Positions 1 through 64,000 of a DNA stretch of 64,000 nucleotides are shown one piece after another (the stretch's first letter is position 1; every line of letters begins with the position of its first letter). This DNA is from Bacteroidales bacterium (lineage in GTDB: Bacteria > Bacteroidota > Bacteroidia > Bacteroidales > FEN-979): positions 62,001-126,000 of the forward strand of contig JANXZO010000042.1 of the NCBI GenBank assembly GCA_025355465.1, written 5' to 3'. The position numbers were made by a program, and so were the translations under genes. The notes below the pieces were generated by a model, which was not told where the DNA came from, ran no database searches, and saw only the letters and a list, made by a program, of their open reading frames with translations.

Positions 1-343
1 GTACGGTGAGTGTCTGATCACTGGAGTTTCCTGCAGAATCTGACTCTTCATCATCAAAATTCCAATCGGATCCTGTGATTTCATGATTATGAAAGAAATA
101 CCAGGGGGAGCGGTGGGTGAGACGGTCGAAGAATGCTATGGTAAAAGCAAGAACGACCAGAAGGCCGGCAATTTTTATCCAGTCCTTTACAGGAAGGATG
201 GAGATTCCCCACAAGATGAGAATCAGAGGCCAGAGGCTCCAGAAGGCCCGCATTCCAAATTCAAGCACGCCGAAGTTGTTCAGCATGAATAATACCCCGA
301 TCGCGATCAGGATAAAAGCCCAGAAAACATGACGGTATTTCAT
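1..343 (-). CDS. LiaF/DUF5668-type membrane protein (C-terminus off the left edge)
   Basis: The frame opens at an ATG at 343 and runs off the window at base 1, giving 114 residues without a stop. Seen: hydrophobic segments around residues 7-21 and 37-50, then 58-70, with short turns rich in Trp/Pro (FWSLWPLILILWG), followed by a polar region after about residue 72. This pattern of short helices with LWPLILI matches the LiaF transmembrane / DUF5668 family, usually of unknown or envelope-stress function. It lies 12 bases downstream of the PspC-domain gene on the same strand, so the two are probably co-transcribed; the PspC protein carries a similar segment at its own C-terminus. Inference: envelope-stress sensing pair. 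The missing C-terminus prevents telling whether a LiaF cell-wall-active domain follows. Confidence 0.7.
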   Translation of the reverse strand, partial: MKYRHVFWAFILIAIGVLFMLNNFGVLEFGMRAFWSLWPLILILWGISILPVKDWIKIAGLLVVLAFTIAFFDRLTHRSPWYFFHNHEITGSDWNFDDEESDSAGNSSDQTLTV

Positions 344-355
344 AACTGTATATTT

Positions 356-832
356 TTATTTTTTCTTGCCTGAAAATGCATTGATGAGGAGGCCAACCCC
401 GATAACAATAATGATGACCGGCCAGAGATCGCTGAAATCAAAACTCGGAAAAAACTCATCGGCCAGGAAAAGAATACCCAGCGTAATCAAAACGAGCCCG
501 CCGATCAGACTTCCTTTCTGTCGCTGTTTCGCAGGGTTTATGGATGAATTAAGAGGCTGGTCAGGAGAGGTAGTGCTTTCCGGAGATGAATTTTCCGGTT
601 GTGCGGGATTGGTGGCACTCTGGTTTGCTGCGTTTGTGAATTCCATTGGCTTTTCGGGAGTTACAATCCACAAAATGAGGTAGATGATCACACCTCCGCC
701 ACCGGCAAAAGTGAGAATAATAAACAATAGTCGGACAAGCATCGGATCCATCAGAAAATATTCTCCAAGTCCGGCTGCCACACCACCGACTTTTCGGTCC
801 GTTCGGCTTCTGTAAAAACGTTTGGGTTCCAT
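356..832 (-). CDS. PspC domain-containing membrane protein
   Basis: 158 residues. Residues 1-60 form a PspC domain: a basic start (KRFYRSRTDRKVGGVAAGLG), the characteristic GVAAGLGEYF and DPMLVRLLFI motifs, then a transmembrane helix ending ILWIVTP. A low-complexity linker rich in Pro/Ser/Asn/Gln (about 63-105) separates it from a C-terminal two-helix hydrophobic region (about 107-155, with LITLGILFL and LWPVIIIVIGVGLLI) of the LiaF/DUF5668 kind. PspC-family proteins are inner-membrane partners in envelope-stress responses; in Bacteroidota the target is mostly unknown. The gene starts at an ATG at 832 and is followed closely by the LiaF-like gene, suggesting a two-gene unit. Confidence 0.85.
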   Translation of the reverse strand: MEPKRFYRSRTDRKVGGVAAGLGEYFLMDPMLVRLLFIILTFAGGGGVIIYLILWIVTPEKPMEFTNAANQSATNPAQPENSSPESTTSPDQPLNSSINPAKQRQKGSLIGGLVLITLGILFLADEFFPSFDFSDLWPVIIIVIGVGLLINAFSGKKK

Positions 833-953
833 TTATTTCAGTTTTTGGGTGATTTCGTGGTTTTAGACGTGCCGTAATTAGAAAGGTTACAGCAAACCAG
901 CCGGCAAGTGGTGTGATATCATAAAAAGTAAAAACCTTCCGGAATCCACGTGT

Positions 954-1787
954 TTAATCGGCAGGTTCCTGTTTCTTTGCGTAAATGCGGGAGGAGATGG
1001 CAACACTGATTTCAAAAAGTGCATACAGCGGGATAGCCACCACCAGCTGGCTGAAAATATCAGGGCTCGGAGTGATCACCCCGGCCAGTATCAGGATGAT
1101 GACGAGTGCATGTTTCCGATATTTTTTCAACAGCTTTGGGGTGACGATTCCAATCTTGGTAAGGAAAAGGACCAGCACCGGCAATTCAAAAAGCAGTCCC
1201 ATCAGCAGGGTCATCAGGGTAATGGAACTCACATAAGAATTTAGGGCAATCTGATTGGCTACGGATGCACTTACTACGTATCCGCCTAAAAAATTGATCA
1301 TCAGCGGGGCAACAATAAAATAGCTGAAAAGTACCCCCAGGATAAACAAAATGGATATGATGGTCACCGCTCCGCGCGAACTGCGTACCTCATTTTCGGT
1401 TAACCCGGGTTTTACAAATCTCCATAGCTCCCATAGCACGTAGGGCAGGGCAATAATCAAACCGGCAACGAGCGAAATGTTCATATGCGACATGAATTGT
1501 CCGGCCAGACTTATATTGATCAGGTTGAAAGAGGAAGGGTCTACACAAAGGGAAGGCATTGAAAACGATTCACCCAGTTTGCAGAGCAGGCGATAGGTAA
1601 TGAAAGATTTCGATTTGGGCGCCAGTATGATATCGTCAAACAGCACCTCCTTGAACATGAAGGCAACAATCGATGTTACCAGAATTGCAATCAGACTTCT
1701 CCAGAGGGTTCCCCGTAACTGGTCCAGATGTTCCCAGAAAGTCATCTCTGTCTCTTCATCGGTTCCCGGAAATCGTTTTCCCCACAT
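954..1787 (-). CDS. tatC: Sec-independent (twin-arginine) translocase subunit TatC
   Basis: 277 residues. TatC is the multi-spanning receptor of the Tat pathway, which exports folded proteins with twin-arginine signal peptides across the inner membrane. Seen: the N-terminal family signature (EMTFWEHLDQLRGTLWRSL), in which Glu and the basic residues of the first cytoplasmic region are conserved; about six hydrophobic helices; and FVKPGLTENEVR in the region before the third helix pair, the typical conserved loop. Length is in the family range (about 240-290); the larger first periplasmic loop (about 50-100) is usual in Bacteroidota. TatA is encoded separately at 7919-8140 rather than beside it. 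A TACCTTTG element (1807-1814, minus strand) lies 20 bases upstream of the start. Confidence 0.95.
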   Translation of the reverse strand: MWGKRFPGTDEETEMTFWEHLDQLRGTLWRSLIAILVTSIVAFMFKEVLFDDIILAPKSKSFITYRLLCKLGESFSMPSLCVDPSSFNLINISLAGQFMSHMNISLVAGLIIALPYVLWELWRFVKPGLTENEVRSSRGAVTIISILFILGVLFSYFIVAPLMINFLGGYVVSASVANQIALNSYVSSITLMTLLMGLLFELPVLVLFLTKIGIVTPKLLKKYRKHALVIILILAGVITPSPDIFSQLVVAIPLYALFEISVAISSRIYAKKQEPAD

Positions 1788-1806
1788 TTGGTGCTTTTTA
1801 ACCGGG

Positions 1807-1814
1807 CAAAGGTA
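1807..1814 (-). promoter_or_regulatory. Bacteroidetes-type -7 element for tatC
   Basis: TACCTTTG on the minus strand matches the TAnnTTTG consensus and sits just upstream of the tatC start codon. No clear TTG -33 element was found. It is divergent from the element at 1860-1867. Confidence 0.5.
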
Positions 1815-1859
1815 GGTATAAATATTTTCGTCATTCTTGTAAAAGGAACCGGAATTTTG

Positions 1860-1867
1860 TATTTTTG
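1860..1867 (+). promoter_or_regulatory. Bacteroidetes-type promoter for the small Cys/Lys protein
   Basis: TATTTTTG matches TAnnTTTG and is preceded at 1837-1839 by a TTG -33 core with 20-base spacing. It lies 16 bases before the ATG at 1884, giving a very short leader. Confidence 0.6.
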
Positions 1868-1883
1868 AATAAAATAAACCTAT

Positions 1884-2144
1884 ATGCCTGAACGTGAAAT
1901 TATCCTTGAACAGATGCTTAAGGTGTTAAAAGACATTGAGACAAATACTTGTGATAAGCAGTTCTTCCCTGAAACAAATCTCATTGAGAAGAGGCTTGAT
2001 AAAATTGTCGAACTTCATGAGCATCAGGTAGAACTCCTAAAAGAGATGGCATGTGGATGCTGCACATGCGGTAAATCAAAGAAGAAAAAAGAGAAAGGCG
2101 AGAAAAAGGAGAAGAAGGTAAAGAAAGAGAAAAAGGTTAAATAA
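1884..2144 (+). CDS. Small protein with CxCCxC cluster and poly-lysine tail
   Basis: 86 residues, no family recognised. The first 55 residues are predicted helical with alternating charged and aliphatic residues (possible coiled coil). Then four cysteines fall within six residues (C57, C59, C60, C62; ACGCCTCG), followed by a tail in which most residues are Lys or Glu (SKKKKEKGEKKEKK and on). The Cys cluster could bind zinc, copper or an iron-sulfur cluster, and the tail could bind nucleic acid or acidic surfaces; neither is shown. A good promoter match stands directly upstream, and the length and codon use look like a real gene. The next gene on the same strand (2175) encodes an MbnP-like, possibly copper-related lipoprotein, a suggestive but weak link. 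Confidence 0.7.
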   Translation: MPEREIILEQMLKVLKDIETNTCDKQFFPETNLIEKRLDKIVELHEHQVELLKEMACGCCTCGKSKKKKEKGEKKEKKVKKEKKVK

Positions 2145-2174
2145 TGATATGCCTTTACATTAAATCTCCATGCA

Positions 2175-2999
2175 TTGCCACGGGTTCTTCTGTCGTTATT
2201 TCTGAACTTTCTTGTTGTTTCGTCGATAGTTCTTACAGGTTGTCATAAGTCGGAACCCGGGGAGCCGGGTCCGTCAGGCACCTTGCAATTCCTTCTGAAC
2301 AATGAGGTAGATGGTGCGCCGTTGGTTAAAAATGAACTCATTTATATCAATGCTGCCCTGAACCCATACATGATCACCGAGGTAAAGTATTTCATCTCAG
2401 ATATTGTATTGTACAAACATGGCTCGTCGTCAATGTTTATTGACAACCCGAAGGATATATATTATATTGATGAGGATATCCCGTCAACCAGAGCAATTCA
2501 GGTGATGAATGCCATTCCGGAAGGAAGTTATGATTCAATTGGTTTTACGTTTGGCATTCCAGAGTCCAAAAACCGGTCCTATCACTTTGTAAATCCACCC
2601 GAGGCAAATATGGGTTGGCCCGAAATACTTGGAGGGGGCTATCACTATATGATGATGAACGGTAAATGGCAGGATACTTCGGGAATTTTGCAGCCTTTTA
2701 ATTTTCACCTTGGAATCGGACAGTTATATCATGGCCCGGGATACAATACCGACTCCATCTATGGCTATGTTCAGAACTATTTCAAGGTAAATTTGACCGG
2801 ATCGGCGTTTGTTGTTCACGACAAGGAATCAATTACTTTCAGGATTACCATGAACATCGGGAGCTGGTTCAATACACCCCATGTTTATGACCATAACTAT
2901 TGGGGTGGAGGTATCATGCAAAACCAGGCTGCGATGACGATGGCGAGGGAAAATGGTTATGATGCATTCACCTGCGAACGGGTAATCGAAATCCATTGA
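2175..2999 (+). CDS. MbnP-like lipoprotein
   Basis: 274 residues. The start must be the TTG at 2175: the frame is open only from a TGA at 2145 and contains no upstream ATG. Seen: a lipoprotein signal peptide with lipobox LTGC (Cys about residue 23), then a body beginning GTLQFLLNNEVDG and containing EVKYFISDIVLY and a PEGSYDSIGFTFGIPESKN segment, typical of the MbnP family (the periplasmic/outer-membrane protein first described beside methanobactin clusters, often with the di-haem partner MbnH). His/Met-rich stretches (GYHYMMMNGKW; HVYDHNYWGG) could bind metal. The family in Bacteroidota is widespread and its substrate is not established; no MbnH gene is adjacent. Confidence 0.75.
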   Translation: MPRVLLSLFLNFLVVSSIVLTGCHKSEPGEPGPSGTLQFLLNNEVDGAPLVKNELIYINAALNPYMITEVKYFISDIVLYKHGSSSMFIDNPKDIYYIDEDIPSTRAIQVMNAIPEGSYDSIGFTFGIPESKNRSYHFVNPPEANMGWPEILGGGYHYMMMNGKWQDTSGILQPFNFHLGIGQLYHGPGYNTDSIYGYVQNYFKVNLTGSAFVVHDKESITFRITMNIGSWFNTPHVYDHNYWGGGIMQNQAAMTMARENGYDAFTCERVIEIH

Positions 3000-3023
3000 G
3001 CCGGATAGCCTTATCTTGATGGA

Positions 3024-3785
3024 TTAATACACAAGGAGTTTAAAGCAGGCAAAAAGCAGAACTGCGATTAGCGAAACTTTAAAATATCTTACAGGAAGAT
3101 ACTTTATGGAGGTAAAGGATCCTGCCAGCCCACCTGAAAATACAGCAAGTATCCAATAAATGAATCCGTTAGGCAGCGCAATTCTGTCAACGCCTAGCCC
3201 GATGAGTCCGGCAATGGAATTGAGCAGGATAAACAAGGAAGAATAAACGGCGGTCTCCTTTATCCCTGCCCATCGTTTCAGGATCAGAATAGGACTAAGG
3301 ATGATGCCTCCGCCGATCCCGATCATGCCCGACAAAAATCCAAGAGAAGCGCCTATAGCTATCGATAAAAGGATTCCGGGAGGCGGTGCCAGATCATAGT
3401 CGCGGTTAAATTTCCACACCAGCCGGAGTAGCGCCAGAAGTAACACAGCCCCAAGAATTATTTTATAGGTAGTCGGGTTGATGTGCACCATGGCGCCTGC
3501 CAGGGCCATGGGAATAGCAGGCAGGAGGATGGGAAGAAACAGGCGCCACCTTACCTTGATACCGCTTCCGAAATTGATAAAGGCGATGCCTGCAACAAAC
3601 AGGTTCATGATCAGGGCAGAACTGCGGAAAAAGAGGGTGTCGATTGCAAAAAGTGACATTACTGCCAGGTATCCGCTGGCACCGCCATGGCCAACTGAGG
3701 AGTACATCACAGCTACAATGAACAGGGCCAGAAGGAGGATGACATTAAATTCCAAAGACTCAAAAATTATTATTGCTTGATACAA
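3024..3785 (-). CDS. TauE/SafE (TSUP) family sulfite/sulfur-compound transporter
   Basis: 253 residues, about eight hydrophobic helices. Family signatures seen: [14 protein letters not shown] near residue 30 and the second-half repeat [19 protein letters not shown] near residue 152. TSUP proteins move sulfite, sulfoacetate, thiosulfate or related small anions across the inner membrane. The frame opens at a TTG (3785) that overlaps the end of the cysteine synthase-like gene by 16 bases; a later TTG at 3755 is also possible, so the start is uncertain. The overlap indicates translational coupling, and the pair sits next to the SQR operon, supporting a sulfur role. Confidence 0.9.
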
Positions 3786-4867
3786 TGCAGATCGAAAACA
3801 CGCAGATCACAACTGCCCATTTCGCAACAGGTATCGCAAACCCGCTTGAAAACTTTGAAACCGGTTAGTTCAATATGCTGAGATTCGTAGTCGTCCCTGA
3901 GTGGCTCTTCCCGCATGAGGTCGGTGCTGAGATACTTTTTATTACAATCGGCGAACACGGTCACAACTGCCGCCTCAGGTCCAAGTTCATTCTGAATTTG
4001 CAGCGCCCCGAGAAAATTTGCCCCAGAGGAAATTCCCACAGCAAGGCCAAGCCGGCTTGCCAGTTTCCGTGCGAGAATGATCGAATCTCCATCGGGAACG
4101 GCAACGATCCTGTCCAGTTGGTCGAGTTTTACGATGGCAGGAATAAACTCATCGCTGATACCCTGGATACGATGTGAACCAACTTTGTGGCCGGTCGACA
4201 TGGTAGGCGACTCGGCAGGTTCCAGCGGATGTATTTTTGTGGCAGGATTTACAGATTTCAGATATCGTCCAACGCCCATCACGGTTCCGCCTGTACCAAC
4301 TCCGGCAATAAATGCATCCGGCGTAATTCCATGATAGCGCAGCTGGTACCATATTTCAGGACCTGTTGTCTTTTGGTGTGCCGCTGCATTGGCATCATTG
4401 GAGAACTGCTGAGGGAGAAAGATATTGGGCTCCCTGCCGGCGATCTCCTCGGAAATCCTGATGCTGCCCAAAAATCCACCCTGCTCGCGGGATACCGGGA
4501 TGATTTGTGCCCCAAGGCTCTTGATGATATCAACCCGTTCTTTGCTCATCCAGTCGGGCATGATGATCCGGACATTGTGCCCAAGCGCCTTGCCGATGGC
4601 GGCAAATGCGATTCCGGTGTTGCCACTGGTGGCCTCCACGATCGTATCGCCCGGCTTGATGCGATTTTCGGCATAGGCTCGTTCAAGGATGTAAAGGGCC
4701 ATTCTGTCTTTTATACTTCCGGTCACGTTGTAGTGTTCCGATTTGGCATAAATGACCCTCTTTTCTCCTTTGTAGGTAAAGTGAATGGCAAGCATCGGTG
4801 AGTTTCCGATTAGGCGCCAGAGGTCGTTGAAGCGGAGTTTAAACTGATTGTCAATGCTGGGATTCAT
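3770..4867 (-). CDS. Cysteine synthase-like PLP enzyme with Cys-rich C-terminal tail
   Basis: 365 residues, fold-type II PLP enzyme of the CysK/CysM/CBS family, which makes cysteine from an activated serine and sulfide or thiosulfate. Seen: PLP lysine K53 in TGSIKDRM, the phosphate/substrate loop [10 protein letters not shown], and the glycine-rich [16 protein letters not shown]. After the catalytic core (about residue 310) there is an extension ending in five cysteines, C344, C347, C348, C353 and C362 (CDTCC...C...C), resembling a metal or Fe-S site; standard CysK is about 310 residues without this. Translationally coupled to the TSUP transporter. The exact substrate (O-acetylserine, O-phosphoserine) cannot be read from sequence. 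Confidence 0.85.
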
Positions 4868-4913
4868 GTTGGCAGGTTATTCGGGAATGAATTTGTGAGG
4901 TGGATTACAATTG

Positions 4914-4921
4914 CAAAAATA
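4914..4921 (-). promoter_or_regulatory. Bacteroidetes-type -7 element for the cysteine synthase-TSUP pair
   Basis: TATTTTTG on the minus strand, about 47 bases before the ATG at 4867. Only the -7 element matches; no -33 core at normal spacing. Confidence 0.45.
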
Positions 4922-5002
4922 ATAAAAACAGCAATCGAATCGCTTCATTCCATTAACTCATGCAAGATACCAAGCGCAAAGGAAGCAGGTAAGCGGAATG
5001 CA

Positions 5003-5503
5003 TCAGGTGAAGATCACCTGGGTCTGAAGTCCACCGCACATTTCATAAAACTGACCAACTGTCAGCACTTCCTTTACTCCGTCCCAGAGGTCTTTCTTCT
5101 CAAGTTTGAACATATCCATGGCCAATTTACAGGCATAAACTTCGCCACCACCGGCTTCGATCATTTCGAGAAATTCCTGAACAGGGGGAATGTCAAGTTT
5201 TTCCATCTGGCTGCGCATCATGGCCGAAACGCCTGCCTCTACACCAGGGATTATACCCAGCAGTGTGGGGAAGGGAAGCCCGCCCGGCATACGCATCGCA
5301 GGATTGCCAGTGGTGCCTGTATGCAGACTGTGCATCGTTTTTTTTGTAATGGCATCGAGACCAAAAAAAGTGAAGAAAATTTTTGTCTCAATTCCTTCCA
5401 TGACCGCACCGTTGCTCATGACCAGGGCTGCGTATACATCTTCGATTGTGCCTTTTGCGCAGATGATGCATACTTTTTTCAAAGGATGTTCTTCTTTAAC
5501 CAT
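5003..5503 (-). CDS. DsrE/DsrF/DrsH-like family protein
   Basis: 166 residues. Belongs to the DsrE-like (DrsE_2-type) fold used for cytoplasmic sulfur relay. Seen: a Rossmann-like N-terminal strand (KKVCIICAKGT), GTTGNP and MPGGLPFP in the middle, and the conserved cysteine C125 in EVYACKLAMDM, the usual persulfide-carrying position, with additional Cys near both ends. It is the last gene of the unit SQR - DUF1641 - TusE/DsrC-like - DsrE-like, 28 bases after the TusE-like gene. Inference: it accepts or hands on sulfane sulfur produced by the SQR. Members of this family are also annotated as peroxiredoxin-like; that function is not supported here. Confidence 0.85.
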   Translation of the reverse strand: MVKEEHPLKKVCIICAKGTIEDVYAALVMSNGAVMEGIETKIFFTFFGLDAITKKTMHSLHTGTTGNPAMRMPGGLPFPTLLGIIPGVEAGVSAMMRSQMEKLDIPPVQEFLEMIEAGGGEVYACKLAMDMFKLEKKDLWDGVKEVLTVGQFYEMCGGLQTQVIFT

Positions 5504-5531
5504 TGTTTTTGTTTTTTAAAATTCATTGGGA

Positions 5532-5843
5532 TCAAATACACGATGCAGGTTTTGGAATGCCGGCAACTTTTGCAGCTTTTTTCATGGGAGCGCCCGGGAA
5601 GAGGCCATAAAACCCTTTGATGTCAATGATTCCCGAATTTCCGACAGAGCGTATGGTAAGGGCTTCCCCCTTGGCAAAACGTTCGCGTATGAAATTAAGG
5701 ACATCAAAATGTTTGTCCGTGAGTTGTACGCCTTCCTCTTTTGCAATTTCAGCAGCCAACTCCCTGGTCCATTGTGCGGGGTTGGTGAAATACCCCTCCT
5801 CTGTTACATCTACAGTTACACCAGCAATTACTTTCTGTGCCAT
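5532..5843 (-). CDS. TusE/DsrC-family sulfur carrier (single C-terminal Cys)
   Basis: 103 residues, full length for the family. The swinging C-terminal arm is clear, ending PKPASCI with the penultimate Cys (C102) that carries persulfide in TusE and DsrC. The second cysteine of true DsrC, eleven residues earlier, is Ala91 here (KAAKVAGIPKP), so a DsrC-type trisulfide cannot form; the residue pattern is of the TusE or 'regulatory/other DsrC-like' class. No dissimilatory sulfite reductase or TusBCD genes are in the window. Context with SQR and DsrE-like suggests sulfane-sulfur transfer, possibly to tRNA thiolation or to storage; which one is open. Confidence 0.9.
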   Translation of the reverse strand: MAQKVIAGVTVDVTEEGYFTNPAQWTRELAAEIAKEEGVQLTDKHFDVLNFIRERFAKGEALTIRSVGNSGIIDIKGFYGLFPGAPMKKAAKVAGIPKPASCI

Positions 5844-5902
5844 ACCGATTGGATTTTAGATTTATGATTTACAAATTGCGAATATCGACTGTTATGAATA
5901 TT

Positions 5903-6457
5903 TTAATTGTTGATTTCTTTCAGCAGTCGCAGTGAGTATGATAAAGATTTCCTGACCTCAGGGGAATTAAGTTCCTTCAGAATTGCAAAAAGTGATTTGT
6001 TGTCGAGTTTGTCATCCATTTTAACTTTTGAAGTTGCCAGGATAAAACGATCCATCAGTTTAAAAATATCGGCAGCAAAGATAAAATACCCTTTTCTGTC
6101 CAGTTCGTTCATTTTGGTAACTGCATCAAGTCCAACCTGGTGCAGGATAGGTGATGCGTCTTTCATGAAATCACGGGCACTTTCCAGAAGTTGCAGCATT
6201 TCATGAAATGTGTCTACATTCTGAAGGATTTTAATAAAAAGGCTGGAAAGTGCATCTGAATCAAATTCAACCTGGGCTTTGTCGAGCATTACAACAGTTT
6301 GCTGAAAGGCATCCTTTGCGACGATATTCAAGTCTTTTGCAAGGTCGTCGATCTCATCACGGCTGCGTTTCTGTAATTCGACACCTTCCAGAACCAGGTC
6401 CATTTTCCTGTTCAGTTCGCTGATCTGCGCCTCAATGCTTAATGTAGTCATAACCAT
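5903..6457 (-). CDS. DUF1641 domain-containing protein
   Basis: 184 residues, almost wholly helical with no membrane segment or signal peptide. The pattern of a long N-terminal helix (SIEAQISELNRKMDLVLEG), a middle with FIKILQNVDTFHEML and a C-terminal LKELNSPEVRKSLSYSL matches the DUF1641 family, found beside sulfide:quinone oxidoreductases and some formate dehydrogenase genes. It ends 60 bases before the TusE-like gene and starts 6 bases after the SQR stop, so it belongs to that operon. Role unknown; an accessory or scaffolding role for SQR at the membrane is inferred from repeated neighbourhood. Met1 and Met3 are both possible starts. Confidence 0.8.
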   Translation of the reverse strand: MVMTTLSIEAQISELNRKMDLVLEGVELQKRSRDEIDDLAKDLNIVAKDAFQQTVVMLDKAQVEFDSDALSSLFIKILQNVDTFHEMLQLLESARDFMKDASPILHQVGLDAVTKMNELDRKGYFIFAADIFKLMDRFILATSKVKMDDKLDNKSLFAILKELNSPEVRKSLSYSLRLLKEINN

Positions 6458-6462
6458 CTGTA

Positions 6463-7692
6463 TTACATTTTCTTACCAGCCATCGTCATCTTTGAGTCGA
6501 TGGGCATTTCTTTGCCCTTTAGCAGGATATGCCAATAGATCCACCGGAACATAAGCTTCCCATAATGGTTCATGCGGGTCTCCTTTAGGAGTCCGAAGGG
6601 GCCGATACCCGGGAAGGGAAAAGAACCGGGAAGTGGTTCTGTATCGTAATTAAAATCGATCAGGGCGCCTTTTCCGAAACCGGTTTCAATATAGCAGTTA
6701 GAATGGCCGTCGTAAGCATCGGTGAGTGGCCTGTTTTCAATGGCACACATGAGGTTTTCGGTAAGTACATCGGCTTGAAAGTGTACAACAGATCCTGCCT
6801 TTGAGGTTGGAAAGTTTCCGGCATCTCCGATCACAAAAATATTCGGAAAATGATCTGACTGAAGCGTGTGTTTATGTGCTTTGACAAAATCCATTTCATC
6901 GCCGAGACCGCTTCTTCCGATCAACGGGTCGCCTTTATGAACAGGAATTGTAACCAGGCAGTCGAAGGGAACTTCCTTTTCGTCGTAGGATACCAGCACT
7001 TTCTTTACATTGTCAACCCGCTCCAGATAGAAATCCGAAAGGATGTTAATGTTTTTCTCCGCAAGAAGATTTCCCAGTACTTTCGACGCCCTTGGTTTCG
7101 TAAAGGCACCCGACATGGGAGTCACATACGTGATGTTTACTTTATTCCTCAAGCCGCGCTCAACAAAGAATGCATCAGCAAACATGACAAATTCAAGTGG
7201 GGCAACAGGACATTTGATGGGCATGTCGGCAATGTTCAATACCAGTTCCCCGCCAGGCCATGTTTTAAAGAAATCAGCCAACGCCAGGGCACCTTCAATC
7301 GTGTAGAAGTCAAAAACCTGTTTATGCCATAAAGGTCCTTTCATTCCCGGCGTCTCTTCGGGAACAACGCGGGTTCCGGTAGCAATGATGAGGAAATCGT
7401 AATTCAGGGAGATTCCGTCCTTAAGCAAAACATGATTGTTCATTCCGTCAATCCTGTCGATCTCCTGGAATATAATGTTAACACCCACCGGAAGAAAACT
7501 AGTTTTGGGTTTCACAACGTCATCTTTTTTGTACATTCCGAAAGGAATGAAGAGGAAGCCGGGTTGATAATAGTGTGTTCTGAACTGATCAACAATGGTG
7601 ATATCCCATTCATCACGCTCGAGCAGGGCTCTCATTTTGTTGGCCATGATGGTTCCGCCGGTGCCGGCACCCAGAATAAGCAATTTCTTCAT
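6463..7692 (-). CDS. sqr: Sulfide:quinone oxidoreductase (SQR)
   Basis: 409 residues. A flavoprotein of the peripheral inner membrane that oxidises sulfide to sulfane sulfur and passes electrons to quinone. Seen: FAD-binding GAGTGGTIMANKM at residues 8-20, a second dinucleotide motif region with IIATGTRVVPEETPG, and GDAGNFPTSKAG for the FAD ribityl/phosphate. The redox pair of SQR is present: C161 in PIKCPVAPLEF and C343 in GHSNCYIETGFGKG; other cysteines are C245 and C326. The C-terminus (KLMFRWIYWHILLKGKE) is the amphipathic membrane anchor. First gene of the four-gene sulfur unit. A TACATTTG element lies at 7769-7776. Confidence 0.92.
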   Translation of the reverse strand: MKKLLILGAGTGGTIMANKMRALLERDEWDITIVDQFRTHYYQPGFLFIPFGMYKKDDVVKPKTSFLPVGVNIIFQEIDRIDGMNNHVLLKDGISLNYDFLIIATGTRVVPEETPGMKGPLWHKQVFDFYTIEGALALADFFKTWPGGELVLNIADMPIKCPVAPLEFVMFADAFFVERGLRNKVNITYVTPMSGAFTKPRASKVLGNLLAEKNINILSDFYLERVDNVKKVLVSYDEKEVPFDCLVTIPVHKGDPLIGRSGLGDEMDFVKAHKHTLQSDHFPNIFVIGDAGNFPTSKAGSVVHFQADVLTENLMCAIENRPLTDAYDGHSNCYIETGFGKGALIDFNYDTEPLPGSFPFPGIGPFGLLKETRMNHYGKLMFRWIYWHILLKGKEMPIDSKMTMAGKKM

Positions 7693-7768
7693 AAGGAACG
7701 TTATTTAATTCACAATCTTGATGGTGAGCGCACAATTCGGTGTTATCAATGCGCTTCAAAATTCGGCA

Positions 7769-7776
7769 CAAATGTA
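7769..7776 (-). promoter_or_regulatory. Bacteroidetes-type -7 element for the SQR operon
   Basis: TACATTTG on the minus strand, 77 bases before the SQR start. CAA (TTG on the minus strand) occurs at 7801-7803 with 24-base spacing, slightly long for a -33 core. Confidence 0.5.
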
Positions 7777-7918
7777 TACATATAAATAACAAGATATATG
7801 CAACTATTGTAAAATTATAAAATTTAGAGGAAATCCAAATAATAATTGTGAAAAAAATAACAAGAATGCCGGCTTTATGGCATTAACCTAAACTGAAAGA
7901 AAAAACAGGAGGGTAGGA

Positions 7919-8140
7919 TTACTTCTTTTCAGTGGTGCTGGCAGGGGGATCTTTTTCGCCGGGTTTATTCATCTCTTCTTCGAGACCGGTCATGCCGTCT
8001 TTAAAACTCTTAACACCCTTGCCAAGACCTTTCATTAATTCGGGAATCTTCTTGCCGCCGAAAAGCAGCAATACGACCAATGCGATAAGGAGCAATTCTG
8101 TGGTGCCCAATCCGAAAATCAATAAAATAGATAGGTTCAT
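7919..8140 (-). CDS. tatA: Twin-arginine translocase subunit TatA/TatE
   Basis: 73 residues. Seen: one N-terminal transmembrane helix ([17 protein letters not shown]), the FGxKKIPEL hinge ([20 protein letters not shown]) and an amphipathic helix followed by a charged Lys/Glu tail, the exact TatA layout. TatA oligomers form the translocation pathway together with TatC (encoded at 954-1787, about 6 kb away). No TatB-like gene is seen, consistent with minimal TatAC systems of Bacteroidota. Its promoter element is at 8172-8179. Confidence 0.95.
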
Positions 8141-8171
8141 TGTTGGCTGAATTAGCAGGTAAGATAATGTG

Positions 8172-8179
8172 CAAAGATA
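8172..8179 (-). promoter_or_regulatory. Bacteroidetes-type -7 element for tatA
   Basis: TATCTTTG on the minus strand, 32 bases before the tatA ATG, overlapping the gap to queA. No -33 core recognised. Confidence 0.45.
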
Positions 8180-8187
8180 ATAAAAAG

Positions 8188-9432
8188 TTACCGGATTGGA
8201 TCAGGTGGCGGAAAAAAGAGACATGCATCGCCATAGCTCAGGAACCGGAACCCGCCGTGCAGGGCAAACTGATACGCATCACGCCAACCCGGTCCGGCCA
8301 TCGCTGCAACAAGCAGCAGAAGGGTGCTCTTTGGCATGTGAAAATTTGTAATGAGCGCAGTTACAATTCTGAAAGAATAACCCGGCATGATGAGCAGGTG
8401 AGTCAGGGCATGGATTTCATCCAGACTGCGTTTTTTCATCAATTTAACCAGTGCGTCGAGAGCAATTGTTGCCCCGGGAAGGGTGGCAGGATTTTGGTAG
8501 GGCTCCCATTGTCCGATCGAGAAACAGTTTTGTGTATCCCCCGCCAGTATCTTCAAACCGATCCAATACAACGTTTCAATTGTTCGTGCAGAGGTAGTAC
8601 CAACGGCGATCACCGGCTTCCCGCAATGCGCCAGGATTTTTTCAATGGTGGCTTTTGAAACAACGATCTTCTCCCCGTGCATTTCATGGTCAGCAATCGT
8701 TTCACTTGTGACAGGCCGGAATGTACCCACCCCTACATGCAGCGTTACCTTTGCAAACTTATGACCTGCTTCACCAAGCTGAGCCAACAGATCCTGAGTG
8801 AAATGGAGTCCGGCGGTGGGAGCGGCAACAGAACCATCCTTCTCGGCATAAACTGTCTGGTACCTTGATTCATCATCGGGGTCCGTCTCCCGTTCAATAT
8901 AAGGTGGTAATGGTACCAATCCGGCATGCTCCAGCACTTCAGCAAAAATAAGTCCGGGTGGGTCCCATTTGAATTCAATGTTAAAGGATCCGTCATTGTT
9001 ATGCTGGAGAACCCCCGCCATAAGGTCGACAGCGGCGGTATCGGTGCGAATCTGTTTTACAAGCATTCCGGTTTTCCACCTTTTCATGTTTCCAACGAGA
9101 CATTTCCATACGCAGCTTCCTTGCTGAAGAAAGGCCTCCTGGACCTCAGCGGCAGGGGAGACGGGCTCCAGGCAAAAGATTTCTATCCGGGTCCCGGAAG
9201 GTTTGTGAAAAATAATCCGGGCACGAATGACCTTTGTATCATTGAAAACAAGCAGACTTTTTTCGGGAAGATGTTCGCCAAGACCAGAGAAGATGTCCTG
9301 TTCAATATTCCCTCCGGAATATATTAAAAGTCTTGATTCTTCTCTTGTTTCCGGCGGAAACTGAGCAATTTGACCGGCAGGTAGAACATAATCGTAATCC
9401 TTAATGTAGATGGTTGAGGACTGTCTCTTCAT
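8188..9432 (-). CDS. queA: tRNA preQ1(34) S-adenosylmethionine ribosyltransferase-isomerase
   Basis: 414 residues. QueA transfers and rearranges the ribosyl part of SAM onto 7-aminomethyl-7-deazaguanine at tRNA position 34, giving epoxyqueuosine. Seen: N-terminal [20 protein letters not shown] with the family's LP..IAQ.P segment, [24 protein letters not shown] and [21 protein letters not shown], and the C-terminal [16 protein letters not shown]. It is longer than the E. coli enzyme (about 356), with insertions usual in Bacteroidota. Starts at the ATG at 9432. Stands alone; other queuosine genes are not in the window. Confidence 0.95.
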
Positions 9433-9452
9433 CGGATCCTTCGATGGTGAAT

Positions 9453-10904
9453 TTATTGTTTTTTCTCGGTTGAGAAAAAGTTCGGTTTATAGGTGACCAT
9501 GATGTAGGCGTACTGGGCAAACTTGCTCGTTCCGACAGCCACCTTATTCAGTGTTTCCATCGTTGAAGTAGGAAGGAAAAAGCAGTAAGCCGCATTGATT
9601 TCAAGATTGGGAGCCGGCTTGTAGACGTACATCAGATCTATTTCTGAACCGAGGCTCTTATTAACTGCTGTGTATGGCAACTGGCCTTTTTTGGTCGGGG
9701 TAACGCCAAGATAACCGTAGGGTATACTGAACCAGCGATAGGTTGCCTCCAACGACATTTTTTCGTTGAAGTACACGGTGGCTCTTGCATAGAGGTCATT
9801 TAATCCCGGACTGGCATTATCTTTCACCATTGAATTAAACAAGTCCATATAGCCATAGGCACGATGGGAGGTGCCGTAAAGGGTGCTGAAGCCGGTAACT
9901 TTTGTCTTCAGGGCGCTTGTATCCGCGTAATTGTTTCCGCTAAGCTGTTCCCACCCAGCCTGGATCTTGAACTGTTTTACCGGCTGGAATGCGGCCCATA
10001 AAGTATAAAAGTATGCCGTCAGATTTCGGCTGTCGCGGATCTTTCCATACTGGTAAAACCCGTTCACAAAAAAGCTCCACTTGGCCAGGTTCAGTCCTAC
10101 GGTTGCACCGAAAGTGGTTCGTGCGTAAAGCGTGTTGGGAAACTCTTCGGTGGAGGTGGTTTTTGTGACATTGGGGAGGACAGTGGTCCCGATGATTGAA
10201 TCATGTTCATTGCGGATAAACAGGGTGTCGTACGTCGTTTTTATTTTCGTACTGGTGATGTTATTTTTCTGGAATGCATCAAGAACCTCGGTGTATGTAA
10301 TGGTTAATTTGTTGTCGAAAAGCTTGAAATTGCCATAAAAAAAGCCAAGGTACTTGTAGTTGTTGCGCATGTTGTAAGAGTTCATGTAAGCACTTGCCGG
10401 TGCAATATTATTTGCTGCCAGCCCGAAATTTCCCCAGTAGCCCCGGCTTTTTTGCTCGTACTGTGCAATGACGATATCATGCGTTGCTCCCCACATACTC
10501 CAGTTCGAAAGTCCGAAGATGCGCTCATCATCGTACGATACCTCCATACGACCGACCTTGAGGCCAAAAGATTTCGTGAAATTATACTGGAACCATGCTT
10601 CGAAGATGTTCACTGTGTTTTTGGAAATGGTGTCGGAAGAGTAATAGTTCTGACCGAATACAAATGCATCATACAAGGAAAACCGGGTAGTGATCTTTTC
10701 GGTTTTGTAGTCAAAAATAAGACGTGCCCTGCCGAGTATATCAACATATGGAATTTTGGACGAATCCCTCAGTGACATATATCCGTCGCGGTACTCCCCA
10801 CGCATCCTGAATTCACCCGAAATACTGAACTGTGCATACAGATTAGTACTGGAAAGAAGAAGAATTCCCAAGATAATCAAACCGGCAGTAAACCCTTTTC
10901 TCAT
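9453..10904 (-). CDS. Outer-membrane beta-barrel porin-like protein
   Basis: 483 residues. A Sec signal peptide (residues 1-24, ending NLYAQ) precedes alternating amphipathic strands over the whole length, with aromatic girdle residues and many Tyr/Asn/Thr, typical of an outer-membrane barrel. The opening QFSISGEFRMRGEYRDG, SLYDAFVFGQN and LKVGRMEVSYDDERIFG resemble alginate-export/porin family barrels, where 'R...E.R' and 'VGR..' strands are common. Substrate unknown. It ends 21 bases after queA begins on the same strand, but it has its own -7 element at 10941-10948. Confidence 0.75.
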   Translation of the reverse strand: MRKGFTAGLIILGILLLSSTNLYAQFSISGEFRMRGEYRDGYMSLRDSSKIPYVDILGRARLIFDYKTEKITTRFSLYDAFVFGQNYYSSDTISKNTVNIFEAWFQYNFTKSFGLKVGRMEVSYDDERIFGLSNWSMWGATHDIVIAQYEQKSRGYWGNFGLAANNIAPASAYMNSYNMRNNYKYLGFFYGNFKLFDNKLTITYTEVLDAFQKNNITSTKIKTTYDTLFIRNEHDSIIGTTVLPNVTKTTSTEEFPNTLYARTTFGATVGLNLAKWSFFVNGFYQYGKIRDSRNLTAYFYTLWAAFQPVKQFKIQAGWEQLSGNNYADTSALKTKVTGFSTLYGTSHRAYGYMDLFNSMVKDNASPGLNDLYARATVYFNEKMSLEATYRWFSIPYGYLGVTPTKKGQLPYTAVNKSLGSEIDLMYVYKPAPNLEINAAYCFFLPTSTMETLNKVAVGTSKFAQYAYIMVTYKPNFFSTEKKQ

Positions 10905-10940
10905 ATTTTCTGCAATAAATTAATCCATTGAAGTGTCGCG

Positions 10941-10948
10941 CAAAAGTA
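10941..10948 (-). promoter_or_regulatory. Bacteroidetes-type -7 element for the porin gene
   Basis: TACTTTTG on the minus strand, 37 bases before the ATG at 10904. No -33 core recognised. Confidence 0.5.
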
Positions 10949-11028
10949 TTGAAAAAAGGTGGGTTTGCAGTGAACTCATTTTCGCGGGAGCAGAAATATT
11001 TCATACTTTTACCTGAATATTTACAGCC

Positions 11029-11772
11029 ATGAACATCAAGCCGCATATTCCAAATACCATCACCACAATGAACCTCGTCGCAGGGATGGTTTCACTGACT
11101 TTTTCCATTGAACACCACCTGGTTTGGGCTGCAGTTATGGTTTTTGCTGCAGCCATCTTTGACTACCTCGACGGAACCGCTGCGCGCGTGCTCAAAGCCT
11201 ATTCTGAACTGGGAAAACAGCTCGACTCCCTGGCCGATCTCGTCTCCTTCGGCGTAGCTCCCGGCATCATCGTTTTTCAGTTGCTCTCTGTTAACTGCGA
11301 AGGCAGTTGCAACATCCTCGAGCGGATGCACATCACCCCGTATTTTGCACTTCTTATCCCGGTTTGTTCCGCACTCCGGCTGGCAAAATTCAACATCGAC
11401 CTTCGTCAGGAGGTGAATTTCATTGGTCTCCCCACACCCGCCAATGCACTGTTTTTTGCCTCTATCCCGCTTGTATTATGGGTTCAGCCACAATTATTCA
11501 GTCTGGTTCGCCTCGGGTTCCTTGGGGATTTTTTTTCCAACACACGGGTGCTGGCAATCCTTACCGTCCTGTTCTCCTACATGCTGATCTCCGAGTTCAG
11601 CATATTTTCCATGAAGATCAACTCCTTCGCATGGAAGGGAAATGAACTGCGTTATACACTATTGGGCTGCTCCATAATACTTCTGACGCTGTTTTCACTC
11701 AGTGCCATCCCGATCATTATCATACTCTACATCCTGCTCTCAATAATTTTTCAGGGCATGATTGATCAGTGA
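11029..11772 (+). CDS. pssA: CDP-diacylglycerol-serine O-phosphatidyltransferase
   Basis: 247 residues, integral membrane. It makes phosphatidylserine, the precursor of phosphatidylethanolamine. The CDP-alcohol phosphatidyltransferase signature D-G-x2-A-R-x8-G-x3-D-x3-D is complete in LDGTAARVLKAYSELGKQLD followed by SLAD (residues about 48-71). About six to seven helices follow, with FIGLPTPANALFFASIPL typical of bacterial PssA. No psd gene is adjacent. The upstream sequence has TACTTTTA (one mismatch from TAnnTTTG). Confidence 0.93.
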   Translation: MNIKPHIPNTITTMNLVAGMVSLTFSIEHHLVWAAVMVFAAAIFDYLDGTAARVLKAYSELGKQLDSLADLVSFGVAPGIIVFQLLSVNCEGSCNILERMHITPYFALLIPVCSALRLAKFNIDLRQEVNFIGLPTPANALFFASIPLVLWVQPQLFSLVRLGFLGDFFSNTRVLAILTVLFSYMLISEFSIFSMKINSFAWKGNELRYTLLGCSIILLTLFSLSAIPIIIILYILLSIIFQGMIDQ

Positions 11773-11820
11773 AATTTCTGCGGGCAAAAGGACCAGATGA
11801 AGGATTGCTATATGGGTGAG

Positions 11821-12543
11821 CTACCTCAATTCAAAATTCTGGCCTAAGTAAACTTTGCGAACATGTTCATCATCGGCTAGTTCCTGGCTGGTTCCTGCCC
11901 GCAGGATGGATCCCTCGAAAAGAAGATAGGAACGATCGGTGATGGTTAAGGTTTCATGTACGTTGTGATCGGTGATGAGGACTCCGATATTTTTTTGCTT
12001 CAACTTATAAACGATCTGTTGAATATCTTCCACCGCGATGGGGTCGATCCCGGCGAAAGGTTCGTCGAGAAGGATGAATTTTGGGTCAACAGCCAGGCAA
12101 CGGGCGATCTCTGTCCGCCTGCGTTCACCGCCGGAAAGGGTTATTCCGTCGCTTTTTCGCACGTGCTGCAATCCGAATTCATCGAGCAATCGTTCAAGTT
12201 TTTCTTTCTGCTGATCTTTGGTAAGGTCGGTAAATTCAAGGATGGACCGGATGTTGTCTTCCACACTGAGTTTTCTGAATACTGAAGCTTCCTGGGGAAG
12301 GTAGCTGATCCCCTTTTGTGCCCTTTTGTACATCGGTAAACGGGTGATGTCCGTATCATCCAAATAAACAACACCGGAAACCGGTTTAATCAGGCCAACG
12401 ATGATGTAAAACGAAGTGGTTTTTCCGGCCCCGTTCGGACCGAGAAGCCCCACAATCTCGCCCTGATTCAGTTCGATCGAAACCTGGTTTACCACAGTAC
12501 GTTTGCGGTATCTTTTAACAATTTTTTCGGTACGGAGAATCAT
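11821..12543 (-). CDS. lptB: LPS export ABC transporter ATP-binding protein LptB
   Basis: 240 residues from the ATG at 12543, which gives the standard LptB opening [15 protein letters not shown]; an ATG at 12582 would overlap kdsD by 29 bases and adds a non-conserved leader. LptB powers extraction of lipopolysaccharide from the inner membrane with LptF/G/C. Seen: Walker [14 protein letters not shown]-loop in [13 protein letters not shown], signature [16 protein letters not shown], Walker [18 protein letters not shown]-loop ITDHNVHET. It lies 10 bases after kdsD, linking lipid A/Kdo supply and export. An LptF/G-family permease is at 48391-49824. Confidence 0.95.
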
Positions 12544-12553
12544 GGAGTCGGTT

Positions 12554-13519
12554 TTATAAGATTCCTTCGCGGAGGATATCATGGAGGTGAATCACACCTT
12601 TGTATATTGATTTATCAACGACAAGCAACTGGGTAATGTTGTGCTTGCGCATGATCGATAATGCCTCAACCACCAGCGTGCCGGAACTTATGGTGCGTGG
12701 AGACTTCGTCATGATGTCGCTGGCGTGGAGGGTGGTGATGTCTGAATTATTTTCCAGCATCCGCCGAAGGTCGCCATCGGTAACGATCCCCACCAGCCTG
12801 CTTCCTTTCAGCACGGCGGTTGCCCCAAGGCGCTTTGAGGAAATTTCTACAATTACAGTTTTGATATTGTCATTATGCATTACCTTTGGTGCCTGATTGT
12901 TGGTGTAGAGATCGGCCACCTTCAGGTACATCTGCTTCCCCAGCGACCCGCCCGGATGCAGTCTGGCGAAGTCTCCGGCCGTGAATCCGCGGGCTTCAAG
13001 GAGGCAAACGGCGAGTGCATCGCCCATCACCATCTGGGCAGTGGTGCTGGAGGTAGGAACCAGGTTATTAGGACAGGCTTCCCGCGGAACAGTAGTGTCA
13101 ATGACACAGTCAGCTTGCTTCGCAAGATATGACTGGGTGTTTCCGACGATTGCAAGGAGGCTGCTTCCGTACTCCTTCAGGAGTGGAACAAGAACTTTGA
13201 TCTCTGGTGTTTCGCCGCTCTTTGAAATGCACATTACAATATCCTCTTTGAGGATGGTGCCGAGATCGCCGTGGATTGCATCTGCAGCATGCATAAATAT
13301 AGCCGGCGTCCCGGTAGAGTTAAACGTCGCAACGATCTTCTGACCGATCACGGCGCTTTTACCAATGCCGGTAACCACAATGCGACCCCGGGAGTTGTGA
13401 ATCAGTTCAACACATCGCAGGAAGTCTTCATTGACGGAATTAACCAGTCCGGAAATTGCACTGGCTTCAGCTTTGATCGTATTAACCGCGATAGATTTAA
13501 TCGTCTTTGAATTTTTCAA
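12554..13519 (-). CDS. kdsD: Arabinose-5-phosphate isomerase (KpsF/GutQ/KdsD family)
   Basis: 321 residues. Converts ribulose-5-phosphate to arabinose-5-phosphate, the first step of Kdo synthesis for LPS. Seen: SIS domain (about 35-170) with [26 protein letters not shown] and SKSGETPEI; then [13 protein letters not shown] and two CBS domains (about 200-321) with [13 protein letters not shown]. The frame has no ATG: the start is the TTG at 13519, since a stop codon lies 30 bases upstream in frame. Followed by lptB, so the two LPS genes form a unit. Confidence 0.93.
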
Positions 13520-13567
13520 TGCACAATTTTTTTTAAAAATATTTGTTTATTCCAAACCATTTCTGCT

Positions 13568-13575
13568 TATATTTG
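13568..13575 (+). promoter_or_regulatory. Bacteroidetes-type promoter for recQ
   Basis: TATATTTG with an upstream TTTG at 13542-13545 (22-base spacing), 73 bases before the recQ ATG. The surrounding DNA is strongly AT-rich. Confidence 0.55.
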
Positions 13576-13648
13576 TCTATAAGCGTATTAATTCTGTTAA
13601 AATCAAGTTACCCTGAGCAAAAGTACAAAAATAAATTCGAGTCCTGCA

Positions 13649-15850
13649 ATGGCCAAAGGGAAGGAGGAGCGCACAATCCATGAAACGCTGAAAAAGGTTT
13701 TCGGGTTTGACAGCTTCAAAGGGAACCAGGAGGCTATTATCCAAAGTGTACTGGCAAATAAAGATACCTTTGTCATCATGCCTACAGGAGGCGGCAAATC
13801 ACTTTGCTACCAGCTCCCTGCACTGATGCAGCCGGGAACTGCCATTATTGTATCTCCGCTGATCGCCCTGATGAAGAACCAGGTCGACTCCATGCGCAGT
13901 TTCGGAACGGAAAACGATGTTGCCCATTTTATGAACTCTTCGCTGAGCAAGCAGGAGATCACACAGGTAAAACAGGATATTGTTGACGGAAAGACCAAGC
14001 TGCTTTATGTAGCGCCGGAAACCATTACGAAAGAGGAAAATGTCGAATTTCTCAGAAACATAAAAATTTCGTTTTATGCCATTGATGAAGCCCATTGTAT
14101 TTCGGAATGGGGTCATGATTTTCGTCCTGAATACCGCAGACTGAGGCCGATCATCGATGCCATCGGACAAAAGGTTCCGGTTATCGCCCTTACAGCAACG
14201 GCAACCCCCAAGGTTCAGCTCGACATCCAGAAGAATCTGAACATGATGGATTCAGAGGTGTACCTCTCCTCCTTCAATCGGCCAAATCTCTATTACGAAG
14301 TGCGGGCAAAGACCAAAAACGTCTCCAAGGATATTATTAAGTTCATCAAAGGACATACTGGTAAATCGGGGATTGTTTATTGCCTCAGTCGCAAAAAGGT
14401 TGAAGAACTCGCCGAAACATTTGTGGTGAACGGGATCAAAGCTTTACCTTACCATGCCGGACTGGATGCATCGACACGCCGCCAGAACCAGGATAAGTTC
14501 CTGATGGAGGAGGTTGATGTGATCGTTGCCACCATTGCGTTTGGCATGGGTATCGATAAACCCGATGTGCGTTTTGTAATTCATTACGATATGCCCAAGA
14601 GTCTCGAAGGTTATTACCAGGAGACAGGGCGGTCGGGGCGCGATGATGGAGAGGGAAATTGTGTTGCCTTCTACAGCTACGATGATATCCAGAAGCTGGA
14701 GAAATTCCTTAAAGGGAAATCTGTGGCCGAACAGGAGATTGCCAAACAACTGCTGATGGAAACAGTTGCCTATAGCGAATCTTCCGTTTGCCGCAGGAAA
14801 CAGCTGCTGCACTATTTCGGGGAGATCGCCAAAGAGGATAATTGCCAGAATTGTGATAATTGCATGCATCCCAAGAAAAAATTTGAAGGTAAACAGTATG
14901 TTCAGCTTGTCCTCGAAGCTGTTCTAGCGGTGAAACAACAATTCAAAAACAAGCATATTATCAATATCCTGCTTGGCAAGAGTACCGCTTCCATGAAATC
15001 TTACAAGCACAACAAGCTTGAGGTTTTCGGTAAGGGTGCAGACCGCGATGAGAAATTCTGGAATGCCGTTATCCGGCAAACACTGATAGAACGCCTCCTT
15101 AGCAAGGATATAGAAAATTATGGACTACTGAAAATCAGTCCGGAAGGGGCTGAGTTTCTGAAAAGTCCGTTCTCGATCATGCTTGTTGATGACCATGACT
15201 TTGAAAATCCAGAGGAGGAGGAACTTTTCGAAGCGCTCGGTTCGAAGAGCAGTACGGCAGACAAAACATTGTTCGCTCTCTTAAAGGACCTGCGTAAAGA
15301 GATTGCACGCAAGGAAAAACTTCCGCCGTTCGTTATTTTCCAGGACCCTTCCCTCGAAGATATGGCCATCCAGTACCCGGTTACTGTGGAGGAACTCAAA
15401 CAGATAACCGGTGTTGGAGCGGGAAAGGCAACTAAATACGGTAAGCCATTTCTCGATCTGATCAAAGAGTATGTAGAAGAAAACGAGATCATCCGGCCGA
15501 TGGATATGGTGGTTAAATCGGTCGTCAACAAATCGGGGATCAAGGTGTTCATCATTCAGGGTATTGACCGGAAAGTGTCGCTGGAAGATATCGCACTGGC
15601 CAAAAACCTTACATTCGATGAGCTTTTGTACGAAATCGAAAGCATTGTCGGGTCCGGGACCAAGATAGATATTAAATATTATATCGACGAATTTGTCGAT
15701 CCTTACCACCAGGAGGAGATTTTTGAATACTTCCGTAAAGCTGAATCCGATTCTGTTGACGATGCCATCAAGGAGCTGGGAGAGGACGAATTCACCGAAG
15801 AGGAGATCCGGTTGATGCGTATTAAATTCATGTCAGAATTAGGTAATTAA
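13649..15850 (+). CDS. recQ: ATP-dependent DNA helicase RecQ
   Basis: 733 residues. A 3'-5' SF2 helicase for recombination and fork repair. Seen in order: Walker A TGGGKSLCYQLPA (about 46-58), motif II DEAHCISEWGHDFRPEYR (about 146), TATAT, helicase C domain with YHAGLD and ATIAFGMGIDKPDVRFVIHY, ETGRSGRDD, then the zinc-binding Cys set (CRRKQLLHYFG...CQNCDNC), winged helix, and an HRDC domain with PPFVIFQDPSLEDMA (about 560). A further acidic C-terminal extension of roughly 100 residues ends the protein, as is common in Bacteroidota RecQ. Followed 11 bases later by the OmpH-like gene. Confidence 0.96.
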   Translation: MAKGKEERTIHETLKKVFGFDSFKGNQEAIIQSVLANKDTFVIMPTGGGKSLCYQLPALMQPGTAIIVSPLIALMKNQVDSMRSFGTENDVAHFMNSSLSKQEITQVKQDIVDGKTKLLYVAPETITKEENVEFLRNIKISFYAIDEAHCISEWGHDFRPEYRRLRPIIDAIGQKVPVIALTATATPKVQLDIQKNLNMMDSEVYLSSFNRPNLYYEVRAKTKNVSKDIIKFIKGHTGKSGIVYCLSRKKVEELAETFVVNGIKALPYHAGLDASTRRQNQDKFLMEEVDVIVATIAFGMGIDKPDVRFVIHYDMPKSLEGYYQETGRSGRDDGEGNCVAFYSYDDIQKLEKFLKGKSVAEQEIAKQLLMETVAYSESSVCRRKQLLHYFGEIAKEDNCQNCDNCMHPKKKFEGKQYVQLVLEAVLAVKQQFKNKHIINILLGKSTASMKSYKHNKLEVFGKGADRDEKFWNAVIRQTLIERLLSKDIENYGLLKISPEGAEFLKSPFSIMLVDDHDFENPEEEELFEALGSKSSTADKTLFALLKDLRKEIARKEKLPPFVIFQDPSLEDMAIQYPVTVEELKQITGVGAGKATKYGKPFLDLIKEYVEENEIIRPMDMVVKSVVNKSGIKVFIIQGIDRKVSLEDIALAKNLTFDELLYEIESIVGSGTKIDIKYYIDEFVDPYHQEEIFEYFRKAESDSVDDAIKELGEDEFTEEEIRLMRIKFMSELGN

Positions 15851-15861
15851 CGTAACATAAC

Positions 15862-16491
15862 ATGCAAGACAACAACAAACCATTTTTAACTTTTAACATC
15901 AACACTGTACTCAGTCTTATCCTTCTGGCAGGTCTTATCATTCTTTATATTTTGCACTTCAGTGCCAAAAAGGAGGTCGCTCCCGGGTTGGCCCTTCCCG
16001 TTCAAAAGGCAGGGAGTAAATCATTATCGGTTGTTTATGTCAACATCGATTCGCTGAATACCCATTACGATTTTGTGAAGATCCTGCGGCGTGACCTGGA
16101 ATCGACGGGTAAAAAGCTGCAGACCGAAGTTCTTGCAGAACAGTCGGCACTTGAAAAGGAGGCCAATGAATTACAGCAAAAGATGTCGACCAATGCCATT
16201 ACCGAAGAAAAGGCAAAGGTGATTTATGAGCAGCTGATGCAGAAGCAGCAGGCCCTGATGCAAAAAAAAGAGCAGTATACCCAGCGGGTTGCCGAACAGG
16301 AGACAAATATGAATATCAGGTTGATCGACAGTGTTACCAATTTCCTGCGCCGGTTTAACCGGAATTATAACTTCGATTATATCATGGGTTATAAATACGG
16401 AGGAGAGATACTTGTAACCAATGATACCCTTGATATCACCAGGCCGGTTCTCGATGCACTGAATAAGGAGTACCTTTCACGTAAAAAATAG
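15862..16491 (+). CDS. OmpH/Skp-family periplasmic chaperone-like protein
   Basis: 209 residues. An N-terminal hydrophobic segment (about 15-32) with no lipobox acts as signal anchor. The remainder starts with SVVYVNIDSLNTHYDF, which is the Skp/OmpH opening strand, continues into a long charged coiled coil (about 70-150, LQTEVLAEQSALEKEANELQ), and ends with the FDYIMGYKYGGEILVTN strand of the Skp body. Skp-type proteins hold unfolded outer-membrane proteins in the periplasm. In a run with recQ and the DUF4296 lipoprotein. Confidence 0.85.
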   Translation: MQDNNKPFLTFNINTVLSLILLAGLIILYILHFSAKKEVAPGLALPVQKAGSKSLSVVYVNIDSLNTHYDFVKILRRDLESTGKKLQTEVLAEQSALEKEANELQQKMSTNAITEEKAKVIYEQLMQKQQALMQKKEQYTQRVAEQETNMNIRLIDSVTNFLRRFNRNYNFDYIMGYKYGGEILVTNDTLDITRPVLDALNKEYLSRKK

Positions 16492-16499
16492 GATAGCGG

Positions 16500-16910
16500 A
16501 TGCAGAACACGGCGTTTGTTTTCGTTGTAATTCTGTTTCTGTTAACGGGTTGTCGGGGGGATGAAAAATCGCCGGCTACCGCTGTTATTCTTTCAGCCGA
16601 CTCTGTGCTATCTCATGACAGAATGGTTTCCCTGCTCACCGATGTGCAGGTTGCCGAAGGGGCATTGACCTTGAAACGAAACCAAGGCAAGGAGACTCAG
16701 CACGCTGCTGAATTTTTATATGCTGGAATTTTCCACAAATACAGAATCTCAAGGGGTTGTTATACCGCAAATCTTTCTCATTATCAAAAAGATCCTGTGG
16801 CCTTTGTGAAAATGTACGATGAGGTAATAAAGCGGTTAACCGACCGGGAAAACAATTACGATCCAAAGCGCAGATCAAAGCCTGGTGTAAGTAGCGATCG
16901 CATTGATTAA
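16500..16910 (+). CDS. DUF4296 lipoprotein
   Basis: 136 residues. Signal peptide with lipobox LLTGC (Cys about residue 18). The body has RMVSLLTDVQVAEGAL, then IFHKYRISRGCYTANLSHYQKDP and KMYDEVIKRLTDRE, the pattern of the DUF4296 family restricted to Bacteroidota; function unknown. It begins 8 bases after the OmpH-like gene. Its last 36 bases overlap, tail to tail, the end of the opposite-strand lipoprotein gene at 16875-17300. Confidence 0.85.
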   Translation: MQNTAFVFVVILFLLTGCRGDEKSPATAVILSADSVLSHDRMVSLLTDVQVAEGALTLKRNQGKETQHAAEFLYAGIFHKYRISRGCYTANLSHYQKDPVAFVKMYDEVIKRLTDRENNYDPKRRSKPGVSSDRID

Positions 16911-17300
16911 TGTTGCACCGTCATTGATGGTGTAATTCCAGCTGATCTTTGTCGTTCCTGACATGCTTCCTCCCCCGTTGATAATCCATCCGGAGCCTAT
17001 TGTTTGATTAGGATCCAGTGAAATGCTGTTCCCTGATACTTTTGCCCCCGCCGGATTACCTGAGGAACCTGTGTTCCCGAAGTTGGAGATGAATACCCCA
17101 TCCGTTGAATTCGGATCTGCCGAAATGGTTGCTACATAGGTTTGTTTGGTCCAGGTTTCATTAACGCTCCATCGTCCCAGGAACTTAGACCTGGCATCCG
17201 TTGGGCTGGGGTCGGGATTTGTACTCTCGGTTGCGCAGGAAAAGAATACCTGACTAACGACCAGAAACAAAAGCAAGGTGGTAAAATAGTTCCTTTTCAT
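16875..17300 (-). CDS. Small lipoprotein, unknown function
   Basis: 141 residues. Signal peptide with lipobox-like VFFSCA (Cys about residue 22), then SKFLGRWSVNETW, a start typical of lipocalin-like or 'lipid-binding' small Bacteroidota lipoproteins, and Gly/Ser/Asn/Thr-rich beta strands to the end. No catalytic motif. It lies between DeoC and the DUF4296 gene; its C-terminal 12 codons overlap the DUF4296 gene on the other strand. It starts 21 bases downstream of the deoC stop, so it may be the last gene of the receptor-deoC run. Confidence 0.7.
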   Translation of the reverse strand: MKRNYFTTLLLFLVVSQVFFSCATESTNPDPSPTDARSKFLGRWSVNETWTKQTYVATISADPNSTDGVFISNFGNTGSSGNPAGAKVSGNSISLDPNQTIGSGWIINGGGSMSGTTKISWNYTINDGATLINAIATYTRL

Positions 17301-17321
17301 GTTTTTCGATACTTCGGTTAG

Positions 17322-18173
17322 TTATTGCGAATTTAACGAAATATTTTCAATGATATTATCGGCAAGCCGGCTTGCTCCAATCCGGAACAGATCGCTCGTT
17401 AGCCATTCCGGCCCGAGCACTGACCTGACGAGATGATAATATGAAAGTGCCTGAGATGGCTCGGAAATACCACCTGCAGGTTTGATGCCGACTTTCTTGC
17501 CGGTTTTACGGTGGTAGGAAGCAATAACCTGCAGCATTACATAGACAGACTCTTCAGTGGCGGCAGGGTTTACTTTTCCAGTACTCGTTTTGATAAAATC
17601 CGCACCAGCTTCTATGGCAATTTCACTTGCCCTGGCAATGTTTTCCGGGGTGCGAAGTTCGCCGGTTTCCAGGATTACCTTGAGCGTCTTCCCGCGTGTG
17701 GCTTCACGGATCTGATCAAGCTCACGGAACACCACATGATATTGTTTGTCAAGAAAAGTACCCCTGGAGATGACCACGTCAATTTCATCAGCACCTTCAG
17801 CTACAGCATACTTAACCTCTTCAAGCTTTACTCCGATGGGCATTTGTCCGTGGGGGAACGCTGCAGCCGTAGTTGCAACCTTGATTGGGGAGCCGATTAA
17901 AATTTTTTTGGCCAGGGATATAAATGGCGGATAAATGCACACAGCAGCCGGGAACGGCAATTCCTTTTGACCGAAAGCCAGCGCCCTGCGACAAAGTGCA
18001 CCAATCTTGTCCGGGTTATCTGCGCCATCCAGAGATGTATAATCCAAAAATGAGAAGATCTGTTTCAGGACCGCATTGTTGTCAGCGACCTGAGATTCCT
18101 TGCCAAGGATGTTACGAACCTCTTCTGGAGTATTGTTGAGTTTGATTCCCGAAAGGAGAGAAAATGAAAACAT
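17322..18173 (-). CDS. deoC: Deoxyribose-phosphate aldolase
   Basis: 283 residues. Cleaves 2-deoxyribose-5-phosphate to glyceraldehyde-3-phosphate and acetaldehyde in deoxynucleoside catabolism. Seen: FLDYTSLDG near residue 42 in place of the usual 'DxT.L', AVCIYPPFI, IKVATTAAAFPHG, ADEIDVVISRG, the Schiff-base lysine K195 in DFIKTSTGK and the second conserved lysine K231 in GIKPAGGIS. Longer than E. coli DeoC (259) through the N-terminal extension, usual in this phylum. Starts 14 bases after the TonB-dependent receptor stop, so probably co-transcribed with it. Confidence 0.95.
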   Translation of the reverse strand: MFSFSLLSGIKLNNTPEEVRNILGKESQVADNNAVLKQIFSFLDYTSLDGADNPDKIGALCRRALAFGQKELPFPAAVCIYPPFISLAKKILIGSPIKVATTAAAFPHGQMPIGVKLEEVKYAVAEGADEIDVVISRGTFLDKQYHVVFRELDQIREATRGKTLKVILETGELRTPENIARASEIAIEAGADFIKTSTGKVNPAATEESVYVMLQVIASYHRKTGKKVGIKPAGGISEPSQALSYYHLVRSVLGPEWLTSDLFRIGASRLADNIIENISLNSQ

Positions 18174-18187
18174 AGCAGGTGCCAGGA

Positions 18188-20503
18188 TTAGAAACTGAAA
18201 CTGAGTCCCAAACTGGGCATAAGCGGCAACTGGTCGATACGCGTATAGGAGACCCTGTCGAAATAAAAGATATTTTGCTGGTTCAGAGCATTTGTCACAC
18301 TCAGACTGACTTCGAACTTGGCAGTTTTACCGAGGTTAAAAGTCTTCTTCAGGTTAAGGTCCAGACGGCTGTAATAAGGCAGCCGGCCATTATCATAATC
18401 TCCGTAGAGGATACCAAGGGAGCCGTTGCTGTTGGAGTAGTTGCTTCCCATGTTAGAGAAAGTGATCATTTCGTAGAATCCCTGCGTTTGGGTGAATGGG
18501 AATCCCGATCCGTAATTGTAGCGTATATCTAATTCCCAGGTCGATTTTTTATCAAAGAAGACCGTGGTTACGATGTTCAGGTTATGTCGGCGATCGTATG
18601 GCGGAACATACGTTGAGAAGCCGTCGCTGCGGTGAATAAACCCAAGCGAGTAGGTAACCCAGAAATGAATTTTCTTCCAGTCGTATTTCAGGGATACATC
18701 AATTCCTTCGGCATCCCCGGTTTCGTAAACAAAATCTTTCTTCAGAATGTCGGGACGGTTGGCGTTTTCCGGGGTGTCATTGTACAATTTGTTGCGGTTC
18801 AGTGTGATCAGTAAAGGGTAGTATTTGTAGTATCCTTCAATATTCAGTGAAAGATTTTTTACAAGGTCCCATTCAAATCCAAAGACTACCTGGTTGGATT
18901 TTTGAAGTTTACTGTTGACCGACTGTCCGTTGAAGGTACTCGGAAGGTTTTCCGGACTTGAAAGGAAGCCGTAGAACAGGTTCACCACATCGCGGTCGTA
19001 GGTTGTGCTGATCAGGTTCTGTGAATACATGCCTGCTGCCATCTTCAGCCGGAAGTTTCGGGCCAGGTTCCATTTTGCTGAAATACGCGGTTCAAGTGAG
19101 ATCTGCCCAAGCGAAGCGTAATACTGCATTCTGACCCCCGGTTCAACAATTAACTTGCCGGGCATCCATTTATACTTTACAAACAGCGACACTTCAGTTG
19201 AGTTCTGAGTATAATTGATCCTACGTTTTACATCATTGAAAAAATCGAAAACAGTTTTATACCCCGCAAGTTCCAGTCCGTATTTTAAGGCATCCCTTCC
19301 AAAAAAATAGGTGAAATTAAGTCCCCCGTTAAACCCTCCAATTGAACTGGACCGGGCAGCCAGATCAGCCTGTTGCAGAGTTACCTTATAGTTTGAGTAC
19401 GCGAAATTACCTTCGATCAGCACCGAACTTTTGCCCGGAATGGCAAGGAAATTCAAACCACCACCGTAGCTGTTCCAGTTGTAGTTCTGCACGATTTTGT
19501 AGTTGACTTTGTCGGTGAAATTGAACCCGAAGAAACTGACTTTGCTGCCGTTCGAAGTGTTGAGTGCAATCTTGCCGTAGATGTCGAGATAGTTGTAAGG
19601 CAATCCATTCTCATCGATGTACTTGTAAAAAATTTTGCTGGATTGCTGAAGGTAGGAATTCTTGATCGAAAGGATGAAGGAGGCGCTTACATCTTCGTCA
19701 TTTTTGGCCCGGTGGATTGGACCTTCGAGCAACGCTTTTGCCCCAAAGGTACTGATGTCGAACTTGCCTGCGATACGGTTTTTATTACCGTCACGGGTCG
19801 TGACATCCATCACGGAGGAGATGCGTCCTCCGTATTCGGCACCAAAACCGCCGGTGTAGACTTCAACATTTTTGAGCATGTCAACATCGAAAACCGAGAA
19901 GAGTCCGATGGAGTGGAAAGGCTGATAAACCACCATTCCGTCATACAATACTTTATTTTGAATAGGAGGACCGCCCCGGATATAAAGCTGGCCGCCCTGG
20001 TCGCCGGTAAAAATTACGCCGGGGAGTATCTGAAGGTACTGGGCCAGGTCGGGTGTGCCTCCGATCGTTGGAATCTGGGATATTTCCTTTGGTGTGATTT
20101 TAATGATGCTGGTCTGGGTTTCCCGTACCTTGTCCTGGCGGGCAGCAGAAACACTTACTTCGGCAAGGCTGACAGAGGATTTGGTGAGATACAATTTTTT
20201 CGAGATCATATCACCGCCGGAAATGGTTAGCGGCATTTTCAGGGTGTCGAATCCAACATAGGTAACCATCAGCATGTAGGTACCCGGTGGAATTCGTGTT
20301 ATCGCAAAATAACCATTTGCATCGGTAGGTGCGCCGATGGATGTTTTGGCAAGATAAACATTTGTGAACAGAACAGGCTCGCCAGTCTCCTGTTCATAAA
20401 CAAATCCACGGATTGTGGCATTCTGGGTAAGTCCGCTTTTGGGTAAAAGAGCAACGAGCAGCGCGATGACCAAAGTAGTAAGCAGGTGGGTAACGGCCTT
20501 CAT
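18188..20503 (-). CDS. TonB-dependent receptor with carboxypeptidase-like N-terminal domain
   Basis: 771 residues. Signal peptide (1-26), then a CarboxypepD_reg-like domain (about 29-112: RGFVYEQETGEPVLFTNVYL ... GAPTDANGYFAITRIPPG), plug domain (about 125-230 with IPTIGGTPDLAQYLQILPGV, QLYIRGGPPIQNKVLYDG) and a 22-strand type barrel ending in an aromatic residue (SLGLSFSF). It imports an unknown ligand across the outer membrane using TonB energy. No SusD partner. Head of a run with deoC and a lipoprotein, so a link to nucleoside or deoxyribose uptake is possible but unproven. Promoter element at 20537-20544. Confidence 0.9.
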   Translation of the reverse strand: MKAVTHLLTTLVIALLVALLPKSGLTQNATIRGFVYEQETGEPVLFTNVYLAKTSIGAPTDANGYFAITRIPPGTYMLMVTYVGFDTLKMPLTISGGDMISKKLYLTKSSVSLAEVSVSAARQDKVRETQTSIIKITPKEISQIPTIGGTPDLAQYLQILPGVIFTGDQGGQLYIRGGPPIQNKVLYDGMVVYQPFHSIGLFSVFDVDMLKNVEVYTGGFGAEYGGRISSVMDVTTRDGNKNRIAGKFDISTFGAKALLEGPIHRAKNDEDVSASFILSIKNSYLQQSSKIFYKYIDENGLPYNYLDIYGKIALNTSNGSKVSFFGFNFTDKVNYKIVQNYNWNSYGGGLNFLAIPGKSSVLIEGNFAYSNYKVTLQQADLAARSSSIGGFNGGLNFTYFFGRDALKYGLELAGYKTVFDFFNDVKRRINYTQNSTEVSLFVKYKWMPGKLIVEPGVRMQYYASLGQISLEPRISAKWNLARNFRLKMAAGMYSQNLISTTYDRDVVNLFYGFLSSPENLPSTFNGQSVNSKLQKSNQVVFGFEWDLVKNLSLNIEGYYKYYPLLITLNRNKLYNDTPENANRPDILKKDFVYETGDAEGIDVSLKYDWKKIHFWVTYSLGFIHRSDGFSTYVPPYDRRHNLNIVTTVFFDKKSTWELDIRYNYGSGFPFTQTQGFYEMITFSNMGSNYSNSNGSLGILYGDYDNGRLPYYSRLDLNLKKTFNLGKTAKFEVSLSVTNALNQQNIFYFDRVSYTRIDQLPLMPSLGLSFSF

Positions 20504-20536
20504 AAGTTATGGTTAGGGAGAAAGTACAACAGGTCA

Positions 20537-20544
20537 CAAAAATA
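20537..20544 (-). promoter_or_regulatory. Bacteroidetes-type -7 element for the receptor-deoC run
   Basis: TATTTTTG on the minus strand, 34 bases before the ATG at 20503. No -33 core recognised. Confidence 0.5.
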
Positions 20545-20612
20545 GGGATAATCACTGAGGAAAAAAAGATAATTCAGGGTTTGTAATCAATTCTGTATTG
20601 GGAAAATATTCT

Positions 20613-20620
20613 TACTTTTG
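20613..20620 (+). promoter_or_regulatory. Bacteroidetes-type -7 element for iorAB
   Basis: TACTTTTG, 28 bases before the chosen iorA ATG at 20649. That it lies after an upstream possible start at 20598 supports the later start. Divergent from the element at 20537-20544. Confidence 0.5.
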
Positions 20621-20648
20621 TCCAAGTCCAACTACTTTATTATCGGCT

Positions 20649-22253
20649 ATGCAGAAGTTATTGTTATTAGGGGATGAGGCGATCGCCCAGGGTGCCATTG
20701 ATGCAGGCCTGTCGGGAATTTACGCGTATCCCGGCACTCCCTCGACTGAAATTACAGAATATGTGCAGAATTCAAAATGTGCCCGGGAAAGCAATATTCA
20801 CTCAAGCTGGTCAACCAATGAAAAAACTGCCATGGAATCAGCGCTTGGAATGTCCTATGCTGGTAAACGCACCATGGTTTGCATGAAACACGTTGGTTTG
20901 AATGTGGCTGCCGATCCTTTCATCAATTCAGCGATTACCGGAGCCAATGGCGGAATGATTGTGGTTTCTGCAGATGACCCTTCGATGCACTCTTCACAAA
21001 ATGAGCAGGACTCGCGGTTTTACGGTAAGTTTGCCATGGTTCCTGTACTTGAGCCGGGCAATCAGCAGGAGGCCTACGATATGGTTCATTACGGTTTCGA
21101 TTTTTCGGAAAAATATCACATCCCAGTGCTCATGCGGATCACCACCCGTATGGCTCATTCCCGTTCGGGCGTAGTTCTCAGACCTCCGAAAAAGCAAAAT
21201 GAAATCCGGCTTCCGTCAGACATGAGGCAATTTGTATTGTTGCCCAGTATTGCCCGGAAGCGGTATAAAAATCTATTAAAGGATCAATCTGCTTTCACTG
21301 AAGAATCGGAAAAATCGCCATTCAATGTTTACACAGATGGTCCCGACAAATCAAAGGGTATCATCGTATGTGGATTGGCTTATAATTATCTGCTTGAGAA
21401 TTTTCCCGACCGCATTGTACCTTACCCGGTGCTGAAAATTGGTCAATATCCGCTTCCACGCCTGATGGTTGAAAAAATGGCTGATGATTGTGCAGAGTTG
21501 CTCGTGATTGAAGACGGATATCCCATTGTGGAAGAACTTCTGAAGGGGTACCTGAGCCGGGGGCCGAAAGTCCTTGGACGGCTTGATGGCACCCTGCCAC
21601 GCGATGGCGAACTGAATCCGAACCTTATTGCGGTCGCACTGGGGAAAGAAGACACCTTTGGACTTCCTGTTCCTGATCTTGTGGTAAACCGTCCACCCCA
21701 GCTGTGCAGCGGTTGCCCGCATATAGATTCCTACGCAGCCCTTACGGAGGCGCTAGGCAAACTGGCAGACGGACGCGTATTTTCTGATATTGGCTGTTAT
21801 ACCCTCGGTGCTTTAAAACCTTACGAAGCGATCAATTCCTGTGTGGATATGGGAGCTTCTATCACCATGGCAAAAGGCGCAGCTGATGCCGGCATAGTAC
21901 CGGCTGTTGCGGTAATCGGTGATTCCACCTTTACCCACTCGGGGATCACCGGCCTGCTGGATGCCGTAAACGACAAATCGCCGATTACCATCATGATCCT
22001 TGATAATGGTACCACCGCGATGACAGGCGGACAGGATTCGCATGCTTTTGGAAAGATCGAAGATATTTGCCGCGGGGTTGGCGTAGAAGAGGCGCATATT
22101 CGTGTGCTGAAGCCATTGAAAAAATACCACGACGAAAATGTCCGGATCCTGATTGAAGAACTCGCCTACAATGGCGTTTCGGTGGTCATTCCGCGCCGCG
22201 AATGTATCGTTGCAATCGACAAACGTATGCGGGACAAATTCAAGAACAAGTAA
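20649..22253 (+). CDS. iorA: Indolepyruvate:ferredoxin oxidoreductase alpha subunit, without ferredoxin domain
   Basis: 534 residues from the ATG at 20649 (opening MQKLLLLGDEAIAQGAIDAG, the normal family start). With IorB it oxidatively decarboxylates aryl pyruvates from aromatic amino acids to aryl-acetyl-CoA, reducing ferredoxin, in anaerobes. Seen: pyrimidine-binding half with YPGTPSTEITEY and MKHVGLNVAADPF; CSGCPH near the domain junction; TPP-binding GDSTFTHSG ... DNGTTAMTGGQD. The usual C-terminal domain with two CxxCxxCxxxC Fe-S motifs is absent: after the TPP domain the protein ends at VIPRRECIVAIDKRM. Shorter forms exist in Bacteroidota (from memory). Confidence 0.92.
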   Translation: MQKLLLLGDEAIAQGAIDAGLSGIYAYPGTPSTEITEYVQNSKCARESNIHSSWSTNEKTAMESALGMSYAGKRTMVCMKHVGLNVAADPFINSAITGANGGMIVVSADDPSMHSSQNEQDSRFYGKFAMVPVLEPGNQQEAYDMVHYGFDFSEKYHIPVLMRITTRMAHSRSGVVLRPPKKQNEIRLPSDMRQFVLLPSIARKRYKNLLKDQSAFTEESEKSPFNVYTDGPDKSKGIIVCGLAYNYLLENFPDRIVPYPVLKIGQYPLPRLMVEKMADDCAELLVIEDGYPIVEELLKGYLSRGPKVLGRLDGTLPRDGELNPNLIAVALGKEDTFGLPVPDLVVNRPPQLCSGCPHIDSYAALTEALGKLADGRVFSDIGCYTLGALKPYEAINSCVDMGASITMAKGAADAGIVPAVAVIGDSTFTHSGITGLLDAVNDKSPITIMILDNGTTAMTGGQDSHAFGKIEDICRGVGVEEAHIRVLKPLKKYHDENVRILIEELAYNGVSVVIPRRECIVAIDKRMRDKFKNK

Positions 22254-22264
22254 CGCTCCTATTG

Positions 22265-22846
22265 ATGAAAAAAGATATCATTTTAGCCGGAGTGGGCGGA
22301 CAGGGAATCATCTCCATTGCATCAATCATCGGCTATGCTGCCCTCGCTCAGGATATGCACCTTAAGCAATCTGAGGTTCATGGAATGAGCCAGCGGGGGG
22401 GAGATGTAATGTCCAACCTCAGAATTTCCAACGACCACATTGCCTCTGACCTGATCCCCTTTGGGCAGGCCGACATGATAATATCCATTGAACCACTCGA
22501 ATCGTTGCGATATCTCCCCTATCTTTCGCGTGAGGGATGGGTCATTACCAATACAAAACCCTTCAACAACATTTCCAATTATCCGCCCATCGAGGCGATC
22601 ATTGAAGAGATTGGCAAAGTACCTCATCATATTGCCCTTGATGCGGAAGCCCTGGCCAGGGAAGCCGGTTCCACCAAAGTCACCAATACTGTCATCCTTG
22701 GGGCGGCGTCTCCCTTTCTTGGCATGGCCTATGAGAAGTTCGAAAAAGCCATACAATTTATCTTCCGGAAGAAGGGGGAGAAGATCATTGAATTGAATTT
22801 GCAGGCACTGAAGGCAGGTCATAGTTTTGCCATGCAGTACATCTAA
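22265..22846 (+). CDS. iorB: Indolepyruvate:ferredoxin oxidoreductase beta subunit
   Basis: 193 residues from the ATG at 22265, 11 bases after iorA. It is the gamma-type 2-oxoacid:acceptor oxidoreductase subunit that completes IorAB. Seen: DIILAGVGGQGIISIASIIG (CoA/nucleotide-binding glycine motif), SEVHGMSQRGGDVMSNLRI, EPLESLRYLPYL and NTVILGAASPFL, all family landmarks. An upstream in-frame start would overlap iorA and lacks conservation. Confidence 0.93.
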   Translation: MKKDIILAGVGGQGIISIASIIGYAALAQDMHLKQSEVHGMSQRGGDVMSNLRISNDHIASDLIPFGQADMIISIEPLESLRYLPYLSREGWVITNTKPFNNISNYPPIEAIIEEIGKVPHHIALDAEALAREAGSTKVTNTVILGAASPFLGMAYEKFEKAIQFIFRKKGEKIIELNLQALKAGHSFAMQYI

Positions 22847-22854
22847 ATATTTTA

Positions 22855-22862
22855 TACATTTG
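22855..22862 (+). promoter_or_regulatory. Bacteroidetes-type -7 element for the spt cluster
   Basis: TACATTTG, 31 bases before the ATG at 22894 and just after the iorB stop. A TTTTG lies at 22825-22829, 25 bases upstream, long for a -33 core. Confidence 0.5.
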
Positions 22863-22893
22863 CATAAATTTACCATTATTGATTCATAGCGAT

Positions 22894-24081
22894 ATGAGGA
22901 TTTTGCAGCGTAAACTGGCGCATTACACGGAGCCACAGAAGGTCGAAAAAATGGGTATCTATCCTTTTTTCAGGATGATCGAATCCGATCAGGATACCGT
23001 GGTTACCATGAACGGGAGGAAGGTACTGATGTTTGGCTCAAATAGTTACATGGGGCTGACCAACCACCCGAAGATCAAGGAAGCCGCTATCAATGCGACC
23101 AAAAAATACGGGACCGGATGTGCTGGTTCCCGGTTTCTCAACGGAACCCTCGACATTCACATTGAACTTGAAAACAAACTGGCAGAATTTGTCGGAAAGG
23201 AGGCGGCGCTCGTATACAGTACCGGATTCCAGGTTAACCTGGGAGTGATCCCTACGGTAACCGGAAGGAATGACTATATCCTGATTGATGAACTCGACCA
23301 TGCCTCTATCATTGAAGCGACCCGTCTGTCTTTCGCCAAGGTTTTAAAATACCGGCATAACGACATGCAATCGCTGGAGCGTATTCTCAAGCATTGTGAA
23401 CCGAACCGGATCAAGCTGATCGTTGTAGACGGTGTTTTCAGCATGGATGGCGACATAGCGAAGCTGCCGGAGATTGTTGTGCTTGCTGAAAAATACGAGG
23501 CCACCATCATGGTGGATGATGCTCACTCGATCGGTGTTCTCGGAAAGCATGGATCAGGTACTGCCGCACATTTCGGACTCACCAGCAAGGTTGATCTGAT
23601 AATGGGTACTTTTTCAAAATCCCTCGCTGCATTGGGTGGATTTATCGCCAGCGACGCCGAAACCATTAACTTCATAAAGCACCATTCCCGTACCCTGATA
23701 TTCAGTGCCTCTGCAACTCCCGCTTCCGCAGCTGCCGTGCTTGCTGCCCTGGAAATCCTGAAAAGTGAACCGGAGCGCATGGAGAACCTTTGGGCAGTTA
23801 CCCATTATGCCATTGATAATTTCAGAAAACTGGGTTTCGATATCGGAAATACAGTTACCCCGATCATTCCGCTTTACATTCGTGATAACCTTAAAACCCT
23901 TACAATTACCCGGATGCTCCTCGATGAGGGAATTTTCGTAAACCCGGTTGTTGCACCTGCTGTAAGTAAGGACAATACCCTGATCCGGTTTTCGCTCATG
24001 GCCACCCATACTAAAGGGCAAGTTGATATCGCATTGGAGAAATTTGAGAAACTGGGGAAGAAGCTCCGTATCATCTCATAA
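22894..24081 (+). CDS. spt: Serine palmitoyltransferase-type alpha-oxoamine synthase
   Basis: 395 residues from the ATG at 22894 (a TTG at 22879 is also open). PLP enzyme of the alpha-oxoamine synthase family (Spt, KBL, BioF). Seen: LMFGSNSYMGLTNHPKIKEA, GTGCAGSRFLNGTLDIHIELE, VDDAHSIGVLGKHGSGTAAH, and PLP lysine about residue 241 in GTFSKSLAALGGF. Both the MGIYPFFRMIES opening and the downstream genes favour serine palmitoyltransferase, condensing serine with a fatty acyl thioester to 3-ketosphinganine, over KBL (no Tdh neighbour) or BioF (no biotin genes). Followed 10 bases later by a GNAT-like acyltransferase gene and then a reductase gene: a candidate ceramide operon. Confidence 0.85.
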   Translation: MRILQRKLAHYTEPQKVEKMGIYPFFRMIESDQDTVVTMNGRKVLMFGSNSYMGLTNHPKIKEAAINATKKYGTGCAGSRFLNGTLDIHIELENKLAEFVGKEAALVYSTGFQVNLGVIPTVTGRNDYILIDELDHASIIEATRLSFAKVLKYRHNDMQSLERILKHCEPNRIKLIVVDGVFSMDGDIAKLPEIVVLAEKYEATIMVDDAHSIGVLGKHGSGTAAHFGLTSKVDLIMGTFSKSLAALGGFIASDAETINFIKHHSRTLIFSASATPASAAAVLAALEILKSEPERMENLWAVTHYAIDNFRKLGFDIGNTVTPIIPLYIRDNLKTLTITRMLLDEGIFVNPVVAPAVSKDNTLIRFSLMATHTKGQVDIALEKFEKLGKKLRIIS

Positions 24082-24091
24082 GTTAACCAAG

Positions 24092-25237
24092 ATGGAAATT
24101 GAACTAAGGAAAGTACAAACCAAAAAAGATCTCAGGCAGTTCATCGCATTTCAGAATAAACTTTACAAAGGCAACAAATACTGGTGTCCACCCATGCGGA
24201 TGGACGAAATAAATACCTTAAGCAGGGCCAAAAACCCTGCTTTCGATTTTTGTGAAGCCGAATACTGGATCGCATACCATGGCGGTGAACCGGTTGGACG
24301 TATTGCGGGAATCATCAACCACAAAGCAAACGAACGATGGAATGAAAAGCTCGTCCGCTTCGGTTGGATCGATTTTATCGACGACCCTGAAGTTTCCCGG
24401 GTTCTTCTCGAAACGGTGGAGGCGTGGGGACGATCGAAAGGAATGGATGGAATTCACGGACCCCTTGGTTTCTCTGATATGGATAACGAAGGGATGCTGA
24501 TCAAAGGGTTTGAAGAGATGGCAACCCTGGCATCAATCTATAATTTTCCATATTATGTTGAACATATGGAGAAACATGGTTTTGGCAAGGCCGCTGATTG
24601 GGTCCAGTACGAATTTGACATACCTCCAACCATTCCTGACAAGGTTGAACGTTTGTCATTGCTGGTAAAGGAGAAGTACAAACTTCGGATTATCAAGGCA
24701 AAAAAGTCGAAAGATCTTTTACCCTATGCGCCAAAGATGTTCAAGACGCTGAATTCCGCATTCAGTGAATTGTACGGATACACCCAGCTGACCCAGAAAC
24801 AGATGGATATGTATGTTAAAGCCTATTTCGGCTTTGTGCGGCCCGAATATATTTCCTTTGTGGTAGATGAACACGATGATGTTGTCGGTTTTGGCGTGTC
24901 GATGCCTTCGCTTACCAAAGCGCTTCAGAAGTGTGACGGAAAATTGTTCCCATTCGGATTTTTATACATCCTGCGAGCCATCAAAAAAAATGATGTCATC
25001 GATATGTACCTCAACGGAGTACGGCCCGACTATCATGGAAAAGGGGTAAATGCACTCTATTATAATGAAATGCACCGTGCCTATATAAAGGGTGGTATCA
25101 AAAAGGCAGTGACCAACCCCCAGTTGGAGGACAATGCAAAGGCACTCACCATCTGGAAGAATTTCAATGGAAGGCAACATCTTACGCGGCGGTGCTGGAT
25201 AAAGCATTTTGGTGGCAGTGAGACAGCGAAACAGTGA
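24092..25237 (+). CDS. GNAT-like N-acyltransferase, candidate ceramide synthase
   Basis: 381 residues from the ATG at 24092, which avoids overlap with spt. Soluble protein with an acyl-CoA N-acyltransferase (GNAT) fold pattern in two halves: WIAYHGGEPVGRIAGIINH and FGWIDFIDDPEVSRVLLET in the first half, then GVRPDYHGKGVNALYYNEM (acyl-CoA pyrophosphate-loop-like) and a following AVTNPQLEDNAKALTIWKNF in the second. The position between spt and an NAD-dependent reductase matches the set Spt, bCerS, CerR known from Caulobacter (from memory), so acylation of the sphingoid amine is inferred. A paralogue lies at 49904-51103. The last codons (SETAKQ) and the stop are made by an 8-bp repeat array (25216-25247). 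Confidence 0.75.
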   Translation: MEIELRKVQTKKDLRQFIAFQNKLYKGNKYWCPPMRMDEINTLSRAKNPAFDFCEAEYWIAYHGGEPVGRIAGIINHKANERWNEKLVRFGWIDFIDDPEVSRVLLETVEAWGRSKGMDGIHGPLGFSDMDNEGMLIKGFEEMATLASIYNFPYYVEHMEKHGFGKAADWVQYEFDIPPTIPDKVERLSLLVKEKYKLRIIKAKKSKDLLPYAPKMFKTLNSAFSELYGYTQLTQKQMDMYVKAYFGFVRPEYISFVVDEHDDVVGFGVSMPSLTKALQKCDGKLFPFGFLYILRAIKKNDVIDMYLNGVRPDYHGKGVNALYYNEMHRAYIKGGIKKAVTNPQLEDNAKALTIWKNFNGRQHLTRRCWIKHFGGSETAKQ

Positions 25238-25247
25238 GCCAGCGAAA
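25216..25247. repeat. 8-bp tandem repeat, four units, on the stop codon of the GNAT gene
   Basis: CAGTGAGA, CAGCGAAA, CAGTGAGC and CAGCGAAA follow each other without gaps. The array contains the TGA stop (25235-25237) of the upstream gene and is framed by the inverted repeat GGTGGC (25211-25216) and GCCACC (25251-25256), which could form a hairpin with the array as loop. Confidence 0.75.
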
Positions 25248-25287
25248 TTGGCCACCTGCAATGGGTCACGAACAAATTGTTTACAAT

Positions 25288-26292
25288 ATGCCAAATGTAT
25301 TAGTTACCGGGGCCAGTGGATTTATTGGTAGTTTCCTGGTTGAAGAGGGGTTGAAGCGCAATTTCAATGTTTACGCCGGCATCCGGAAGTCCAGTTCACG
25401 GAGCTATCTGCAGGATCCCCGTATCAACTTTATTGAATTTGATTTCTCGACCGTAGAAAAGGTTGAAAAAACGCTGAACCATTGTAAGGATAACAACCTG
25501 CGTTTTGATTATATAATCCATAATGCCGGCGTTACCAAAGCCAGGAGAAAACAGGAGTTTTCGGAAGTAAATTGCGGTAATACCCGGAATTTCATTGATG
25601 CATTGGTTGTCACCGGAATGGTTCCTGCGAAATTTATTTTCATCAGCAGCCTGGCTGCCTACGGACCGGGCGACCCGCAAACCGGACATCCTGTAACGCT
25701 TGACCAGGAACCAAAACCCATTGAATCCTACGGTAAAAGCAAGCTGGAAGCTGAAAGATATATCACTTCACTTTCTGATTTTCCATGGCTCATCATCAGG
25801 CCCACCGGTGTTTACGGACCGAAGGAGAAGGATTATTTTATCTTTTTCCAGACGATTGGCAGAGGGATGGAACCCTATATTGGCTTTAAACGTCAGATAC
25901 TGACCTTCATCTATGTAAAAGACCTGGTGCGGGTAATTTATGATGCCATGGTATCGGAGGTTGTGAAGAGGGCTTATTTCGTTTCCGATGGGAATGAATA
26001 TGACGGCCAAACTTTTGCCGCCATCACAAAACGCATCATGCGAAAAAAGACCATTCGGTTTACCGTTCCTTTACCGATTGTAAAGTTTATCGCCGTTGCA
26101 GGCGAGCATATTGCCGGTTTGTGGGGGAGCATACCTACCCTGAATACCGATAAGTACAACGTGCTCAGCAGTACCAACTGGCGATGTGAATATGAACCAC
26201 TGCAGCGCGATTTCGGGTTTAAAGCGGAGTATGACCTCGAAAAAGGGGTGCAGGAATCCATTGATTGGTATAAGAAAGAGGGCTGGCTTTAA
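25288..26292 (+). CDS. NAD-dependent epimerase/reductase, candidate ceramide/3-ketosphinganine reductase
   Basis: 334 residues from the ATG at 25288, just before the glycine motif; a GTG at 25234 would add a poor leader translated through the repeat array. Extended short-chain dehydrogenase: GASGFIGSFLVEE at residues 7-19 for NAD(P), FDYIIHNAGVTKA, SSLAAYGPGDP, and catalytic Y about 147 and K about 151 in ESYGKSKLEAE, then IIRPTGVYGPKE. Sugar epimerases share all of these. Position after spt and the acyltransferase suggests the CerR role, reducing the 3-keto group of the ceramide precursor. Substrate is inferred from context only. Confidence 0.75.
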   Translation: MPNVLVTGASGFIGSFLVEEGLKRNFNVYAGIRKSSSRSYLQDPRINFIEFDFSTVEKVEKTLNHCKDNNLRFDYIIHNAGVTKARRKQEFSEVNCGNTRNFIDALVVTGMVPAKFIFISSLAAYGPGDPQTGHPVTLDQEPKPIESYGKSKLEAERYITSLSDFPWLIIRPTGVYGPKEKDYFIFFQTIGRGMEPYIGFKRQILTFIYVKDLVRVIYDAMVSEVVKRAYFVSDGNEYDGQTFAAITKRIMRKKTIRFTVPLPIVKFIAVAGEHIAGLWGSIPTLNTDKYNVLSSTNWRCEYEPLQRDFGFKAEYDLEKGVQESIDWYKKEGWL

Positions 26293-26350
26293 ACCTCACC
26301 CATAAGATCTGCATGGTAACAACATGAAGAAATAAAGGACGGGTCTGGTG

Positions 26351-26394
26351 AAAAAAAAACAGGGGCTATTTTAAAAATCGCCCCTGTTTTTTTT
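26351..26394. terminator. Bidirectional Rho-independent terminator
   Basis: A nine-A run, stem CAGGGGC (26360-26366) and GCCCCTG (26380-26386), 13-base loop, then an eight-T run. It can end both the ceramide cluster (plus) and the susD gene (minus), which converge here. Confidence 0.9.
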
Positions 26395-26407
26395 GGTGGA
26401 AAATTAA

Positions 26408-28006
26408 TTATTTTCCGACGGGTTGCCACCAGAGTTTGGTCGACATAGCATCTCCGCCAACTGCTGTAGCAGCTGCCTGAACATTGGCTGCATTAACTGT
26501 AAATTCCTGTTGGGGATAAGTCATCCTGTAAGGAATCGTGTTAATGGTAATCAACGGGGTGAACAGAATGTCGCTGCCATCTGATGCAACACTGGAGACT
26601 TCGCCTGGTTTAAGGAGGAAAGCCGGCTGACCGGTTCTGTTGTACTCAAACCATGCCTGGTAAGCCTGATTGAAGAAAGCCAGGTATTTCTGGGTCATGA
26701 CATTCTCCTTTGTAGCTGCAGGAAGAGCGGCCATGTAAACACCCATATCGGCATTATAAGTAGCGATAGCATCCGGAGTCCAACCTTCGAGCTGAATACA
26801 AACATCTCTCCAATGTTCCATGGATGCAGTGATACCTGCTTCATAATGCGACTGATCCCAGTTATTCAACTCCGAAAGCATGAATTCAACTTCTGCATAT
26901 TCCATATATACAGGAGCAAATGATGCATTCAGGATAACAGGGGCGTAGGTTGTTGTGTAAGCAGCGGGACCGTAGAAGCTCGGGCAGAGTTTCTTGCCCC
27001 AGTATTGCTGGGTGGCACCTTCGCTCATACCATAAGGCATACCAATATATTTGCCGCCTCTTGGTCTCGAATAGATACGTAAACGCGGGTCGGTAAGTCC
27101 TTTGAACGGGTTGACTTTTTTATTGAGCGTGTCATCAACACCTTTCAGCAGGTTAACCAGCGTTTTGCAGGTCGTAAAGTCATTCCGGGCGGAGGTCCAG
27201 AAAGCATCGTACAGCGGTGAGTTATTCGGCGTCTGGCCGATGTAGGGAAATTTAGCATTGTCGCCGTTGGAGGTCATGAATTCGACACCCTCTTCTCCGG
27301 CAATTGCATGGGCTGATGCATAGGCATCGGTACCTGACATACGCATGGCGATGCGGAGTCGAAGTGAGTTTCCGAATTTTTTCCACAATGACATGTCGCC
27401 ACCGAAAATAACGTCGCCGGAGTTAAAACCGCCATTGTCCACAACGATCGATTTTACTGCGGTGGTCAGTTCGTTCTGCAGTGCAGCATAGATAGTAGGA
27501 AGGTTGTCATATTTGGGAGTCGGAGTAACCGAACCTTTAAAGGCTTCCGAGTAAGGGATATTACCATACGTGTCGGCCATCATCTGCATTGCCCAAATTT
27601 TAAGGATGGTAGCACAGGCAATCTGGTTTGTGTTATCGCCACTTGCACCTGCCTTGGCTTTGGTATCGGCATTGGTGTTGAGATTAATGATCTCCTGCAG
27701 GTTCATCACATCATGATAGATCAACCTCCAATATTGGTTGTTGATGTTCTGACGGATCGCAAAGCGATCTTCTGAAGGGTAGTTACGCTGACACCAGTAT
27801 TGAGCATAAAGCATACTCTGGCGACCGCCCCACCATTCATCGTAGATGTCGTCGCAAAGGCCTTTCTGGGCCGCAGTGAAAATGGAGGCAGTTGTAACCT
27901 CTCCGGGGTTATTGGGATTCGTGTTTATCTTATCGAAGTTCTTGGTACACCCGATGATAAAGAGCACCAAAAATATCCCAAGGGTTAATTTTATAAATGT
28001 TTTCAT
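26408..28006 (-). CDS. SusD/RagB-family outer-membrane nutrient-binding lipoprotein
   Basis: 532 residues. Lipoprotein signal with FIIGCTKNFDKINTNPNNP (Cys about residue 20); the 'NTNPNNP' start is diagnostic of the SusD-like group that binds peptides or glycans. Helical TPR-like core (about 80-260), FGNSLRLRIAMRMS, and a late YMEYAEVEFMLSE helix follow. SusD proteins sit on the lid of the SusC barrel and capture ligand. It follows susC by 18 bases on the same strand. No glycosidase, peptidase, sulfatase or anti-sigma factor gene is adjacent, so the substrate is unknown; 'SusD-like 2' relatives are often linked to peptides. Confidence 0.92.
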   Translation of the reverse strand: MKTFIKLTLGIFLVLFIIGCTKNFDKINTNPNNPGEVTTASIFTAAQKGLCDDIYDEWWGGRQSMLYAQYWCQRNYPSEDRFAIRQNINNQYWRLIYHDVMNLQEIINLNTNADTKAKAGASGDNTNQIACATILKIWAMQMMADTYGNIPYSEAFKGSVTPTPKYDNLPTIYAALQNELTTAVKSIVVDNGGFNSGDVIFGGDMSLWKKFGNSLRLRIAMRMSGTDAYASAHAIAGEEGVEFMTSNGDNAKFPYIGQTPNNSPLYDAFWTSARNDFTTCKTLVNLLKGVDDTLNKKVNPFKGLTDPRLRIYSRPRGGKYIGMPYGMSEGATQQYWGKKLCPSFYGPAAYTTTYAPVILNASFAPVYMEYAEVEFMLSELNNWDQSHYEAGITASMEHWRDVCIQLEGWTPDAIATYNADMGVYMAALPAATKENVMTQKYLAFFNQAYQAWFEYNRTGQPAFLLKPGEVSSVASDGSDILFTPLITINTIPYRMTYPQQEFTVNAANVQAAATAVGGDAMSTKLWWQPVGK

Positions 28007-28024
28007 GGTTTGTTCCTCTCAAGA

Positions 28025-31000
28025 TTAAAAGTTAAAGCCTACGTTGAAACCGAAAGTCCTGGTTGACGGCAGTCCTGCACCTTCAATACCCTGGATGTTT
28101 CCGGAGCTGTTACTCTGTTCAGGATCGATACCGACCATGGCAGTTCCGAAAGTAGCAAGGTTTCTTCCGAAGAGACCAATTTTCAGGTTCTGGATCGGAC
28201 CGGTGAGTTTGCTGGGAATGGTATAGGAGACGGTGATTTCGCGCAGCTTGATATAGTTTGCGCTGAGTACGTTCTGCATGGCAGGTCCGTTGTAATGGTC
28301 GGTGGTCCAGGTATAGGCACCGATGTTCGTGGTGTTCGGTCCGGTAACCTGAGCAGTACCATCAGCATTATACATTACGTTACCGCTTGGATCGTATTTG
28401 GCAACCATAGCATCGATTACAATACCGTTTTCACGGATTCCGTTTTCAGCAGATGCTGCAAGGATACCAGTATAGGTTCCCCACATTTTGGTTGTGGAGA
28501 AGAACTTTCCACCCTGTTGGATGTCGACCAGCACGCGAACATCAAATCCAAAAATTTTGAATTCGTTACCGATACCAAGGTTGAAATCGGGAAGCACTGA
28601 ACCCAGCGCTTTCACGGCAGATTTCAGATAGCGGCCATTGGCGCCAACTACTTTGTTTCCGCTTGCATCATAAACATAATCGGTTCCCATTAACTGTCCG
28701 TATTCCTGACCGACAGCAGCATTAACCGAGATGTTGAAGGGGCCTACGCCCAACTGCAGGTTATCGATTCCGGGAGCAAGGGAGACAACCTTATTCCTGT
28801 TACGTGAATAGTTAGCAGTGATGGTCCACTCAAAAGCGTTTTTTACGCGAACGGGAACAGCGGTAAGGAAAATTTCAACACCCTTGTTGGTGATCTCGCC
28901 GGCGTTGATAACCTGGAATGAGTAACCGGAAGCACCGGAAACAGCTACAGGAATGATCTGGTTATTGGAAATTTTGCTGTAGTAAGTAAAATCAAGACCA
29001 AGTCTGTTATCAAGGAACCTTAACTCGGCACCAAGTTCCCAGGAGCTGGTCATTTCAGGTTTCAGATTAGCATTGTTGAGCGTGGTAGGAAGTGTGTAGA
29101 GACCGTAAGGGGGGAAATGATAAGGATACCCGTTCGGATCGAGGAAGTTGGAATAGGTGATGGCGGTGCGGTAAGGATCGGTATCGTTACCAACTTTTGC
29201 CCAGCCGCCTCTTACTTTGGCAAAGGTCAACCATTTGGCCTTTTTGATGGCAGGAAGTTCCGAAACTACCCAGCTGAGTGATACGGAGGGATAGAGGTAG
29301 GAATTTTTTCCGGCAGGAAGGGTAGATGACCAGTCATTACGTAAGGTAAGGTCAAGGTACAACATGCTTTTCCATCCCAGTGAAGCGCTTCCGTAAAGGC
29401 TGTTGATGCGTTTCCAGGTTTTGAAATCTGTGGCAACGTTGGTGAGGGAGTTGCTTAAGGTATAGAGTTCAGGAATCAGCAAGCCGCCAATGGTTGAGCC
29501 GGCGTTGAGTTTATAGTTGCGATCCATCATGTTACCACCGAAGTTGGCATTTAAACGCCAGTCTTTGGCAAATGTTTTATCAACGAGGAAGAGGAATTCG
29601 GCGTTCAACTCGGAGTTGGTACGAACCTGCTCGCGATAATAGGACTGGGAAGCGGAGAAGATCGCTACACGCTCCTGTGTACGGAAAGTGTAGTTGTCGA
29701 GGTTTACTTTACCCTGGGCGCGGAGCCAGCTGGTGATCTGCCAGGAAAGTCCTACGTTACCATAATAACGGTCACGTTTATCGTTCTGGTAGTTCATGTT
29801 ACGGTCCCAGTAAGGGTTGTTGGAGTAGGCAGGAGTAGGATCGTCCATTGAAGTACGGTTCCAGGAGCGCTGTGTTCCATCCGGATTGATATAATTGTTC
29901 TTCTGAACAACCATGTCGAGCTGACGCTGACCCCACTGGTTAAAACGTTCAACCGGGTTGATGTCGCCATAACCTGTTTCGGCACGGCCTTTCGTTTTGG
30001 TTGAAATATAGTTTACATCAGCAAATGCCTTTAAGGTTGAAGTAAGGTTGGCATTGGCACTGAGGTTTACCGTATAACGGTCGAGGGTTGAGTTTGGCAT
30101 GTAGCCTGTTGAATTATAGGTTCCGAGGGCAAGACGTACCTGGGCATTGTTTCCACCGCCGGTGAAGGCAATGTTGTTTGTCCAGCCAAGACCTGTCTTG
30201 AAGAATGTTTTAACATCATTTGTCGGGGCTTTCCATTCGATGGATTTGCCATAGTTTTCAGTATCCCATTTGTCGAAGCTGTTCCAGGGACGATAATAGA
30301 TGGGTGAATTTGCATAGGGTGTGCCGGCAAGGTCGATACCATATCCTTCAAGATATTTTCCTGAGGTGGTGGCATAAGCAGGGCCGAAACTTTCGTCAAT
30401 GCCATAGTCCATACCAAGGTCGAAAGAGGAATATGGATTTCCATCGGGGTCGGTACCAGGAACTTTATAGTATCCCTGCTGGGCACTGTTGGGTGCATAA
30501 TATTTCACTTCCCAGGTAGCATCAAGGCCACCGTTACCACCGCCATAGGTTGTCTGATATTTAGGCAGGTAGGCAACCTGTTCAAAGCTCAAACCGGTGT
30601 TGAATTCAATGCCGATTGTCTTGCCTTTTTGCTGGGCACCTTTTTTGGTTGTGATAAGGATAACCCCGTTTGCTGCGCGTGATCCGTAAAGAGCGGCGGC
30701 GTTGGCACCTTTCAGTACGGAGATTGTAGCAATGTCATCGGGGTTGATATCCTGTGCCATGTTACCGTAGTCAAACCCACCAGCACCACGAGCCGTGTTG
30801 TTCGTGTTAAAGTCACTGTTGTCGAGGATGGTACCATCGATCACGAACAGTGGCTGGTTGTTGCCGGATATTGAGTTGATGCCGCGGATGAGAATACGGG
30901 AGGAACCACCCATGTTACCGGTGGCGGAGGTAACCTGAACACCGGCTATCCTACCTGAAAGTGAATTGATCACGTTGGCCGAGCCGTCGTTTTGCAGTGC

Positions 31001-31387
31001 ACCTCCCTTAACATCCTGTACGGAATAACCGAGAGCTTTCTTTTCGCGGGTTACCCCAAGTGCCGTAACTACGACACCTTCCAGTTCCTGTACGCTGGGT
31101 TCAAGAACTACATTCACAACATTGTCAGTTCCCAGGGTGATTTCCTGGGTTTTCATCCCCACATAGGATACCAGAACGATCGTCTTGTCATTGGGGACCA
31201 CCAGGGTGAAGTTCCCATTTACATCGGTGATTGCACCGATAGCGGTACCCTTAACCAGAATGGTGGCACCGGGAATTCCAGCACCATCTTCAGTACTTGT
31301 TACCTTGCCCGAGATGGATCTTTGGGCATGGGCAACTTGCAACCCTATGAATAACATAAGGAATAGTGAAATTGTAAACTTTCTCAT
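28025..31387 (-). CDS. SusC/RagA-family TonB-linked outer-membrane transporter
   Basis: 1120 residues. Signal peptide (1-21, ending AHAQ), CarboxypepD_reg-like domain (about 24-105: ISGKVTSTEDGAGIPGATIL, GAITDVNGNFTLVVP), then the SusC-specific linker ALGVTREKKALGYSVQDVKG, plug (about 125-245 with RILIRGINSISGNNQPLFVI and the family's LKGANAAALYGSRAANGVIL), and a large barrel ending in FNVGFNF. It imports an unknown ligand with the adjacent SusD-like lipoprotein. No N-terminal anti-sigma interaction domain, so regulation by an ECF pair is not indicated. Confidence 0.95.
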   Translation of the reverse strand: MRKFTISLFLMLFIGLQVAHAQRSISGKVTSTEDGAGIPGATILVKGTAIGAITDVNGNFTLVVPNDKTIVLVSYVGMKTQEITLGTDNVVNVVLEPSVQELEGVVVTALGVTREKKALGYSVQDVKGGALQNDGSANVINSLSGRIAGVQVTSATGNMGGSSRILIRGINSISGNNQPLFVIDGTILDNSDFNTNNTARGAGGFDYGNMAQDINPDDIATISVLKGANAAALYGSRAANGVILITTKKGAQQKGKTIGIEFNTGLSFEQVAYLPKYQTTYGGGNGGLDATWEVKYYAPNSAQQGYYKVPGTDPDGNPYSSFDLGMDYGIDESFGPAYATTSGKYLEGYGIDLAGTPYANSPIYYRPWNSFDKWDTENYGKSIEWKAPTNDVKTFFKTGLGWTNNIAFTGGGNNAQVRLALGTYNSTGYMPNSTLDRYTVNLSANANLTSTLKAFADVNYISTKTKGRAETGYGDINPVERFNQWGQRQLDMVVQKNNYINPDGTQRSWNRTSMDDPTPAYSNNPYWDRNMNYQNDKRDRYYGNVGLSWQITSWLRAQGKVNLDNYTFRTQERVAIFSASQSYYREQVRTNSELNAEFLFLVDKTFAKDWRLNANFGGNMMDRNYKLNAGSTIGGLLIPELYTLSNSLTNVATDFKTWKRINSLYGSASLGWKSMLYLDLTLRNDWSSTLPAGKNSYLYPSVSLSWVVSELPAIKKAKWLTFAKVRGGWAKVGNDTDPYRTAITYSNFLDPNGYPYHFPPYGLYTLPTTLNNANLKPEMTSSWELGAELRFLDNRLGLDFTYYSKISNNQIIPVAVSGASGYSFQVINAGEITNKGVEIFLTAVPVRVKNAFEWTITANYSRNRNKVVSLAPGIDNLQLGVGPFNISVNAAVGQEYGQLMGTDYVYDASGNKVVGANGRYLKSAVKALGSVLPDFNLGIGNEFKIFGFDVRVLVDIQQGGKFFSTTKMWGTYTGILAASAENGIRENGIVIDAMVAKYDPSGNVMYNADGTAQVTGPNTTNIGAYTWTTDHYNGPAMQNVLSANYIKLREITVSYTIPSKLTGPIQNLKIGLFGRNLATFGTAMVGIDPEQSNSSGNIQGIEGAGLPSTRTFGFNVGFNF

Positions 31388-31709
31388 TGCAGTTGGTTTT
31401 TGTTAGTAAAAATGTTTATTATCAGTGACATGGTTAATAAATTCAAATCAGATAGAAATAATTGGTCTGTCGAAAGCGATTACATAATGCAATTTTAGTA
31501 ATTACTTTTATGATTACCTACAATAATTTAACAAAAAATTGACGATTCTTTAACATTCAATTAACAATCACGAATTTGCAAATTTCAAAAAAGTTGATTT
31601 ACAGGCCTTAATTTTTGATCCGGGAATTCATCCAAAATTTGTGAAATTATTCACGAATAATCCTTGTTTTCGATTTTTTTGTTAATTTTGGTAGGAACCT
31701 CAACTTTTC
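31388..31709. other. 322-bp AT-rich intergenic region between divergent operons
   Basis: No coding frame with support. It separates susC (minus) from the deaminase/RND run (plus). Contents: a perfect 12-base palindrome AATTTGCAAATT at 31573-31584; an inverted repeat GTGAA-N4-TTCAC at 31641-31654; and TAATTTTG (31683-31690), listed separately. No convincing TAnnTTTG element was found for susC. The palindromes are candidate operators but AT-rich DNA makes short palindromes common by chance. Confidence 0.5.
31683..31690 (+). promoter_or_regulatory. Bacteroidetes-type -7 element for the deaminase/RND run
   Basis: TAATTTTG, 19 bases before the ATG at 31710. A TTG at 31664-31666 gives a 16-base spacing, shorter than the usual 19-21. 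Confidence 0.5.
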
Positions 31710-31952
31710 ATGCCCATGAAAGCAATAACGCTACTAACTTGTTTTATCGCGGTTATTTTTCTGACAATTCATGCGGAGGCGCAGGAAAAACCTGTCGCCA
31801 ATAATGAAATCAGGTTAGGATACGGTGTGCTCACCGGCCCTGAGATGGTTAATTTATTCGGGATCAGGATCGGCAAAGAGATCGGGGCATTTATGGAGTG
31901 GGGATTTGGATTCAGAGGAATGGTGAATGTAGGAATTTCCGGTAAGTTTTAA
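31710..31952 (+). CDS. Very short envelope protein with barrel-strand-like C-terminus
   Basis: 80 residues (ATG at 31710; a second ATG at 31716 is equally good). Seen: a signal peptide to about residue 25 (IFLTIHAEAQ), then NEIRLGYGVLTGPEMVNLFG, an amphipathic opening like that of Bacteroidota outer-membrane beta-barrel proteins, and an ending FRGMVNVGISGKF that looks like a terminal barrel strand with C-terminal Phe. Only two or three strands remain between, so it is either a genuine mini-protein or an internally deleted barrel gene. Its stop is 2 bases before the deaminase start, making it the first gene of the run. Function unknown. Confidence 0.6.
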   Translation: MPMKAITLLTCFIAVIFLTIHAEAQEKPVANNEIRLGYGVLTGPEMVNLFGIRIGKEIGAFMEWGFGFRGMVNVGISGKF

Positions 31953-31954
31953 CG

Positions 31955-32914
31955 ATGTCCTTACCAATCACCCTCGCAGCAATCCGGGCATGGCCCAAAA
32001 GCGATCTTCACAACCATTGCATGCTTGGGGGAAAACGATCAGTCATAGAAAAATTTTACGGCAGAAAATTCGGCAGGTTCAAGGCTTTAAAGCCCGGGAT
32101 TGCCGATCTGAATCAATATATTATCAGAGAGGTGCGTCCTTTCTTCGAAATGCCTGGTGGTTTTGAAAAGGGTGTGGAGGCTGCCTTCCTGCAAGCCCGG
32201 AAGGACGGGGTCGTGAAGTTGGAAATGAGCATTGATGTCTCGTTCGGGACATTGTTTAAAATTTCACCCGGCCATATCGTTTCAACCCTTAATCATTTTC
32301 ATACATTGATCGCTCCCACAATTGATTTCAGGCCTGAGCTGGGTTTTGCACGACCGGTTCCGCTTCGTACGCTGCTTGCTCGTTTCGAACCATACCTTGG
32401 GTTTGACTATTTCAGGTCGATCGACCTTTACGATGATGAAGGAGCCCAGCCACTGAAAAATTTCCGGGAATTGTACAGCATTGCCCGCCAGTTGGGGATG
32501 AAATGTAAAGCCCATGCCGGGGAGTTCGGATCGGCGGAGTCGGTAAGGGAAACAGTGGAGGTTTTGGAGTTGGATGCGGTTCAGCACGGAATCGGTGCAG
32601 CGGAATCCCCGGCGGTCATGAACTGGCTGGCCGACCGTGCAATACCTTTGAATGTATGTCCGGCCAGTAACATCCAACTGAAACGTGTAATATCCTATAA
32701 AACCCATCCGATCCGGATTTTATTCGATCATGGTGTAAAAGTTACCGTGAATACGGATGATGCCCTGATTTTCGGAGCAGGAGTGTCGGAACAACTCTTC
32801 AAATTATTTCAATCAGGTCTGTTTTCCAAGGCAGAACTGGATATTATCCGGAGGAACGGCCTCGAAAACCCTGTATCCGGAGCAATCCCGGTACCCGATA
32901 ACAAAAACAGGTGA
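31955..32914 (+). CDS. Adenosine deaminase-family metal-dependent hydrolase
   Basis: 319 residues, no signal peptide, so cytoplasmic. It belongs to the zinc-dependent adenosine/AMP deaminase family. Seen: zinc ligands H19 and H21 in KSDLHNHCMLGG, KAHAGEFGSAESV (about 185-197, His ligand and catalytic Glu), VQHGIG (about 210), CPASNIQL and VNTDDALIFG (about 265-275, zinc Asp plus the neighbouring Asp). NTDD followed by a hydrophobic loop is as in true adenosine deaminases. Possible substrates include adenosine, deoxyadenosine, adenine or 6-aminodeoxyfutalosine; sequence alone does not decide. Tightly spaced (2 bases either side) inside a run with an RND pump and a BMP-family lipoprotein. Confidence 0.85.
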   Translation: MSLPITLAAIRAWPKSDLHNHCMLGGKRSVIEKFYGRKFGRFKALKPGIADLNQYIIREVRPFFEMPGGFEKGVEAAFLQARKDGVVKLEMSIDVSFGTLFKISPGHIVSTLNHFHTLIAPTIDFRPELGFARPVPLRTLLARFEPYLGFDYFRSIDLYDDEGAQPLKNFRELYSIARQLGMKCKAHAGEFGSAESVRETVEVLELDAVQHGIGAAESPAVMNWLADRAIPLNVCPASNIQLKRVISYKTHPIRILFDHGVKVTVNTDDALIFGAGVSEQLFKLFQSGLFSKAELDIIRRNGLENPVSGAIPVPDNKNR

Positions 32915-32915
32915 A

Positions 32916-33971
32916 ATGAAACAACGAATCATCTTTCTGATCTGTGCTTTACTGGTAGTCTTTCTGGTCGTCATGAAAATATTCATTTTTCGCGGCACCC
33001 GGGAGATCACCACCCTTACAACAGGGAGCCCGGTTGTGCCGGTAGAGTGTTTCGTGGCCAGGGATACGACGGTAGATTACCAGCTTGAAACCGTCGGAAC
33101 GCTGCGCGCCAATGAGCAGGTTGAGATCGTGAGCGAAATAAGCCGGAAGATCGTTGCCATTTTAATGAAGGAGGGAACCCTGGTAACGAAAGGACAGCTC
33201 CTTTTTAAACTCGATGATGCCGATATTGTGGCCAGGATTAACAAACTCTCCCTTGAAGTAAAACTTGCGCAGGACAACGAAGCCAGGGAAAAGGTGCTTT
33301 ATTCCAAAGGAGGGATAAGTAAAGAGCGGTTTGAGGAGGTGTCGAACCACCGTCAGGTCTTACAGGCCGAAATTGAAATCCTCCGGGTGGATCTGTCGAA
33401 AACGGCGATATGTGCGCCATTTTCCGGAAAAATCGGTTTGCGGAATGTAAGTGAAGGCACCCTTGTCAGTCCGGGCATCGTACTGGCCAACTTGCAGGAC
33501 CTGAGCCGGATGAAGGTAGATTTTGCGATTCCAGAGCGCTATGCCTGCGACCTGAAGGCCAGATCACGGATCACCTTCCGTACAGATAATCTCACTACGG
33601 ACCAGTCGGCGGTTGTTGAAGGGATTGAACCTTCAGTGAATATTAAGACCCGGACGTTGCTGATCAGGGCAATTGCTCAAAATAATGATGGCAGGCTGGT
33701 TGCCGGATCATCAGCACATGTTTTTCTGACCCTTCGCGAACTTACCGGAAGCATTTTTATACCCACCAGCGCACTCATTCCCTCCATCAGAGGCTACACC
33801 GTATTTTTCTGTCGCAGCGGTGTTGCCGTGCCGTCCATGGTCAAAACGGGTGTCAGGAACCGCGACTTTATCCAGATCACCGAGGGTGTCCGGCAGGGAG
33901 ATACCCTGATTGCAACAAACCTGCTGCGGGTTAAAAAGGATTCTCCGCTAAAGGTGGTAAAAACATATTAA
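32916..33971 (+). CDS. RND efflux periplasmic adaptor (membrane fusion protein)
   Basis: 351 residues. A signal anchor (about 5-25) without lipobox Cys, then the barrel-sandwich half motif VGTLRANEQVEIVSEISRKI, KEGTLVTKGQLLFKLDDADI, a shortish alpha-hairpin (about 105-155), and its return ICAPFSGKIGLRNVSEGTLV, beta-barrel and membrane-proximal domains ending GVRQGDTLIATNLLRVKKDS. It bridges the inner-membrane pump and TolC. It begins 1 base after the deaminase stop and 1 base before the pump gene, so the tripartite system and the deaminase are one transcription unit by spacing. Confidence 0.93.
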   Translation: MKQRIIFLICALLVVFLVVMKIFIFRGTREITTLTTGSPVVPVECFVARDTTVDYQLETVGTLRANEQVEIVSEISRKIVAILMKEGTLVTKGQLLFKLDDADIVARINKLSLEVKLAQDNEAREKVLYSKGGISKERFEEVSNHRQVLQAEIEILRVDLSKTAICAPFSGKIGLRNVSEGTLVSPGIVLANLQDLSRMKVDFAIPERYACDLKARSRITFRTDNLTTDQSAVVEGIEPSVNIKTRTLLIRAIAQNNDGRLVAGSSAHVFLTLRELTGSIFIPTSALIPSIRGYTVFFCRSGVAVPSMVKTGVRNRDFIQITEGVRQGDTLIATNLLRVKKDSPLKVVKTY

Positions 33972-33972
33972 C

Positions 33973-36900
33973 ATGAGTCTCTCCTCCCTGAGTATAAAAA
34001 AGCCGGTTCTGGCCATGGTTTTTACCCTGATGATCCTCATTTTGGGAGGTGTTGCCTTCGTGTATCTGGGCATCAGGGAGTACCCCGAGATGGATCCTCC
34101 GGTTGTGACGGTAACCACCACCTATTCCGGTGCCAACCCGGAGATCATCCAGGCCCAGATTACGGAACCGCTGGAGGACGCGATCAATGGAATAGAAGGG
34201 ATTCGTGTGTTATCGTCGGTTTCTACGGACCAATCAAGTCTGATCACTGTCGAATTCAATCTTGGGAAGGAGATGGAATCGGCTGCCAACGATGTGCGCG
34301 ACAGGGTTTCAAAGGCCATTAAACTATTGCCCAAAGATGTTGATCCGCCGATTGTTGAAAAGCTTAGTGCAAATGCGAATGCCATCATCTTCATGATTGT
34401 GCGAAGTTACGAACGGAACATCATGGAGGTAAACGATCTTGTAGAAAACACAATAAAGACGCGGCTACAAACCATCCAGGGCGTAGGCGACATCAAGATC
34501 TTCGGGGAAAAAAAGTATTCCATGCGGTTATGGCTCGATCCTTACAAAATGGCCTCCAACGGGATAACCGCTGTGGACATTGAAAGGGCCGTGAACCGCG
34601 AAAATGTCGAACTCCCATCGGGCCGTGTTGAGGGTGACCTCACAGAACTTACGATACGGACCCTGGGATTGTTGCAAACCCCGGAACAATTCAACAACCT
34701 TATCATTAAACAGGAGGCAGGAAATATCATACGGCTTTCGGATATCGGCACTGCCGAGCTATATCCCGAGAATGACAGGTCGACCGTGCTGATGGAGCTG
34801 CTGCCGGTCATCATTATCGGTGTCGTTCCGCAAACAGGTGCCAACAATGTGGCCATCGCCGACGAATTCTACAAGCGGATGGAGAGCCTGAAAAAGGAGA
34901 TCCCGGCGGATTATGATGTGAAGATCGGCTACGACTTCACGAAATTTGAGCGGGAGGCTGTAAAAGAGGTGCAGCAAACCATCCTTGTCTCGCTGATCCT
35001 GGTGGTGCTTATCATTTTTCTCTTTCTCCGGGATTGGCGTTCCACGATCATCCCGGTAGCGGCCATACCCGTATCCATCATCGGATCCTTCGTCATTATG
35101 GCGGTGATGGGGTTGTCGATCAATGTTCTGACGCTGCTGGCCATCGTTCTGGCCATCGGGCTGGTATGCGATGATGCCATTGTGGTGCTCGAAAATATTT
35201 ATACCAAGATCGACACCGGCATGCATCCTGTTGAAGCTGCCTTGAAGGGGATGAAGGAAATATTCTTTGCCGTTGTCTCAACCACCATCACACTGGCCGC
35301 TGTGTTTCTCCCTGTCATGTTCCTGCAGGGGCTGGTGGGCAGGTTGTTCAAGGAATTTGCCATCGTGGTAGCGGGTTCCGTGTTAATCTCTGCCTTTGTG
35401 GCGCTCACCCTGTCGCCCATGATGTGTTCACGCATCCTGAAAAATCAACGGCATCTGAACGCAAACTGGCTGATCAATAAAACGGAGCCGTTTTTTCTGG
35501 CGCTGAACAGGGGATACCGCTACTCCCTCAAAGCCTTCATGGACCGGCGGTGGCTGGTTTTTCCTGTCTTCATGGTATTGATTGTTTCAATAGGATGGTT
35601 ATTCAGGTCATTGCATTCGGAACTGGCACCTTTTGAAGACCGTTCGAACATCCGTATTCCGACACTGGCACCGGAGGGATCTACCTATGAATTTATGACA
35701 GGCTACATGGCCCGGCTCGATAAATATATTGCAGATTCCTTCCCCGAGGCCAGTGTGTCGTTTTCGTGGATTTCGCCAAGCCTGGGCACCATTGAAAATC
35801 CGAATAAGGCACAACAGATCGTTTACTTTGTAGATCCGGGCAAGCGAACAAGGAGTCAGCACGAAATGTTCAAAAAGATGTCGGGCGACCTTCAGAATAT
35901 TACCGGTATACGCACTTTCCCTTTTGAACCGCCTACGATCGGCGATCGTTTTTCGGGTCAACCGGTTCAATATGTCTTGCTCGCACCCAGTCTGAACGAT
36001 CTAAACAAAGTCTTGCCAAAGTTCCTGGAGGAGGCCCGGAAGATCCCTGCGCTGCAATTCGTGGATGCCAATTTCAAAGTAAATAAGCCGGAACTGCGAA
36101 TTACGATCGACCGCGAAAAAGCATCTCAACTTGGGGTTTCCACTGCAGAAATTGCCCGAACGATGCAACTTGCGTTGAGTGGGCAGCGATACGGTTATTT
36201 TATCATGGACGGATTACAGTACGAGATCATCGGGCAGGTTTCACGCGCCGACCGCGACCGGCCCGATGACCTTAAGGCCTTGTATGTACGCAATGACAAA
36301 AACGAACTTATTGCCCTCGACAACCTTATCACAACTACCGAATCGATCAACCCGGCCTCGATTTTTTCGTTCAACCGTTACATTGCTGCAACGGTTTCGG
36401 CCGGACTTGCGCCTGGATCTGCCCTGGGTGACGGGATCGCAGCACTTGACGACGTTTCGAAAAAGGTATTGCCGGATACTTTCAACACGGCGCTGGCAGG
36501 CCAGTCGCGCGATTACCGCGAGAGTTCTTCCAGTCTTATCTTTGTGTTCCTGCTCACCATCGTATTAATTTACCTGATTCTTGCTGCGCAATTCGAGAGT
36601 TTTATCGATCCCCTGATCATTCTTTTTACGGTACCTTTAGCCATTGCGGGCGCACTTTTTTCACTGTGGTATTTTAACCAGACCTTCAATATTTTCAGCG
36701 AGATCGGGATTATCATGCTGATCGGCCTGGTTACCAAGAACGGGATCCTTATCGTGGAATTTGCCAATCAGCGCAAGGCTTCGGGGATCGATAAAATGGA
36801 GGCTGTTCAACGGGCTGCCATTTCACGTCTCCGCCCGATCCTTATGACCTCTTGCGCCATGATCCTGGGAATCCTGCCCATCGCGCTGAAACTGGGCGCC

Positions 36901-37086
36901 TCGGCAGAGAGCAGGCAGTCGCTGGGTATTGCTGTGGTAGGTGGATTGATCTTCTCTACCTTTCTTACCCTTTATATTATCCCGGCAATTTATTCTTATC
37001 TCTCCTCAAATCCGCGAACTGAGAAAATTGATTATACCGAGATGACCGTGGAAAAGAGATCCATCATGACCGACGATATAAGTTGA
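33973..37086 (+). CDS. RND-family inner-membrane efflux pump (AcrB/HAE1 type)
   Basis: 1037 residues, the full length of the HAE1 subgroup. Twelve membrane helices with two large periplasmic loops. Seen: MVFTLMILILGGVAFVYLGI (TM1), YPEMDPPVVTVTTTYSGANP, the proton-relay double Asp in TM4 (IGLVCDDAIVVLENIY, about 395-410), GLSINVLTLLAIVLA, and in TM10 the partner Lys in GLVTKNGILIVEFANQR. It exports small molecules from periplasm or membrane using proton motive force. The heavy-metal subgroup (CusA) motifs are not seen. Substrate unknown; the flanking deaminase and BMP-type lipoprotein suggest nucleoside-like compounds as one hypothesis. Confidence 0.95.
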   Translation: MSLSSLSIKKPVLAMVFTLMILILGGVAFVYLGIREYPEMDPPVVTVTTTYSGANPEIIQAQITEPLEDAINGIEGIRVLSSVSTDQSSLITVEFNLGKEMESAANDVRDRVSKAIKLLPKDVDPPIVEKLSANANAIIFMIVRSYERNIMEVNDLVENTIKTRLQTIQGVGDIKIFGEKKYSMRLWLDPYKMASNGITAVDIERAVNRENVELPSGRVEGDLTELTIRTLGLLQTPEQFNNLIIKQEAGNIIRLSDIGTAELYPENDRSTVLMELLPVIIIGVVPQTGANNVAIADEFYKRMESLKKEIPADYDVKIGYDFTKFEREAVKEVQQTILVSLILVVLIIFLFLRDWRSTIIPVAAIPVSIIGSFVIMAVMGLSINVLTLLAIVLAIGLVCDDAIVVLENIYTKIDTGMHPVEAALKGMKEIFFAVVSTTITLAAVFLPVMFLQGLVGRLFKEFAIVVAGSVLISAFVALTLSPMMCSRILKNQRHLNANWLINKTEPFFLALNRGYRYSLKAFMDRRWLVFPVFMVLIVSIGWLFRSLHSELAPFEDRSNIRIPTLAPEGSTYEFMTGYMARLDKYIADSFPEASVSFSWISPSLGTIENPNKAQQIVYFVDPGKRTRSQHEMFKKMSGDLQNITGIRTFPFEPPTIGDRFSGQPVQYVLLAPSLNDLNKVLPKFLEEARKIPALQFVDANFKVNKPELRITIDREKASQLGVSTAEIARTMQLALSGQRYGYFIMDGLQYEIIGQVSRADRDRPDDLKALYVRNDKNELIALDNLITTTESINPASIFSFNRYIAATVSAGLAPGSALGDGIAALDDVSKKVLPDTFNTALAGQSRDYRESSSSLIFVFLLTIVLIYLILAAQFESFIDPLIILFTVPLAIAGALFSLWYFNQTFNIFSEIGIIMLIGLVTKNGILIVEFANQRKASGIDKMEAVQRAAISRLRPILMTSCAMILGILPIALKLGASAESRQSLGIAVVGGLIFSTFLTLYIIPAIYSYLSSNPRTEKIDYTEMTVEKRSIMTDDIS

Positions 37087-38390
37087 TGAAAAAGACCATG
37101 ATCACCGGCTTAATACTGTTGCTGTTTGCAGGCAGGCTCCTTGCACAAACGATATTATCACTGGAAGATGCTGTATCTACGGGACTTTCCAATAACTATG
37201 GCATTGTGATCGCGAAAAACCAGGTACGGACAGCCCAAAACAATGCCACACCCGGAAACGCAGGAATGCTTCCTTCCTTAAATCTGATTGCCTCCTATGT
37301 CAAAGGCTGGAGTGATGCAAAGGTGAAGGTCCTTGCGGGTTCCGAGCTGGATGCGCCGAATGCCCAGAGTGATCTGTTGAACGCCGGAATAGGTCTGAAT
37401 TGGACCATCTTCGACGGCATGAAAATGTTTATCACCTGGGATAAGCTCAAGAAACTTGAGGAGATCAGTGAGCTCAGCGCAAAGATCACCATGGAAAATA
37501 CGATGGCGAAGATCATCGGGAGTTACTACGATATTATCAGACAGGTTCGGGTTCGTGCAATCCTTATTGAGCAGGTAGATATCTCAAAGTTCCGGCGCGA
37601 ACTTGCCCGGATGCGTTTTGAGACCGGCACCGGTTCTGAGATGGAGTACCTGAAGGCAAAAGTTGAGTTGAATGCAGATGTGGCGGCTTTATCGAACCAG
37701 CAAACCGTTTATGAAAATTCCAAAACCACGCTAAACGACCTGTTGGCGAGGGATGTAAACACCCCGTTTGAGGTGCGTGATACGATCGTAATAAACCTAA
37801 TGCCAGACTATGATAGTCTCCGGCGTTCCATGAGATCGGCCAACCGGAATCTGGTCCTGGCTGCAAGGAACAAACAGGTAGGACAGTTGTCGGTACAATC
37901 GGCCAGGGCTGATCAATGGCCCACACTGGGTGTTTATGCCAACTATAACTACCTCCTTTCCGAGACCGGCGCCAATTTTGTTCAGTACAACCGGAATTTT
38001 GGTCCCTCGGTAGGGGTACAGCTGAACATGAAACTTTTCGATGGGCTTAATCTCCGAAGGCAGTATAAAAATGCAGGCATCACACTGGAAAATGATGAAT
38101 TTGAGATCAGGCAGCTGGAGAACAGACTTGAAGCCTACCTGGCACGTATCTACAATGATTACCGAAATCAGTTGGAGATGATCGGGTTTGAGCAGGAGAA
38201 TCTGCTGATGGCCCAGCGAAACATGGACATTGCCGAGGAGAGTTATAAGATCGGGGCGATCTCCTCCCTGCAGCTGCGCGAAGTCCAGCATGACCTTCTT
38301 GATGCCGGCACGCGCATGGTAACTGCCGAATTCAGGACCAAGCTCACGGAGACCGAACTCCTGTTGTTAAGCGGCAAACTTATTCAATAA
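37086..38390 (+). CDS. TolC-family outer-membrane efflux channel
   Basis: 434 residues from the ATG at 37086, which overlaps the TGA of the pump gene by one base. Signal peptide to about residue 21 (LLLFAGRLLAQ). Two repeats of the OEP family with long helices: ILSLEDAVSTGLSNNYGIVIAKNQVRTA-like opening, MLPSLNLIASYVKGW, ARMRFETGTGSEMEYLKAK, and in the second repeat WPTLGVYANYNY and AEESYKIGAISSLQLREVQ. It forms the outer-membrane duct of the tripartite pump. Confidence 0.93.
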   Translation: MKKTMITGLILLLFAGRLLAQTILSLEDAVSTGLSNNYGIVIAKNQVRTAQNNATPGNAGMLPSLNLIASYVKGWSDAKVKVLAGSELDAPNAQSDLLNAGIGLNWTIFDGMKMFITWDKLKKLEEISELSAKITMENTMAKIIGSYYDIIRQVRVRAILIEQVDISKFRRELARMRFETGTGSEMEYLKAKVELNADVAALSNQQTVYENSKTTLNDLLARDVNTPFEVRDTIVINLMPDYDSLRRSMRSANRNLVLAARNKQVGQLSVQSARADQWPTLGVYANYNYLLSETGANFVQYNRNFGPSVGVQLNMKLFDGLNLRRQYKNAGITLENDEFEIRQLENRLEAYLARIYNDYRNQLEMIGFEQENLLMAQRNMDIAEESYKIGAISSLQLREVQHDLLDAGTRMVTAEFRTKLTETELLLLSGKLIQ

Positions 38391-38415
38391 AACCAATGAA
38401 AATAACTCCTCACGT

Positions 38416-39453
38416 ATGAACAAACTACCGGTTGCAACTTTGTGTTTACTACTGATCTCATTAACCCTGTTCACATCATGCCTGAAAAAGTCGGATCCTG
38501 ATCCCTTGCCTGTATTCAAAATTGGATTTGTAAGCGGGCTCGGCGGACTTTCCGACCGCGGTTTCAACCAGAATATTCTGACCGGAGTTCAGCAGGCGGC
38601 AAACGATTTTCCGGTGTACTGCGAGGTCTATGAAATCAGCACGGTGCTCGATATTCCGAAGGGGATTGAATATTTCCGGTCAAGGGGTATCAATCTGATC
38701 ATCACGGCTGGTTTTGATGCATCTCAGGCAACCATCGCAGCGGCTACGGCGAATCCTTCCCTTGATTTCCTGATCCTGGACTGCGCGATAGCAAACCCGC
38801 CGGCAAACATGCTTTGCGCCGTTTTCGACGTGGATCAGAGTTCATTCCCCTGCGGGTTCCTTGCAGCTTACTGGGCTTCCGGGCAGAATCAAGTGAATCC
38901 GGTGACCGGCTTTGTGGCAGGTCCGGAAATTACGGAGATCCGGCAGTTTTCAGTAAGCTATGCGCATGGGGTGGAATATTTCAATACGAAATATAATCAG
39001 CATGTACGGTCATCGGGCTATTTCGCTACCTCCTTCAATGATACCATGCAGGGGGCAAAACTTGCCGACTCGCTGTTACAGCAGCACGCCTCCGTCATCT
39101 TTGCATTTGCCGGCAGAACAGGAAATGGTGCGCTTTACAAGGCAAAAGAAGCCGGAAAATGGGCCATCGGCGTGGACGTGGATCAGTTTATCTCCATCCC
39201 CCAGGTTGGTTCTGCATTGCTCACCTCCTGCATAAAAGAGCTGGATGTGGTGGTATACGGCGTGATCGGGGAGTATTCGACCGGCTATTTCGGGGGTGGC
39301 AGGATCATCCATGGAAATCTTGAAAACGGAGGTGTCGGCATGGCCCCGTTTCATGATTTCGAAACCAGTATTCCCGACAGCATCAAGATGGCGCTTGAAA
39401 ACATAAAAACCGGAATAAAAACCGGAACCATCAAGACCGGCTGGCCTGAATAG
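38416..39453 (+). CDS. BMP/PnrA-family substrate-binding lipoprotein
   Basis: 345 residues. Lipoprotein signal with LFTSCLKKSDPDP (Cys about residue 21). Periplasmic-binding-protein fold of the basic membrane protein (BMP) family: FKIGFVSGLGGLSDRGFNQ opening, ITAGFDASQATIAAA, GFVAGPEITEIRQF, and GKWAIGVDVDQ. PnrA/TmpC relatives with known ligand bind purine nucleosides as parts of ABC importers. Here there is no ABC permease or ATPase nearby; instead it is 25 bases after the TolC gene, the last member of the deaminase/RND run. The DRGFNQ and GVDVDQ residues correspond to nucleoside-contacting segments in that family. Whether it binds nucleoside is inference. Confidence 0.85.
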   Translation: MNKLPVATLCLLLISLTLFTSCLKKSDPDPLPVFKIGFVSGLGGLSDRGFNQNILTGVQQAANDFPVYCEVYEISTVLDIPKGIEYFRSRGINLIITAGFDASQATIAAATANPSLDFLILDCAIANPPANMLCAVFDVDQSSFPCGFLAAYWASGQNQVNPVTGFVAGPEITEIRQFSVSYAHGVEYFNTKYNQHVRSSGYFATSFNDTMQGAKLADSLLQQHASVIFAFAGRTGNGALYKAKEAGKWAIGVDVDQFISIPQVGSALLTSCIKELDVVVYGVIGEYSTGYFGGGRIIHGNLENGGVGMAPFHDFETSIPDSIKMALENIKTGIKTGTIKTGWPE

Positions 39454-39467
39454 CAGGTCTTCTCCTC

Positions 39468-39893
39468 CTATCTAAGTCTCCTGTAATAGACACCAAACAA
39501 GATCACAAGCAGTATATATACCGCCGTGGTGGATATTGCCGCATTAGGCTGCTTGAGGTAAAATGTAGCAAGAGCCACGCAGGAGAATGCCATGATGTAA
39601 TATCCCGTGCGGCGAAGTTTCCAGATCAGCACAGTTCCTGAAAATGCGAGGGCGTTCAGTACAGAGCCGGCCAGAAACAGCAGGAGGATCCGGGATGGCG
39701 TATAATGGTCCTCCGGTATATATATGTTCAGCACATGGGTGATTCGGCCGGAATAAAAGGTTGCAAGGAGGAAAAGGATCGAGAGGAAGCCGAAATTGAC
39801 CATGGCAAAAAGACAAAGTGCCGAAAGCAGGAAAGGCCGGGAAACCGGGTTCTTCTTTGTCCCGAACTCAATGGGATTGATCTCTTCCGTCAT
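39468..39893 (-). CDS. Four-helix membrane protein, unknown function
   Basis: 141 residues. N-terminal cytoplasmic stretch (about 1-20), then four hydrophobic segments (about 22-48, 68-92, 95-110, 116-135), with WKLRRTGYYIMAF between the second and third. No recognised family beyond general small membrane proteins of Bacteroidota. It directly follows, on the same strand, a similar gene (39895-40344) with RLKKAGFHVYTI at the equivalent position; the two look like diverged tandem duplicates. The stop lies 14 bases from the convergent BMP lipoprotein stop. Confidence 0.7.
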   Translation of the reverse strand: MTEEINPIEFGTKKNPVSRPFLLSALCLFAMVNFGFLSILFLLATFYSGRITHVLNIYIPEDHYTPSRILLLFLAGSVLNALAFSGTVLIWKLRRTGYYIMAFSCVALATFYLKQPNAAISTTAVYILLVILFGVYYRRLR

Positions 39894-39894
39894 C

Positions 39895-40344
39895 TCAGTG
39901 CATGAATTTTAGTTGGGTACTATACAAAATGATGAACGTTCCGGAGAATAGGATGTCGAGAAAATTAGGACCGGGCAGATGCATAAAATACATCGGTGAG
40001 ATGACAAGCAGTATCTGGAAGATGGTATACACATGAAAACCTGCCTTTTTTAACCGCATCATCAGGACTGCCCCGATGATGGAGCCGACATAAAAAACCC
40101 CGGAAAGAAAGAAAAATAGCGGTTTTGCCTCAAGAATCGCATCCACGCCGGGGATATTAAACTTATCGGCAAACTCCTTGATTACGATCACAAAAATGTC
40201 GTAGAAAGCGGCAAACATCCAGCTTGAAACAAGGTTCAGTCCGCTCCCGACAAAGGTGAGAATACAAAGTACCGTGAGCAGGGTTTGCCGTTTTTCGGGC
40301 AATTGTGGGTCTGTAAGCGGGGGCGTGCTATTCAACTCTTCCAT
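39895..40344 (-). CDS. Four-helix membrane protein, tandem relative of the next gene
   Basis: 149 residues. Opens with a Pro-rich cytoplasmic tail (TPPLTDPQLPEKRQ), then four hydrophobic segments, the third following a short amphipathic part (FADKFNIPGVD). Helix spacing and the MRLKKAGFHVY motif match the neighbouring gene at 39468-39893; the two genes are one base apart. Function unknown. They lie downstream of the histidine ammonia-lyase gene on the same strand, 67 bases after its stop, and might be in its transcript. Confidence 0.7.
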   Translation of the reverse strand: MEELNSTPPLTDPQLPEKRQTLLTVLCILTFVGSGLNLVSSWMFAAFYDIFVIVIKEFADKFNIPGVDAILEAKPLFFFLSGVFYVGSIIGAVLMMRLKKAGFHVYTIFQILLVISPMYFMHLPGPNFLDILFSGTFIILYSTQLKFMH

Positions 40345-40410
40345 AAGGTGTTTTATTGTTAGGTACTGAACATTGATATGGCCTGCACCGGTACTAAATT
40401 CTCGTCAATA

Positions 40411-41934
40411 TTATTCCAGGGAGCCTACCACTCCTTCAACTTCATTCAGGATCTCGCACGATTTCACCAGCTCCTTCATTTTGTTATGGTCGGGGTAGAG
40501 CGGACGGTCAATGTCGAGGAAGTCTACATGCCGGCGAATCACCTCTTTGGCTTTGGTCGTACCTGTTCCGAATTTATATTCCCTGAAATCAAGTGCCTGA
40601 GCAGCAGCCATCAATTCAATTCCCAGAATGCCATAGGCATTATCAAGTATCTGAAAATTCTTGAGTGCGGTGTTCATCCCCATCGAGACAAAGTCTTCCT
40701 GATCGGCGGCAGCGGGGATAGACTGAATGGATGCCGGGGCCGAAAGGATCCGTTGTTCCACGATTTGCATGTCGGCCGTGTACTGGCTGAGCATCAGTCC
40801 GCTGAACATGCCGGCTCCCTTGGTAAGAAAAGAGGGTAAGCCAACACTGAGGGCTGGATTGTTGAGACGGTTCATGCGGCGTTCGCTCATCACACTGACC
40901 ATGGTGACAACATATCCGGCCATGTCCATCGGTACCGAAACAGGAGAACCCTGGAAGTTGGCACCGGAGAGCTGCAAGTTCTCATCGGGGAAAAAGATGG
41001 GGTTGTCGCCAACACCATTGAGCTCGATCTCAACCTGAGAGCGTGCATAGGCCAGTGCGTCATGGGCCGCGCCAATGACCTGCGGTGTTGAGCGCATCGA
41101 ATAGGCATCCTGTACTTTACATTTGACTTTAAGCTCTGCCAGGTCTCCGCCGCTTACACATTTAAGGATGGCTGCAGCACTGCGCACCGCACCTTTGAAT
41201 CCACGGATCTCGTGCAATTTCGGACTATACGGACGCATGTTGGCCTTCATGGCTTCGAGCGACATGGAAGCAGCAATTTCAGCTTGTTTCAGCCAGTTGT
41301 TGGCATCATAAAGGTACAGTGCGCTCATTGCGGTGAGTACATTGGAGCCATTGATCGTGGCCAGTCCGTCACGCGCCTGCAAGCCCGGGATGGGTATTCC
41401 TGCAGCTTCGAGGGCCGCTTTTCCCGACATCAGTTTCCCTTCGTAATAAGCTTCTCCTTCGCCCATCATCAGCAAAGCGATCTGCGACATGGGAGCCAGG
41501 TCGCCGCAGGCACCAACGGAACCTTTTTTGCAAACCATCGGGGTTACGCCTTTGTTCAGCATGTCGACCAGGGTCTGCGTGATTTCGAGACGTACTCCTG
41601 AATTGCCGTGGGCATGCACATTGATGCGACCGAGCATGGCTCCGCGTACCCAATCGATGGGCATCGGTTCACCGATTCCGGCAGCATGGTTATAAATCAG
41701 GTATTTTTGAAATTCCTTGACCTGCTCGTCATTCAATACCATTTCGGAAAATTCACCGATCCCGGTATTTACACCGTACATGATCTCATGGGCCAGAATC
41801 TTGCGCTCAAGCATGGCCCGGCACTTATGAATCCGTTCAATAGCTTCCGGTGCCAGTTCTACTTTTTGATTTTCGCGGGCAACACGAACTACATCTTCGA
41901 TGGTCAGGCCCGTTCCTTTTATTATTAGTGTCAT
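40411..41934 (-). CDS. hutH: Histidine ammonia-lyase family enzyme with Ala-Cys-Gly MIO triad
   Basis: 507 residues, normal for the family. It removes ammonia from histidine to give urocanate in the Hut pathway, if substrate assignment holds. HAL-type active-site residues are kept at the same numbers as in the Pseudomonas enzyme: Y53 (YGVNTGIG), H83 (IYNHAAGIGEP) and the Glu of DQEDFVSMG. The self-cyclising triad that forms the MIO cofactor is A142-C143-G144 (GSVGACGDLAPMSQ), not Ala-Ser-Gly; the DNA codon is TGC and the flanking sequence is clean. From memory, an engineered S143C in Pseudomonas HAL was matured to active enzyme, so activity is plausible. No hutU, hutI or ftcD is nearby. Confidence 0.88.
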   Translation of the reverse strand: MTLIIKGTGLTIEDVVRVARENQKVELAPEAIERIHKCRAMLERKILAHEIMYGVNTGIGEFSEMVLNDEQVKEFQKYLIYNHAAGIGEPMPIDWVRGAMLGRINVHAHGNSGVRLEITQTLVDMLNKGVTPMVCKKGSVGACGDLAPMSQIALLMMGEGEAYYEGKLMSGKAALEAAGIPIPGLQARDGLATINGSNVLTAMSALYLYDANNWLKQAEIAASMSLEAMKANMRPYSPKLHEIRGFKGAVRSAAAILKCVSGGDLAELKVKCKVQDAYSMRSTPQVIGAAHDALAYARSQVEIELNGVGDNPIFFPDENLQLSGANFQGSPVSVPMDMAGYVVTMVSVMSERRMNRLNNPALSVGLPSFLTKGAGMFSGLMLSQYTADMQIVEQRILSAPASIQSIPAAADQEDFVSMGMNTALKNFQILDNAYGILGIELMAAAQALDFREYKFGTGTTKAKEVIRRHVDFLDIDRPLYPDHNKMKELVKSCEILNEVEGVVGSLE

Positions 41935-41983
41935 AGTTATGAATTGAAAAGAATGATTGATTGACAGAAAAGATTGTTTAATA

Positions 41984-42018
41984 GGGTATGAGGGTATGAG
42001 GGTAAGAGGGTATTAGGG
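41984..42018. repeat. 8-bp tandem repeat GGGTATGA, 4.4 units
   Basis: GGGTATGA twice, GGGTAAGA, GGGTATTA, then GGG. It lies between hisS and hutH. Two more units of another 8-mer (TCACCATC, TCACCATG) follow at 42024-42039. Confidence 0.8.
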
Positions 42019-42115
42019 AAAAATCACCATCTCACCATGGCCCTATACTCTGCTCCAATCAAAAACGAACGGGCAGACAGGATTGCTGAGGCCCAGGTTC
42101 TTTTTACAGTTCGTT

Positions 42116-43483
42116 TCAATTCGTTGCGATTTTAATAAGTTCGTTGAGTGTTAATGAGTTCTGTTCGCCGGACAACATATTTTTCAGGGTCAGTTTTCCG
42201 GTTGCAATTTCGTCTTTTCCTGCCAGTACAACATAAGGAATTCCTTTACGGTTGGCATATTCCATCTGTTTCTTCAGTTTGGCTTGTTCGGGGTATAATT
42301 CGGCAGCGACCCCTGCTGAACGGATTGAAGATAAGGCGGACAGGCAAAATTTCTCCTCTTCCGTTCCGAAGTTTACAAACAACAGTTTGGTTGTGGTCCG
42401 GATGGTTTCCGGAAACGCCTGAAGTTCGTTCAATACATCATAAATGCGGTCGGCACCAAAAGAGACACCAACGCCCGACATGTTCGGGAGGCCGAAGATC
42501 CCGGTAAGGTCGTCGTAGCGTCCGCCTCCGCAGATGCTGCCAAGTTCAACATCCAAGGCTTTGACTTCAAATATGGTCCCGGTGTAGTAATTGAGGCCGC
42601 GGGCCAGCCTTATGTCGAAGTCGAACTTGTTCTTCGGGGCCAGGTTTTTCAAATGTTCGAGCACGGTTCGCATCTCTTCAAGTCCTTTACGGCCGGTTTC
42701 CGAGCCCTCGAAGAAAGTGTTTAAAACATCAAATTTCGTCTTTATCTTCCCTTCCAGTCCGATGATTGGCCTGAGTCTGGCCACAGAATCTGGCGAAATT
42801 CCCCGCTGAATAAGCTCCTCGTTGACCTTTTCCAGTCCGATTTTATCAAGTTTGTCGATGGCTACCGTGATGTCGGTGAGCTTTTCAGGTGCACCGATAC
42901 ATTCGGCAATACCGGCCAGGATTTTACGGTTGTTGAGGCGGATGAGAACATTCACACCCACTTTGGAAAACACTGCATCGATGATCTGAACCAGTTCAAC
43001 CTCATTCAGCAACGAGGGTGAACCAATCACATCCACGTCGCACTGAAAGAACTCACGGTAACGTCCCTTCTGTGGACGGTCGGCACGCCATACCGGCTGG
43101 ATCTGGTATCGTTTGAAGGGAAACACCAGTTCGTTCTGATGCTGCACAACAAACCGGGCGAAAGGTACTGTCAGGTCATAACGAAGGCCTTTTTCGGCAA
43201 TATGATGCGTAAACGTGTTCAAATCCTGCATTTTAATTTCTTTATCCTGCATGCCATCGAGGTAGTCTCCCGAATTCAGGATTTTAAACAGTAGCCGGTC
43301 ACCCTCCTCTCCATATTTTCCCATGAGGGTGGAGAGGTTTTCCATGGCCGGGGTTTCGATTGGAAGGTACCCGAAAATTTTGAAGACTTCCCGAATAGAG
43401 TCAAAGATAAAATTCCGACGAACCATTTCAGTGGAAGAAAAATCGCGCGTACCTTTAGGGATCGAAGGTTTCTGAACAGCCAT
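42116..43483 (-). CDS. hisS: Histidine-tRNA ligase
   Basis: 455 residues, class II aminoacyl-tRNA synthetase. Seen: [17 protein letters not shown] with the first conserved segment, motif 2 [20 protein letters not shown], histidine-binding [24 protein letters not shown], motif 3 [15 protein letters not shown], and the C-terminal anticodon domain (about 360-455) with [17 protein letters not shown]. Starts at the ATG at 43483. The promoter element CAAAGATA (minus TATCTTTG) is only 16 bases upstream, so the leader is very short. Confidence 0.96.
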
Positions 43484-43498
43484 CTGTTAAATTTTGTA

Positions 43499-43506
43499 CA
43501 AAGATA
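43499..43506 (-). promoter_or_regulatory. Bacteroidetes-type -7 element for hisS
   Basis: TATCTTTG on the minus strand between hisS and the cupin gene. Distance to the start implies a leader of about 10 bases. No -33 core at standard spacing. Confidence 0.45.
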
Positions 43507-43517
43507 GAAGAAAAAGA

Positions 43518-44012
43518 TCAACCTTTTTCCGGGGCGGGGGAATCCAGGTCCAACCCGGTGAGTAATGCACGAATGTACTCGGTTGTTCCGGCTTCTCCTT
43601 CGCGCGGAGCCCAGGGTGCCCAGTTTTTATCATTGATCGGATGATACGGGCCATTTTTGATTTCGTAAACCATGGTGCCCGGCTCCAAGGCAATGATCAT
43701 ATGAAATCGTTTGGGTGGGATTTCGGCACCATAACTGCCTTGTGACGGATCAATAAGGATCCAGTCGATGACGGTGCCGTTGTTGTCGAATTCCAGAACC
43801 AGCAACCGCCCTTTCAGCACGACAAAGGCCTCAACTTTGTCGGGATTTTCGTGTTTGTGCGGCTGAATGTAACTCCATGGCTCAATGGCATTGAGCATGC
43901 GTTGCAGAGGATCGGAATATTCAGGATGAAAATTGTAATTCTTCCTCTTTCGGGGCGAATTCACAGCCTCCGCTGAAACACTTTCCAATAGCGCCTTGTC
44001 GATTTTTATCAT
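43518..44012 (-). CDS. WbuC-family cupin-fold protein
   Basis: 164 residues. Small cupin of the WbuC family, found in O-antigen and other polysaccharide clusters, with metal-binding pattern: RKRKNYNFHPEYSDPLQRML opening, then the cupin motif 1 (WSYIQPHKHENPDKVEAFVVL, metal His x2 and Glu) and motif 2 (YGAEIPPKRFHMIIALE, metal His). Function in the family is not established; sugar isomerisation or binding is supposed. The neighbouring glycosyltransferases and EttA are on the same strand but separated by repeat arrays. Starts at the ATG at 44012. Confidence 0.8.
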   Translation of the reverse strand: MIKIDKALLESVSAEAVNSPRKRKNYNFHPEYSDPLQRMLNAIEPWSYIQPHKHENPDKVEAFVVLKGRLLVLEFDNNGTVIDWILIDPSQGSYGAEIPPKRFHMIIALEPGTMVYEIKNGPYHPINDKNWAPWAPREGEAGTTEYIRALLTGLDLDSPAPEKG

Positions 44013-44031
44013 TTTTTTAACGGCCGGTTTT

Positions 44032-44106
44032 CACCATCTCACCATCTCACCATCTCACCATTTTACCATTTCACCATTTCACCATCTCACCATTTCACCA
44101 TTTCAC
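44032..44106. repeat. 8-bp tandem repeat CACCATCT/CACCATTT, about nine units
   Basis: Nine consecutive 8-mers (CACCATCT x3, CACCATTT, TACCATTT, CACCATTT, CACCATCT, CACCATTT x2) plus a partial one, between the cupin gene and ettA. Differences between units are only C/T changes at two positions. Confidence 0.9.
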
Positions 44107-44111
44107 GAGGT

Positions 44112-44130
44112 ACAGGGGCACAGGGGCACA
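44112..44130. repeat. 8-bp tandem repeat ACAGGGGC, 2.4 units
   Basis: ACAGGGGC twice then ACA, five bases after the previous array. Again period 8 but a different motif. Confidence 0.65.
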
Positions 44131-44143
44131 AGGTAATGTTAAA

Positions 44144-44170
44144 ATTCGTGCATTCGTGCATTCGTGCATT
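44144..44170. repeat. 8-bp tandem repeat ATTCGTGC (TGCATTCG), 3.4 units, ending on the ettA stop
   Basis: Three perfect units plus ATT; the last two bases belong to the ettA stop codon (44169-44171, TTA on the plus strand). The same motif recurs at 45886-45940 and 58073-58103. Confidence 0.85.
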
Positions 44171-45845
44171 AAACCTTAAGCTTCTTGTATTTGATCCTGT
44201 GCGGCTCTTCGTCGCCGAGCCGTTTTTTGCGGTTTTCTTCGTACTCCGAATAGGAACCTTCGAAGAAACAGATCTGGGAATCGCCTTCGAAAGCCAGCAT
44301 GTGCGTTGCAACACGGTCGAGGAACCAGCGATCGTGTGAGATTATCACAGCGCAGCCGGCAAAGTTCTCAAGACCTTCTTCCAGGGCACGAAGGGTGTTT
44401 ACATCAATGTCGTTGGTAGGCTCATCGAGCAGCAGTACATTGGCCTCCTCCTTGAGGGTGAGTGCAAGGTGAAGCCGGTTGCGTTCCCCGCCGGAGAGTA
44501 CTCCACATTTCTTTTCCTGGTCGGCCCCGCTGAAGTTAAATCTTGCCACATAAGCTCTGGCACTGAGCGTTCTGCCACCGATCTGCATGTTTTCGGCACC
44601 TCCTGAGATAACCTGGAATACCGTTTTTTCGGGGTCGATGGCGGTATGGCTCTGGTCTACATAACCAAGTTTTACCGTGTCGCCCACCTTAAACGATCCA
44701 GCAACGGGTTTTTCAGCGCCCATGATAAGTCTGAAAAGGGTAGTTTTTCCCGCACCGTTCGGACCAATAACCCCGACGATCCCGGCAGGGGGGAGGGCGA
44801 AGTTCAGTCCCTCAAAAAGAAGTTTATCGCCAAACGATTTGGAAACATCCTGTGCTTCAATGACCATGTTGCCAAGCCTGGGTCCGTTTGGAATATAAAG
44901 TTCAAGGCGTTCTTCCTTCTCCCGGGTGTCCTCGTTCATCATCTTTTCATAGGCGTTCAGACGGGCTTTCCCTTTTGCCTGCCGTGCCTTTGGCGACATA
45001 CGCACCCAGTCCAGTTCGCGTTCCAGCGTTTTGCGTCGTTTACTTTCGGTTTTCTCCTCGGTAGCCAGACGTGTCGATTTCTGTTCAAGCCACGAGGTAT
45101 AGTTTCCCTGCCACGGTATGCCCTCTCCCCGGTCGAGCTCCAGAATCCAACCGGCTACGTTATCGAGGAAGTAGCGGTCGTGGGTGATGGCAATTACGGT
45201 ACCTTTGTATTGCTGCAGGTGGAGTTCAAGCCATTGCACGGATTCTGCATCCAGGTGGTTGGTGGGCTCATCGAGCAGCAGGATTTCGGGTTCCTGGAGC
45301 AGGAGACGACACAGGGCAACCCGGCGTCGTTCACCACCGGAGAGGTTTAAAACCGGAGAATCGGGTTCCGGGCAACGCAGGGCATCCATGGCCCGTTCGA
45401 GCTTGCTGTCGAGTTCCCAGGCATTGTGATGGTCAAGTAATTCGGTAAGTTCCCCCTGCCGTTTGATGAGTTTGTCCATCGCATCGTCACTCATCGGTTC
45501 CGAAAATTTATTGTTCACCTCCTCATATTCTTTGAGCAAAGCCACCACCTCTGCAGCCCCTTCCTCAACGATCTGCCGCACGGTCTTGGTGTCGTCGAGT
45601 TGCGGATCCTGCTCGAGGTATCCAACCGAAAATCCGGGCGAAAATACCACCTGCCCCTGGAACGATTTTTCGATCCCGGCGATGATCTTCAGAAGGGTTG
45701 ATTTTCCTGAACCATTCAATCCGATAATTCCGATCTTGGCTCCGTAAAAGAAGGAGAGATAGATGTTTTTCAGCACCTGTTTGTGCGGGGGGAAGGTCTT
45801 GGAGACCCCCACCATCGAGAAGATAATTTTACGATCGTCGGACAT
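44169..45845 (-). CDS. ettA: Energy-dependent translational throttle protein EttA (ABC-F)
   Basis: 558 residues. ABC-F ATPase that binds the ribosomal E site and gates initiation/elongation according to ATP:ADP. Seen: two ABC domains, each with Walker A (GLNGSGKSTLLK about 41; [12 protein letters not shown] about 355), signature [15 protein letters not shown] and LSGGERNRLHLAL, Walker B ILLLDEPTNHLDAES and VLLLDEPTNDIDVNT, linked by the P-site tRNA interaction linker (RELDWVRMSPKARQAKGKAR) typical of EttA. EttA has no transmembrane part. Its stop is embedded in an 8-bp repeat array. Confidence 0.96.
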   Translation of the reverse strand: MSDDRKIIFSMVGVSKTFPPHKQVLKNIYLSFFYGAKIGIIGLNGSGKSTLLKIIAGIEKSFQGQVVFSPGFSVGYLEQDPQLDDTKTVRQIVEEGAAEVVALLKEYEEVNNKFSEPMSDDAMDKLIKRQGELTELLDHHNAWELDSKLERAMDALRCPEPDSPVLNLSGGERRRVALCRLLLQEPEILLLDEPTNHLDAESVQWLELHLQQYKGTVIAITHDRYFLDNVAGWILELDRGEGIPWQGNYTSWLEQKSTRLATEEKTESKRRKTLERELDWVRMSPKARQAKGKARLNAYEKMMNEDTREKEERLELYIPNGPRLGNMVIEAQDVSKSFGDKLLFEGLNFALPPAGIVGVIGPNGAGKTTLFRLIMGAEKPVAGSFKVGDTVKLGYVDQSHTAIDPEKTVFQVISGGAENMQIGGRTLSARAYVARFNFSGADQEKKCGVLSGGERNRLHLALTLKEEANVLLLDEPTNDIDVNTLRALEEGLENFAGCAVIISHDRWFLDRVATHMLAFEGDSQICFFEGSYSEYEENRKKRLGDEEPHRIKYKKLKV

Positions 45846-45885
45846 AGAAATGATTTACGATTATACGATTTACGATTGAATCCCA

Positions 45886-45940
45886 GCATTCTTTACATTC
45901 CTTACATTCGTGCATTCGTGCATTCGCGCATTGGTGCATT
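45886..45940. repeat. 8-bp tandem repeat TGCATTCG, about seven units, ending on a stop codon
   Basis: Units GCATTCTT, TACATTCC, (one extra T), TACATTCG, TGCATTCG x2, CGCATTGG and TGCATT. The array ends in the stop codon of the glycosyltransferase at 45939-45941, the same arrangement as at ettA. A related ACGATT-rich stretch (45855-45878) precedes it. Confidence 0.85.
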
Positions 45941-47096
45941 ATCTGATAAGGGCATCAATCTTGTCGGTTTCCTTTTCCCAGCTGTAGTTTCGCAGCACGA
46001 AATCATGTCCGTGGCGTGCAATATTTGCTGCCTTTTCAGGATTTCCAAGGAGCATAAGAATGTGCTGTGCGTATTCTTCCGGAGTACGGGCAACAACGAT
46101 ATCTTCACCTTCGGTAGCTTTTAGTGCCTGGAAGGCGAGCGGGGAGGTGATGCACGGTATTTCCATGGCCATCGCTTCCAGTATTTTGTTCTGCAATCCT
46201 GTACCGATCTGCATGGGGGCGATGAATATCCTTGCGGCGGCATAGCATTCACGTATATCGGCAACCCAACCGCTAACCGTTACCTGGTCCGTTTTGAGAA
46301 CCTGTACCTTAAGGTGGGGGCTGGCTCCGGCGATCAGAAGTTTAAGGTCGGGCTTATGGGGCAGAATACGTGGAAGTATCTCGTTAACAAGATATTCTGC
46401 AGCATTGATATTGGGCGGATATCCCATGTTCCCGGTAAAAACCAGGTCATATTCTTTCGCTCTTGAGATGGGCTTGAAGAAGTCGGTATCTACCCCGTTC
46501 GACACGACGACGATCTTCTCCCTTTCGGGATGGGGAATAAGATCGCGGTCGGGTTGGGAGATAATTATTTTGTTGTCGAAGGCATCAAAAGCTTCGCGTT
46601 CGTACTTGAGCAACCGGTTGTATTCAATACGCAGAAAGGGTTTCAGGTAAAACGGTGCCGTGGCAAGCCGTCGTTCAACTCCTTTGGAGAATACATCCTG
46701 GTAATCAAGGGTTTTTGGAATGGGAATGTCCTTAACATATTCCGCCACGCGGATCAGCTGACAAAAAATGTGGTCGGGTTTTGTCTCTTCGATCAGTTTG
46801 CGGATTTTTCTTGCGGAGGCGGTGTTGTAAAAATATCCTACCTGCAAAGGTTTACCCGAAAACAGGACTTTCAGAATGTTAAAAAAAACTGTGATTTTGG
46901 AGATCTCGATGATGTGGATCGACCTGACATACTTTTTTAGCACCGGAATGGCTTCGTCATGCAGGGTTCCGTCGTTGAGCGCACAGAGGATGATCTCATG
47001 ATGCTTCGCGAGCTGCGTGATCTGGTGAAAAGCCCTTAGTTTATCTCCCTTTTCTGTAGGATAGGGGACCCGGGGTAAAAGAAAAAATAATCGCAT
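45939..47096 (-). CDS. GT4-family glycosyltransferase
   Basis: 385 residues. GT-B fold. N-terminal acceptor domain opens MRLFFLLPRVPYPTEKGDK, with 'PYP..KGDK.R' as in glycosyltransferases of exopolysaccharide/EpsH-type clusters. The C-terminal nucleotide-sugar domain has YDLVFTGNMGYPPNINAAEY, KLLIAGASPHLKVQV, SGWVADIRECY, and the GT4 Glu motif IFIAPMQIGTGLQNKILEAMAMEIPC. No membrane segments. Sugar donor and acceptor cannot be read. Lies 42 bases after another GT4 gene on the same strand. Confidence 0.85.
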   Translation of the reverse strand: MRLFFLLPRVPYPTEKGDKLRAFHQITQLAKHHEIILCALNDGTLHDEAIPVLKKYVRSIHIIEISKITVFFNILKVLFSGKPLQVGYFYNTASARKIRKLIEETKPDHIFCQLIRVAEYVKDIPIPKTLDYQDVFSKGVERRLATAPFYLKPFLRIEYNRLLKYEREAFDAFDNKIIISQPDRDLIPHPEREKIVVVSNGVDTDFFKPISRAKEYDLVFTGNMGYPPNINAAEYLVNEILPRILPHKPDLKLLIAGASPHLKVQVLKTDQVTVSGWVADIRECYAAARIFIAPMQIGTGLQNKILEAMAMEIPCITSPLAFQALKATEGEDIVVARTPEEYAQHILMLLGNPEKAANIARHGHDFVLRNYSWEKETDKIDALIR

Positions 47097-47115
47097 GAAA
47101 ATGACTTCTGGCAGA

Positions 47116-47123
47116 CAAAAATA
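47116..47123 (-). promoter_or_regulatory. Bacteroidetes-type -7 element for the first glycosyltransferase
   Basis: TATTTTTG on the minus strand, 20 bases before the ATG at 47096, in the gap between the two glycosyltransferase genes. It would allow separate expression. Confidence 0.4.
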
Positions 47124-47138
47124 GGAAAAACTGAGTTA

Positions 47139-48386
47139 TCAGGGGCGATGTTGATAAAAAGCGATCAATTTTTCGATGAGTACCGGCTGGTCATATTGTG
47201 TTTCGATCAGTCGTCTCGCCTTTTGGCCAATTCGGGTGCAAAGGCCTTCATCGCCCACACAGATGGAGATCATCTCGAAAAATTCGCATGGCAGGTTGGC
47301 AAGTAAAATATCTTCGCGGTTGGTGCAACGAATTCCTTCGGCGCCTGTGCCGGTAGAGATAATGGTTTTGCCGGCAGCCATGGCTTCAATTATTTTCACC
47401 CTGATGCCGCTACCCGAAAAAATAGGGGCAATCATAATTGTTTTAGCGGCAATGAATTCCCTGGCGTTTTCGACTTCGCCAACCACTACCACACCGGGTT
47501 GTTTGATCTTCTTCATCCACTCCGGCATCTCCCTGCCTGCGATGTAGTATTTCACGGTGGGATACTGCTTGTGGATGTCGGGCCATACATTCACCAGGAA
47601 CCACCGAATGCCCTCCTGGTTTGGAATCCAGTTCATCGCGCCGATCGTGTATAGTGACGGAAATTCCTGCGCTTCCGGGGCAAGGGGAGGGTAATCGTGC
47701 AGGTTCACCCCGAAGGGGATGTCGGTGATCTTAAACTTTTGCTTTGCACTTTCCTGCCCGTCGGATTCAGGTTTGTTTTGGCAGGTTGATAAAACATTTC
47801 TGAAATAGTCCGCATCGGTCGGGGTGATTGCAATCACGCCATCAACTTTATCAAGGATGGCATGCTCGTATCTCCTCAGCGCCCGGGCAAGTCGACCGAT
47901 GTACCAACGTTTAAGGGGGTCTTTGGTCGCTTCCGCCACCCGCTCCCATACCCGGTTTTCGATGTTGTGGGCACGAAGAAAGATTTTCGCTTTAGAATGG
48001 AGCCGGATGGTCTCGATGTAGGGGCAAACAAAAAGTGTTTCCAGTTGAACAACGTCAAAGTCCCCGATAGCCAGCATCTCGATCAGCTCTTTCCTGAAAT
48101 TGTCAGAAATAAACCGGTCTACATGATAGGAGCGATTAGCGGCAAGACTCAGTAAGGCCTTCAGCGGTTTTATCCGGAGGTCAACATCCACCAGACGGAT
48201 GCCGGTTTTCCGGACATATTCGGCAGGCAGGTCTTTGTGTGAGATGTTGTACTTAAAAGAATTGATTGCCAGTACCTTCACCTCATGACCGGCGGCCAGA
48301 AGCCCCTCAATCATCATGTTCATTGCCATGGGGCCACCCTCTTTTGGTGGCCAGGGTGATTTATTGCAAAGCATGAGGATCTTCAT
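47139..48386 (-). CDS. GT4-family glycosyltransferase
   Basis: 415 residues from the ATG at 48386 (opening MKILMLCNKSPWPPKEGGPM); an upstream ATG at 48455 would overlap the LptF/G gene and lacks conservation. GT-B fold with donor domain motifs TIGAMNWIPNQEGIRWFL, YYIAGREMPEWM, GEVENAREFIAAKTIMIAP and SGSGIRVKIIEAMAAGKTII. It starts 4 bases after the LptF/G gene stop, so the three genes LptF/G, GT4, GT4 form a tight envelope-glycan run. Donor unknown. About 35 per cent of the first half is loosely like the downstream GT4 by eye; they are not recent duplicates. Confidence 0.85.
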   Translation of the reverse strand: MKILMLCNKSPWPPKEGGPMAMNMMIEGLLAAGHEVKVLAINSFKYNISHKDLPAEYVRKTGIRLVDVDLRIKPLKALLSLAANRSYHVDRFISDNFRKELIEMLAIGDFDVVQLETLFVCPYIETIRLHSKAKIFLRAHNIENRVWERVAEATKDPLKRWYIGRLARALRRYEHAILDKVDGVIAITPTDADYFRNVLSTCQNKPESDGQESAKQKFKITDIPFGVNLHDYPPLAPEAQEFPSLYTIGAMNWIPNQEGIRWFLVNVWPDIHKQYPTVKYYIAGREMPEWMKKIKQPGVVVVGEVENAREFIAAKTIMIAPIFSGSGIRVKIIEAMAAGKTIISTGTGAEGIRCTNREDILLANLPCEFFEMISICVGDEGLCTRIGQKARRLIETQYDQPVLIEKLIAFYQHRP

Positions 48387-48390
48387 GGCA

Positions 48391-49824
48391 TCAAATGTTC
48401 CGTGTTTTCCCGGGGAGGAACTTGAGGAAAAATTTCTCCCATGCTTCAAGGTCAAAAAGTGAAGCGTCGTTGGTTGCTTTTACCGTGAGAAAAACGCCGA
48501 TGGGAAGCAGGACTACCGAGGAGATCCACATGCCCTGCCATACGGGAACGGCACCCTCTGCAGCATACTTCTCTCCAATGAAGGAGATGATCCAGAAGAG
48601 AATAAAAAAGAGGGTGGAAACGACAGCAGGCATCCCTAATCCTCCCTTCCGGATGATGGCGCCCAGGGGTGCTCCGATAAAAAAGAGGAGAAAGCATGCA
48701 ATGGAGAAGGAGAATTTTTTGTGATATACAATCTCATGTTTATGAACCAGTTTGCTGGTGACATACAGATTATTTTTGTTCGTTTCGATGTTGTCGCGCA
48801 GACTGACTGCCCCGTTCCGTGCGGTTTCAAGAATCGTGTAACGTTCCCCCGGTTTAAAATTGCCGATGAGGTCGGCCTTGAATCTGGCAACTGAATCAAT
48901 CACCTTCCGGTTTGTGGTATCAAGCGCCTTGAAAAACTGCAGGTTGCTGATGTAGGCTCTGGAATAATTCTCTTTGTCATCCGCAATGCGTCCCCTGATC
49001 GAATCGATGGCAAAACTAAGCTGGGTAATGTTCTGCATCTCATAATTTTTCTTAAACAGATTTTCGTCAGTACGGGTAAGCTGGAAGGTGGAGAGGTCGA
49101 AGAGTTGCTGTTGCTCCTTGAACCGCGTGCGCTGAAATTGCCTTAAGGATTCATACTTCCGCAGATCGATCCGCTCCTCATAATTGGTACCATTATATAA
49201 ATGGAACACCAGAAACCGTTTGTTCGGACTCAGCTCCATTCGTCCCCACTCAGCGGTAGTGAGCGAAACATTTCCTGCGCGCTTCAGGTGGTCGTAGATC
49301 ATGATGTCGCGAATGGTATTCCCGTCTTTCTCCTTTTTACCAACCCGGATCACGAATCCCTCAATCCCATTGTAGAATTCCCCCTCTTTCAGGTTGAATG
49401 CCAGTTTCTTTTCACGGACGTCGAAGAGAAGAGAGAGAAATTTCAGGTTGGCTATGGGTAATACCACGTTGGCAAAATAGAAGGCTCCCAGGCTGATTAC
49501 GATCGAGACGATGATGAGTGGGCGCATGATCCGGCTCAGGCTGATTCCGGCAGCCTTCATGGTAACAAGTTCGTAGTGTTCGCCAAGGTTTCCGAACATC
49601 ATCAGCGACGAAAGCAGGATGGCCAGGGGCAGCGCCAGCGGAACAAAAGTTGACGAAGCATAGAACATCAGTTTGATAATGATGTACCATTCGAGTCCCT
49701 TCCCCACCAGGTCGTCGATATATTTCCAAAGGAACTGCATCAGCAGGATAAAGAGCGCGATAAAGAATGTCATGACCAGAGGTCCGAGGTAGGATTTCAG
49801 GATAAATACATCGAGTTTTTTCAT
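48391..49824 (-). CDS. LptF/LptG-family LPS export permease
   Basis: 477 residues from the ATG at 49824 (MKKLDVFILKSYLGPLVMTF); an upstream start at 49905 adds a non-membrane leader across the divergent promoter. YjgP/YjgQ family inner-membrane subunit that with LptB extracts LPS. Seen: three to four N-terminal helices (about 12-110) with LVTMKAAGISLSRIMRPLI, a large beta-jellyroll periplasmic region (about 130-370), and two to three C-terminal helices with FSFSIACFLLFFIGAPLGAI, the family's conserved segment. Bacteroidota often have one such gene here. lptB is at 11821-12543, far away. Confidence 0.93.
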   Translation of the reverse strand: MKKLDVFILKSYLGPLVMTFFIALFILLMQFLWKYIDDLVGKGLEWYIIIKLMFYASSTFVPLALPLAILLSSLMMFGNLGEHYELVTMKAAGISLSRIMRPLIIVSIVISLGAFYFANVVLPIANLKFLSLLFDVREKKLAFNLKEGEFYNGIEGFVIRVGKKEKDGNTIRDIMIYDHLKRAGNVSLTTAEWGRMELSPNKRFLVFHLYNGTNYEERIDLRKYESLRQFQRTRFKEQQQLFDLSTFQLTRTDENLFKKNYEMQNITQLSFAIDSIRGRIADDKENYSRAYISNLQFFKALDTTNRKVIDSVARFKADLIGNFKPGERYTILETARNGAVSLRDNIETNKNNLYVTSKLVHKHEIVYHKKFSFSIACFLLFFIGAPLGAIIRKGGLGMPAVVSTLFFILFWIISFIGEKYAAEGAVPVWQGMWISSVVLLPIGVFLTVKATNDASLFDLEAWEKFFLKFLPGKTRNI

Positions 49825-49844
49825 GCAGGAGTGACGATTCGGTG

Positions 49845-49852
49845 CAAAGATA
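49845..49852 (-). promoter_or_regulatory. Bacteroidetes-type -7 element for the LptF/G gene
   Basis: TATCTTTG on the minus strand, 21 bases before the chosen LptF/G start. It supports that start over the one at 49905, and is divergent from the element at 49878-49885. Confidence 0.5.
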
Positions 49853-49877
49853 AATAATAACGGAAAAGGAATAAATG

Positions 49878-49885
49878 TATTTTTG
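49878..49885 (+). promoter_or_regulatory. Bacteroidetes-type -7 element for the second GNAT-like gene
   Basis: TATTTTTG, 18 bases before the ATG at 49904; supports that ATG over 49883. No -33 core seen. Confidence 0.5.
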
Positions 49886-49903
49886 CATGGGAAACAATCT
49901 GTC

Positions 49904-51103
49904 ATGAAGCTTATTGAAGTTACCGAACGGAAGCATCACCGCCAGTTTCTGGAGATGGTTGAGACGATCTACCGGAACGATCCGTGGTATGTGCGTCCGC
50001 TCGACGATGAAACCGAAGCTGTTTTCGACAAGCAGCGAAACAGCTTTTTTCAGCACGGGGAGGCCACGCGCTGGATACTGCTTAACGACGACGGCGAGGT
50101 GATTGGCCGTGTGGCTGCTTTTATCAACAATCGAAAAGCTTATACTTTTCAGCAGCCCACCGGCGGAATGGGATTTTTTGAATGTATCAATGACCCCGAT
50201 GCCGCCCGGCTTCTCTTCGACTGCTGCCGCGATTGGCTTGCTGCAAGAGGGATGCAGGCCATGGACGGACCTGTGAATTTCGGTGAAAACGATGTAAACT
50301 GGGGGTTGCTTGTTGAGGGGTTCATCCATCCCGGTTTTGGCATGAATTACAACCCTCCCTATTACCGGGAGTTCTTTGAGGGATACGGGTTTAAATTCTA
50401 TTTTGAACAGGTTTCCAACCATCTCGATCTGACCAAACCCTTTCCCGACCGCTTCTGGAAAATTGCAGAGTGGGCCATGCGAAAACCAGAACTGATTTTC
50501 GAACATTTCACTTTTGCAAAGGCAGATAAGTATATCCGTGATATGAAGGAGGTTTATGATGACGCCTGGAAGTTTCATGAGAATTTTACCCCCATGGATG
50601 AAGCAACCCTTCGCCGCGGACTCGAAAAGGCAAAGCCGTTCATGGATCCGGAGATGATCTGGTACGCCTATTATGAAAAGGAACCGGTTGCTTTTCTCAT
50701 CCAGTTTCCCGACCTGAATCAGATACTGAAACACCTTCATGGCAAGCTGCATGCCTGGAACAAGCTGAAGTTCCTCTGGCTTAAATACCGTAAAACCATG
50801 ACCCGCACCAGAATCGTGATCATGGGGGTTAAACCGAAATTTCAGCGGTTTGGAGTTGAGTCAGGAATATTCTGGCATCTTAACGAAAAGATGAAGAAAA
50901 AACCGCACATCACTGAACTTGAACTCTCCTGGGTTGGCGATTTTAATCCCAAGATGCGTGCACTGCACGAGTCGGTAGGGGCTACCTTTGCCAAAAGGCA
51001 TATCACCTACCGAAAAATATTTTCCGATGATATTGAATTTCAACGTTCCACCATCATCCCTGTCGACACCAAGGAGAAGGCGCTCCGGGGAGAAGAACCT
51101 TAA
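49904..51103 (+). CDS. GNAT-like acyltransferase-fold protein, paralogue of the ceramide-cluster gene
   Basis: 399 residues from the ATG at 49904. It aligns by eye along its length with the protein at 24092: both open with a short strand and QF-helix, carry VIGRVAAFINN (here) against VGRIAGIINH, MGFFECINDPDAARLLFD against GWIDFIDDPEVSRVLLE, then DGPVNFGENDVNWGLLVEGF against HGPLGFSDMDNEGMLIKGF. The C-terminal half has IVIMGVKPKFQRFGVESGIFW, the acyl-CoA-loop region, and LELSWVGDFNPKMRALHESVGA. Enzymatic role unknown; sphingolipid or other N-acylation are options. It stands alone after a promoter, divergent from the LptF/G run. Confidence 0.75.
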   Translation: MKLIEVTERKHHRQFLEMVETIYRNDPWYVRPLDDETEAVFDKQRNSFFQHGEATRWILLNDDGEVIGRVAAFINNRKAYTFQQPTGGMGFFECINDPDAARLLFDCCRDWLAARGMQAMDGPVNFGENDVNWGLLVEGFIHPGFGMNYNPPYYREFFEGYGFKFYFEQVSNHLDLTKPFPDRFWKIAEWAMRKPELIFEHFTFAKADKYIRDMKEVYDDAWKFHENFTPMDEATLRRGLEKAKPFMDPEMIWYAYYEKEPVAFLIQFPDLNQILKHLHGKLHAWNKLKFLWLKYRKTMTRTRIVIMGVKPKFQRFGVESGIFWHLNEKMKKKPHITELELSWVGDFNPKMRALHESVGATFAKRHITYRKIFSDDIEFQRSTIIPVDTKEKALRGEEP

Positions 51104-51151
51104 CTTTTGTTAAATTTTTTACATAACATTGCAGATCACAATAATTCATGC

Positions 51152-51159
51152 TAATTTTG
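51152..51159 (+). promoter_or_regulatory. Bacteroidetes-type promoter for the first T9SS cargo gene
   Basis: TAATTTTG with a TTG -33 core at 51129-51131, spacing 20. The best complete match in this region. Confidence 0.65.
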
Positions 51160-51208
51160 TTCTTTGTAAAACTAATTTTAGTAACAAATAAATTCAAAAC
51201 CGTTGAAA

Positions 51209-53215
51209 ATGAAAAAACTAGTACTTTTGGGCCTGGCCCTTACTGTGGGCTTGGCTGCTGTAGCACAACGTGCTCAGCTTAAACCGGGGATCCCGATCGC
51301 GAAGAAGGTAACTGTTCAAAAGATCGGTATCGAACCTGAAAAGGCCATGCCTGCTCCTGTAACTCCAAAACCTTCAGGAACCAAGAGCACCAACATTGTA
51401 AACGTCATTACAATCGGAACTTCTGCAAATGCCAATGGTTATGGTTATGATGGCGGTCAGAAAACCATGGTATGGGCTGATAATGAATTGAATGCTGTTA
51501 TTAACGTTCACCGGATGGGCCCCGGAACCACACCTCCGAGCTTTTCTGGTTACATTGGCATTGACCTCGGCGTTAACCGTGGCGTGGCCAATGCAGATTG
51601 GACAAACAACCGTCAGATCTATGCTGCAAACCTGAACGCGGGCGGTACTTATTATGCAGATGCCGGACGTTATCCGCAGGGTGGTATTTACAACCCGGCC
51701 GGTAATACCTCACTCGCCAATGCCTATGCCATTTATTTTGCCCCGAATCTGTCAAATGCTGCCTCAACCTGGGGTGGTTACAGCTACGGCGTTGCAAATC
51801 TTGGCAATGCAGCCGATACCACCAAGCATCTTTACTGGTTTGCTCCCCCGCTCTATACCTATATTCCCGACGGGATGGATATCAATCAGGAAGGTACCGT
51901 TCTTGTTACAGATATCGACCAGGAATGGTCAGGTACTACTTTCGTAGGATATAAGAACGATATTATCCTCTGGAGAGGTTTGTGGAACAATACCACCAAA
52001 GATGTTGCTTATACCAACTCGTTGTTGCCGCTGACCACTTCAAATGGTTCCCGTCCGAGTGATGACCGGGTTGCCTTTGCTCCCGATGGCCAGCATGCCT
52101 GGATCTTCACCATCTGCAACAATGGCGGTGCTACTCAGGTAGGTCCGGATACGAATTATTATCCTGTGGTTTTCAAATCCAATGATGGTGGTGCAACCTG
52201 GAGCGATCCCATCGCCATTCAGCTTGACGGACCCAACGGAATTACCGGAGTTAAGAACTTCCTGAGCGATTACAGAATTGCCCAGCTCTTTACTCCTCCA
52301 TTACCCACCCGCGATGAGATTCCTTACACAACAGCATGGGATGGTGATATTGTTGTTGATAAATGGGGAAACCCGCATATCGGTGTCGTTATTGGTGTAT
52401 GTCCGGCCTCCTATTCAATTGCTACGGGCGACAGCGCATTGGCCGTGTTTGATATCTATTCGACCGACAAAGGTCTGACCTGGCAGGGTGTGCGTATGGG
52501 CTGTCCGAAAACATTCGACGGAGCCTTCGGTACCCTTACCGAGTATAACCGTACCCAGATCAGCGCCAGTGCAACCGGAGATTTTGTATTCGTAACCTAT
52601 GGGGATACGGATGTACCCAATGTAACTACAAATACCAACCCGGATGTATATGCCCGTGGTTTCAACCTCCTAACCAATAAAATTACCAACGCCAATGGAA
52701 ATGATATTCCCACAAATGTGACTTTCCTTTCGGAAATCACCCAGAATGCTACCTTCCATTGCACTTCCCGCAAGGCCTTCACCAACACAACAGGTGGTGG
52801 GCATACCATTCCAATCGTGGCCGAGATCCTTACCAATTCCGATCCGAACCTTGCTGTATCTTTCAAATATATTTCTGACTTCCAGTATGTGCCTGCTGAT
52901 TATACGATCAGTGTAAACAACCCACCATTCCCTGTTGGCGTGAACGAAGTTAAGAAGGATGTTGTAAGTGCAAGCCTCTTCCCCAATCCTGTAAAGGGAA
53001 TCGCCACATTGAAAGTAAACCTTGTACAAGGTGGCAACGTTACAGTCGAAATCTCCAACCTGGTTGGTCAGCGTCTGATGAATATGGAAAAGGGCAACCT
53101 CAATGCCGGTTCCTATGAATTTACCATCAATGGCTCAAGCCTCCCTTCCGGTGTATATTTTTATACGGTTAAAGCGAACGATCAGAAAATCACCAACAAA
53201 ATGGTTGTTCAATAA
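51209..53215 (+). CDS. T9SS-secreted Asp-box protein A
   Basis: 668 residues from the ATG at 51209 (a TTG six bases earlier is also open). Sec signal peptide ending AAVAQ (about residue 20). Asp-box motifs (S-x-D-x-G-x-T-W) are seen in SNDGGATWSDP and in YSTDKGLTWQGV, pointing to a beta-propeller like sialidase/BNR proteins. No sialidase FRIP motif or catalytic triad is seen. The last 75 residues are a type A T9SS sorting domain: SLFPNPVKGIATLKVN, VTVEISNLVGQRL, NAGSYEFTI, LPSGVYFYTVKAND and KITNKMVVQ. The protein is exported through the outer membrane and released or anchored there. Binding target unknown. Followed by a hairpin terminator. Confidence 0.88.
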   Translation: MKKLVLLGLALTVGLAAVAQRAQLKPGIPIAKKVTVQKIGIEPEKAMPAPVTPKPSGTKSTNIVNVITIGTSANANGYGYDGGQKTMVWADNELNAVINVHRMGPGTTPPSFSGYIGIDLGVNRGVANADWTNNRQIYAANLNAGGTYYADAGRYPQGGIYNPAGNTSLANAYAIYFAPNLSNAASTWGGYSYGVANLGNAADTTKHLYWFAPPLYTYIPDGMDINQEGTVLVTDIDQEWSGTTFVGYKNDIILWRGLWNNTTKDVAYTNSLLPLTTSNGSRPSDDRVAFAPDGQHAWIFTICNNGGATQVGPDTNYYPVVFKSNDGGATWSDPIAIQLDGPNGITGVKNFLSDYRIAQLFTPPLPTRDEIPYTTAWDGDIVVDKWGNPHIGVVIGVCPASYSIATGDSALAVFDIYSTDKGLTWQGVRMGCPKTFDGAFGTLTEYNRTQISASATGDFVFVTYGDTDVPNVTTNTNPDVYARGFNLLTNKITNANGNDIPTNVTFLSEITQNATFHCTSRKAFTNTTGGGHTIPIVAEILTNSDPNLAVSFKYISDFQYVPADYTISVNNPPFPVGVNEVKKDVVSASLFPNPVKGIATLKVNLVQGGNVTVEISNLVGQRLMNMEKGNLNAGSYEFTINGSSLPSGVYFYTVKANDQKITNKMVVQ

Positions 53216-53234
53216 TTTTTATTGCCTTGATGAG

Positions 53235-53266
53235 AAGCCCCGGAAATTTTCCGGGGCTTTTTTTTT
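53235..53266 (+). terminator. Rho-independent terminator after cargo gene A
   Basis: Stem AAGCCCCGG (53235-53243) and CCGGGGCTT (53251-53259) with a 7-base loop, then a T-run. The stop of the gene is about 20 bases upstream. Confidence 0.9.
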
Positions 53267-53294
53267 GGAAAAATAAAAGTTCAGATTTTTTTAG

Positions 53295-53302
53295 TATATT
53301 TG
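53295..53302 (+). promoter_or_regulatory. Bacteroidetes-type -7 element for cargo gene B
   Basis: TATATTTG, 43 bases before the ATG at 53346 and just after the terminator of gene A. Confidence 0.5.
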
Positions 53303-53345
53303 TTCAATGATAATCTTTTCATTGCCTAACCAAAACAAAAAGAAC

Positions 53346-55223
53346 ATGAAAAAACTTTTACTCTTTTTCCTTGCCGCAGGATTTACCATGGGCGCAATCG
53401 CTCAGAAACCTGCATTTATGCACAAGGCCAATGACAAAAAAGCGCCTTATGTAAAGACGAGCATTGCAGATCAGGTTCCCATGCTGAACCCTCCCAATGT
53501 TTACGTTTCCAGCAAATCTGTACTGGATGATCCTACGACAAGCATTACCAAGTACGACCTTCAGACCAATGGAAGTTCAGGTCAGCAGCGCATCTATTTC
53601 TGGCCCGATGGGAAAATGGCTGCTACCGCTACCTGGTCGCAACAATCCTCAGGGTATACAGACAGAGGAACAGGTTACAATTTTTATAACGGATCAACCT
53701 GGGGCGCACAGCCAACAGCCAGAACAGAGACGATGAGAACCGGCTGGCCGTCAATTCAGCCCTGGGGCGCCAATGGCGAGATCATGATTGCTCACCAGAG
53801 TGCTACGCTACAGCTTGTTGTTTCCAAACGTGCCACCCGTGGAACCGGAGCATGGTCAGAATCAACACTTCCTGCTCCCGTAGGCGCGTCGAGCATGTTG
53901 TGGCCCCGATTGGTTACCAATGGTACCGATCACAACAATGTTCATGTTATTGCTTTAACGGCTCCTACCGGTAATGGTGGTACCGTTTATAATGGAATGG
54001 ATGGTGCCCTGCTTTATACCCGCTCACTGGATGGCGGAGCCACCTGGTCGGGTTGGGTACAGCTGGATGGAATGACTTCAACAGATTACCTCAGCTTTAC
54101 TGCAGATATCTATTCATGGGCACAACCCGTTGGCAATACCATCGCTTTCACCGCTGGCGACAGCTGGCAGGATCAACTCCTCATGAAATCAACTGACAAT
54201 GGAGTAACCTGGACCAAAACCGTTATCTGGCCGTGTCCTTATAATTTCTGGGCAGGTGGCGACTCCGTTCCCACTTTCTTCTGTCCTGACGGTACTTCAA
54301 GTATCGCCCTCGATCAGCAGGGTACTGCGCATGTCGTATTTGGCCTGCAGCGCGGAAGCGGTGATGTTGCCGGTGGTAAATACTGGGTTCCTTATACCGA
54401 TGGTGTGATCTACTGGAATGAACACTTACCTACCTTCCCCGCAGTTCTCGATCCCACAACTTTGTATGATAATGGCAACTATATTGGCTGGGTAAAAGAC
54501 ACCAACGTATTCTATCCCACCACCCAGAAACTAGCAGCCTATTATTCTTCCATGACCAGCAACTCCGGCATTACCATCGACGCCAGTAATAACATGTTTG
54601 TAGTTTGGGCAGGCGTTACGCCGCTTCTCGATGTTGAGAATTGCTACCTCAGACATATCTTTGAGAGAACAGCTTCTATCAAGGCAAACCAAACCGTTGT
54701 CTGGCAGGACAGTCTGACCGACATTACCAGCGATTTCATTCAGTACAACTGGACAGAGTGCATGTTTCCGGATATTGCCGGAAATAGTGACAGCAAAATC
54801 TATGTATTGTTCATGGCTGATGACCTGGCCGGATCTTTCGTAAAAGGTGCAACAATCACAGGTTATGTTGGACAAACCAGTGTAACAGACAACAGTATGA
54901 TCGTTGCCAGTCCGCTTAAGACCAGCCTCTATGTTGGTGTTGATGACCAGAGACCGGCAAAACCTTCATTCTCCGTGTCCAAGAATTATCCCAACCCGGT
55001 AACAGCACAGACTACGGTTAACGTTAACATCCAGAAACAGGGTAGCGTTACGCTTGAAGTCTCCAGCCTGATGGGCCAGAAGCTTATCTCCATGGAGAAA
55101 TCAAACCTCACCGCCGGCAGCTATCGTTTTGTTATTGACGCAAGCCAGCTTGCCTCCGGTGTTTACTTCTATACCGTAAAATACAATAACGAATCCATTA
55201 CCAACAAAATGATTGTTGAATAG
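53346..55223 (+). CDS. T9SS-secreted Asp-box protein B
   Basis: 625 residues from the ATG at 53346 (MKKLLLFFLAAGFTMGAIAQ, signal peptide of 20 residues); an upstream start lacks a signal sequence. Asp-box motifs in RSLDGGATWSGW and STDNGVTWTKT. The repeated segments GTGYNFYNGSTWGAQPTA and VIWPCPYNFWAGGDS are near-identical in protein C. The T9SS type A domain is complete: YPNPVTAQTTVNVNIQ, GSVTLEVSSLMGQKL, TAGSYRFVID, SGVYFYTVKYNN. Secreted; ligand unknown. A hairpin terminator follows. Confidence 0.88.
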   Translation: MKKLLLFFLAAGFTMGAIAQKPAFMHKANDKKAPYVKTSIADQVPMLNPPNVYVSSKSVLDDPTTSITKYDLQTNGSSGQQRIYFWPDGKMAATATWSQQSSGYTDRGTGYNFYNGSTWGAQPTARTETMRTGWPSIQPWGANGEIMIAHQSATLQLVVSKRATRGTGAWSESTLPAPVGASSMLWPRLVTNGTDHNNVHVIALTAPTGNGGTVYNGMDGALLYTRSLDGGATWSGWVQLDGMTSTDYLSFTADIYSWAQPVGNTIAFTAGDSWQDQLLMKSTDNGVTWTKTVIWPCPYNFWAGGDSVPTFFCPDGTSSIALDQQGTAHVVFGLQRGSGDVAGGKYWVPYTDGVIYWNEHLPTFPAVLDPTTLYDNGNYIGWVKDTNVFYPTTQKLAAYYSSMTSNSGITIDASNNMFVVWAGVTPLLDVENCYLRHIFERTASIKANQTVVWQDSLTDITSDFIQYNWTECMFPDIAGNSDSKIYVLFMADDLAGSFVKGATITGYVGQTSVTDNSMIVASPLKTSLYVGVDDQRPAKPSFSVSKNYPNPVTAQTTVNVNIQKQGSVTLEVSSLMGQKLISMEKSNLTAGSYRFVIDASQLASGVYFYTVKYNNESITNKMIVE

Positions 55224-55253
55224 GACGAAGGATTGAATTTTATTGATTTTAAG

Positions 55254-55290
55254 GAGGCTGTCTCTGGTTTTGAGACAGCCTCTTTTTTTT
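55254..55290 (+). terminator. Rho-independent terminator after cargo gene B
   Basis: Perfect 11-bp stem GAGGCTGTCTC (55254-55264) and GAGACAGCCTC (55272-55282) with a 7-base loop, then a run of eight T. Confidence 0.93.
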
Positions 55291-55317
55291 GGAACCTCTT
55301 CTACACTATATTTTTCA

Positions 55318-55325
55318 TATATTTG
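55318..55325 (+). promoter_or_regulatory. Bacteroidetes-type -7 element for cargo gene C
   Basis: TATATTTG, 44 bases before the ATG at 55370. Same placement as for gene B, consistent with duplication of the whole promoter-gene-terminator module. Confidence 0.5.
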
Positions 55326-55369
55326 TGTATTCACTTCGAGCAACCTAAGTTTAACTTTATATCAAAGCC

Positions 55370-57211
55370 ATGAAAAAAATTACTCTGTTACTGATGGCGG
55401 TCAGCATATCCGTCGCAGCACTGGCACAACTCCGGCCGGTATTCCCGAAAGTAAAAAAGGACTTCAAAGTCTTGCGCTCCACCGCTGTAAAGGGAGATGA
55501 AACCATTGGCACAAAGCCTGGTTACACTACCGCTTTCACCAAATCGGTGATGGACGATCCCTCCACCATGGTTACCCGTTATGACCTGCAAACCAACTCC
55601 TCCAATCAGACCCGCATGTATTATTACCCCGACGGAACCATGGCGGCAACTGCAAACTGGTCAAAAACCGATACTTATGGCGACCGCGGTACAGGGTACA
55701 ACTATTTCAACGGTACAGCATGGGGTGCACAACCAACGGCAAGGATAGAGAACTCCAAAGCTGGCTGGCCATCCTATGCCCGCTGGGGTGCAAATGGCGA
55801 AGTCGTAGTGTCTCACCACAACTCCCTCGGACTCATTGTTTCCACCCGACCTGTAAAAGGAACCGGAGCCTGGACACAGACTATTTTGGGAGGTCCTGCC
55901 GGTGCCGAAGATATTTCGTGGCCCCGTGTTGTAACCAATGGCCCGAACAACACGTACATACATATCATTTGTGTTACTTACGTGACCTACCAGGGACTTA
56001 CCAACGCGTTGCTTTACTACCGCTCACTCGACGGAGGCGCAACCTGGGAAACCCAGCACCGTATTATCGACGGCACCACTTCCGCCGACTATCTTACATT
56101 CGCTGCCGACACTTACACATTCGCTGAACCGAAAGGCAATACCCTTGCATTTGTGGTTGGTGACAGCTGGACTGATCAGTTCCTGATGAAATCTACGGAT
56201 AATGGAACCAACTGGACCAAAACCATAATCTGGCCTTGTCCTTACAACAAATGGGCAGGTCCGGATACCACCGGTACATTCTGGAGTCCTGACGGAGCAT
56301 CAGCCATTGTGCTCGATAATTCCGGGAAGGCACATATAACTTTCGGACTGCAGCGTGCAAGCGGCGACGCAACCGGAGCAAAATTCTGGGTACCTTTTAC
56401 CGACGGTCTTGTTTACTGGAACGAAGATATGCCTGAGATGCCATTTGATATCAATCCCGACACCTTGTATGCCCATGGAAATTATATTGGATGGGTGCAG
56501 GATACCAATGTTTTTTATGCCGGTACCGGAGAGTTGGCTCATTATTATGTTTCCATGAGCTCCTTTCCTACCATGGTTATTGACGACCAGAACCAGATGT
56601 TTGTTGTGTGGTCGAGTGTTACCAACTACCGCGACCTGAATAACTTTATGCTCCGTCATATCTATGCAAGGGCTTCTTCGGACCTGGGTCAATCCTGGCA
56701 TGATACCATTGCTGACCTTACCACCGGACTTGTCTATAACTTTACCGAATGTGTATATCCTTCGGCCTCTCCCACCAGCAGCAACAGCAAGATCTACCTG
56801 GTATTCCAGGGTGACCCGGAGGCTGGCGTTTACCTTAAGGGATCGAGTGGCGCGCAGGGACAGCAGGATATCACCAACAACGATATTATTTTCCTCTCGC
56901 CGTCGAAAGACCAGATCATCATCGTTGGGAATCAGGAAAAGACCATGCAGCCAACCTTCTATGTATCCCAGAATTCCCCGAATCCATTCCACGGAATGAC
57001 CACCGTGAATGTGAAACTCGAAAGACCTGCCGCACTATCCATGGAGGTGTTCAATGTGTCCGGACAGAAGGTGATGGATATTTCAAAAGGTACCATGCCT
57101 GCCGGCGCATACCAGTTTGTTGTTGATGGCTCATCGTTGATGGCAGGAGTATATTTCTATACCGTGAAAGCGAACAATGAAGCCGTTACCAAAAAAATGA
57201 TCGTTCAATAG
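55370..57211 (+). CDS. T9SS-secreted Asp-box protein C
   Basis: 613 residues, signal peptide 1-20 (SVAALAQ). Closely related to B throughout: MVTRYDLQTNSSNQTRMYYY, GTGYNYFNGTAWGAQPTA, RSLDGGATWETQ, STDNGTNWTKT, IIWPCPYNKWAGPD, GWVQDTNVFY. Protein A shares only the fold-level pattern and sorting domain. T9SS type A domain: SPNPFHGMTTVNVKL, ALSMEVFNVSGQKV, PAGAYQFVVDG, AGVYFYTVKANN. No catalytic signature; the propeller may bind carbohydrate, protein or mineral surfaces. Terminator follows. Confidence 0.88.
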   Translation: MKKITLLLMAVSISVAALAQLRPVFPKVKKDFKVLRSTAVKGDETIGTKPGYTTAFTKSVMDDPSTMVTRYDLQTNSSNQTRMYYYPDGTMAATANWSKTDTYGDRGTGYNYFNGTAWGAQPTARIENSKAGWPSYARWGANGEVVVSHHNSLGLIVSTRPVKGTGAWTQTILGGPAGAEDISWPRVVTNGPNNTYIHIICVTYVTYQGLTNALLYYRSLDGGATWETQHRIIDGTTSADYLTFAADTYTFAEPKGNTLAFVVGDSWTDQFLMKSTDNGTNWTKTIIWPCPYNKWAGPDTTGTFWSPDGASAIVLDNSGKAHITFGLQRASGDATGAKFWVPFTDGLVYWNEDMPEMPFDINPDTLYAHGNYIGWVQDTNVFYAGTGELAHYYVSMSSFPTMVIDDQNQMFVVWSSVTNYRDLNNFMLRHIYARASSDLGQSWHDTIADLTTGLVYNFTECVYPSASPTSSNSKIYLVFQGDPEAGVYLKGSSGAQGQQDITNNDIIFLSPSKDQIIIVGNQEKTMQPTFYVSQNSPNPFHGMTTVNVKLERPAALSMEVFNVSGQKVMDISKGTMPAGAYQFVVDGSSLMAGVYFYTVKANNEAVTKKMIVQ

Positions 57212-57251
57212 GTCCGCTCTGGCTATCGCCTTATCGTGCCTCAAAGCATGG

Positions 57252-57281
57252 AAACCCTGCGGGAAACCGCGGGGTTTTTTT
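57252..57281 (+). terminator. Rho-independent terminator after cargo gene C
   Basis: Stem AAACCCTGCGG (57252-57262) and CCGCGGGGTTT (57267-57277) with a GAAA loop and one G-T pair, then T-run. Confidence 0.85.
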
Positions 57282-57282
57282 G

Positions 57283-57290
57283 TATATTTG
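57283..57290 (+). promoter_or_regulatory. Bacteroidetes-type -7 element for the ccm cluster
   Basis: TATATTTG immediately after the terminator, 75 bases before the ccmB ATG. Confidence 0.5.
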
Positions 57291-57365
57291 CACACTCGAA
57301 AGAAGCACCCGGGTACATCTCCTAGCACTTCGCAGAATTACCTTTACACCATATTGCCACCTAAA

Positions 57366-58025
57366 ATGCTGTTAACTGAAGTTAAATATCTTGTAGCGAA
57401 GGAGATCAGGCTGGAGTTGAAGCAGAAATATGTGCTTAATGGCATCCTGCTTTACCTGGTATCAACCATCTTTGTGACTTATCTCGCTTTTGAAAATGTC
57501 ATTACTGCGGAGACCTGGAATTCACTTTTCTGGATTATCCTCCTTTTTGTGGCGGTGAATGGAATTTCGAAAAGCTTCAATCAGGAGAGCCCGGCGCGAC
57601 ACCTATATTATTATACGATTGCCAGTGCTCAGGCGGTGGTTCTTGCGAAGATCATATACAACCTCTTCCTCATGGCCATTTTGTCGGTGCTGTCGTTTGT
57701 ATTCTTTTTACTCCTTATGGGAAACCAGGTGGTCAACCTGCCTTTGTTCCTGGTAGCACTGGTTTTGGGTAGTCTTGGTTTGTCTTCGGTGCTAACCATG
57801 GTAGCTGCCATCGCTTCCAGGGCCAGCCATAATTTTTCGCTGATGGCTATCCTGAGTTTTCCTATTGTACTTCCCCTTCTCGCAACCCTCATGAAAATTT
57901 CAAAAACTGCGCTGAGCAGTCTCGAATGGACCGGCCTGTCTGGGTTTATTGTCATTCTGCTGACTATCAACGTGACGGTGATCCTCCTGGCATATCTGTT
58001 ATTTCCGTACCTTTGGCGCGACTAA
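57366..58025 (+). CDS. ccmB: Haem exporter ABC permease CcmB
   Basis: 219 residues from the ATG at 57366 (MLLTEVKYLVAKEIRLELKQ, the normal opening), six hydrophobic helices. CcmB is the membrane subunit of the CcmAB ABC complex that releases holo-CcmE from CcmC. Seen: TWNSLFWIILLFVAVNGISKSF and the late FPIVLPLLATLMK characteristic of the family. No ccmA is in the window; the upstream neighbour is a T9SS cargo gene. Degenerate 8-bp repeats begin just after its stop (58031). Confidence 0.92.
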   Translation: MLLTEVKYLVAKEIRLELKQKYVLNGILLYLVSTIFVTYLAFENVITAETWNSLFWIILLFVAVNGISKSFNQESPARHLYYYTIASAQAVVLAKIIYNLFLMAILSVLSFVFFLLLMGNQVVNLPLFLVALVLGSLGLSSVLTMVAAIASRASHNFSLMAILSFPIVLPLLATLMKISKTALSSLEWTGLSGFIVILLTINVTVILLAYLLFPYLWRD

Positions 58026-58030
58026 TTCAA

Positions 58031-58057
58031 ATAGCGAAGTAGCAGGATAACGAAATT
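58031..58057. repeat. Degenerate 8-bp repeat ATAGCGAA-type, three units
   Basis: ATAGCGAA, GTAGCAGG and ATAACGAA, then ATTGCA, six bases after the ccmB stop. The motif resembles the array at 25216-25247. Confidence 0.5.
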
Positions 58058-58072
58058 GCAATTTTTAATTTG

Positions 58073-58103
58073 TGCATTCGCGCATTTGTACATTTGTGCA
58101 TTA
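58073..58103. repeat. 8-bp tandem repeat TGCATTCG, nearly four units
   Basis: TGCATTCG, CGCATTTG, TACATTTG and TGCATTA, between ccmB and ccmC, 13 bases before the ccmC start. Same motif as at 44144-44170 and 45886-45940. Confidence 0.75.
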
Positions 58104-58115
58104 AAAGTTAAGGTA

Positions 58116-58772
58116 ATGAAGAAAAATTGGTGGAAGGTTTTAGCATTTCTGCTGCTTCTGTATGCGATCTGTTTCGGTTTCTTTGTGAGGATTCCCGATA
58201 CGATGATCAAAGAGACGATGCGGAACCTCTTTTATCATGTGGGGATGTGGTTTGGCATGATGATCATGTTGCTCGTGGGGTTCATCTTCAGTTTGCGGTA
58301 TTTGCGGAAATTTGATGAACAGGAAGACATCGTTGCAGTGGAGGCTGTGAACGTAGGACTGCTCTTTGGATTTCTTGGAATTCTTACCGGGATGATCTGG
58401 GCGAACTTTACCTGGGGCGCCCCCTGGGTAAAAGATCCGAAACTCAATGGCGCTGCAGTCGGTATGTTTATCTACCTGGCCTATATGATCCTCCGCGGTT
58501 CCATCGACGATGTTCACAAGCGTGCCAAAGTCGGGGCAGTTTACAATATTTTTGCCTTTGTACTCTGGATTGTATTTGTGATGATCATGCCCAGAATTGC
58601 CGGGGAAAGTATCCATCCGGGTAAGACCGACTCGCCTGTGCTTCCGATGCACCTTGAGCCCAGTATGCGCCCGTTGTTTTATCCTGCTATGGTCGGCTGG
58701 ATCTTGCTGGGTGTATGGATCATGCAGATCCGGATAAGGATCAGAAAGTTGAAATTGAAAATTGAAAATTGA
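58116..58772 (+). CDS. ccmC: Cytochrome c maturation protein CcmC (haem-handling)
   Basis: 218 residues from the ATG at 58116; an upstream start would be translated from repeat DNA. Six hydrophobic segments. CcmC loads haem onto CcmE at the periplasmic face. Seen: MRNLFYHVGMWFGMMIM with the first conserved His, the tryptophan-rich loop IWANFTWGAPWVKDPKLNGA (the WWD-type motif), and a later PSMRPLFYPAMVGWILLGVW. CcsA and CcmF share the WWD domain but are longer. A 7-bp repeat (TTGAAAA) ends the gene, including the stop. Confidence 0.88.
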   Translation: MKKNWWKVLAFLLLLYAICFGFFVRIPDTMIKETMRNLFYHVGMWFGMMIMLLVGFIFSLRYLRKFDEQEDIVAVEAVNVGLLFGFLGILTGMIWANFTWGAPWVKDPKLNGAAVGMFIYLAYMILRGSIDDVHKRAKVGAVYNIFAFVLWIVFVMIMPRIAGESIHPGKTDSPVLPMHLEPSMRPLFYPAMVGWILLGVWIMQIRIRIRKLKLKIEN

Positions 58773-58820
58773 AAACGATCATGTTGCCTTTTGCCTTTTC
58801 ATCCTAATAATCACTGAACC

Positions 58821-58967
58821 ATGGATCAATACGGAAAGATTTTTGTAGTTGTAGCTGTTTTGGCCGTTATTCTTGTCGGAATCTTCGGTTACCTTTTTTA
58901 CCTCGACAGAAAGATTGGCAAGCTCGAGAAAGAAGTAGAAGATAAATTATCCAAAAACAAAATATGA
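58821..58967 (+). CDS. ccmD: CcmD-like small membrane protein
   Basis: 48 residues, not annotated by length-limited gene finders. One transmembrane helix (about residues 8-26, VVAVLAVILVGIFGYLFYL), then a basic and acidic tail (DRKIGKLEKEVEDKL), the CcmD layout. CcmD helps hold the CcmABCE complex together. It overlaps the ccmE start by four bases (ATGA), a strong sign of translational coupling. Confidence 0.8.
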   Translation: MDQYGKIFVVVAVLAVILVGIFGYLFYLDRKIGKLEKEVEDKLSKNKI

Positions 58968-59371
58968 AAACCATACATATTGTAATCATTGTCATCCTGG
59001 TGGTAATCATTGCCGTGGTTGTCACCACCATGTCTGATGCAAGTACCTATTCCGATTTCGCGGAGGCGGCGAAGAAGCCGGGCAAAGAGTTGCATGTGAT
59101 CGGAAAACTCAACCGGGCCAAACCGTTGGAATATGATGCTGAGAAAGATGCGAACAAGTTTTCGTTTTATATGATCGATGAAAAAGGACTTGAGAAGAAG
59201 GTTGTGTACAACAATGCAAAGCCTCAGGATTTTGAAAAATCTGAAAAGGTGGTGATCATCGGCTCCATGCAAGGCGACCAGTTCATAGCCAAAAGCCTTT
59301 TGCTGAAGTGCCCGTCAAAGTACAACGACAAGAAGCCCGATAAGTTTCAGGAAAAGGCTTTCGGGAATTAA
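58964..59371 (+). CDS. ccmE: Cytochrome c maturation haem chaperone CcmE, CxxxY variant
   Basis: 135 residues. Signal anchor (about 5-22), then an OB-fold: LHVIGKLNRAKPLEYD, FSFYMIDEKG, KVVIIGSMQGDQFIAKSLL. CcmE carries haem covalently to apocytochromes. Canonical proteins use His in a HxxxY motif; here the site is C116-P-S-K-Y120 (LLLKCPSKYNDKK). Such CxxxY CcmE proteins are known from archaea and Desulfovibrio, where the Ccm system is shortened (from memory). No ccmF, ccmG or ccmH is in the window: the next gene is ubiD-like 2 bases later. Confidence 0.92.
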   Translation: MKTIHIVIIVILVVIIAVVVTTMSDASTYSDFAEAAKKPGKELHVIGKLNRAKPLEYDAEKDANKFSFYMIDEKGLEKKVVYNNAKPQDFEKSEKVVIIGSMQGDQFIAKSLLLKCPSKYNDKKPDKFQEKAFGN

Positions 59372-59373
59372 CG

Positions 59374-61263
59374 ATGGCGTACAAGTCTCTAAATCAATTT
59401 ATTACAGCTCTTGAACGAGCCGGCGAACTAGTTCGGATCAGTGAATTTGTCTCCCCGCGACTTGAAATGACCGAAATTGCCGACCGGATGGTTAAGCATG
59501 GAGGTAAGGCGCTGCTCTTCGAAAATAACGGAACTCCTTTTCCTGTACTTATCAACGCTTATGCTTCCGACGAAAGGATCTGCATGGCGCTCGGGGTAAG
59601 GAGCCTGGACGATATCGGAAATCAGATTTCCGGTTTGTTGAAGGATTTTGCTTCGCCGAAAGAGAGCCTGATCGACAGGCTGAAAATGTTGCCCGCGCTC
59701 CAAAACATTGCCTCGTGGATGCCCGCAACGCAAACAGGCAGAGGGCGTTGTCAGGAGGTCGTAATGACCGAACCCGACCTTACACGGCTTCCTGTACTTA
59801 CCTGCTGGCCAGCCGATGGTGGACCGTTCATAACCTTGCCCGGCGTTCATACGAAAGATCCTGAAACCGGGAACCGGAACCTGGGGATGTATCGGATGCA
59901 GGTTTTCGGTGCGCAACTCACGGGGATGCACTGGCATCTGCACAAAGGATCGGCACACCATTATAACAAGTACAAGTCGGCAAACAGACGAATGCCGGTG
60001 ACTGTGACACTGGGCGGCGACCCCGCATATACTTATGCAGCAACCGCACCATTGCCCGAAAATCTTGATGAATACCTGCTCGCCGGCTTCCTGCGTAAGA
60101 AGCGGGTCGAACTGGTAAAGTGTCTCACCAACGACCTGGAAGTTCCATGCGATGTGGATTTTGTGATTGAAGGCTATGTTGATCCGCAGGAGGAACTCAT
60201 CCTGGAGGGACCGTTTGGCGATCATACCGGCTTTTACTCCCTGGCGGATAATTTCCCCCGCTTTCATGTAACCTGTATAACCCACCGGAAGGATGCGGTT
60301 TATCCGGCGACCATTGTCGGCATTCCCCCGCAGGAGGATGGCTGGATCGGAAAGGCAACAGAGAAGATCTTCCTGATGCCGATCAAAACAACGGTGGCCC
60401 CCGAGGTTTCCGATATGCACATGCCGGTGGAGGGTGTGTTTCACAACATCACCCTTGTGAGTATGAATAAAACCTACCCCGGGCAGGCTTTCAAGATCAT
60501 GAGTTCGCTCTGGGGAGCCGGACAGATGATGTTCAATAAAATCATGGTGGTTGCGGACGCAGATGTGGTGTTGACAGACTATCTTGCCCTGGCCCGGCGG
60601 ATCTCTGAGGAGACCGACCCGCTGGATGATATACAATTTGTGCGTGGTCCTGTGGACATTCTCGACCATAGCAGCAACAAGTATGCTTTCGGGAGCAAAG
60701 TAGGTCTTGACGCCACCCGCGATCCCTCAGCAGGGCCGGGTACTCCCGTAGAGGAAAGCAGCTGCTTCATTGATACGAACCGCATTCATTCAAGGTTTCC
60801 TGAGATCACTGCCATCAACAGTCAGCTGCCATCCGCCGGGATCTCTGTTCTCCTTCTGGCCATCCGGAAAGAGAAGAGAAATCATGTTCGCGAGATTACC
60901 CGCGAACTGACGAACAGCGGACTGGTCAATGGCTATAAATTCGTTGTTTTTATTGATTCTCCGGGGGATGTGAATAACCTGCACGATGTTACCTGGCTTG
61001 CTGCCAATAACCTCGATCCCCTGAGGGATTGTTTTACTGTTGAAACCGGTGCAGGTAAATACCCCTGCCTCTTTGTTGATGGCACCCGGAAAACCCGGGA
61101 ACTGGATGATTTTCAGCGCGGATGGCCCAATGTTATCGTGATGGATGATACAACCATCAGATCGGTGGATCAGAAGTGGAGCAAACTCGGACTTGGAGCC
61201 TTAATAACTTCTCCTTCAATTAACTACAAGAGATTAGTTGTCACTGACGGAGCCCAGGTATAG
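59374..61263 (+). CDS. UbiD-family decarboxylase
   Basis: 629 residues. Prenylated-FMN-dependent decarboxylase family. Seen: YKSLNQFITALERAGELVRI start, LVRISEFVSPRLEMTEIADR, GRGRCQEVVMTEPDL, LPVLTCWPADGGPFITLPGV, GMHWHLHKGSAHHYN, EGPFGDHTGFY (conserved Glu/Asp site), and PQEDGWIGKATEKIFLMPI. Longer than E. coli UbiD (497). In Bacteroidota this gene is usually assigned to menaquinone biosynthesis. It lies 2 bases after ccmE, which joins respiratory quinone and cytochrome c maturation, but no UbiX gene is here. Substrate not decidable from sequence. Confidence 0.88.
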   Translation: MAYKSLNQFITALERAGELVRISEFVSPRLEMTEIADRMVKHGGKALLFENNGTPFPVLINAYASDERICMALGVRSLDDIGNQISGLLKDFASPKESLIDRLKMLPALQNIASWMPATQTGRGRCQEVVMTEPDLTRLPVLTCWPADGGPFITLPGVHTKDPETGNRNLGMYRMQVFGAQLTGMHWHLHKGSAHHYNKYKSANRRMPVTVTLGGDPAYTYAATAPLPENLDEYLLAGFLRKKRVELVKCLTNDLEVPCDVDFVIEGYVDPQEELILEGPFGDHTGFYSLADNFPRFHVTCITHRKDAVYPATIVGIPPQEDGWIGKATEKIFLMPIKTTVAPEVSDMHMPVEGVFHNITLVSMNKTYPGQAFKIMSSLWGAGQMMFNKIMVVADADVVLTDYLALARRISEETDPLDDIQFVRGPVDILDHSSNKYAFGSKVGLDATRDPSAGPGTPVEESSCFIDTNRIHSRFPEITAINSQLPSAGISVLLLAIRKEKRNHVREITRELTNSGLVNGYKFVVFIDSPGDVNNLHDVTWLAANNLDPLRDCFTVETGAGKYPCLFVDGTRKTRELDDFQRGWPNVIVMDDTTIRSVDQKWSKLGLGALITSPSINYKRLVVTDGAQV

Positions 61264-61320
61264 TTTTTTTTGGGCTCGTTTCTTCTTTTATTTTTATCTT
61301 TACAAGTTAAAATGGTTTGC

Positions 61321-63732
61321 ATGAAACAGTCGTTACGCTTTCTCCTGTATATTCCCTTTTTCTTGATGTTCCCAATGGTCGTTTGTGCCCAGGTTTCAGG
61401 TATAAAGGGGTCCATCACAGAGCAAGGGAGCGATGAAACTTTACCGTTCGTAAATATTGGCGTGAAAGGCCAATCGATAGGCACATTTACAGATTCCAAC
61501 GGGATGTACCAGCTCAACCTGCCAAAAGGGGAGTACGACCTGCTGATCACTTCGGTAGGATATGAAACCTCTGAGCATCATGTTCACATTGATGGAAAGC
61601 ACTTGCAGATAGTTGATTTTGAGTTGAAAAGCACTGCAAAAGAACTAGGAACGGTAGTGGTGTCCGGATCAAAATATGCACAGAAAATTGAAGAGTCCAT
61701 CGCCACCATCGAGGTGTTGAAGGCAAAAGAGATCATGGTGTCCAATCCGTCGAGTGTTGACAAGGCCATTGATAAGATACCCGGGATTACGATTGTTGAC
61801 AATGAACCCCAGATTCGAGGCGGGAGTGGATTCAGTTCCGGCCTTGGGAGCAGGGTCATGGTGATGGTCGATGATATTCCTATCCTCCGTGGCGATGCCG
61901 GTCGTCCGAGCTGGGGTTTTCTGCCTGTTGACGACATTGAACAGATCGAAGTGGTGAAGGGAGCCTCCTCCGTGGTTTACGGCTCCTCTGCAATAACCGG
62001 TGCAATAAACATCCGCACGGCTTATCCCAAAGATAAACCCGAAACCAAAATAAACTCCTACCTGGGAATTTACAGCAAGCCAACAAGGAAATATGCAACC
62101 TCCTGGAGTGGGATAAACCCGATGGTATTTGGTATTTCCGTTTCGCATCTGCAGAAGATCAACAATGTGGACCTTTCGGTGGGAGCCAACTATTTTAACG
62201 ACCAGGGATACGTAGGAGGTACCCCTGAACCTGCCGCAGATACCGCATTCAACAAAGGTGAATTTGCCAAACGTGCAAAGGTCTATTTCAATACGCGTAT
62301 CAGGGACCGCAAAATCGAAGGACTGACTTATGGCATTAACGGAACCTTCATGTACAGTGAGAGTGCCGAGGCCTATTTCTGGTATGATGCCGATACCAAT
62401 ATCTACCGCTCCTATCCCGGGGCATTGTCGCTTTTCAAGGAGTTTACCTTTTATGTAGATCCGTACATCAAGTATTACAATAAAAAGGGCAATGTTCATA
62501 GTCTGAAAAACCGTGTTTACTACGGTAACACCGATGCAAACAATAACCAGTCGAACAAGTATCTAACCCTTTACAATGAATACCAGTACACCCATAAGTT
62601 CAAGAAATTGGGGAACATGATGCTGGTAACCGGGATCATGAGCAGTTATTCATACTCCTACGGACAGGTTTTCTCCGGGATCCTTGCTCCAGACGGTACA
62701 ACAACAGCCAACACCCCGGGCACTTACAATTCTGAAAATCTTTCCATTTATGCCCAGGCTGAGAAAAAATTCTTCAACTGTCTCACGATTCTTTTGGGAG
62801 GCCGCTGGGAGTATTATCAGGTGGCGGGTTATACTGAAAACAAACCGATATTCCGGGCCGGAGTGAACCTTCAGGCAAGCCATACTACCTTTATCAGGGC
62901 ATCTGTGGGGCAGGGTTACCGGGTGCCGAGTATCGGTGAGCGCTACATTACAACGAATTCAGGTGGATTTGGTTTTTACCCGAACCCCGACCTGCAGGCG
63001 GAGACCAGCATGTCGTACGAGATGGGGGTGAAGCAGGTTTTCAGAATCGGTAAATTTACAGGAATGGCCGATGTGTCGGCTTTTCTAGAGAACTATGATA
63101 ACTATGTGGAGTTCAATTTCGGGATCTGGGGAAATGGCATCGTGACGAAAAGTATCGGTTTTAAATTCCTGAACACAGGTCCTGCGAGAATATATGGAGC
63201 CGACCTTACACTGGGTGGAGAAGGCAAACTTTTCAGAAATGTTGATGTGTCCATACTTCTGGGATACACCTATTCTGTTCCCATGGCACTCGATCCTGAC
63301 CTGGTTTACTACACCCATGTGGAAACATCTGCAGGGAAGGTGCGAAACTATTCCTACAATTCCACCTCTACCAATACCGAAGGCAACATCCTTAAATACA
63401 GGATGCAGCAACTGGGCAAGTCCGACCTGCAGTTCACCTTCAAGAAGCGGTTATCAGCCGGAATCTCAGGACGCTACTACGGGTATATGAAAAACATCGA
63501 TATTTTCCTTTATCAGCTTGACCAGCCCAAAGCGATGCACTCGGGAATCGTGAAATACCGCGAGCAGCATCACGACGGCAATTTTATCGTTGACCTCAGG
63601 GTGGGATATGTTGTCAAAGATTTTAAATTTTCGGTGCTGATCAATAACATCTTCAACACCGAATATTCGCTGCGGCCCATTACGATCGAAGCCCCTAGGA
63701 CGACCTCGTTGCAGGTGATCCTGGCGATTTAA
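61321..63732 (+). CDS. TonB-dependent receptor with carboxypeptidase-like domain
   Basis: 803 residues from the ATG at 61321 (MKQSLRFLLYIPFFLMFPMV signal peptide, cut near CAQ). CarboxypepD_reg-like domain (about 30-105: GIKGSITEQGSDETLPFVNI, GTFTDSNGMYQLNLP), plug (about 120-230: SVDKAIDKIPGITIVDNEPQ, VMVMVDDIPIL, VVKGASSVVYGSSAITGAIN), and a barrel with EYSLRPITIEAPRTTSLQVI at the C-terminus. The SSAITGAINIRT plug end is typical of siderophore/vitamin B12-type receptors rather than SusC. Substrate unknown. The upstream region contains TATCTTTA (61295-61302), one mismatch from the -7 consensus. Confidence 0.9.
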   Translation: MKQSLRFLLYIPFFLMFPMVVCAQVSGIKGSITEQGSDETLPFVNIGVKGQSIGTFTDSNGMYQLNLPKGEYDLLITSVGYETSEHHVHIDGKHLQIVDFELKSTAKELGTVVVSGSKYAQKIEESIATIEVLKAKEIMVSNPSSVDKAIDKIPGITIVDNEPQIRGGSGFSSGLGSRVMVMVDDIPILRGDAGRPSWGFLPVDDIEQIEVVKGASSVVYGSSAITGAINIRTAYPKDKPETKINSYLGIYSKPTRKYATSWSGINPMVFGISVSHLQKINNVDLSVGANYFNDQGYVGGTPEPAADTAFNKGEFAKRAKVYFNTRIRDRKIEGLTYGINGTFMYSESAEAYFWYDADTNIYRSYPGALSLFKEFTFYVDPYIKYYNKKGNVHSLKNRVYYGNTDANNNQSNKYLTLYNEYQYTHKFKKLGNMMLVTGIMSSYSYSYGQVFSGILAPDGTTTANTPGTYNSENLSIYAQAEKKFFNCLTILLGGRWEYYQVAGYTENKPIFRAGVNLQASHTTFIRASVGQGYRVPSIGERYITTNSGGFGFYPNPDLQAETSMSYEMGVKQVFRIGKFTGMADVSAFLENYDNYVEFNFGIWGNGIVTKSIGFKFLNTGPARIYGADLTLGGEGKLFRNVDVSILLGYTYSVPMALDPDLVYYTHVETSAGKVRNYSYNSTSTNTEGNILKYRMQQLGKSDLQFTFKKRLSAGISGRYYGYMKNIDIFLYQLDQPKAMHSGIVKYREQHHDGNFIVDLRVGYVVKDFKFSVLINNIFNTEYSLRPITIEAPRTTSLQVILAI

Positions 63733-63765
63733 ACGATGAACCAATAATCCATAAAAATTATAATC

Positions 63766-64000
63766 ATGAAAAAAATCTCTACCCTTTTCCTTATGTTTTT
63801 TAGCGGTGTTGTCGCATTCGGACAATCCTCACTCGTGAACGGAAACTTTGAAGGCTGGTTCTGGGCACCTCACGCTACCCATCCCCAGCAGGGTTTCTGG
63901 GAACCGCAGGGGCCTTTTTTTCGTACCCTGAACATCCTCGACACGATTCCCACCCCTCCGGGTCTTACCGTATACCGCACCGATTCAGTGCATGCCGGTA
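63766..64000 (+). CDS. Secreted protein, 5' end only
   Basis: Frame open from the ATG at 63766 to the window end (78 codons). Signal peptide MKKISTLFLMFFSGVVAFGQ, then SLVNGNFEGWFWAPHATH, and a run of aromatic and Pro/Gly residues (WEPQGPFFRTLNILDT). The NGNFEGW start followed by carbohydrate-binding-like strands resembles PCMD-type or other secreted surface proteins of Bacteroidota. It starts 33 bases after the receptor stop and is probably in its transcript. No function can be assigned from the fragment. Confidence 0.6.
   Translation, partial: MKKISTLFLMFFSGVVAFGQSSLVNGNFEGWFWAPHATHPQQGFWEPQGPFFRTLNILDTIPTPPGLTVYRTDSVHAG

Follow-up and report, generated by a model that had tools for sequence, protein, structure and literature searches.

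A relocated RND pump block in a freshwater Bacteroidales bacterium as the probable distal half of a PrsW/ECF-sigma-linked envelope operon

Six closely packed genes of a freshwater Bacteroidales bacterium (G000 in our genome comparison) are probably the distal half of a PrsW/ECF-sigma-linked envelope pump operon, in which a deaminase is a passenger in one family and from which the block was relocated to its present site; we put the probability of this reading at roughly 0.6. The window analyzed is a stretch of 64,000 nucleotides (positions 62,001 to 126,000 of contig JANXZO010000042.1). Compiled from relatives, the operon order is PrsW - ECF sigma factor - anti-sigma - X408 - Y1000 - (sp200) - [deaminase] - (Cache lipoprotein) - adaptor - RND - TolC - (BMP). 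A species of another family carries the pump operon free of the deaminase, and in G000 the distal block lies 65 kb from the PrsW, sigma, and anti-sigma genes, which fall outside the window and are not contiguous with the pump.

The first-pass annotation described six plus-strand open reading frames with gaps of 2, 1, 1, -1, and 25 bases, and this layout is confirmed, as are its calls of deaminase, adaptor, HAE1 pump, TolC, and BMP lipoprotein (Pfam A_deaminase, HlyD-type adaptor, ACR_tran, OEP, and Bmp, each above its curated cut-off). The first gene (31710..31952) had been taken for a mini envelope protein, an assignment that we reject; it is a truncated gene, sp80, the internally deleted remnant of a secreted outer-membrane-like protein of ~200 amino acids (sp200). 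Its product has 80 amino acids versus ~200 in relatives (alignment with L055, L078, and L082), of which the first ~37 and the last ~34 match sp200, the middle ~125 being deleted in frame, and tblastn matches of sp200 are confined to these two ends. The pump block in G000 has its own upstream region. There, a Bacteroidota-type -7-like box, TAATTTTG, was read from the intergenic sequence at 31683..31690 of the plus strand; it is a weak candidate by consensus resemblance only, and its spacing to a -33 box is not ideal. A terminator scan of the locus gave predictions below shuffle level, and a promoter scan was likewise uninformative.

The core of the run is an RND efflux operon of an already known kind, with unusual partners. 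All three pump genes lie on the plus strand: the periplasmic adaptor, or membrane fusion protein (32916..33971; PF16576 and TIGR01730 above cut-offs), the HAE1-type permease (33973..37086), and the TolC-type outer membrane channel (37086..38390 from an ATG, with a TTG start at 37083 also possible; PF02321, 135.7 bits), and this order is kept in relatives. The permease matches PF00873 over residues 4-1009 with 954 bits against a cut-off of 28, as expected of a full-length AcrB-type protein. The proton relay of AcrB consists of DD in TM4, K in TM10, and R/T in TM11; the corresponding motifs are intact here (GLVCDDAIVV at 396, KNGI at 922, and RLRPILMTS at 952). G000 encodes several RND permeases, that of this pump among them. 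Driven by the proton gradient, the tripartite pump would take a harmful amphiphilic compound from the periplasm or the inner membrane and carry it out through the outer membrane. No comparable combination of RND, BMP, and deaminase came up in literature searches, in line with the earlier remark that no described RND system with these partners was known.

All genomes compared are, or appear to be, MAGs. Within the family, the pump lies beside the deaminase in 7 of 37 genomes, G000 included. As the adaptor-RND-TolC set adjoining the deaminase recurs in the six others (once across a contig break and once ending at a contig end inside the RND gene), the run is more than chance, and the neighborhood is conserved beyond this strain. 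Three of these six (G025, G028, and G033, the last across a contig break) have the order deaminase-adaptor-RND-TolC-BMP, and the BMP gene is absent from the deaminase-linked pump loci of G013 and G061; across the family, pump and BMP are only weakly associated (Fisher p = 0.025, uncorrected for relatedness). The adaptors of deaminase-linked pumps form one clade (98/97) and the linked deaminases are scattered in their tree, which fits one linkage event followed by pump losses. In G063, deaminase and BMP are kept and the pump is gone, with an apparent deletion scar. The genes from PdxJ to BMP in G028 share one strand, with gaps of 3, 16, 55, -29, 20, 35, 3, 5, -4, -1, and 39 bases.

Outside the family, the full core order was found in G740 alone among the matches listed. 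There, PrsW, ECF sigma factor, anti-sigma factor, X408, Y1000, Cache lipoprotein, adaptor, RND, and TolC follow one another with no deaminase, and a BMP gene lies ~6 kb from the pump operon; identities are 72% for Y1000, 68% for the sCache, 61% for the adaptor, 82% for the RND protein, and 61% for TolC. The PrsW, sigma, and anti-sigma genes are contiguous with the pump in G028, G013, and G740, and in G628 a BMP gene directly precedes PrsW; in genus g8, the pump lies elsewhere, without PrsW or sigma genes, beside a different lipoprotein gene. The deaminase thus loses the place of conserved pump partner that it had been given, since most family genomes have no pump linked to it and G740 has the pump operon without it. 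From the same two observations it follows that the conserved unit is a PrsW/ECF-sigma-linked RND pump accompanied by solute-binding lipoproteins.

The old site in G000 has PdxJ-M19-PrsW-Sigma-antiS standing directly against ABC1021 and lacks the deaminase-pump-BMP block. The six-gene block is found outside the ancestral site in both G000 and G025, with the same end genes, and the two genomes are not sisters in the trees. The control half in G000 looks degraded, with 31 amino acids missing from the N-terminal region of the anti-sigma factor. In those stretches of this genome that were examined, X408, Y1000, and the Cache lipoprotein did not turn up. A search for a mobile element behind the relocation revealed no flanking repeats of note and, by eye, no transposase among the neighboring open reading frames. 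Ancestrally, an envelope signal could have led to PrsW-type intramembrane proteolysis, release of the ECF sigma factor, and activation of the operon, a mode of pump control that is suggested by gene order.

The second gene (31955..32914, plus strand) is assigned by Pfam, NCBIfam, alignments, and structure comparison as a deaminase of amidohydrolase fold, of PF00962/cog1816 type and of a Bacteroidales subfamily (HNHxxLGG), and is predicted to be a cytoplasmic purine-type enzyme. Its zinc site is complete, as had been noted: the zinc and catalytic residues H19, H21, H187, E190, H211, D268, and D269 do not vary across 38 deaminase sequences. In mouse adenosine deaminase, D19 contacts the ribose 5'-OH; alignment to Plasmodium ADA places M23 at this position, with L or another residue in relatives. 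The protein also falls short of all equivalog cut-offs for adenosine deaminase (at best 310 versus 510 for NF006856; 127.6 versus 216.6 for TIGR01430). With the ribose-binding Asp absent and these cut-offs missed, assignment as an adenosine deaminase proper (EC 3.5.4.4) was not accepted. Structurally, adenine deaminase is as close to it as adenosine deaminase. The gene is present in 34 of 37 family genomes, where it follows pdxJ and an M19 dipeptidase gene and mostly has no pump linked to it. In other Bacteroidales families, the same subfamily (36-45% identity) adjoins gltX-, purQ-, or folB-like genes, and none of the 10 loci read there has an RND pump of this type beside it. The deaminase probably has its own housekeeping role and ended up inside the operon in one family, where it would merely be cotranscribed.

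The last gene (38416..39453, plus strand) encodes an orphan BMP/PnrA-type lipoprotein (PF02608, 138.5 bits against a cut-off of 24.1), whose lipobox Cys22 is invariant in a 14-sequence alignment. Its model (pLDDT 92.8) has PnrA with inosine (2fqw) as best fold match, with a TM score of 0.79. The nucleoside pocket of BmpA is formed by D24, F27, D98, F151, F176, V224, D225, and K242 (PMC13325309), and comparison of the pocket with the PnrA nucleoside contacts, as suggested in the first-pass annotation, shows all eight to be kept, as D47, F50, D122, F178, F207, V253, D254, and K274, and invariant in 14 relatives. This pocket is the one feature by which the locus may be tied to nucleosides. In the envelope, the lipoprotein could bind a nucleoside-like ligand and so act as a scavenger or a sensor independently of any ABC transporter.

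That it is instead an ordinary ABC substrate-binding protein, with permease and ATPase elsewhere in the genome, is very improbable, even though the well-characterized PnrA relatives count as parts of ABC systems and ATPase and permease genes directly follow the BMP genes of distant Bacteroidota (L216-L218 and L220). Those ABC-linked proteins form a separate clade (support 100/100). No ABC ATPase with two permeases adjoins the gene, and no BMP-type ABC system was found in the G000 genome, whose sole BPD_transp_2 protein is a 947-amino-acid permease that carries ABC_sub_bind domains of its own in the same fused chain; the earlier statement that ABC genes are missing here thus holds genome-wide for the BMP type. 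G009, G014, and G031 gave no BPD_transp_2 match though BMP is present, and BMP is solitary in many genomes and families. A Bacteroidales clade that has the whole nucleoside pocket but lacks an ABC transporter contrasts with the description of BMP/PnrA proteins as components of ABC uptake, and part of this clade sits with RND pumps, near PrsW/ECF-sigma genes.

Two further explanations treat the run quite differently. A dedicated system against nucleosides or nucleoside antibiotics, with BMP binding the compound in the envelope, RND exporting it, and the deaminase inactivating the cytoplasmic share, would account for the complete pocket and PnrA-like fold, the contiguity of deaminase, pump, and BMP in four genomes (G033 across its contig break), the joint displacement of the block in G000 and G025, and the weak, relatedness-uncorrected co-occurrence of pump and BMP. 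Yet RND pumps draw substrate from the periplasm or membrane and do not require BMP, most relatives and G740 separate deaminase and pump, and the enzyme lacks the ribose-binding Asp and misses the equivalog cut-offs, so we consider such a system unlikely. Of the nucleoside-linked system first proposed, the conserved neighborhood and the pocket are supported and the partnership of deaminase and pump is not; with the deaminase a lineage-specific passenger and the pump part of a longer operon, nucleoside detoxification is only partly supported. A loose operon also seems improbable to us; in it, the RND pump would be generic, the binding lipoprotein an orphan, and the deaminase a housekeeping enzyme, with a transcript in common and no shared function. 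Its parts do occur alone (the deaminase behind pdxJ-M19, the pump elsewhere in genus g8, BMP in many families), and PurQ-like and FolB-like neighbors suggest housekeeping for the deaminase; against it, the core order is kept between families, G628 and G740 again have BMP close to PrsW, and the block with its same end genes stands outside the ancestral site in two non-sister genomes.

Under the preferred reading of a relocated distal half, the locus exemplifies how gene order in a single genome can mislead, as the deaminase behind the nucleoside-pathway idea is a one-family passenger. Points against this reading are the dependence of the full core order outside the family on G740, the g8 pumps without PrsW or sigma genes, the BMP-free pump loci of G013 and G061, and the failure to find X408, Y1000, and the Cache lipoprotein in the G000 stretches examined. 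It could be speculated, tentatively, that the RND pump is under PrsW/ECF-sigma control and that the Cache and ABC-free BMP/PnrA lipoproteins sense or hand over its ligand; if so, the PnrA fold would here be used for efflux or signaling and not for uptake.

Comparison with known systems places each part. The pump resembles HAE1 tripartite systems (AcrAB-TolC, MexAB-OprM, and MdtABC) in its single operon for adaptor, permease, and TolC, its full-length PF00873 domain, and its proton-relay DD, K, and R; it differs in its companions, which are PrsW/ECF-sigma genes in relatives, Cache and BMP lipoproteins, and here the deaminase, and its permease does not reach the cut-offs that NCBIfam sets for RND permeases. 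As in Bacillus SigW-RsiW-PrsW, the genes for a PrsW-family protease, a SigW/RpoE-like sigma factor, and an anti-sigma factor are grouped, both in relatives and at the old G000 site, but the PrsW-like protein scores 24 bits, far below the NCBIfam PrsW cut-off of 225, and the module is linked to an RND pump. The deaminase shares the TIM-barrel fold (TM 0.81-0.83) and the zinc and catalytic residues with the cog1816 adenine/adenosine deaminases PA0148 (3ou8), AAur1117 (3rys), and Plasmodium ADA at 22-25% identity; its HNHCMLGG replaces their HxHLDG, so that the ribose-binding Asp is missing, and the equivalent of their Gly184 is mostly Asp in its family. The BMP lipoprotein has the PF02608 fold, lipobox, complete aromatic cradle, and ribose-contact residues in common with PnrA/TmpC of Treponema pallidum, BmpA/BmpD of Borrelia, and PnrA of S. 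pneumoniae, whereas Asp27/Ser28 of the TmpC specificity loop are Gly41/Leu42 and, unlike all of these, it sits after an RND operon without a cognate ABC transporter.

The six plus-strand open reading frames of the run (window 31710-39453) were borne out by an ORF check of the window, with the coordinates and spacing claimed in the first-pass annotation, and lie on contig C50 of an assembly of 3.54 Mb and 98.8% completeness. Pfam matches over cut-off were obtained for A_deaminase, a HlyD-type adaptor, ACR_tran, OEP, and Bmp; for the first frame, the Pfam scan returned no family. Rather than a mini envelope protein, as first described, this frame is an internally deleted remnant of a secreted protein of ~200 amino acids (sp200) found at the same position in relatives (L055, L078, L082). 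Aligned with these, it retains the signal peptide and first ~37 residues plus the last ~34, with ~125 residues between them deleted in frame, and the full protein as tblastn query matched only at its two ends. A SusC/SusD-like pair, read by eye, lies divergent from the run (window 26408-31387, minus strand), and two adjoining small membrane-type proteins with no Pfam match are convergent with the BMP gene (window 39468-40344, minus strand).

The simplest reading of the relatives compared, which are MAGs (the named ones uncultured Bacteroidales, many lake-derived judging by isolate names), is that a pump operon with a sigma-factor module would be the older unit, with the deaminase placed inside it only in the FEN-979 family of the source genome, G000. 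Outside this family, the core order was seen in one genome, G740, as PrsW, sigma factor, anti-sigma factor, four X408 copies, Y1000, Cache lipoprotein, adaptor, RND, and TolC, with no deaminase; BMP precedes PrsW by ~6 kb and is read from the same strand. The X408 copies stand in tandem between the anti-sigma gene and Y1000 (L277:10333-15555); X408 has a TM anchor and the motif GTFGKAEKY, and no Pfam or NCBIfam match. In a third family (G628), PrsW follows BMP by 40 bases, close to a contig end.

Within the family, most relatives have pdxJ, an M19 dipeptidase, and then the deaminase, without the pump, and several carry PrsW and an ECF sigma/anti-sigma pair between M19 and deaminase. The order PdxJ-M19-PrsW-sigma-antisigma-X408-Y1000-deaminase-adaptor-RND-TolC-BMP occurs in G028 with every gap at most 55 bases. 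A single-Cache lipoprotein separates deaminase and adaptor in G013 and G061, which lack BMP; in G033, two contig ends carry the genes, one with sp200-deaminase-Cache and a second with BMP-TolC-RND-adaptor; and G063 retains deaminase-BMP, the pump being gone. Adjacency thus extends beyond the strain, as in G028, but the deaminase is not the conserved partner of the pump that had been proposed, being absent from the G740 operon and pumpless in most relatives. Adaptors linked to a deaminase form one clade (98/97) and linked deaminases are scattered in their tree, a pattern consistent with a single linkage followed by repeated loss of the pump.

At the old site in G000 (L129, G000:C50:20000-38000), PdxJ-M19-PrsW-sigma-antisigma directly abuts the ABC1021 gene, and the sp80-deaminase-adaptor-RND-TolC-BMP block in the window, sp80 being the sp200 remnant, lies ~65 kb away. 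The same block, with full sp200, is likewise distant from M19 in G025. Because the two genomes are not sisters in the adaptor or deaminase trees (moderate support), two moves are likely; a single move followed by later transfer is conceivable. The anti-sigma factor encoded at the old site (L129:10460-11170; G000:C50:30459-31169) has lost 31 aa, in frame, from the N-terminal region that gives a weak zf-HC2 anti-sigma-type match in relatives. The control half of the system may therefore be decaying in G000. Gene content, order, and relocation were read directly, and the catalytic, relay, and pocket residues are intact; the proton-relay roles assigned to HAE1 residues are background knowledge, as is the promoter motif of Bacteroidota. 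The inferred picture is that the sigma factor controls the pump operon, that the pump expels an amphiphile, and that the deaminase is a passenger at the level of function.

The full zinc site noted for the deaminase was confirmed, its zinc and catalytic residues being invariant among 38 relatives; of the 37 family genomes, 34 encode the protein at close to full length. Its AlphaFold model (pLDDT 94.6) matches adenine deaminases 3ou8 and 3rys best and adenosine deaminases nearly as closely (TM 0.81-0.83 over both). The label "adenosine deaminase-like" stands for catalytic site and fold but not further, as all equivalog cut-offs were missed and, aligned to Plasmodium ADA, M23 replaces the Asp contacting the ribose 5'-hydroxyl, a role known for D19 in mouse ADA. 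The Gly184 equivalent is mostly Asp within the family and mostly Gly in other families. The enzyme is a deaminase of the cog1816 type. Deaminases 36-45% identical in other Bacteroidales families adjoin gltX-, purQ-, or folB-like genes and, at the loci read, never this pump; by eye, in one such family a deaminase of the same subfamily directly precedes a purQ-like gene (L236, L237, L238).

For the lipoprotein, the BmpA pocket residues listed in PMC13325309 were mapped by alignment (chain numbering offset by 6) to D47, F50, D122, F178, F207, V253, D254, and K274, and all eight nucleoside-contacting positions are kept, invariant in a 14-sequence alignment. As the first fold match of its model (pLDDT 92.8) is also PnrA-inosine (2fqw), nucleoside binding is plausible. 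The remark that no ABC genes are present holds for G000, where a search for an ABC partner found none: its sole BPD_transp_2 permease, of 947 aa, is fused to two ABC_sub_bind stretches (L259:5069-7912; G000:C50:53068-55911), adjoining a 270-aa ATPase-like protein, and three BMP-bearing relatives gave no BPD_transp_2 match. Pump and BMP co-occur at p = 0.025 in a test that ignores shared ancestry. BMPs of the window type stand alone within the order, with varied neighbors, and ABC-operon BMPs of more distant Bacteroidota form a separate clade. Also in distant Bacteroidota, a stand-alone BMP recurs from genome to genome directly 3' of a gene that, by eye, resembles NuoJ (L221, L223, L224). Where TmpC has Asp27/Ser28 in its specificity loop, the window protein has Gly41/Leu42. 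Elsewhere, BMP lies near what by eye are apparent thymidine kinase and/or cytidine deaminase genes (L225:6971-8993, L220), a clear nucleoside context that is absent around the window BMP.
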